A DNA stretch of 25,394 nt from a virus, in IMG/VR virus record IMGVR_UViG_3300049217_000014, positions 1 through 25,394 of that record; one strand, 5' to 3'. The notes beneath the pieces were generated by a model. That model searched no databases and was not told the origin of the DNA. It saw only the letters and a list, made by a program, of their open reading frames with translations. Shown piece after piece: positions 1 to 25,394 of this stretch. Within the stretch, counting starts at the first letter, position 1; the number at the start of each line of letters is the position of its first letter. Both the position numbers and the translations under genes were made by a program.

Positions 1-1939
1 CGGACGGCACCTTAGTCTCAGGGCGTATTTCCTTAGAAGGCGCACCGATCTTAACACGAGACTTGTCCACGTCAATCGTCTTGGTCTCAGGCTCGCCGTC
101 GGCGTCGAGTTTGCGCACGCGAACCATGCCAGGAGTTTCGCTAGGCTCGACTTGCACTGGTATGTCGGTGCCGTCCGGATGCGTCATGATGCCAAGCTGA
201 GTCGGTGAGTTGCGCTCTTGGCTCACGGCGTCGATGCGGCGCTGGACAGCTTCGACCGGAGTTGTTACTACGGGTGTCTTACCTTGTGCTTCGACGGCGC
301 GCACGGCCTGATCCACGTTGTCCGGATGGACCATGGTCTCGGTGGTCACAGCGCCTTGAGCATCCTTGCCTTGTACTACGGCTGTCGCATCAGGAGTCTT
401 ACCATCGCCGGCCCCAGTCACGGAGCCGATTACAGCCTGCGGGTCTTCGCCCGACGCGAGCCGCTGCCGCGTGACCTCGGCGATCTTGGCGGTCTTCAAA
501 ATCAATTCGCCTTGCGGCAAGACGACCGTGCGGTTTTGAGATCTCGCCTGGTTCAGCGTGCCGTTCACGCTCAGCGCATTGGCGTCTTTCGAGCCGGCCA
601 TACCCTTGAGCGAGTCAGTAGTAACCAAGACGCCCACGCGCGGCGTGGCTTTGTCGTTCATGTCACGGACTTGGGCACGAAGATCTTTGGCGGGCTCAAT
701 GGACGGCTGGTCCGGCACCGAAGATGGTGCGGGGGCTGTGGCTGACAGGTTTTCCCCCGGCCTAGCCACCCGCATCTTTTGTACGCCCGGGCCAGCAGTT
801 GGATCAACGGGAGTGACCGGGGCTCCTTCAGCGGTTTTGCCCTTCGAAAAAGTAGCTGTCGCATCGGTCGGTGACGGCGGCGGCGGAGGGGCCGGCGTGC
901 CGTCAGGCGCAGTGGCGAGATCTGTGTCAGGCGCAGGCGGCTGCCCTACTTTGGTACCGTTCTGTACGTTCTGGTCAGCCTGCTTCGTGGTTGCGCCGGC
1001 TTGGCGATGAAGACCGAAACCGATGGCCGTAACGAGTGTCGACAATATTGTGCGAGGATCGGCGAGGTTGATCTTGTCAGCAGCTTCTTGATAGCCGTCC
1101 GATTTCAGGATTTCTTTCGCTAGCGTCTGGCTGGCTTCGTTGATCACCAAGTTGCCGCCGATACTGGACGCGATGCGTTTCCAGATGTTGGGCGACTTGA
1201 GCGGGATCTTCATTCCGGCGACGTTGGCAACACCGGCCACGGTCGCAAGAATCGCAGCGGTCTTCGCGTCTTGGCCTTCTTGGATCGACTGCATACCGGC
1301 GTCGGTGACAGCCTTCTCAGTCAGCGCCGGTAATGCGGCGGGGCCAGTCAGAAGCGCCGGTATCACTCCCGCCACATCGCCGGCGACTTGCGCACCCAAA
1401 CCGGACTTCGAAGGGTCATCGGGTTTCCAGTAATCAATCGCCGGATTGATCACCTTGTCGATTGCTTGGAAAAACTTGTCCTGGTTTTCGGTCGTGCGCT
1501 TGCCACTGACGAACGAGTTCAATGCATCGTCGGCAATGGCCGGAGCCGCCTCCATGAGCATCGCGGCGCGGCCGAGTTCTGCGAATCCGCGAACGGCGCC
1601 GTTGCCTACTTCGCTGCCTGTCTGATCCCAGACACCCGGCTTGACGGCGGCTTGCTGCGGCGTAGGTGGAGGAGGCGGGGTAGGTTGCAGATTCCCGTGC
1701 GGGATCGAGTCGGCGTCAGCGGGCTGCGCGGGCTGAACCTCGGCTTGTGCGGGTGTCGGATCGGTGAGCGGGAGTGCTTGCTGCCTGCCGGTGCGCGGCT
1801 TCGGCGGAGGCGAAACGCCAGCGGGTTCTCGGGTGACATCGAGCGAGCCCATGCCAATGTCTTTGGCTTGCTCGTTCGCTTGCTGCCGGGCCTGCTGAAG
1901 CTGGCTCTGCGCGTCACCTACATCTACAGCCGTGCCCAT
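1..1939 (-). CDS. Very large presumed internal virion protein, N-terminal 646 codons (runs off left edge)
   Basis: An uninterrupted frame begins at an ATG (1939) with GGGGTGA upstream, 18 bases after the previous stop, and is still open at base 1. It starts MGTAVDVGDAQSQLQQARQQ, has Pro-rich segments (about 42-100 and 340-360), and between about 185 and 310 a small-residue-rich helical domain (AGDVAGVIPALLTGPAALPA; AAILATVAGVANVAGMKIP) that may associate with membranes. This Gly/Ala pattern with a G-M-x-I-P ending occurs in very large phage polyvalent or ejection proteins. The later part looks like an extended, partly beta region (NGTLNQARSQNRTVVLPQGE). Any enzymatic domain would lie beyond the window. 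Confidence 0.75.
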   Translation of the reverse strand, partial: MGTAVDVGDAQSQLQQARQQANEQAKDIGMGSLDVTREPAGVSPPPKPRTGRQQALPLTDPTPAQAEVQPAQPADADSIPHGNLQPTPPPPPTPQQAAVKPGVWDQTGSEVGNGAVRGFAELGRAAMLMEAAPAIADDALNSFVSGKRTTENQDKFFQAIDKVINPAIDYWKPDDPSKSGLGAQVAGDVAGVIPALLTGPAALPALTEKAVTDAGMQSIQEGQDAKTAAILATVAGVANVAGMKIPLKSPNIWKRIASSIGGNLVINEASQTLAKEILKSDGYQEAADKINLADPRTILSTLVTAIGFGLHRQAGATTKQADQNVQNGTKVGQPPAPDTDLATAPDGTPAPPPPPSPTDATATFSKGKTAEGAPVTPVDPTAGPGVQKMRVARPGENLSATAPAPSSVPDQPSIEPAKDLRAQVRDMNDKATPRVGVLVTTDSLKGMAGSKDANALSVNGTLNQARSQNRTVVLPQGELILKTAKIAEVTRQRLASGEDPQAVIGSVTGAGDGKTPDATAVVQGKDAQGAVTTETMVHPDNVDQAVRAVEAQGKTPVVTTPVEAVQRRIDAVSQERNSPTQLGIMTHPDGTDIPVQVEPSETPGMVRVRKLDADGEPETKTIDVDKSRVKIGAPSKEIRPETKVPS

Positions 1940-1957
1940 CGTGTCACCCCGCCGGCG

Positions 1958-4630
1958 CTATTGGAAAGCATCCGGCCCTGCGGATCCGCCCTCTGCTTCG
2001 CCGGGCGTGGAGCCAGCGGATGACGGCGGCGGTTGATCGTTTCCGACAGCGCCCTCGTCCGCTACGTTCGGACGAAGATACACGTTCTCGTAGGCATTTC
2101 CCATCCAGATACGCGCGGTGCCGTTCTGAGGGTCGTAGACGAAGTCCTTCATGGTCTTCCCGGTCTGCGGATCTTTGTGGCTGGTCGGGCGCGTTTCCTG
2201 CTGTGTAATGCGGGCGCCGAGTTCGACGGCATGCGACACCGGCAGCGTCGGATTGGCCGCCGCGATCTGGCCGCCGACGACGGTGACGTTGTGCTGCTGT
2301 TCGGGGCTGAACGCAGAACCATCCGGGTTCTTGAGCCATACCGGGATGCGCGTCGGGTCGGGCTGCTGCCGCCCGGCGCCGGGTGAAAGGTTCGGCTCCA
2401 TGACGGGCTTGCCGTCCGGACCCATGATCACGTTGCCGTTGGCGTCTTTCGACGGGACCATGACGGGGGCGGTCGTGGGCTGACCCTGCGACAGCGAGTT
2501 GGTCATGTCGTAAACCTGCTTCTGACGCACGGCAATCTGCGCCAGCGGGATCTTCGGCTGATCGCTGTTGGCTCGGGCTCCCGTGCTACGTTCGTCGTAC
2601 CAGTTGGCTTCCGAGTCCTTGAGATGCGCGTCGGCCCGCTTGAGTCGCGAGTCTACGTCGAGCATGGCTTCCTTTGAGTTTGCGTTCTGAATCGCCGCGA
2701 GGCCCGCGAACTTGCGGCCCAAGCCGGTATCGGCTTCGCCCTGCGCCTGAAGCATGCCCTTGCGAGCCTCCATCTGAGCCTTGTAGGTGTTGCCCTGCGC
2801 TTCGGCCATCTTCTGCGGGTCGAGCGCGCCGGCACCCAGCGACTGGATATAGGGCGCATCGACTTTGACAAACGCGGGCTCGCCCTGGTGGCCGTACATG
2901 TTCGCGTACGGGTTCGAGTGGATCAGATCCCCCACGCCGAAGTTCGCGTTCGGGCCGGCTGCTGCCACGTCCTTGGCAGTGGCTTGCTTCACGTCGATGT
3001 CCTGCCCGTTCGGCAGGTAGTAGTTGATGTTCTTGAGCGCCTGGATCGTGTTCGGGATGTCGCCGTTATCGAACGCGCGGGCCGCCGTGGCAGCCTGCTT
3101 CAAGACCTGCCCTTGGAAGTGCGCCGTCTGCATGGCGGTCAAACTCTCGTAGACCTTGGCCGGATCTTCGCCGGCCCGCGCGGCGGCCATCACGGCTTTG
3201 GTTTTGAGGTCGTTCAGCTTCGACCAATACTCGGGCGTCAGCGAATGCGGCTTGCCGGAATCAGCGGGCGACTTGTCAGCGATGCCCGCCTTCACGTTCG
3301 GGTTCTGATCGACTGACTGGGCTTCCTGGGCCGAGACCTGCTGCTGTACCTGCGGGCTCACGCCGGGCAACGGCTGCGGGCCTTTCGGAACGGGCGCTGC
3401 GCCAGCGGCGGGCGGCGAACCAGGCTGGGTACCCGGAGGCGGTGCGTTGGCCGGAAGCGCTTGGCCGCCTGGGGGCGCGGTGGGCGGCGGAGCAACGCCG
3501 GAAGGCGTCGGAGCAGCGCCGGAGGAGGGCGTTGCGGGCAGTGCGGGCGTCGGGACGGCGCCGGCCGGGGGCGGAGCGCCCGGGGTTGGGATTGCTTGGT
3601 CCGCGTTTGGCTTGTGCTGATCGTTGAGAGTGCCGTTCCATAGGTGCTGGAAGAACCCTTCCACGTGGTTCTTAGCGTCGTCCAGGGCGCCGTGGATGCC
3701 GCCCGGGGCGGGCTGGTCGGGCTGGGCGGGCGCGTTGGCTTGGTCCACGTCGGCAGAGGTTGCCTGCTGGGCGTAGTCTGCGGCGGCCGTACGGGCTTGG
3801 TGTTCGTGCCAAGCCTGTGCGATGTTGTGGCCGATATTCTGGCCGGCTTGCATGCCCTCTACAAAAGCCGCGCCCCGGCCAGACATGGGCACGCCGCTGA
3901 TACCTTGCTGTTCGTGGAAACCATCTGGCACCACGCCACCGGCGTCCATCGTCAAAATCTGCCCTTCGGTGCCGGCGGGCGTCACACCCTGCCCCATGGA
4001 CATGTTTGAGCCGATCGGCAGCGCCGGGCCGCGCTCGAAGGCGGGCTTGATCACTGTGCCGCCAAAGTTCTGACGCACCAGGCCGCCGTTCTGATATCCG
4101 TTGACCTGCTTGTCGACCTGCGATTGCGCGCCGTCGGTGCTGGAACGCGATGCGGCAGCAGCCTTGGCACCAGCACCGGACCCAAACAGATGCTCGCCGA
4201 CTTCGCTCACGGCCTGCTTGGCAAGATCCCAGCCGGTCAACTTGTGGATCGGGTTGCCGTTGTGGTCAGTCACCTCGCCGCCGTCTTCGTAGCCGACCGG
4301 GCCGCCACGCTGGTACTGCATGGGCTGCGCACCGGGGGCGCCCATCATCTGATTCTGCGTCGGGATGCCCTGCATCGGCGGGCCTGCGTTCGTTCCACCG
4401 ACGGGGGCTGGAGCGCCGCCACCGGCAAGACTGCTGAGCAGTCCCCAAACCGGGTGGTTCGCATCGGCCATGGGCTGCGCGCCTGCGCCGCCGCCCGCGT
4501 CGTTGGCGTTCATGGCGTCGGACGCCTTGTCGGCCTGATAGTCCTGGTAGGAGTTCACGGCCTTGCCTACGCCCTGCGCTACGCCCGGGGCCGCACCACC
4601 GATGAATGCCGCAATTCCTGATCCGCTCAT
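1958..4630 (-). CDS. Large presumed internal virion (ejection) protein, 890 aa
   Basis: Residues 1-25 (SGSGIAAFIGGAAPGVAQGV) are Gly/Ala-rich and could insert in a membrane. Between 108 and 234 five short G-G-x-V/x-V motifs occur (RGGPV, DGGEV, NGGLV, FGGTV, AGGVV), like those in the preceding gene. Residues 345-425 form a Pro/Ala linker. From 460 to about 690 the chain is helical (PEYWSKLNDLKTKAVMAAAR; QVLKQAATAARAFDNGDIPN). The C-terminus (VYDPQNGTARIWMGNAYENV) is compact and is followed by an acidic Ser/Gly tail. The gene follows the 390-aa gene with an ATGA overlap. Length and place match podovirus ejection proteins, but no catalytic motif is visible. Confidence 0.65.
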   Translation of the reverse strand: MSGSGIAAFIGGAAPGVAQGVGKAVNSYQDYQADKASDAMNANDAGGGAGAQPMADANHPVWGLLSSLAGGGAPAPVGGTNAGPPMQGIPTQNQMMGAPGAQPMQYQRGGPVGYEDGGEVTDHNGNPIHKLTGWDLAKQAVSEVGEHLFGSGAGAKAAAASRSSTDGAQSQVDKQVNGYQNGGLVRQNFGGTVIKPAFERGPALPIGSNMSMGQGVTPAGTEGQILTMDAGGVVPDGFHEQQGISGVPMSGRGAAFVEGMQAGQNIGHNIAQAWHEHQARTAAADYAQQATSADVDQANAPAQPDQPAPGGIHGALDDAKNHVEGFFQHLWNGTLNDQHKPNADQAIPTPGAPPPAGAVPTPALPATPSSGAAPTPSGVAPPPTAPPGGQALPANAPPPGTQPGSPPAAGAAPVPKGPQPLPGVSPQVQQQVSAQEAQSVDQNPNVKAGIADKSPADSGKPHSLTPEYWSKLNDLKTKAVMAAARAGEDPAKVYESLTAMQTAHFQGQVLKQAATAARAFDNGDIPNTIQALKNINYYLPNGQDIDVKQATAKDVAAAGPNANFGVGDLIHSNPYANMYGHQGEPAFVKVDAPYIQSLGAGALDPQKMAEAQGNTYKAQMEARKGMLQAQGEADTGLGRKFAGLAAIQNANSKEAMLDVDSRLKRADAHLKDSEANWYDERSTGARANSDQPKIPLAQIAVRQKQVYDMTNSLSQGQPTTAPVMVPSKDANGNVIMGPDGKPVMEPNLSPGAGRQQPDPTRIPVWLKNPDGSAFSPEQQHNVTVVGGQIAAANPTLPVSHAVELGARITQQETRPTSHKDPQTGKTMKDFVYDPQNGTARIWMGNAYENVYLRPNVADEGAVGNDQPPPSSAGSTPGEAEGGSAGPDAFQ

Positions 4631-5799
4631 GTCATGCTCATATGGGGTGCGTAGTTGACCGGGATCGCCCGGCGCTTGTTGGCGTTCTGCCGCGTGGTGT
4701 CGACCAACTTGTGCAGCTTCTCGGCGCCCAGGTGGTCGACCACGTCTTTCGGGATCACGAACTCACCCGGCGTTAAGATCGCGGGCTTACGGTCCGTGGT
4801 GCCGGGGATCGCGCCGACCGGCAGCGCACCCCGCGCCGTGACCGGACCACCCGCGAACATGGGCTCGAACGGGAACGCTGCGGGCTGGCGGGGCCGCACC
4901 GCGCCGTGCACCACCGGAAGCCCCGAGTGGGCCAGCGGGATCCGTCCACCTTTCGCAAGCGGCGCTCCACCGACGACACCGCCTTTTTCCATGAACATCG
5001 TGGCCGCGCCAGCGATGGACCCAATGGCCGACATGGTCGAGTTCGACTGCGCCTGCTGCGCGGCCTGGACCGCCATCTGGTCCTGGAACTGGCCCTGCTG
5101 CGCGTTCACGGCGCTGTTATTGGCGCTGATGTCGGTGCCAAGATACTGGTTCGCCGCGCCCAGATTGCTGATGCCCGACGAGTTGGTCTGGTTCAGCGTG
5201 CTTTGGCCGGACTCGGCGGTATTGGCCGCCGTGGCCGCGCCCTGCGTGCCCTGCGCGCCGACCTGGAGACCAAGCTGGTTGGCCTGGTTGACCAACTGCA
5301 TACTGGTGTTCTGGGTGTTCAGCGCCGACTGCGTGCCGGCCGCCGCCGTCTGGCCCGCTGCCTGGACAGACGCCTGGCGATCCAGCGCTGCGCCGTGCAC
5401 GGATGCCGGGTCCACGCCCTCGGATGCCAGCGCCTGCGCAGAGTTTGCGCGGGCTGCTTGGTTGGCGGCGTTCGAGTTGGCGACGGCCATGCCCTGGAGT
5501 TTTTGGACGTTTTCCTGAGAGCCGTAGTTCTGTGCCTGCTGCGCCTGCTGCGCCTGGAGCGGTACGAACGTGTTGCCGTACGTGCTGATGTTCTGACTGG
5601 CCTGTGAGCCGATCTGTCCTGCCATGGAGTTGGCAGTATTGGTCACGTTGGTCAGGTTGGCCTGCGCGTTCTTGTTGTATGCGTTGGCGGTGTTCATCAC
5701 CTGGGACGCGTCAGAAGTCGCAGTCGCGGCAGTCTGGTTGGCGTTCGCGGTGTTGGCGCTCAGATCTGGTGCATTGGGAATACTTGCGCCGCCGGACAT
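4627..5799 (-). CDS. Presumed internal virion (ejection) protein with tape-measure-like C-terminus, 390 aa
   Basis: The ATG at 5799, two bases after the preceding stop with an AGAGG ribosome site, is preferred over one 33 bases upstream. Residues 1-260 are an Ala/Asn/Gln/Thr-rich low-complexity helix region (NLTNVTNTANSMAGQIGSQA; LQAQQAQQAQNYGSQENVQK) such as phage ejection proteins show. A hydrophobic stretch SAIGSIAGAATMFM follows, then KGGVV, KGGRIP and FAGGPV. The C-terminus contains RKPAILTPGEFVIPKDVVDH (337-356), a text otherwise typical of tape-measure proteins. ATGA overlap with the next gene. Ejection of internal proteins into the envelope is an inference from composition and position. 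Confidence 0.65.
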   Translation of the reverse strand: MSGGASIPNAPDLSANTANANQTAATATSDASQVMNTANAYNKNAQANLTNVTNTANSMAGQIGSQASQNISTYGNTFVPLQAQQAQQAQNYGSQENVQKLQGMAVANSNAANQAARANSAQALASEGVDPASVHGAALDRQASVQAAGQTAAAGTQSALNTQNTSMQLVNQANQLGLQVGAQGTQGAATAANTAESGQSTLNQTNSSGISNLGAANQYLGTDISANNSAVNAQQGQFQDQMAVQAAQQAQSNSTMSAIGSIAGAATMFMEKGGVVGGAPLAKGGRIPLAHSGLPVVHGAVRPRQPAAFPFEPMFAGGPVTARGALPVGAIPGTTDRKPAILTPGEFVIPKDVVDHLGAEKLHKLVDTTRQNANKRRAIPVNYAPHMSMT

Positions 5800-5801
5800 G
5801 T

Positions 5802-6209
5802 CTACCTCTGCCCCAGCTTCAGCCAGCGGCAATCATTCCTGTACATGACGCCAAAGCGTAGATGCCCCGGCACTTCCCCGAACAATTTGAACCCGAGACG
5901 GTCCGCCATGTTCAAAGACTTGAAGTTCTGCACTTGGATTATGGCAAGAAGATACTGATAATTCCACTGCTGGAACGGGGTATGGAAAGCCCGCAGGAGT
6001 AATTCACGGTTGATCCCCGAGGGTTTGTCGACGCAAAGGTGCAGTTGGCACCCTCCCGGCTGGAAGCTGTCGTACCCGAAAGCGGCCACGATCTCGCCCC
6101 GGACCTCGCGGGCGATCCCGTGAAAATCCCGCATGATCGGCAGCCCCGAACGCTCGTGCATCCAGGTCTGAATGCGCTTGCCTTCGTTGATCAACCGGTC
6201 TACTTGCAT
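5802..6209 (-). CDS. GNAT-like acetyltransferase-fold protein, 135 aa
   Basis: The order of elements fits the GNAT fold: strands GEIVAAFGYDSF and GCQLHLCVDKPSG (38-65), helix RELLLRAFHTPFQQWNYQYL (68-87), strand LAIIQVQNFKSLNMADRLGF (88-107) with the N-x-x-S-x-x-x-A-x-x-L-G-F signature, and a last strand GVMYRNDCRWL (120-130). Phages commonly carry such a protein near tail genes. The usual acetyl-CoA loop (Q/R-x-x-G-x-G/A) is not evident where SGINREL stands, so activity is doubtful. The start overlaps the i-spanin end by ten bases with AGCAGGG before it. Targets unknown. Confidence 0.7.
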   Translation of the reverse strand: MQVDRLINEGKRIQTWMHERSGLPIMRDFHGIAREVRGEIVAAFGYDSFQPGGCQLHLCVDKPSGINRELLLRAFHTPFQQWNYQYLLAIIQVQNFKSLNMADRLGFKLFGEVPGHLRFGVMYRNDCRWLKLGQR

Positions 6210-6700
6210 ATACCCTGCTGCTTGCAGTTGGCGTAATAAGCCCGCCAGTAGGCTATCTCGGCGTCTGCGCGGGCGAGGAGGGCTTCGGTATCGGGAGCGA
6301 TATCCACCCCTTGAGTTCCGCTTCCGTCAGCCACTGCTGCGAGTACGGGGGCCGGTCCGCCAGTGCCTCCGGACTTGGCGCCACCATTTGCGGGCAATGG
6401 ATGTCCGGCCGGTCGGGCTGGTGGTGGGCACACCCGGACAACGATAGGGCCAGCAACGACAGGAGCGGTAAGAGCCGAGTGTAGAGTTGCCCCAGAAAGC
6501 TGGTTGAGTTGGTTCGCACGGTCTTCGACCTCTTGCTTGTGAATCTCTTGGGCCGCCGCGAGCTTCGCCTCGGCCATCTGTTCCTTGTGGACGCCGATCT
6601 GTTCCAGGTGATGCACAGTGTATACGCCGCCGCACAAAAGCAGAAACGCAAGCCCGGCCCAAATGTAGACCTCGTATGGTGCCAGGAGTGTCTTGATCAT
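6200..6700 (-). CDS. Rz: i-spanin (Rz-like), 166 aa
   Basis: Inner-membrane component of the spanin complex that fuses inner and outer membranes after peptidoglycan is cut. Residues 12-30 are one N-terminal membrane anchor (YIWAGLAFLLLCGGVYTVHH) followed by a coiled-coil stretch (VHKEQMAEAKLAAAQEIHKQ, to about residue 66). The C-terminal half is Pro/Gly/Ala-rich and is constrained by a second gene nested in another frame. The last part (ADAEIAYWRAYYANCKQQG) is helical again. ATGA overlap with the endolysin. The gene also overlaps the next start by ten bases. Confidence 0.85.
   Translation of the reverse strand: MIKTLLAPYEVYIWAGLAFLLLCGGVYTVHHLEQIGVHKEQMAEAKLAAAQEIHKQEVEDRANQLNQLSGATLHSALTAPVVAGPIVVRVCPPPARPAGHPLPANGGAKSGGTGGPAPVLAAVADGSGTQGVDIAPDTEALLARADAEIAYWRAYYANCKQQGICK
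6253..6519 (-). CDS. Rz1: o-spanin (Rz1-like lipoprotein) nested inside Rz, 88 aa, GTG start
   Basis: Fully embedded in the i-spanin gene in another frame. The GTG at 6519 has an AGAGGT ribosome site nine bases upstream and begins a lipoprotein signal: RTNSTSFLGQLYTRLLPLLS then LLALSLSGC with lipobox Cys at residue 30. The mature part is Pro-rich (CAHHQPDRPDIHCPQ; PIPKPSSPAQTPR), as is usual for outer-membrane spanins. A longer frame from an upstream ATG has a basic, Ser-rich N-terminus that would spoil the signal peptide, so I reject it. Partner of the overlapping Rz; together they argue for a Gram-negative host. Confidence 0.85.
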   Translation of the reverse strand: MRTNSTSFLGQLYTRLLPLLSLLALSLSGCAHHQPDRPDIHCPQMVAPSPEALADRPPYSQQWLTEAELKGWISLPIPKPSSPAQTPR

Positions 6701-7209
6701 TGCAGCGCCACCCGTTCTGTCTTGTAGGCGCGGGCAACCCAGTCGTTCCCGTACCGCTCGTATCCAGCCATTTGCTCGTAAGCATATATCCGGTACCGAG
6801 TGAACGCTGGCACGAAGATGTTGACAGGAGTGGTCATCAACGCGTGGTGCGTCACCGGTCCCTGGATGCCATCAACGACGCCAAGTCCGAGTGCCCGCTG
6901 AGCCACCCGGATTGATTCTTCGATTCCACTGTTGTACCCAAAGTCGAACAGGCAGAGCGCAGTGCCGTATGGGAGAACGTCCCCCGCGAGCTTGTCCCAG
7001 TATTCACGCTTGGCGAGGGACTGAGCGTCCGCAAGCGAGAGCCCCGCGATGTCGAGAAGTGGGTAAGCAGCCGCTGATACGCCATACTTGGTTCCTTTGA
7101 AGATGCCGACGCCCACTTGACCGCTGGTCCAGTTGCCTGGATCTTGCCGGTCGGTCGAGAGCGTCCCTTCTTCACCGACCACGTATTTGAACGCGTCGGC
7201 GAAATTCAT
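6697..7209 (-). CDS. Endolysin, GH108-type muramidase, 170 aa
   Basis: Cleaves the glycan backbone of peptidoglycan. The catalytic region is at the N-terminus: AFKYVVGEEGTLSTDRQDPG (6-25) with Glu14 in the E-E-G position corresponding to the EGG motif of this family, followed by GQVGVGIFKGTKYGVSA. YWDKLAGDVLPYGTALCLFD (70-89) and a C-terminal helical domain (GVVDGIQGPVTHHALMT) that resembles the peptidoglycan-binding half follow. No signal peptide, so release depends on the upstream holin. ATGA overlap with the holin sets the start at 7209; the stop overlaps the i-spanin as ATGA. Confidence 0.88.
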   Translation of the reverse strand: MNFADAFKYVVGEEGTLSTDRQDPGNWTSGQVGVGIFKGTKYGVSAAAYPLLDIAGLSLADAQSLAKREYWDKLAGDVLPYGTALCLFDFGYNSGIEESIRVAQRALGLGVVDGIQGPVTHHALMTTPVNIFVPAFTRYRIYAYEQMAGYERYGNDWVARAYKTERVALQ

Positions 7210-7391
7210 TTTGGTTTGCCCCAGTGCTTGAGCAGATGAACAGCCGTCAAGATACCCACGGTGCAAGCGGTCGCCGCAGCGAACCATTGGACTACCACGA
7301 GGGTTGTGCCAAAGAAAGAATAAGCGCCGGATGCAATGGTCACTGCGGTACCTACTACTGCGTTGGCGTTGGAGTGGTGGTCGTTCATCAT
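7206..7391 (-). CDS. Holin, two-span type, 61 aa
   Basis: The ATG at 7391 lies two bases after the preceding stop. The sequence MMNDHHSNANAVVGTAVTIA starts with a short polar arm. Two hydrophobic segments follow (about residues 12-29 and 32-51, FFGTTLVVVQWFAAATACTV) and then a basic C-terminus HLLKHWGKPK. This is the topology of class II holins that open the inner membrane to release the endolysin. Its stop overlaps the endolysin start as ATGA. No dual start with a charged extension is evident apart from the tandem ATG codons (Met-Met), which differ by one residue only. Confidence 0.75.
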   Translation of the reverse strand: MMNDHHSNANAVVGTAVTIASGAYSFFGTTLVVVQWFAAATACTVGILTAVHLLKHWGKPK

Positions 7392-7393
7392 TG

Positions 7394-9292
7394 TTACACC
7401 GTCTGTAGTTCCTTGCCAGTCTCGGCCATTGCGAAGCTGTAAACGGGAACGTTCCCGATCAATTGCACGCGCCAGCCGTCTGCTTTGATTCCCGCCGGTA
7501 GTCGGTAGGTCCGTTCGTCCGTCGCTGTCCATACATACACCGGACTCCAAACTTGGGTGGTCGGCGTCCTAGCATATATCGTCACTTGCACTGCGCCAAC
7601 CACGTTTTCCAGGCCGCCAAGCGGAAATAACGGCGATCCCGCAATCGGGCTCTTGATTTGCGGCAGGATGGCCCCGGCGCCCGTTATTGCGCCGCTCACA
7701 CCGGGGAAAGCCGGTAGCTTGCGAACGCCATTGATCGGCGCAAGATTGATGCAGTTCAGCGGTTTTGCAATGCGCTGCGTGTTGAACGACGTGTAGTCGC
7801 CCAACAGCGACGCAGGTATTTGATATCCGCCACCGTCGAACTTGATCTTCATCGCGCCGAAATTCACGGGCTTCGGGAGATCGAAATCCTTGCTTATGAA
7901 GGTGTACTCGTACGGCGTGGACTCCGGCGGATCCCACAGACGCACTTGTCCTGATTGCACGAGATACACGTCACCGGAATACTCGTCGATCTGGATCGCA
8001 GTAACGTTAGAGAAACGATCCAGCGTAGTGAGAGGCGCGAGTGATTCCGCTGGGCTAAAAATAAACCCCGACGCGGTCGTGTCGAATGCGATGTACTGCA
8101 AGCCGTACGGCACTGCTTGCACAGTCGTGGGTGAAAAATAATCCTGCCATTCTTCTCGTGTGAACAGCGGCTGAGTCGCAAGCTGAGTCGCCCCAGCAGT
8201 TGCGACAATGATGCCTTGAGGGCTCGCATAGTAGACCCCGCTCAATGTGGTTGCGATGCTGCGACGAGACACGCAGGGATCAATCGAGTCGATCTTCTGC
8301 AATGTCACGGCCTGCGGCGACATACCTTCCGCGTAGTACGGGTTCGACGTGGTCGTCACGATGATGATGTTGTTGTAGATCGCGACGCCTGTGATCTCGG
8401 TCTTGCAGGTCTGGATGTTCTCCACGGGCCATGCGTGCGGATGGTACGGGTCGCTCATGTAGAGGTCGCGGCCAGAAAACCCGATCAAGAACCCGCCGGG
8501 GTGTGATACCAAACCCGTGAGCGTCGCCGGCGGTACGTCCCACGTGAGCGACGCACACACGAAGTTCAGCGCGACGATGTCGTCCAGGTTGTTGTCTGTG
8601 TACGAAGTCGTGCCAAGAGAGATCTGCGCCACGAAGAAATACTGCGGCGACGTGCTGGTTGAGTCAGCCACCGTGCGGTAGATATTGATCTTGGTCACGT
8701 TGTAGTTCGCGGGCGTGCCGGGCGGCGCCGTGTCGAACCCGTTCAGGGTCCACGTGCCGGCCGTGCCTGTCGCGACGGTCGCGGGGCTGGGGGCAGATTC
8801 TTCGCCGTAAGCACTCACGAATGTATAGATATACGATCTGGACAAGTCCGTACCGGTAGGCGGAGTCACCGTCAGCGCGCCGACGGGAGCCGGGACGCCG
8901 AGCAGGAACGACGGGCTGGATGCTTGAATCCTGGCGCGTGTGTTGTACTGCGGCGCTCCGCCGAGCCGCGTCGAATCGCTGGTCCAGTAGTACCGCTCGA
9001 ACGAGTCTTCGAGAACGGGCGTTCGCACGAAGTCCACGTTGGGGTCCGTGAAGCCCACCCAGAAGTCTGAGCTACCCAGAGGCAGCGGCGCACCGACCGT
9101 CGCGGGCAAACGCCACGCGCGGGAGATCGCCGCGTTCGCGAAGTCGTGAAGCAGTTGCGTCTCACGCAGGCCCCGCAGTTCTCCGGATAGCAACTTGCAG
9201 TTCGCCGCCGTCGCGGCTCCGTTGTACGGCAGCAATCGTGCGGACATGCGTGGCGCGATGCCGGCGAAGTTGTCGATCTTGATTGCGGTCAT
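7394..9292 (-). CDS. Tail nozzle-like beta-propeller virion protein, 632 aa
   Basis: The N-terminus reads IKIDNFAGIAPRMSARLLPY then NGAATAANCKLLSGELRGLR (about residues 5-44), the characteristic opening of large podovirus tail proteins that wrap the tail channel. Then come long beta-rich stretches with blade-like repeats (YIYTFVSAYGEESAPSPATV, HPGGFLIGFSGRDLYMSDPY, GVAIYNNIIIVTTTSNPYYA, GVYYASPQGIIVATAGATQL) and a C-terminal region (PAGIKADGWRVQLIGNVPVY) that closes with SFAMAETGKELQ. Blade-like repeats and length suggest a beta-propeller, as in P22 gp10-type proteins. It lies after the fibers and before the lysis genes. The specific nozzle role is an inference. Confidence 0.65.
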   Translation of the reverse strand: MTAIKIDNFAGIAPRMSARLLPYNGAATAANCKLLSGELRGLRETQLLHDFANAAISRAWRLPATVGAPLPLGSSDFWVGFTDPNVDFVRTPVLEDSFERYYWTSDSTRLGGAPQYNTRARIQASSPSFLLGVPAPVGALTVTPPTGTDLSRSYIYTFVSAYGEESAPSPATVATGTAGTWTLNGFDTAPPGTPANYNVTKINIYRTVADSTSTSPQYFFVAQISLGTTSYTDNNLDDIVALNFVCASLTWDVPPATLTGLVSHPGGFLIGFSGRDLYMSDPYHPHAWPVENIQTCKTEITGVAIYNNIIIVTTTSNPYYAEGMSPQAVTLQKIDSIDPCVSRRSIATTLSGVYYASPQGIIVATAGATQLATQPLFTREEWQDYFSPTTVQAVPYGLQYIAFDTTASGFIFSPAESLAPLTTLDRFSNVTAIQIDEYSGDVYLVQSGQVRLWDPPESTPYEYTFISKDFDLPKPVNFGAMKIKFDGGGYQIPASLLGDYTSFNTQRIAKPLNCINLAPINGVRKLPAFPGVSGAITGAGAILPQIKSPIAGSPLFPLGGLENVVGAVQVTIYARTPTTQVWSPVYVWTATDERTYRLPAGIKADGWRVQLIGNVPVYSFAMAETGKELQTV

Positions 9293-9293
9293 G

Positions 9294-9378
9294 TCATACG
9301 CCCCATTTAGCGTGTAAGTAGGCTTCCACGCTTTGAATATCTGTCAAGTCCCATAAGCCGAGTCGAGTAAAAGTGTGT
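9294..9378 (-). pseudogene. Scar encoding the C-terminus of a different lectin-type domain
   Basis: This gap between the fiber stop and the next gene is open in one frame that is not the fiber frame. It reads TRLGLWDLTDIQSVEAYLHA then KWGV and a stop, a text typical of the last helix of LamG/concanavalin-type domains (pattern LGLW, V-E-x-Y-L-x-x-K-W-G). No ATG opens this frame here. The fiber upstream already has a complete, different lectin ending, so this is best read as the leftover 3' end of a replaced fiber gene. It also carries the GGGGCG ribosome site of the next gene, which may be why it was kept. Confidence 0.55.
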
Positions 9379-10458
9379 TCATGCTGCCCGCCTGAAATAA
9401 TCGCAAAATCCGCCCGCGTCCCCCGTCGTGCCGGTACTTGCCGGCGCTCCGATGCCAACGTGAGTAATGGCGCCAAGATAGCCCGCGACGTTTTCGGTGT
9501 TATATTCGGTGTACCAAAGACCGGTATAGGAGAAACCCGTGTATAGGTTCGTGCCGTCGTATCGAAACCGTAAGTAAATCCATTGGTTCGCGTAGACGGC
9601 CGTCGAGCCTAAATTGGTGTTATAGGCGTATTGCCCGTTAGCCGGGTTGATCGTTTCACGCTGCGTGTAGAGGGTGTTAGGCGAATAGACAAACGCGGAA
9701 AGGGCATTGTTATTGGCCGAATTATATGCCGTCAGAACCACGCCGTAATTATTGCCCGTGACGGCCGGAAATACCTTGACGACGTACGCCCACGATGAAC
9801 CCGACGCGACGGGCTGCATGGCAAAAAATCCGGGGGCACCCGCAGACGCAACAATCGAAACGCTGCCGGCCGCTTGCGGGGACGCGCAATTGACGCTAAT
9901 GATTGTCCACGGCGTCGCGCCGGAATATCGCGCGCCCGTCGTGTCTAGTGAAGTGCCGTATTCAAATTCATCATTCGGTCCAAGCCCGACACCGGTAGGC
10001 ACGGCAGCGTGCGTGTCGGCCGTGACGTTGAACGGTTCCGACGAGCCGCCCCCGCCCGAACCGTTCGCGGCGGCCGTCAAGCGCCCTTCCGCGTCTACCG
10101 TGATATTCGCCGACGTGTAGCTGCCGGCCGCCACGCCGGTAGCCGGCAGGTTCACGTTAATCGTGCCGCTCGTGGTCACGGGGTTCGTGCCGCCGAGCGT
10201 CAGCGTAGTCGACGCAAGCCCGACGCTTGTGACGGACCCGCCGCCGCCCCCGCCGCCGGATACTTTGCTGCCAGGCGAGATCGTGCCACCGATGTACTTG
10301 ACGAGGCCGGCGCTGATCAACTCGCCGAGGGTGACATAACTGTCATTGGGAGCCCCACGAATCCGCTGCGCCGTCTCCGTGGCTTCCTTCAACTGTGTGA
10401 GGACAACCTGATGGTTGGCGATGTCTGGGGTCGGGGCTCGAATAGCAGTAACGCCCAC
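9379..10458 (-). CDS. Lectin-tipped tail fiber, 359 aa, GTG start
   Basis: The GTG at 10458 has a GAGGGTAGG ribosome site and no better ATG. Residues 1-60 form a helical attachment region (VVLTQLKEATETAQRIRG). Two fiber repeats follow: SVTSVGLASTTLTLGGTNPV (75-94) and SYTSANITVDAEGRLTAA (113-130), a widespread environmental-phage fiber motif. Poly-Gly linkers occur at 68-74 and 135-138. From about 147 the protein is a lectin-like beta-sandwich (DEFEYGTSLDTTGARYSG; NQWIYLRFRYDGTNLYTGFS) ending HVGIGAP then GGFCDYFRRAA, the usual end of this domain type. It should be the main receptor-binding candidate. The remnant downstream suggests the tip gene has been exchanged. Confidence 0.8.
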   Translation of the reverse strand: MGVTAIRAPTPDIANHQVVLTQLKEATETAQRIRGAPNDSYVTLGELISAGLVKYIGGTISPGSKVSGGGGGGGSVTSVGLASTTLTLGGTNPVTTSGTINVNLPATGVAAGSYTSANITVDAEGRLTAAANGSGGGGSSEPFNVTADTHAAVPTGVGLGPNDEFEYGTSLDTTGARYSGATPWTIISVNCASPQAAGSVSIVASAGAPGFFAMQPVASGSSWAYVVKVFPAVTGNNYGVVLTAYNSANNNALSAFVYSPNTLYTQRETINPANGQYAYNTNLGSTAVYANQWIYLRFRYDGTNLYTGFSYTGLWYTEYNTENVAGYLGAITHVGIGAPASTGTTGDAGGFCDYFRRAA

Positions 10459-10468
10459 GTGCCTACCC

Positions 10469-11485
10469 TCAGAGCTTCATGATAAAGAACACCGCCGTGT
10501 ACGGCGGCGACTCGATGGTGTGAGTGTGCGTCGACATCGCATTGCAGATCGGCGCGAGCGGCACCGTGCCTGCGCCTGTGTTCGGCGAACCGGCGAACGT
10601 GTTGCGCGTACCAGTGATGCCGGACGACGCGGGCGAATTCGACGGGCCAGCGAAACCCGGCACGCCAATGTACTGCGACGCCGCCGACGAGAAGTAGTCA
10701 ATTGGGTGCAAGTGGGACGGCAAGTTGCCGGCCACCAGGGAGAACGGCGTGATCGTCGGAGTGCCGGCACTGGCCGGGTCCGTGACCGCCGCGTAGCTGC
10801 CCGTGGCTGCGAGCGCGCCGCCGCCACCGACTATAAACTGGTCGCGCAGGTCGGGCGTGCCGGACGTGCCGTTGCACAACGCCCAGCCTGATGGGATCGC
10901 CGACGAGAGACCGTGCCACAACACGATCATGTTGGTTACTACCAAGGCTGAGCCGGCAGGCATATTCGCGCCCACGTTGGCCGTGGTGAGAACCACCGAC
11001 CCGCCAATGGTCGGGTTGCCGCCGCCTGTCGGGACCAGGAACTGGTTGTCCGTCTCGCCAGGCGAGCCGCGCACCGGCGTGCCAGCGATCTCGCCGCCCT
11101 GGATCGACCCGCCCGACCCGAGAGTCAGCACGCCGCTGAGAATCGTGGTGCCGCTGAGAGTGTCGCCACCGGTCTTCTGCAAGAAACTCGCCAGGACTGC
11201 CTCAGTGACGCGCATCTCTACGCAGGAGCCCGACGCAAAGGCCAGCGCCGTCGTGCCTTCTTGGGCACGCACAACCGTCAGAGAGTCCCCCGTGCGGCCG
11301 GTGGCATACACGACTTCTATGTCGCCGCTGACATCTTCGAGCGTGATGGCTGCTTGGTCGCCCGCCGTGATGGTCGGGAACAGCGCGCCGGTCGAAGCTG
11401 TCACTGTGATCGTGGTGTCGCCGGTTCCTATGGCGGAAGCCAGCAACGAAGAAGCGTTGTTTGAAAATACAAAAGTGTTGGACAT
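10469..11485 (-). CDS. Tail fiber with phage collar domain, 338 aa
   Basis: Residues 14-100 form a beta-rich attachment region (DTTITVTASTGALFP; DSLTVVRAQEGTTALAFASG) typical of phage fiber N-termini. Residues 187-220 are the tail-collar signature: IVLWHGLSSAIPSGWALCNG then TPDLRDQFIVGGGG. The C-terminal third contains HLHP and HTHT (about residues 258-324), the His-x-His pairs that in T4 gp12-type fibers bind metal along the trimer axis. It ends IESPPYTAVFFIMKL, the usual collar-fiber terminus. TAATG junction with the adaptor gene. Likely a host-contact fiber. Confidence 0.85.
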   Translation of the reverse strand: MSNTFVFSNNASSLLASAIGTGDTTITVTASTGALFPTITAGDQAAITLEDVSGDIEVVYATGRTGDSLTVVRAQEGTTALAFASGSCVEMRVTEAVLASFLQKTGGDTLSGTTILSGVLTLGSGGSIQGGEIAGTPVRGSPGETDNQFLVPTGGGNPTIGGSVVLTTANVGANMPAGSALVVTNMIVLWHGLSSAIPSGWALCNGTSGTPDLRDQFIVGGGGALAATGSYAAVTDPASAGTPTITPFSLVAGNLPSHLHPIDYFSSAASQYIGVPGFAGPSNSPASSGITGTRNTFAGSPNTGAGTVPLAPICNAMSTHTHTIESPPYTAVFFIMKL

Positions 11486-11808
11486 TACAGCTTCTCCGCA
11501 AGATTGTAGGCAACCACGGTCTCAAGAACTTGTCCGAGCGACGTGGTAGTAAGAAACTGAACTTCGTATTGGCCTTGGTCGACGCCGCCCGACACGAAGT
11601 AAGCGAACCCGGTAACTACGCCGCTGACCGCCGGAAGTAGGGCCACATTTGTGACCACAAGCGCTGGGGTTGCCGTGCCAGAGATCCGGGTAATCGCCAC
11701 AGCGACCGTCGTGATGCTCTCGCCGGTAGCCAGATCTAGCGTGAAATCGACCAAGTAACGCTTTGTTTCGACGGGCGATTGTTTGAATCTTGCGGCAATC
11801 GTACTCAT
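11485..11808 (-). CDS. Fiber-tail adaptor-like protein, 107 aa
   Basis: The sequence (KRYLVDFTLDLATGESITTV, AVAITRISGTATPALVV, then GQYEVQFLTTTSLGQVLETV) matches a short beta-sandwich family found in many phages just before fiber genes: R-Y-x-V-D-F, G-E-x-I-T, and a closing strand Y-x-V-x-F-x-x-T-T-x-x-G-x. Members are often annotated as fiber-tail adaptors. It sits directly upstream of two fiber genes, consistent with that role. ATGA overlap before, TAATG junction after. Confidence 0.6.
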   Translation of the reverse strand: MSTIAARFKQSPVETKRYLVDFTLDLATGESITTVAVAITRISGTATPALVVTNVALLPAVSGVVTGFAYFVSGGVDQGQYEVQFLTTTSLGQVLETVVAYNLAEKL

Positions 11809-12809
11809 GCTTTCACCGTCACGTTCTCTTTCGGGATGTAAATCCGAGGTTCAATGCCGGTCGCGTTGATCAGCACAGTCGGAGGATATGCGGCGGCTGG
11901 TGCGAATTTACCATAAATGCTCATGGTGGACACCCCGGAGACAATCAGATTGACCGGCGTCAAAGGCGAGACATTGGCTCCGCCGATGGGCGCTTGTGCC
12001 AAGATGGTGCCTGGTATGCTTGGGTCCGTCACATAATGAACAGTCCCGACACTCAGGGCGTTGGCGGTAATAGCTGATTCGCCGGCGCTCAGCGAATCCC
12101 CGATTACGTTGGGCACTGTTGCGAATCCGGCAAATCCCATGATAGCGAACGCGTTGGGGGTATTCGACATCGAGTCGTAAGTCGTTACGTTCGTCAATGT
12201 AGTACCAGGGGTGTACAGCCACGACCCAAGAACGACTTCCGTGCCGCCTTGAAACCCGCCCCGAGTGATGATGTTCGCATAGGCTTGCGGGCTTGGGTCG
12301 CCGATTGCCGGCGTGTAGTTTTCCTGCGCCTGAAAAGCTACGAGGGCGCTGTTGGGATATGCCAAGCTGTATGTGAGCGAGGTCCCGCCGGCTGTCGAAG
12401 CCGGCAGCCCGGCGCCGGGGTCCAAACTACCGCTTGCATTGACCAAACCAAAACACATAGCCTCCGCGCTGTCTGGGAAGTCGCCGGAAAAAACAACCCC
12501 GGCGTTATAAGCCGCGTTCCCGAATGGAGCGCCCGTAACGACTGCGGTCCATATCTGGACGTTTACTCCGGAATTGCTGAAGCTAAATCGCTCTTGCCAC
12601 ACTAAACCAGAGGCGCTGCCGGTACCCGTTATCCCTGATACCGAACCGCCCCAACTGACGCATTGCATAACAAGGAGAGTTGCGTCTATGGCAGCGATAG
12701 GCATAGACGCGCCGCCGCCCATGTCTCTATAGGCCGGCATGTTATTATAAGAACTGAACGGCGGGTTCATGTTATATGAGCCGCACAGTTCGAGCGTAAT
12801 CGTGGTCAC
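11805..12809 (-). CDS. Tail-associated protein with a PASTA domain, 334 aa, GTG start
   Basis: Residues 1-230 form a beta-rich region (AIDATLLVMQCVSWGGSVSG; VNVQIWTAVVTGAPFGNAAY) that looks like a virion beta-sandwich. Residues 231-292 match a PASTA domain: TVPNVIGDSLSAGESAITAN, then LSVGTVHYV, IPGTILAQAPIGGANVSP and VNLIVSGV, preserving the VPNVxG start, the P-G-x-I/V-x-x-Q-x-P core and the final VNLxVS strand. PASTA modules bind peptidoglycan or serve as spacers. A further short strand region ends KENVTVKA. The GTG start overlaps the preceding stop (GTGA) and the stop overlaps the next gene (ATGA). Cell-wall contact during adsorption or entry is an inference. Confidence 0.7.
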   Translation of the reverse strand: MTTITLELCGSYNMNPPFSSYNNMPAYRDMGGGASMPIAAIDATLLVMQCVSWGGSVSGITGTGSASGLVWQERFSFSNSGVNVQIWTAVVTGAPFGNAAYNAGVVFSGDFPDSAEAMCFGLVNASGSLDPGAGLPASTAGGTSLTYSLAYPNSALVAFQAQENYTPAIGDPSPQAYANIITRGGFQGGTEVVLGSWLYTPGTTLTNVTTYDSMSNTPNAFAIMGFAGFATVPNVIGDSLSAGESAITANALSVGTVHYVTDPSIPGTILAQAPIGGANVSPLTPVNLIVSGVSTMSIYGKFAPAAAYPPTVLINATGIEPRIYIPKENVTVKA

Positions 12810-13207
12810 GCTTGAAAATACCCGCCGGAGCTTGAGTCATAGCCGACAGCGTAATTGAACCCCTGTGGCTGGAATGGAAAGCCGACTCCGTCCGAACTGT
12901 AGTAGACCAGTGGCGATGTGGCTGGATTGCCGGTCGATACATAAATCAACAGCCCCACGACAATCGACGAGGATATCAACGCATTGAATTGCGGGATCGC
13001 TCCATAGCAGTATCCTTTGGATTGCCCAAGCCCCGTCATCGCCACGTCTTCGATGACCGCGCTCGAAGGCACCGCAGAGAAATACTGGTCCGTGACAAGC
13101 GGCGTATAAGCCGATGTGACCAGCACAGCATGGGCCGCACATGCCGGCCAGTTGAGCGCACCCGTAGCGAACAAAGACCGCGCGTTGTTGTAGACGAACG
13201 TCGTCAT
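12806..13207 (-). CDS. Small virion/neck-region protein, 133 aa
   Basis: Begins MTTFVYNNARSLFATGALNW and continues HAVLVTSAYTPLVTDQYFSA, then VIEDVAMTGLG. This resembles a common phage family in which a short protein starts with a strand, a Leu/Gly turn and then VALVTSAYTP-type text; members sit among neck and tail genes and are presumed structural. ATGA overlap with the connector gene sets the start at 13207, and the end overlaps the following GTG as GTGA. The C-terminus is Gly/Tyr/Ser-rich (YAVGYDSSSGGYFQA). A decoration or tail-base role is possible. Confidence 0.6.
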   Translation of the reverse strand: MTTFVYNNARSLFATGALNWPACAAHAVLVTSAYTPLVTDQYFSAVPSSAVIEDVAMTGLGQSKGYCYGAIPQFNALISSSIVVGLLIYVSTGNPATSPLVYYSSDGVGFPFQPQGFNYAVGYDSSSGGYFQA

Positions 13208-13929
13208 CCCACGGCCTTCGGCAGAACTTGCGAACTGGACATGCCCGCAAAAGGCGGGAAACGGAACCCCGTATCGGCCGAACCATACCCACGGTTGGCG
13301 ATGTCCCTGTAGATCAGGATTTCGCGTCGGTACTTCTTCTCGAACTCCATGCCGAGTTGCTTGTCGCTCCAGGGGCGCTTCGACATCATGTAGAGCCGCG
13401 CCAGGCAGCCCCAGATCAGCGCATCTACGTGCTGCGTGTAGCTCTGGTCCGGCAGCTTTGCGGCCAGCGTGGTGGGCACCAGCGACGCGTAGACGTACAG
13501 GATGTTGCCGTAGGTCTGGTCGGGAACCGGATACAGTAGCAACTGGTCGGGCTTCTGCATGTAGTACCGCGAGGGCGTCGCGGGCGTTCCGCCGATAAAT
13601 TGCCGCACGGTGGGCGCCAACTGGAGCGGATCGTTTGCGTTGTTGAACGGGAACAGGTACGCGCCCAGCACGAACTGAATCGCCTTGTTCTGGTCGACGG
13701 GGTTCAGGTCCACTTCCGCAACCCCGCCGTTGACCGGATACGGCCCAACGTTCTCGCGCCACGCCGTCGAGCGCGTGTAGAAGTCATTCAAGACCCGCAC
13801 CAGTGTGCTTGAGATCAGCGTGTCGGGGGCGCCCGGCACTTGCTGAGCGACGTACTGCTGAACGTAGGTGATGGTCTGGCCGCCGAGTGCCGCCGAGCTT
13901 GCGCCGCCATCGAGTGTGACTACTGGCAT
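13204..13929 (-). CDS. Connector/tail-tube A-like neck protein, 241 aa
   Basis: The sequence has the hallmarks of podovirus neck proteins that follow the adaptor: an N-terminal helix (LISSTLVRVLNDFYTRSTAW, 38-57), a strand-rich core with RYYMQKPDQLLLYPVPDQTY (121-140) and LYVYASLVPTT, then helices LIWGCLARLYMMSKRPWSDK (171-190) and GMEFEKKYRREILIYRDIAN. The last segments (ALIWGxLARLY, KPWSD, FEKKYRREI) are typical of this group. The ATG lies three bases after the adaptor stop with a GGGGATG ribosome site. Exact family is uncertain; T7 gp11-like or P22 gp4-like function is an inference from position. Confidence 0.6.
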   Translation of the reverse strand: MPVVTLDGGASSAALGGQTITYVQQYVAQQVPGAPDTLISSTLVRVLNDFYTRSTAWRENVGPYPVNGGVAEVDLNPVDQNKAIQFVLGAYLFPFNNANDPLQLAPTVRQFIGGTPATPSRYYMQKPDQLLLYPVPDQTYGNILYVYASLVPTTLAAKLPDQSYTQHVDALIWGCLARLYMMSKRPWSDKQLGMEFEKKYRREILIYRDIANRGYGSADTGFRFPPFAGMSSSQVLPKAVG

Positions 13930-13932
13930 GGC

Positions 13933-14370
13933 TTACATCCCCACGAGTTGCTGTTTGAACGCAGCCATCAACTGCTGCGAGCGCGAGTTCTCGGTGTATT
14001 CGTCATCCGAAAGCTCGATGCGGCCGGCCATGTAGGCTATGACCGGGTTGAAAAATTGCCGGTCATCTACCGGAAAAGGTGTGGCAGGAGTCGGCGGGGT
14101 AGGATTCGCAACGCCGTCAGGGGCCTGCAAGTCTGCCGTGGTGTAGGTCAGGACCGTCACCGTCGACAGGATCCCCTGCGTGAGATTGCCTATGAAGGCG
14201 TCAGGCCGAAGCTGATACAGCGCGCGGAGCGCCGAGTTCAGATACGCCAAGTACACGCTGTCGGGGTTGCGCGTGGGCTGCACTTGGCCGTTGAACAACG
14301 TATTGTCGTTCACCATCAAGCGGGCTTCCGCGATTGCGTTGTCGATTGTCTTGCCGGTCGTGCTGCTCAT
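13933..14370 (-). CDS. Head-tail adaptor-like protein, 145 aa
   Basis: Helical N-terminus TIDNAIAEARLMVNDNTLFN followed by DSVYLAYLNSALRALYQLRP (37-56), matching the layout of short podovirus adaptor proteins (DUF6682-like: helix, W/Y-L-N-x-A-x-x-x-L, L-R-P-D-A). The middle (LSTVTVLTYTTADLQAPDGV) and FFNPVIAYMAGRIELSDDEY look like the strand and C-terminal helices of that fold. Such proteins bind under the portal. Strong GGGGAG ribosome site immediately after the capsid terminator. First gene of the neck/tail block. Confidence 0.6.
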   Translation of the reverse strand: MSSTTGKTIDNAIAEARLMVNDNTLFNGQVQPTRNPDSVYLAYLNSALRALYQLRPDAFIGNLTQGILSTVTVLTYTTADLQAPDGVANPTPPTPATPFPVDDRQFFNPVIAYMAGRIELSDDEYTENSRSQQLMAAFKQQLVGM

Positions 14371-14385
14371 GTCTCTCCCCTAAGT

Positions 14386-14420
14386 AAAAAGGGGGCTGCC
14401 AGTTTCCCGGCAGCCCCCTT
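14386..14420 (-). terminator. Strong Rho-independent terminator after the capsid gene
   Basis: A 12-bp perfect stem (minus strand AAGGGGGCTGCC / GGCAGCCCCCTT; arms 14409-14420 and 14389-14400) with an 8-base loop is followed by a T-run (complement of 14386-14390). It begins 24 bases after the capsid stop. Partial readthrough would give lower expression of the tail genes than of the coat protein. Confidence 0.92.
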
Positions 14421-14443
14421 GATCGTCATCTACCCGAGGGCGA

Positions 14444-15550
14444 TTACAGGCCGGAGTTCACGACGATGGCGCAGCCGACGAGCGTCGGGTTGACCACCTG
14501 GAAGCCCCAAACCTGAAGACCGCGCATCAAAGTACCAAAAGTGCTTTCCGACCGAAGCGTTTCCACCTTGGTCATTTGAGATGCGAAAGTGAGGCCGAGG
14601 CTATGACCAAAGTACACTGCGTATTCCGGCGAACCGCTGGCGACGCCGAGGCCCGTGCCGGGCTGCGAGCCTGCGAGTTCCGGATACACGGTGCCCGTAG
14701 CCGCCGCATTGCCCGCGTTGCCGACCGGCAACAGGTTCGACACGTAGATCATGTAGCGGTCGATCATGCCGAGGCGGCCGTTGCGCGCGATGGACACCGC
14801 GTCACCGGTCAAGTACGCCTGCTGGAAGGCTGAACGCTTGATCATCGCAGCGGCCCAAGGCGGCAGAACGATCCAGCGGCCCGTCTCCGGAACGCGCTGT
14901 TCATCCAACACGAGGCCCGTGTCGATGATGAAGTCCAGGATCTTGCGAGCGTACGCCACGCTGGCGCCGGTATTGCCCGAGGCACCCGAGACCGAGCCGA
15001 TGTAGAGCGGAACGCCGGGCGTCGCCGCAGCCGTCAACGTGTTCACGCTGTAGCCGAGGTTGATCGAACCCGAGATGCGGCCGGCGGCCGTTCCCATGTT
15101 CTTCGGATCGACGAGGACGCCGATGCTGGAGATCGCGAGGACCGCCGTGTCGACGTACACCTTCATCTGCTCCGAGGCATTGTCGGCCCAGTTGCTGAGA
15201 AGATCCACGTCCGCCTGAATCTCCATCACGTCGTCGAGGACGGTGTTGAAGTAGGCGCCCTGGTTGATCTGCAACTGAACGAGCGGCGAACTCGGACGCT
15301 GGACGTTCAGAGCCTGGTTGGCGCTGTACGCATTGATCGTGATCGTCGGATGCGTGCGGATGTTGATCGTGTCGCCGAAATTGCGGATCTCACCTTCGTA
15401 GTCGGTGGAGGCAATCGCGCCCAGCACGGTCGCATCGTAGAACTTCTCGACGAACTTGCCCGACCAGATCGTCGGGATAAACACACCCGTGTACGCAGGA
15501 CTCGGGTTGCTGCCCAAATAGGGCGAGCCTGAAATTGGAAAACCGGCCAT
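14444..15550 (-). CDS. Major capsid protein, HK97-fold, 368 aa
   Basis: The main coat protein. Recognisable landmarks are the N-terminal FIPTIWSGKFVEKFYDATVL (24-43); IRNFGDTINIRTHPTITINA (55-74) of the extended loop region; QGAYFNTVLDDVMEIQADVD (97-116); TGRWIVLPPWAAAMIKRSAF (223-242); and RNGRLGMIDRYMIYVSNLLP (256-275). These match the coat proteins of many podoviruses in the P22/N4-type coat group with the HK97 fold. Length is typical. GGGAG ribosome site about eight bases upstream. It follows the scaffold gene and is followed directly by a strong terminator, the usual arrangement for the most abundant virion protein. Confidence 0.92.
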   Translation of the reverse strand: MAGFPISGSPYLGSNPSPAYTGVFIPTIWSGKFVEKFYDATVLGAIASTDYEGEIRNFGDTINIRTHPTITINAYSANQALNVQRPSSPLVQLQINQGAYFNTVLDDVMEIQADVDLLSNWADNASEQMKVYVDTAVLAISSIGVLVDPKNMGTAAGRISGSINLGYSVNTLTAAATPGVPLYIGSVSGASGNTGASVAYARKILDFIIDTGLVLDEQRVPETGRWIVLPPWAAAMIKRSAFQQAYLTGDAVSIARNGRLGMIDRYMIYVSNLLPVGNAGNAAATGTVYPELAGSQPGTGLGVASGSPEYAVYFGHSLGLTFASQMTKVETLRSESTFGTLMRGLQVWGFQVVNPTLVGCAIVVNSGL

Positions 15551-15561
15551 GATAAAACTCC

Positions 15562-15576
15562 CGGAGACGCACTCCG
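15562..15576 (-). promoter_or_regulatory. Small hairpin upstream of the capsid ribosome site
   Basis: A perfect 5-bp inverted repeat (CGGAG / CTCCG) with a 5-base loop lies between the scaffold stop and the capsid start. On the mRNA it sits next to the GGGAG ribosome site of the capsid gene, whose 5' bases overlap the hairpin base. It could tune capsid translation or protect a processed 5' end. It lacks a T-run, so it is not a terminator. Confidence 0.35.
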
Positions 15577-15585
15577 ATTAAAAAT

Positions 15586-16680
15586 TTAGCTGTTTGCGTG
15601 ATGCTCCCGTCGGTCAGGACGGATGCGACCTTCCGCTGTTGCGGCAGCAATCTCGGCCGAGAACGCAGCGTACTGCTCAGGGCTGACTTGCTTCCGTCTG
15701 ACTCGTGAGTAGAAGTCCCTTATCTCGCTTTCGGACAAGAGCCTTTTACCTTGCGCGCCTCCAGGAGCTTCCGCCGCTCCTCCCCGGGGTGTGCCTGGGG
15801 CGATCAGTGTCTCGCGGTTCACCATCGGACCGGAGGCTGATCTGCGGACAGAGTCTTCCTGTACAAACTTCTCGAAGATTCCCACGACCCGAGCCGAATC
15901 GAGGTTTTCGAAAGCCGTCATCAGCGATTGCCGACGACTTGCTCCAGAGAATAAGTCAAGTTGATCCAACCACGCAAGGAAATCTTCATGCTCGTTGATC
16001 TGGCGCCACTGAGGCACCCGCTGATCGAGCGTCGCGAACAGCGATTCGCGGCCGGATTGCATCTGCGCTTTGGCTACGGTGCCCGCAGCTTCCTTGGTTT
16101 TCGCCAGTTCCCGCTCCAATTTGGCTGCGGTCGGCTTGATCATGTTCTGCGCAAGCTTCGCCATGATGTGAAGACTCTCGCCGTAGTCCTCCATTTCCTT
16201 GTCGGTGATGCCCAGCGACCGCAGGTAATCCTCCGGCGACTGCTGCGGCGTCGGGGCGGGCGCGACGGACGACTGCCGCTGCTCCACGAGCTTGCCCATG
16301 GTTTGCTGTTGTGCTGCCAGGACTTCTCGGAGAGTCGAAATCTCCGAGTTGTACTTGCCCTGAAGCGACCGGTACCGAACTTCCCACGGGTCAACTTCCG
16401 CTGCGGCGGCCGGCGGGGGCGGCGGGCTCTGCGGCGGGTCTTGCACGCCGGGCTGCTGGGCCGGGGCGGGCGTCGCGGGCTGCCATCGCTGGGTCTGGCC
16501 GGTCGGATCCGTGCCGGGGCGCTCTTGGCCGGGCATGGTCTGATACTCGGTGCCGGCCGGAATCTCGCCGGGCTTCGCGTTCAGTTCGCCGATCAGCTTG
16601 TTGGCGTCGGCGATCTGCTTGCGGACGGCGGGCGGCAGGTTGTTCTGGGGCGGCAGCGGCTTCGGGGTTGGTTCCGTCAT
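15586..16680 (-). CDS. Putative scaffolding protein, 364 aa
   Basis: The start at 16680 (MTEPTPKPLPPQNN) is chosen because it overlaps the preceding stop as ATGA; the longer frame is a shadow of the neighbour. The N-terminal 100 residues are Pro/Gln-rich and disordered. A coiled-coil-like region follows (VRYRSLQGKYNSEISTLREV, then LAAQQQTMGKLVEQRQ), then helical segments (ERELAKTKEAAGTVAKAQMQ) and a folded-looking stretch (WRQINEHEDFLAWLDQLDLF). The end is charged and basic (RIRPDRREHHANS), as in scaffolds that bind coat protein through a basic C-terminal helix. Location immediately before the major capsid gene is the classical scaffold position. Function is inferred from architecture and position. 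Confidence 0.75.
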   Translation of the reverse strand: MTEPTPKPLPPQNNLPPAVRKQIADANKLIGELNAKPGEIPAGTEYQTMPGQERPGTDPTGQTQRWQPATPAPAQQPGVQDPPQSPPPPPAAAAEVDPWEVRYRSLQGKYNSEISTLREVLAAQQQTMGKLVEQRQSSVAPAPTPQQSPEDYLRSLGITDKEMEDYGESLHIMAKLAQNMIKPTAAKLERELAKTKEAAGTVAKAQMQSGRESLFATLDQRVPQWRQINEHEDFLAWLDQLDLFSGASRRQSLMTAFENLDSARVVGIFEKFVQEDSVRRSASGPMVNRETLIAPGTPRGGAAEAPGGAQGKRLLSESEIRDFYSRVRRKQVSPEQYAAFSAEIAAATAEGRIRPDRREHHANS

Positions 16681-16901
16681 GGTGAATTGTCCTGTGGGGA
16701 GTTGTTGTGGATGGTTTTCAGAAGGTTCAGATACGCACGGCACTCGCCGCGCAGCATCTCGTCCGGGTGGTCAGAGTTCAGCAACGACTCGACTGCGCGG
16801 TTGTAGGTCGTTTCCAACGTACCTACATAATGTCTCCAGTGGCCGTTGTCTTGGAGGCGAAGCAGATGCTCCGCCAGTTCTTTGCGGTTCAGCGTGGTCA
16901 T
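16677..16901 (-). CDS. Hypothetical helical protein, 74 aa
   Basis: Begins MTTLNRKELAEHLLRLQDNG and continues through HWRHYVGTLETTYNRAVESL, an almost entirely helical, charged small protein. No cysteine, no membrane segment. ATGA overlaps on both sides lock the start and the end. Small helical proteins are common just before scaffold genes in podoviruses, but I cannot name a function. Confidence 0.65.
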   Translation of the reverse strand: MTTLNRKELAEHLLRLQDNGHWRHYVGTLETTYNRAVESLLNSDHPDEMLRGECRAYLNLLKTIHNNSPQDNSP

Positions 16902-17125
16902 AGGCGGAAGGCTGGTTTCCCCAAGGCTGCCGACACGAGGTCCACATCTTCCGCGTCACGGCCCACTTTCGTGTAGTCGCGCGTGTAGATGCGGCTGGTC
17001 GGCGCCTTGTTGATGTCGGCGACATCGCCGCGCGTGAAGCGGAGCGGCGCGCACTTGATGCACTTGCACCCTGGCGAGCATTTCAGCTTCGTGCGGCCAT
17101 CTTCGCCCTTGGAAAATTCACCCAT
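16898..17125 (-). CDS. Hypothetical small protein with a four-cysteine cluster, 75 aa
   Basis: Residues 16-25 read CSPGCKCIKC, four cysteines in ten residues (C16, C20, C22, C25), followed by basic residues; a metal-binding knuckle is plausible. The remainder (RGDVADINKAPTSRIYTRDY, then VSAALGKPAFRL) is soluble. Not recognised as a named family. It overlaps the next gene as ATGA (16898-16901), within the portal-to-scaffold run of small genes. Confidence 0.65.
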   Translation of the reverse strand: MGEFSKGEDGRTKLKCSPGCKCIKCAPLRFTRGDVADINKAPTSRIYTRDYTKVGRDAEDVDLVSAALGKPAFRL

Positions 17126-17126
17126 G

Positions 17127-17462
17127 TTACTTCTCGTACGACTTCTTGAGCGGGTACGGGGGCGTGGTCACGACCGGATTCTCGGAGACCGCCGTCGGCT
17201 TGCGGCTGTGCGGGTTGAACCCCTTCTCCGCGTGCTGGCCCATGCTCTTGCCAACGCCGTACTCGGACGGGTGCATGTCGGGGACCAGGGAGTTGTCGCC
17301 GGACGTATAAACCGGTCCGGTCGCATTAGACATGACGGTCTTGGTCGACTTGGTCTTGCCATGTTCCTTGCCCTTGTTCGGAAACTTGGCGGGGCTGTTC
17401 GTGTCGAGGGTCGGACCCGGGACGTACGTCACCGGCTTCTTGGGATGAATCTTGCCGCTCAT
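17127..17462 (-). CDS. Hypothetical basic, disordered protein, 111 aa
   Basis: Not recognised. The product is rich in Lys, Pro, Gly, Ser and Thr (SGKIHPKKPVTYVPGPTLDT at the N-terminus, NPVVTTPPYPLKKSYEK at the end) with almost no hydrophobic core, so probably disordered. It is basic overall. It sits between portal and scaffold genes where many podoviruses carry small head-assembly or minor virion proteins. One base separates its TAA from the next ATG. Confidence 0.65.
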   Translation of the reverse strand: MSGKIHPKKPVTYVPGPTLDTNSPAKFPNKGKEHGKTKSTKTVMSNATGPVYTSGDNSLVPDMHPSEYGVGKSMGQHAEKGFNPHSRKPTAVSENPVVTTPPYPLKKSYEK

Positions 17463-17512
17463 ATCTCGTACTCACCAGGGTGTGGATTGAACATATCGTT
17501 GATATTACCCAT
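17459..17512 (-). CDS. Possible 17-residue microprotein
   Basis: In the 42-base gap between the nuclease and the next gene an ATG at 17512, overlapping the nuclease stop region, opens a frame reading MGNINDMFNPHPGEYEI. It stops with TGA at 17459-17461 in an ATGA overlap with the next gene. That junction style is used throughout this operon, which favours translation, but no clear ribosome site precedes the ATG and the frame is short enough to be chance. No function suggested. Confidence 0.35.
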   Translation of the reverse strand: MGNINDMFNPHPGEYEI

Positions 17513-17816
17513 GCGATTCTAGGTACGCAAGGGCGTTTCGGACGCCTGCGGCATTGTCACCAAGCTTTCCTATCCCGGTGTTGCAATTCGAACATAGCCA
17601 CCCCCGAAACCTGCCGGTGGCGTGATCGTGGTCAAGATGCAATCTTGCCCCTCGACCGTTCGGAGGCCCTCCGCAGCACTCACACGTTGCAGGACACTCG
17701 CGAGTTGGGACGGGGTATCCAAGCCAGTCGCGCATATACGCCTGCAACCTTTCCTTGTTGCGGATTCCCCAAGCGCGCCTGTAAGCCTTTGCTTCTTCGT
17801 AGCATTTTCGAGGCAT
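17505..17816 (-). CDS. Endonuclease VII-family (HNH) nuclease, 103 aa
   Basis: The sequence has the full zinc/HNH layout of the recombination endonuclease VII family: a CxxC pair (TCECCGG), then LHLDHDHATGRFRGWLCSNC with the catalytic D-H-D-H and second CxxC, then NTGIGKLGDN. The N-terminal part (YEEAKAYRRAWGIRNKERLQ) is a basic helix typical of these small nucleases. Family members cleave branched DNA or act as free-standing homing nucleases. The ATG at 17816 overlaps the portal stop (TGATG); a TTG one codon earlier is also possible. Location inside the packaging/head operon suggests either resolution of branched DNA for packaging or an inserted selfish gene. Confidence 0.88.
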   Translation of the reverse strand: MPRKCYEEAKAYRRAWGIRNKERLQAYMRDWLGYPVPTRECPATCECCGGPPNGRGARLHLDHDHATGRFRGWLCSNCNTGIGKLGDNAAGVRNALAYLESHG

Positions 17817-20158
17817 CAACCATGCCCCACGTTGCTCGATACGGTATTAAGCGGCGTCACTTGAGGCGCGGGAGTTAACCCCTGCACTCCACCAGCGCCC
17901 GGCGCGGCGGCACTGTTTGGATGCGGCGTGTTGTCGCCCGTAGGGTTCGGTCCGCCGCCGGCGCCGGGCGGCAGTCCCGCAAGCGGGTTCAGTGCTGCAT
18001 TTGGTATCTGGCCCGCCAGGTTCACGTTCACGTGCGGGGGCGGAGGCGCGGGGGGCGCGGGCGGAGGCGGCGGCGTGTAGATGCCGGGCGGAGGCGCACC
18101 GGGCATGTCGCCGGGTTGCTTGATCTTGATCTCCATGCCGGTGTTGTCCGCAACCTTTTGAAGTATTCGCGCAAGCATGTCCGGCCCAATAAGCGTGGCG
18201 TAATTTGGATTGTTGATGATCTGGAGAAATTCCATCTGGCGAGTGAGATCCTGCTCCTGCTTCGCAGCCTGGCGGACGCCGTCGACCACAATGGTCTCGT
18301 CGCCACGGAGCATACCGGTGCTGTCAGTAAGCATGATGAAGTCGTACAGCATTTGAAGCAGCGGTTCGAAGATGTCGTTGTCGATGTTGTCGGCAACGTT
18401 CTGGAGTGTCTTGTTCGCGTTGTTGATCAGCATCGACAAGCCCGACGCCGTGCGGCCGGCTCCGGAGTTCGCGCCGCCGCCGGTCAGGTACCGGGGTATA
18501 GTCGAAACGTCGTCGAGCATCACGCTGAACTTGTCGATGATCGCCATGAGTTCTTGCGCGTTCGAATTTGGCTGGAAAAAAGACACCGGAGTACGGTTTG
18601 GGTTCGCCGGATCGCCGGTGTACTTCCAGATTTTCCACGGGCTGAGCGATGCGTCCTGCGTCGGGCTGATCAACTCCTCGTCGATCACAGCTTGCGGACC
18701 AGACGAGATGCTGATGTTGTTGACGAGCGCACGCAAGGTCGCGTTGATCACATCCGTTAGGTCGTTCGCGAGCGCTGGAATGCCGTTGCCATACAGCGTG
18801 CCAGGCATCTTGTCGAAGCTCGTCACGTAGTACGGCACACGGAGGCGCGGCGACGGGTTCATCATCACCTTGAAGATACGCTTGTCCACCATCCAGGCCG
18901 TAATGAAATACGGCTTGTAGGGATCGTTCACGCCCGGCACGTTGTACTCCATGAGGTACCGTCCGAGAACGTGGCCGTGGAACTCGATGGCGTTAATGAA
19001 GTTGTCATCAAGCACGTTGTTACGGCCTTCCATCTGCGCGCGTTCATAGTCGAAGATCTGGATCCACTCTTTGAACCCGCGACCCTCGTATGCCTGGATG
19101 ATCGCGCGGATGTCTTCCTCGCGGTAGCCGGGCAAGCCGATCAGGTTGTACAGGTCCATGACGGACATGCGCTGCCGCTCGAACACTTCGGTGTTCTCGA
19201 TCTGCGTCGCGCCGGGCGAGAACCAAACGTCCCACGGAGATACGCGGTACCAGAAGAATCGGGCCTCCTCGTGCGCGTGCATTTTCTTTTTCTTGTCCCA
19301 CTTGAGCGCCGTCGTGCGGCGGGTCACGGGGCCTTTGATCACCGCGTATTTGTAGACCGGCAGGTCGCACAGGAAGTCCGACAGCGCGTGGTAAAACTCC
19401 CCTTTTTCAAGGATCTCGTCGACCTTTCGCTGCGCGTCTTTGACTTCTTCTTCAGCTTTTTGGCGCTCCGCGAGTTTGACCGCTTCGTAGAGATTCTCCA
19501 GGCGCTCGCGAATTTGTTCCTGAGGAACACGCTGGCCCTGCTCGTTCGCCGACAGCACTTCCTGATGCACCAGCGTGGCTATGTGCGTGTCGATCCCGTC
19601 GGGAATCTCCGGATCCGCGCTGGGCGTGAGCGTCCATGGGCGGTCCGAGTTCATGTAGACGTTGCGCAGAAGGGCCGTGGCACCACGGCATTTCATGGAC
19701 ATGAGCCGCGAATACACCGCGCTGCCCCCGAAGCTCTCGATCTCTTGAAGCTTCCCGGGGTCATACTGGCCGTTGTAGCTCCGCATGTCCCGAATCAACT
19801 CGTCGTCCACTGAGATGACTCGGCGGTGCCGGACGGCCTTCTCGAAGCGCTGGCGGATATAGTTCGCCAGGTCGGTGGCGATCTCCGGAGAGACCTTGGA
19901 CAAGTCGATGGAACGCTTCTCGGCGGCGTCGAGTTCGTCGTTGCCGATGACCCGGAGCAGGCCACGCCCCTGGTGCTTCATTGGCTCCAGGGTTTTGTCA
20001 GGTTTCTTGGAGTTCTTGGCGCCGGCACCATCGTACACGCCGGGGATGGGCGACGCGGCGCGGGCGGAGGTACCCAGATTGGCATTGGCGTAGGGCTGCG
20101 GGGGATCCCCGCCCACCCCAACCCCGGGTGTACTCATGCCAGCAGGTATCGCGCCCAT
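17816..20158 (-). CDS. Portal protein, P22-size podovirus type, 780 aa
   Basis: Twelve copies of the portal should form the ring at the capsid vertex through which DNA enters and leaves. Landmarks: an N-terminal Gly/Pro arm (1-60); wing/stem region with SFGGSAVYSRLMSMKCRGAT (142-161); a long charged helix (213-253); YRVSPWDVWFSP (304-315); MPGTLYGNGIPALANDLTDV (451-470); and the podophage portal signature GAGRTASGLSMLINNANK (566-583). A crown/barrel-type helix follows, then an extreme Pro-rich tail (684-710) and a disordered Gly/Pro C-terminus. Length is close to P22 gp1 (725 aa). Strong GAGGAAA ribosome site at the ATG. The stop overlaps the next ATG as TGATG. Confidence 0.9.
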   Translation of the reverse strand: MGAIPAGMSTPGVGVGGDPPQPYANANLGTSARAASPIPGVYDGAGAKNSKKPDKTLEPMKHQGRGLLRVIGNDELDAAEKRSIDLSKVSPEIATDLANYIRQRFEKAVRHRRVISVDDELIRDMRSYNGQYDPGKLQEIESFGGSAVYSRLMSMKCRGATALLRNVYMNSDRPWTLTPSADPEIPDGIDTHIATLVHQEVLSANEQGQRVPQEQIRERLENLYEAVKLAERQKAEEEVKDAQRKVDEILEKGEFYHALSDFLCDLPVYKYAVIKGPVTRRTTALKWDKKKKMHAHEEARFFWYRVSPWDVWFSPGATQIENTEVFERQRMSVMDLYNLIGLPGYREEDIRAIIQAYEGRGFKEWIQIFDYERAQMEGRNNVLDDNFINAIEFHGHVLGRYLMEYNVPGVNDPYKPYFITAWMVDKRIFKVMMNPSPRLRVPYYVTSFDKMPGTLYGNGIPALANDLTDVINATLRALVNNISISSGPQAVIDEELISPTQDASLSPWKIWKYTGDPANPNRTPVSFFQPNSNAQELMAIIDKFSVMLDDVSTIPRYLTGGGANSGAGRTASGLSMLINNANKTLQNVADNIDNDIFEPLLQMLYDFIMLTDSTGMLRGDETIVVDGVRQAAKQEQDLTRQMEFLQIINNPNYATLIGPDMLARILQKVADNTGMEIKIKQPGDMPGAPPPGIYTPPPPPAPPAPPPPHVNVNLAGQIPNAALNPLAGLPPGAGGGPNPTGDNTPHPNSAAAPGAGGVQGLTPAPQVTPLNTVSSNVGHG

Positions 20159-20217
20159 GGGGTTTCCTCAATAAGTTCATGGCAGCATACGCTACCGGCC
20201 ATTATGTCATCAAGGCA
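20159..20217 (-). promoter_or_regulatory. Terminase-portal gap with strong ribosome site and possible promoter
   Basis: This 59-base gap is one of the few real gaps in the operon. Next to the portal start it holds GAGGAAA, a strong ribosome site. Further upstream on the minus strand TTGATG and TATGCT (each about 4/6 to consensus) are 18 bases apart, a weak promoter candidate. No hairpin terminator is visible. Confidence 0.3.
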
Positions 20218-21627
20218 TTAAGTCCAGCCGGCGCTGGATCTCGGCCGCCGGGGCGTATGATCGTGCCGGACCTTCACAAGTCTTGCCATGACCGTGCCGC
20301 TATGCCCCAGCACCGCGTACTGCACGGCGTCGGCTATATCCGACCACGGATGGCCCTTGTCAGGAACCGGCTGCAAGATCCCGCTGCCTTTGTGTCGGGC
20401 GTAGCGGTACCGGGATCTCAGCGCCGTGATCAGCGTATGGCAATGCGGGCTGATCAGGAGCGCCGCGCCGCCGTCGCGTTGTTGCAATAACCACTTCTCG
20501 ACGGCCCGTAGGCGCGGCTCAATGCTGTTGGTCTGCGCGGGCTGCGCCGAGAGCCCCAATCGTTTCAGCGCGGCGAAGACGCTCTCCTCGCCGATCTGTG
20601 AGCGGGCTACGCCGCTCGGGTCTCCGCACACCCCAGCGGGCAGGCGGGCATACTTTGGGCCCGCCAGGAGCGGCCGGAGCTTTGAGACCACGAACTGCTC
20701 GACGCCCATGCCGGCTTCCACGATCTCGTCCAGCACGCACAGCCGCCCGCGCGGGTCCATCTGGGTGATCACGGCGGCGGGGTTGCGCCCGAAATCCATG
20801 CCGATGATCAACATGGTCCCGGGGATCGGGGTCAACTCGTTCTTGGCAATATGGAAGTCCGACCGGAAGCTCGCCCGAAACACGGCTTCTCCTGACAGAC
20901 TTGGGGTGATGCGGTTGTCGATATATTGTTCAACCCACTCAGGCGAGTTCGACTCGATCAGGTCTTCGTAGTACCCCGGGACCAGATTCTCCTTGTTCTC
21001 GGCGATTGCTTCGCGGGCTCCGGGTTGGACCCAGTACCCCCACGTCGCGGGCAGGGGTTTACCCATCAAATCTTTTTCTTCCAATATTGCGTTCCACGGT
21101 GAATCCTCGCTGAACGAGTTTGTCTCGCCAATAACGCCATACCATGTTGGCCCACCGTTCATCATGGACGGGTAGCGTCCACAACGCGACAAGACATCGA
21201 GCAAGATCTGCGGCGGCAATTCCCGCAACTCGGAGAGCCAGCCAGCGGTTAAGTCCAACGAGAGCAAGCGCTGGACGTTTTCCGGTGTATCGAGCGGGAG
21301 CATTATCCATTCAGACTCCACGTCGCCGAACTTGATGTCGAACGTATGGTCCTGCGCTCTGTACACGGCGACGCCGCGCAGCAGTTCATTTATAGTCTTC
21401 ATGGAGGTCGTCTTCAACTGCGGCATCGTGTTGCGAACAATCACGAAGCGCGTGCGGCGAATGCCGTCTTTCGGATCGGGAGCCTGCTCCAGCGCACGCC
21501 GGAGCAGTTCCATCACCATCGCACTCGACTTACCCGACCCCACCGGCCCCCGCACAATTCGGATGCGCTGATTCGAGCGCATGAACTCTGCAAGGGTCGG
21601 TGGTGCCGTGTAATTCAGATCACTCAT
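20218..21627 (-). CDS. terL: Terminase large subunit, 469 aa
   Basis: This is the packaging motor ATPase and the nuclease that cuts the DNA concatemer. Walker A is GPVGSGKSS at residues 27-35. The Walker B region is LLSLDLTAGWLSELREL (121-137), with catalytic Glu133 but Ser in place of the usual preceding Asp. The C-terminal RNase H-like nuclease has acidic residues in IIGMDFGRNP (Asp278), CGDPSG (Asp336) and HPWSDIADAVQY (Asp430, Asp433). Length is normal for the family. An AGGA ribosome site precedes the ATG. Located between putative small terminase genes and the portal, the standard packaging order. A basic, Ser/Pro tail (RHDHTPRRPRSSAGWT) ends the chain. Confidence 0.95.
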   Translation of the reverse strand: MSDLNYTAPPTLAEFMRSNQRIRIVRGPVGSGKSSAMVMELLRRALEQAPDPKDGIRRTRFVIVRNTMPQLKTTSMKTINELLRGVAVYRAQDHTFDIKFGDVESEWIMLPLDTPENVQRLLSLDLTAGWLSELRELPPQILLDVLSRCGRYPSMMNGGPTWYGVIGETNSFSEDSPWNAILEEKDLMGKPLPATWGYWVQPGAREAIAENKENLVPGYYEDLIESNSPEWVEQYIDNRITPSLSGEAVFRASFRSDFHIAKNELTPIPGTMLIIGMDFGRNPAAVITQMDPRGRLCVLDEIVEAGMGVEQFVVSKLRPLLAGPKYARLPAGVCGDPSGVARSQIGEESVFAALKRLGLSAQPAQTNSIEPRLRAVEKWLLQQRDGGAALLISPHCHTLITALRSRYRYARHKGSGILQPVPDKGHPWSDIADAVQYAVLGHSGTVMARLVKVRHDHTPRRPRSSAGWT

Positions 21628-21642
21628 GTCATCCTGAAGTGC

Positions 21643-22113
21643 TTACGAAGGAGCAGTTCCGTCGACCGGCGCACTCGCAGCGACCGGAGTTCCGGCGTCA
21701 CTCGTTTCCGCAGGGACGGCGGGAGCTTCCGAAGGTGCGGCGTCAGTTGCCGGCGCAGATTCGCTGTCTCCACCGGCGACAGAAAGAGGGCTTTCGTTTG
21801 CCTCCCCCGCCAGGATTTTGTTGGTCTCGTCGACGATCTCGTCGTGCGACAGCACTACCTGCATCGCCGCGATCAACGCATTGATCTCCGTGGCGGTGCC
21901 TTCCAACTGCTCGATCTGGAGCTTCGCGCCGATGGCGTGACCGATCAACTGGACGTTGCTGCCGTAGTGCGCGATCAGCAAGTTGATCGCTTCTTCGACG
22001 ATGGCCGGCGGACTGCCATAGGCTTTCGTGGAGGCCACGATCTGCTGGGCAACGGCGTCCCGGTTGTTCTGGATGTTCGTCAGGATCTTGTTGAGAGTAT
22101 CGAGTGTGGTCAT
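21643..22113 (-). CDS. Hypothetical protein, 156 aa
   Basis: Not recognised. AGGAAG precedes the ATG by five bases. Residues 1-105 are predicted helical, beginning MTTLDTLNKILTNIQNNRDA and continuing through IVEEAINLLIAHYGSNVQLI and EINALIAAMQVVLSHDEIVD. Residues 106-156 form an Ala/Pro/Ser-rich disordered tail (APSEAPAVPAETSDAGTPVA). The gene sits directly upstream of the large terminase with a 15-base gap. It could be a terminase-associated factor or a head protein; nothing in the sequence decides this. Confidence 0.65.
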   Translation of the reverse strand: MTTLDTLNKILTNIQNNRDAVAQQIVASTKAYGSPPAIVEEAINLLIAHYGSNVQLIGHAIGAKLQIEQLEGTATEINALIAAMQVVLSHDEIVDETNKILAGEANESPLSVAGGDSESAPATDAAPSEAPAVPAETSDAGTPVAASAPVDGTAPS

Positions 22114-22121
22114 GAGACTTC

Positions 22122-22451
22122 CTATGATTGATTGATTTCCGCTTCGAGGTCAGCACGCTTTTCTGCGCGGCGGATGTCGCGCAATGCGTCAAGGCGAGAC
22201 AGGGTATCAGCAAGCACGCGTTCGCGCGCCTCGGATTCTGCGAGCAATTCTTTGATCCGGTCGTGTTGCTTCTTGGCAATTTGGCGCAACGACTCCAGGC
22301 GCGTCCCGAACTCGCCCCATGATTCTTCGGACATCATGATTATCCGATGATCAAAAGGCGTGTCCATGACATACACCTTGCCCTTGATGGCAGGGCCGTT
22401 GGGCCACTCGGGCTGGATCTCAACCGGTGGTGAGGCTGGCTTGTTGTCCAC
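22122..22451 (-). CDS. Hypothetical coiled-coil protein, 109 aa, GTG start
   Basis: The GTG at 22451 is preceded by GGAG at suitable spacing inside the end of the small terminase gene, which it overlaps by 32 bases. The N-terminal half contains a Pro-rich arm and a short strand pattern (GKVYVMDTPFDHRIIMMSEE). From about residue 48 to the end it is a charged heptad-like helix (LRQIAKKQHDRIKELLAESE and onward), likely a coiled coil. Not recognised. Its place between the two terminase genes suggests a packaging accessory role, but that is inference. Confidence 0.65.
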   Translation of the reverse strand: MDNKPASPPVEIQPEWPNGPAIKGKVYVMDTPFDHRIIMMSEESWGEFGTRLESLRQIAKKQHDRIKELLAESEARERVLADTLSRLDALRDIRRAEKRADLEAEINQS

Positions 22452-22944
22452 TTGGCATCTCCGCTGTTACTTTGATGGGCGGGGCACCCCCGCCGATGTT
22501 GATGGTGATGTTGTGCTTCTCGGTCGCCGCTGCTTCCTTGGGCACGTTTGAGACAGTGCTGATCTTGGTGAGTTGTTCAATGGCCGCGAGCTTCGCGGTG
22601 ATCCCGATGCCGTCCTGGCTGATGATCTTGAACAGCGTCGGCAATGAATCCTCCAGCAAGAAACTCGCCTTGAGTTGGATCCGCTGCTTGATGTTCAAGT
22701 CCGACTTCCACATCCGTTCGGTTTCACGGTATGCGCCGGCCCAGAGCGTGTTCTTGGCCTTGGCTTGTAAGTCCGCAAGCGTGAGCCCGTACGAATCCAA
22801 CACGGCCTGACGCGGCCGGATGTTCGACACCAAGTCAAATATCAGCCGGGCATCGTGCGATGAAATGCCGTCCTGGGCGTCCGTCGTCACGGGCTGCGCG
22901 GGCGGGGCGAACGTGAACGGCATCACTTCTTCGGTCGTGTCCAT
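22420..22944 (-). CDS. Putative terminase small subunit, 174 aa
   Basis: Residues 37-60 (DLVSNIRPRQAVLDSYGLTL) resemble a helix-turn-helix of the kind terminase small subunits use to recognise packaging sites. The middle (RIQLKASFLLEDSLPTLFKI, then GITAKLAAIEQLTKIS) is helical and could oligomerise. The C-terminus (KHNITINIGGGAPPIKV) is the short beta tail seen in many phage proteins annotated as small terminases. It lies three genes upstream of the large terminase, as expected. A GAG ribosome site precedes the ATG at 22944; an internal Met at residue 8 is an alternative start. The assignment rests on position and these resemblances, not on a diagnostic motif. Confidence 0.5.
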   Translation of the reverse strand: MDTTEEVMPFTFAPPAQPVTTDAQDGISSHDARLIFDLVSNIRPRQAVLDSYGLTLADLQAKAKNTLWAGAYRETERMWKSDLNIKQRIQLKASFLLEDSLPTLFKIISQDGIGITAKLAAIEQLTKISTVSNVPKEAAATEKHNITINIGGGAPPIKVTAEMPSGQQASLTTG

Positions 22945-22951
22945 AAGGATC

Positions 22952-23032
22952 TCAGTGGTGGAAGAACAGGCGTATCAGCACGGCGACTACCGCAACTGCT
23001 ACGCCTATCCAGACCTTGTCGACCGTACTCAT
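22952..23032 (-). CDS. 26-residue single-span membrane peptide
   Basis: An ATG at 23032 overlaps the preceding stop as ATGA (23029-23032) and opens a 26-codon frame ending in TGA at 22952. It begins MSTVDKVWIGVAVAVVAVL and ends with basic and aromatic residues (IRLFFHH). Residues 7-23 form one clear transmembrane segment with a short N-terminal arm. The frame fills the gap between the Fn3-like gene and the small terminase that would otherwise be 84 empty bases in a gapless operon. Function unknown; a membrane-acting micropeptide such as a holin modulator is possible. Confidence 0.55.
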   Translation of the reverse strand: MSTVDKVWIGVAVAVVAVLIRLFFHH

Positions 23033-23352
23033 ACCACCTTGAGACCCGACGGAGGGTTTGGCTGCGGCGCCAGAACCGTGAACGAAACTTCGGCCGACCA
23101 GGCCGAGTTCACTGGGCCGTTGGTCTGCACTGCTGCGAAGTACGTGCCGGGAAGCAGGATCTGCGACAGCGCGGTGATCAACTCGGAAGTCGCCGCCGCG
23201 TTCGCGACCGCGCCCGTGATCGGGTAGGTGCCCACCGCGCCACCGGCGGCGCGGACGCCCACCGTGTAGCCCGTGATCTCGCCGGCAGTGATCGCACTGC
23301 CGTCAGCGTTGGTCGTCGGGTCGGTCCATTGAAAAGTCGTCGGATTGCCCAT
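23029..23352 (-). CDS. Fibronectin type III-like domain protein, 107 aa
   Basis: Residues 5-93 have the strand pattern and landmarks of an Fn3/Ig-like beta-sandwich: FQWTDPTTNADGSAI at the front, TGYTVGVRAAGG (strand C with the usual Y-x-V), LLPGTYFAAVQTNG (the G-x-Y strand) and SAWSAEVSFTV at the end. A Pro-rich tail PQPNPPSGLKVV follows. Such domains on phages normally decorate head or tail surfaces and can bind carbohydrates weakly. The odd feature is position: it is free-standing and directly upstream of the terminase genes rather than in the tail cluster. TAATG overlap upstream and ATGA overlap downstream. Confidence 0.6.
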   Translation of the reverse strand: MGNPTTFQWTDPTTNADGSAITAGEITGYTVGVRAAGGAVGTYPITGAVANAAATSELITALSQILLPGTYFAAVQTNGPVNSAWSAEVSFTVLAPQPNPPSGLKVV

Positions 23353-23603
23353 TATCTCTCTCCGTTGTTGGATGGTCCATCGTCGTGTTTACGATGCGTT
23401 TCGTCAAGGTCGTCGTCTTTGCCCCTGTGGATCCAATTCACGACGGCGTCACCGGCCCTGAATGCCGAGAACACGCCGCCGACCAGCGTCACGTACTCAC
23501 CGCCGCTCACGTGCCCAGACAGACACAGATAGAACGCGCAGATGCAGATCAGCAGCGCTAAATGATAATTTCGCCCCAGGAACTTCGCGAATAACGTGTT
23601 CAC
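23352..23603 (-). CDS. Small membrane protein, 83 aa, GTG start
   Basis: The GTG at 23603 is chosen because it forms a GTGA overlap with the preceding stop and removes an upstream extension that is only a shadow of that neighbour. The product has a hydrophobic region at about residues 13-48 (HLALLICICAFYLCLSGHVS, then YVTLVGGVFSAF), compatible with one or two membrane spans. A highly charged hydrophilic tail HRGKDDDLDETHRKHDDG follows. Size and topology would fit a holin-like or inner-membrane accessory protein, but a better holin candidate sits next to the endolysin, so I leave the function open. It is joined to the next gene by a TAATG junction. Confidence 0.65.
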   Translation of the reverse strand: MNTLFAKFLGRNYHLALLICICAFYLCLSGHVSGGEYVTLVGGVFSAFRAGDAVVNWIHRGKDDDLDETHRKHDDGPSNNGER

Positions 23604-23905
23604 TTCCCATCTTCGTCCATCGCTGCCTTCAGCAATTCCAGGGCTGTTTTTTCCCAAAATTCCACTGGCGCTCCGTACGGTATTTCGCGCACGACACCAT
23701 AGACATTCGTCAGAGTGAAGCATTGCTCACCAAGGCCCAAATGGCACAGGTTTTTGGCCGCAATCTCCACGATAACAGGATCGGTCGGAATGCCCACCGG
23801 ATCTTTCGCCGCGCGCACCACGCGCTTGCAGTCGTCCTTGCGGAATCCGTTGAGTCCGCCGTCCAAATCAAAACTCGCGTGGTTCCGTCCCAGATCAAAT
23901 CTCAT
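23600..23905 (-). CDS. Hypothetical protein, 101 aa
   Basis: Not recognised. The start is fixed by an ATGA overlap (23902-23905). The sequence begins MRFDLGRNHASFDLDGGLNG and looks soluble, with a central stretch DPVIVEIAAKNLCHLGLGE and a C-terminal acidic helix EFWEKTALELLKAAMDEDGK. Its stop overlaps the following GTG start (GTGA). It lies in the run of small genes between the terminator and the packaging genes. Confidence 0.65.
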   Translation of the reverse strand: MRFDLGRNHASFDLDGGLNGFRKDDCKRVVRAAKDPVGIPTDPVIVEIAAKNLCHLGLGEQCFTLTNVYGVVREIPYGAPVEFWEKTALELLKAAMDEDGK

Positions 23906-24123
23906 AGCTTTTCACGTCGGAGCGCGATCATGTACAGCGCACCAAATGCTTTCACATAGAACCCGGACTCTTTTAGGCCGCGCTGCTCGCGCGCCAGGTG
24001 TACCTCGCACTTGCCGAACGGCCTCACGGTGAGTTCCTGGTAGTAGTCCGGGAACTTGAAGCGCTTGACGTTCAAGAATTTCGGCAGCGGGTGACAATCG
24101 CATTCTTTGTACACGGTAATCAT
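23902..24123 (-). CDS. Hypothetical protein, 73 aa
   Basis: Not recognised. Start MITVYKECDC is fixed by an ATGA overlap with the preceding stop. The N-terminus carries CDCH (residues 8-11) and there is a further Cys at KCEVH (residues 43-47), so a small metal-bound fold is conceivable but not shown. The rest mixes aromatic and basic residues (RFKFPDYYQELTVRPFGKCE). No membrane segment. It ends REKL and overlaps the next start as ATGA. Confidence 0.6.
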   Translation of the reverse strand: MITVYKECDCHPLPKFLNVKRFKFPDYYQELTVRPFGKCEVHLAREQRGLKESGFYVKAFGALYMIALRREKL

Positions 24124-24320
24124 TTGCGGATCTCCTTGATCAATGTCCCGTCGGCCACGGCCTTCTCGCCCTCGCGGATCACGTACTCGCGGCACGCGAC
24201 CCGGATCAACTCCGAGTAGGTGGTGTTCTTCATGGCCGCAAGCTTCTTCAAGGCTTCTAGGATGTTCTCGTCGAAGTAGAAGTTGATCCGCTCGCGATTG
24301 CCCACCTTAGTCCTACTCAT
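24120..24320 (-). CDS. Ribbon-helix-helix (CopG/Arc-type) DNA-binding protein, 66 aa
   Basis: The N-terminus reads RINFYFDENILEALKKLAAM (residues 11-30): an alternating beta-strand (RINFYF) then a helix, a turn KNTTYSE, and a second helix LIRVACREYVIREGEK (38-53). This is the ribbon-helix-helix fold, in which two chains pair their strands and insert them into the DNA major groove. The family usually represses its own promoter. The start MSRTKVGNRER is preferred over an upstream ATG that would run back through the neighbouring gene. The stop overlaps the next gene as ATGA (24120-24123). It is the only obvious transcription factor in the window, so local control of the packaging/head operon is a reasonable inference. 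No operator repeat was identified. Confidence 0.8.
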   Translation of the reverse strand: MSRTKVGNRERINFYFDENILEALKKLAAMKNTTYSELIRVACREYVIREGEKAVADGTLIKEIRK

Positions 24321-24326
24321 ACAGAC

Positions 24327-24354
24327 ATTATCCCCAACTACGCTTTTTCGGCAA
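24327..24354 (-). promoter_or_regulatory. Candidate sigma-70-like promoter before the ribbon-helix-helix gene
   Basis: On the minus strand, TTGCCG (complement of 24349-24354, 4/6 match to -35) and GATAAT (complement of 24327-24332, 5/6 match to -10) are separated by 16 bases. The start codon at 24320 lies six bases past the -10 box, so the transcript would have almost no leader. The match is modest and overlaps the 3' end of the upstream gene. Confidence 0.3.
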
Positions 24355-24658
24355 GGTATTTCAACGCGGCGTGCCACTCGTCGAAAGTCTGGTGCTTCGC
24401 CAAGTGCACCCGGTTGCCCTTCTTGTCCGTGACCACCCAGAAGTTGATCGCCCACATGGCGCTGCATCCGGACATGATCAGGAGCGCCGTGATGCTTTCG
24501 TCAAGCATGGGCTGTTCATAGGGGCCGACCGACGCGGGCGTGGCGGGCAGGACCGTGGGAGCATCCCAGTTGACGCCTGGTGTGACCAGGGCTTGGTCGC
24601 CGGCCATTGCCTTGGTGAGCTTGCTGGTGGCGTAACCTTTACCAATTTTCTGAGCCAT
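24338..24658 (-). CDS. Hypothetical protein with one hydrophobic segment, 106 aa
   Basis: Not recognised. An AAGGAG ribosome site sits about nine bases before the ATG, and the gene overlaps the stop of its upstream neighbour by 20 bases. The N-terminal half is basic then Pro/Thr-rich (VLPATPASVGPYEQP). Residues 57-77 are hydrophobic (TALLIMSGCSAMWAINFWVV), followed by a basic turn TDKKGNRVHLAKHQ and a C-terminal amphipathic helix. The shape resembles the preceding gene product. It could be membrane-associated or a small soluble two-helix protein. No function is assigned. Confidence 0.65.
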   Translation of the reverse strand: MAQKIGKGYATSKLTKAMAGDQALVTPGVNWDAPTVLPATPASVGPYEQPMLDESITALLIMSGCSAMWAINFWVVTDKKGNRVHLAKHQTFDEWHAALKYLAEKA

Positions 24659-25001
24659 GAATTACTCCTTCAAAATTAAACTTTTGGGCCGGGAACACGC
24701 CCCAGTCCATGAAATACCCGAGATACTCTTTCAGGGACGTATTTCCTCGAATACTGTAAGCGCAGTAAATCGCTTGCCCTTTCCACTTGAATTGGATCAC
24801 CCACACCTGTCGCACCAAGCTATACATGCAGGCCGCGCCCAACAAAATCAGTATGGCCCGGTCTTCGTCTGTCAGGCTCTCGTATGCCGTCAAAGTTATA
24901 TTCTCCGTGGCTCCTGGTACCGCAACTGTAGGACGTTTTGTTATTGCCCACTTGACAGGCGTGTAGTCGATCTCTGGATTTAAACCGCACAGTCGGCTCA
25001 T
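24639..25001 (-). CDS. Hypothetical protein with one hydrophobic segment, 120 aa
   Basis: Not recognised. The start at 25001 (MSRLCGLNPEIDY) is chosen over an upstream ATG because it makes an ATGA overlap with the preceding stop. Residues 49-71 are hydrophobic (AILILLGAACMYSLVRQVWV), possibly one membrane span or a buried helix. A segment ending WKGQAIYCAYSIRG and a helical stretch SLKEYLGYFMDWG follow. The order acidic patch, hydrophobic helix, W-V-V/I, Gly turn, amphipathic helix is repeated in the next gene (24338-24658), so the two may be diverged duplicates. It carries the ribosome site of the next gene (AAGGAG) near its own 3' end. Confidence 0.65.
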   Translation of the reverse strand: MSRLCGLNPEIDYTPVKWAITKRPTVAVPGATENITLTAYESLTDEDRAILILLGAACMYSLVRQVWVIQFKWKGQAIYCAYSIRGNTSLKEYLGYFMDWGVFPAQKFNFEGVIHGSENW

Positions 25002-25273
25002 AGCAGATACTCGGTACTGGTGATCGAACTCAAGAACCTTTGCCAGTCTTCCGTGCTGCCGCCCGCGAACTCCTGAAAGTTCCACTTCAAACGCGCCGGC
25101 CGATTATTATCCTGGTAGATCTGCCAGCGCCGCGTGCGCCGGTCCCAGAGCGCCACGAACCCCAGCAGGTCCAGAAGTTCTGGGATCCCCTCTGGAAAGT
25201 CGTGTTTGAGAAAATTGTACAGCCGTAGGCTTGGCATCCGCAGATCATAACGTATGTATAACAGATCGTACAT
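24998..25273 (-). CDS. Hypothetical protein, 91 aa (or 79 aa)
   Basis: The first gene after the terminator; I do not recognise it. The product is rich in aromatic and basic residues (LWDRRTRRWQIYQDNNRPAR near residues 42-61) with no membrane segment or signal peptide, so it is likely a small soluble protein. Two starts are possible. The ATG at 25273 lies only four bases after the terminator T-run and has no ribosome site. The ATG at 25237 (residue 13, MPSLRLYNF) follows a TATGAT box and may be the true one. The stop overlaps the next start as ATGA (24998-25001), which supports that the gene is translated and coupled to its neighbour. Confidence 0.6.
   Translation of the reverse strand: MYDLLYIRYDLRMPSLRLYNFLKHDFPEGIPELLDLLGFVALWDRRTRRWQIYQDNNRPARLKWNFQEFAGGSTEDWQRFLSSITSTEYLL
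25235..25254 (-). promoter_or_regulatory. Possible promoter just after the terminator
   Basis: The 40 bases after the terminator are AT-rich on the minus strand and contain TATGAT (complement of 25244-25249), a 5/6 match to a sigma-70 -10 box. No good -35 hexamer is present at 16-18 bp. If this box is used, transcription would begin at or next to the ATG at 25237, giving a leaderless or nearly leaderless message. Something must restart transcription after the terminator, but this specific box is a weak call. Confidence 0.25.
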
Positions 25274-25277
25274 GCAG

Positions 25278-25305
25278 AAAAAACCCCGCTGGTTTAGGGC
25301 GGGGT
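25278..25305 (-). terminator. Rho-independent terminator
   Basis: On the minus strand a 7-bp perfect stem (ACCCCGC / GCGGGGT; arms 25299-25305 and 25283-25289) encloses a 9-base loop and runs straight into six T residues (complement of the A run at 25278-25283). It lies about 28 bases after the stop of the partial gene at the right edge and 4 bases before the first ATG of the next gene, so it separates two transcription units. Confidence 0.85.
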
Positions 25306-25333
25306 CTGAGGGAGACTGACAGCGAAAGCCGGA

Positions 25334-25394
25334 TCAGAACCCTTGGACTGCGTAGAGCAACACGTCGGCAGCGGTGATGGCACCGGAGGCCGTG
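25334..25394 (-). CDS. C-terminal end of an unknown protein (5' part outside window)
   Basis: Only the last 19 codons and a TGA stop (25334-25336) are visible. They read TASGAITAADVLLYAVQGF. The frame is open to the window edge and the stop is followed closely by a strong minus-strand terminator, which is what the end of a transcription unit should look like. The tail is small-residue-rich and ends in a hydrophobic segment. I do not recognise the family. The alternative is chance openness over about 60 bases, so the support comes mainly from the terminator placement. Confidence 0.55.
   Translation of the reverse strand, partial: TASGAITAADVLLYAVQGF

Follow-up and report, generated by a model that had tools for sequence, protein, structure and literature searches.

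The 86 nt that separate a fiber gene from the nozzle gene behind it in a viral genome raise the question of what they once encoded and how they came to lie there. Tip swapping is a main route to a new host range and is usually inferred from trees. The window, that is, the whole stretch of DNA analysed, is a 25,394-nt virus record in which the head and tail genes (terminase, portal/adaptor, major head protein, fiber-type genes and nozzle) are located on the minus strand.

Gene order around the fiber-nozzle gap

The fiber CDS (10458..9379, minus strand) has a GTG start and ends in DYFRRAA and a stop codon. Its N-terminal anchor (AIRAPTPDIANHQVVLTQLKE..., 10241..10458, minus strand, with an approximate boundary) is common to relatives of the same lineage and was 46-73% identical to those of L002, L074 (L001) and L072 over at most 81 aa. 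The nozzle / internal virion protein gene (7394..9292, minus strand; phrog_511, E 3.8e-127) constitutes the fixed right-hand flank, with 67-81% identity in L001-L006. Between the two genes, the gap occupies 9293-9378 on the minus strand; an earlier, sequence-only reading of this DNA had its length of 86 bases right and its coordinates, 9294-9378, one base short. The G+C content is 0.465 in the gap against 0.608 in the window.

Relatives of the lineage were gathered by searching with the nozzle and with the fiber anchor. Among known phages the DNA of the region was without match except for one 92-nt hit, and the fiber and its tip were without protein match. No relative of the tip or the nozzle was found in bacterial genomes, and the fibers and the gap ORF had no meaningful match in Pfam.

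Some further observations concern the gene order. An Endonuclease VII-type HNH gene (window 17505-17819) adjoins the portal/adaptor gene (phrog_2633), and an Acyl-CoA N-acyltransferase-like gene (phrog_4470, window 5802-6209) is found among the virion genes. Inspection of window 6200-6700 revealed a likely spanin pair, a membrane-anchored ORF overlapped in a different frame by a lipoprotein-like one, for which PHROG gave no match. In L004 and L005, a short fiber is separated from the nozzle by two extra genes (products of ~300 aa and 62-98 aa).

A lectin-type end in the right half of the gap

The right half of the gap (9294..9341, minus strand; 48 nt, 15 codons) encodes DIQSVEAYLHAKWGV followed by a stop 1 base before the nozzle ATG. 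The sequence-only reading had noted that this frame differs from that of the complete fiber upstream, as it does, and had recognised the C-terminal end of a LamG domain, which holds for the segment 9341-9294. The C-terminal helix pattern E-I-x-x-(V/I)-E-x-Y-x-x-A-K-W-G is present, and the segment scored 27.8 bits against a profile made from 71 different natural LamG ends. Because no other site of the window scored above -16.1 and none of 5,000 Markov gaps above 2.3, the likeness is not attributed to chance; with L002 removed from the profile, the score was still 21.8. A search with a narrow DNA pattern of LamG ends returned nothing, and a second pattern, in which the stop had been set in the wrong frame, nevertheless returned LamG ends.

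Intact genes with this C-terminus, for which the earlier reading had advised a search, were found at the same locus in L002, L308 and L313. These relatives share the fiber anchor and nozzle of the window, and their intact fibers end in EIANIEAYILAKWGV, EITNVENYLFAKWGV and EITSVENYLFAKWGV, respectively, each followed by a stop. The shared end, ...EI..(V/I)E.Y..AKWGV and stop, is located at or shortly before the nozzle start (9 nt from stop to ATG in L002 and L308, -1 nt in L313 and 1 nt for the window remnant), and the same lineage-specific end is present in the window. In the DNA alignment 9341-9294 is in register with the three ends, 28-33 of the 48 bases being identical, and a scan for KWGV-type ends directly ahead of the nozzle start again returned only these three. 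Their tips are assigned to the LamG type by the C-terminal pattern; Pfam gave no LamG hit for L002, and the fold model of the three tips was poor (pLDDT 41) and too weak for use.

Phage LamG/concanavalin-like C-termini ending in ...E(G/A)YLA.KWG offer a further comparison. The old tip end fits that pattern, but the window lineage stops at KWGV whereas most other LamG ends run on (KWGLEANLPAGHPYK...). As the KWGV stop is typical of the lineage, the remnant most likely belonged to the recipient itself. A lectin body is absent upstream in the same frame, and with only 15 codons left the segment is a remnant and not a working LamG-type tip.

The K-W-G codons of this remnant contain a Shine-Dalgarno-like TGGGGCG (approximately 9295..9306, minus strand), which matches the anti-SD better than anything else ahead of the nozzle ATG (-5.9 kcal/mol) and is similar to the sites of other starts in the window. 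The corresponding match ahead of the nozzle in L313 reached -8.0 kcal/mol. The old lectin end probably persists as the carrier of the nozzle ribosome-binding site, an explanation offered by the sequence-only reading that the TGGGGCG match makes plausible. Since the site may fall between genes in L002 and L308, we infer rather than observe that it is the reason for retention.

A probable baseplate-wedge gene start in the left half

The sequence-only reading had extended the lectin end leftwards over LGLWDLT. This part lies outside the LamG register and belongs to something the reading overlooked, for the left half has the sequence with which a phrog_120 baseplate-wedge (gp25-like) gene begins (9342..9382, minus strand; 41 nt). 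Its DNA is ATG AAC ACA CTT TTA CTC GAC TCG GCT TA/TGG GAC TTG ACA. The fiber TGA overlaps the ATG (ATGA), and reading onward gives MNTLLLDSA and, after a missing base, WDLT. Baseplate-wedge genes of phrog_120 begin M(N/S/K)TLLLDxxxWDL; comparable starts, all phrog_120, are MNTLLLDQASWDL in L199, MKTLLLDRTAWDL in L152 and STLLLDVGTWDLT in L073. The start motif M-x-T-L-L-L-D-x3-W-D-L is present in the gap, given the loss of 1 base between D and W, by which the frame closes after 12 codons. An intact phrog_120 ORF of ~116-123 aa is absent.

Against a profile of twelve such gene starts, the gap scored higher than every other site on either strand of the window (27.2 vs 10.1 bits), and 0 of 20,000 Markov gaps reached its score. 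The wedge-gene comparison was prompted by L073 and is hence post hoc. In L073, a tip of the same family as that of the window lies beside a gene of the same kind as the left remnant: the tip-bearing gene ends in DWFRRIA and a stop, the wedge gene begins at its TAATG, and the neighbouring genes are baseplate hub and wedge genes. The wedge start at the fiber stop of the window is located where this gene order predicts it.

The entire gap could instead be the old lectin end, with the wedge likeness of the left half arising by chance. The LamG half is indeed firm, but the left half departs from the LamG register, scores far above any other site of the window as a wedge-gene start and sits exactly at the fiber stop. 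This layout fits natural gene pairs, as the wedge-gene ATG overlaps the stop of the preceding gene in L199, L140 and L152. Such a one-part origin is therefore considered improbable, and a chance likeness to the wedge gene appears unlikely on sequence comparison.

Two observations concern the wedge genes of other phages. The tip-bearing gene of L073 (3158-4867) encodes a 569-aa protein with the tip at its C-terminus, situated between baseplate hub and wedge genes and without match in PHROG; it probably serves as a baseplate spike that bears a binding tip. In Acetobacter phage phiAO1 (L206, 1-1167), a gene annotated as catalase is found beside a baseplate-wedge gene.

The present fiber tip and its mobility

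Downstream of the anchor, the fiber consists of a stalk (GSYTSANITV...NGSGGGG) and a putative receptor-binding tip (9379..10240, minus strand), which is probably imported, judging from its likeness to L073 and L071 and from its jelly-roll model. Over 303 columns, the product of 9379..10240 shared 40% identity with the C-terminal part of L073 (E 2e-39). An AlphaFold model of the tip is an all-beta jelly-roll (mean pLDDT 78), and its best PDB matches in Foldseek, with modest TM-scores, were GH43 beta-xylosidases, ERGIC-53 and legume lectins, and glucanases. The present tip falls in no Pfam or PHROG family; it is a putative binder of a bacterial surface receptor.

The module has the pattern ...THxxxPTGVGxGPNDEFEYG...D(Y/W/F)FRR-A, and in an alignment of 10 sequences the motifs (DEFE...D(Y/W)FRR) and the C-terminal position were conserved on diverse anchors. 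In L071, L073, L075, L076, L079, L084 and L085, related tips form the C-termini of proteins that differ widely at the N-terminus, and the family is also found on the anchor family of the window in L072/L316 and L311. The DNA of L314, L315 and L316 is ~99% identical through the collar gene and the fiber anchor (aligned stretches, around 4400). L316 diverges at the glycine linker, between GWYAQP and GGG..., and carries the tip family of the window, which by these alignments is a recent tip swap among near-identical phages. As an observation of its own, L311 is of the same lineage, has an FRR-type tip and contains a 160-nt gap before the nozzle (5309-5468). That gap holds an ORF of ~54 aa whose start overlaps the fiber stop (ATGA) and which had no match in known phages.

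The sequence-only reading was correct that the fiber already has its own terminus, here assigned to a different tip and common to relatives. It had also asked for the exclusion of a frameshift or slippage at the TTTT run (9405-9408): a sequencing error might have broken up a single fiber gene, or the ribosome might slip there from one frame to the other, so that the real protein would end in KWGV. The frames are adjacent and the run is present, but the terminus and its stop recur in relatives with that tip: among nine complete tip ends, including that of the window, seven are D(Y/W/F)FRR, one is DFIRQ and one DWFRQ. A fused protein would gain a terminal helix but no lectin body, and a canonical X_XXY_YYZ slippery site is absent on inspection. 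We regard such a single gene as extremely unlikely.

The junction and its proposed history

The two remnants meet around TTGACAGAT (9338..9346, minus strand), the exact point being uncertain by a few nt owing to shared bases; in the alignment, LamG homology is lost left of GATATT. On these comparisons the gap very probably arose as the right-hand junction in a non-homologous swap of tips, and is composed of the start of a donor wedge gene and the lectin end of the recipient. Points against a two-part junction are the shortness of the remnants (48 and 41 nt) and the base that has to be missing between TLLLD and WDL in the wedge remnant. The proposal of the sequence-only reading that a tip was swapped and the old 3′ end kept gains support from the intact LamG fibers of relatives and from the occurrence of versions of the window tip on unrelated fibers and a baseplate gene.

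The evolutionary history of the locus may be depicted as follows: In the ancestor, as suggested by the three intact relatives, the anchor would have been fused to a LamG-type tip ending in the amino acids of the present remnant, with the stop abutting the nozzle gene. An incoming segment would then have brought the stalk and the new jelly-roll tip with its own stop, along with ~13 codons of the donor's next gene, presumably a phrog_120 baseplate-wedge gene starting at the tip stop (ATGA overlap). The segment may have been joined to the old gene near bases common to both sequences, 15 codons ahead of its end, and the old lectin end, now out of frame, would have been retained. The 5′ breakpoint is within the glycine-rich stalk, where its exact position cannot be fixed. 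Both the displaced and the incoming tip may have acted as lectins. The donor was probably a contractile-tailed phage, or one once removed. The actual donor was not seen, since the L073 tip is only ~36% identical to that of the window and the closest one (L071, 60%) is followed by a different gene.

The window is one of the public IMG/VR-type virus records, and the tip and wedge-gene start might have been joined to it in metagenome assembly from another phage of the sample. Both flanks, anchor and nozzle, are of one lineage, however, so that two false joins within ~1 kb would be required; the same anchor family bears this tip type in L311 and L316, and the one-base loss resembles decay. A chimeric origin is accordingly very unlikely, and the tip swap is the reading retained.

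Discussion

It is established that tailspikes and fibers exchange their C-terminal receptor-binding domains while the N-terminal anchors stay conserved (PMC10408124). The window resembles these cases in that the anchor tracks the phage lineage and the tip crosses lineages, and differs in its readable 3′ junction, where pieces of the displaced tip and of the gene that came next in the donor are preserved. The Alteromonas schitovirus A5 and myovirus V22 have host-recognition modules in common although they are morphologically distinct (PMC10579305). Transfer across phages of different tail type is the shared trait, but A5 and V22 share a whole fiber and chaperone module, whereas the window has a tip cassette and a scar. 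Tip swapping itself is thus already known; what is new is the preserved two-part junction and a mobile tip family that has no name.

More generally, tip cassettes with their own stop may move between the baseplate gene of contractile phages and the fibers of podovirus-like and other phages by end-joining at a few shared bases. The last codons of such a cassette would often hold a Shine-Dalgarno sequence and start for the next gene, and scars left by the displaced tip and by donor genes would record the direction of the exchange and the type of donor. We give this general model an even chance of being right. A junction that keeps pieces of the displaced tip and of the donor's neighbouring gene reveals what was lost, what was gained and which kind of virion supplied it, and it suggests that the joining took place where the two sequences had only a very short stretch in common. 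Scars of this kind could be sought systematically.
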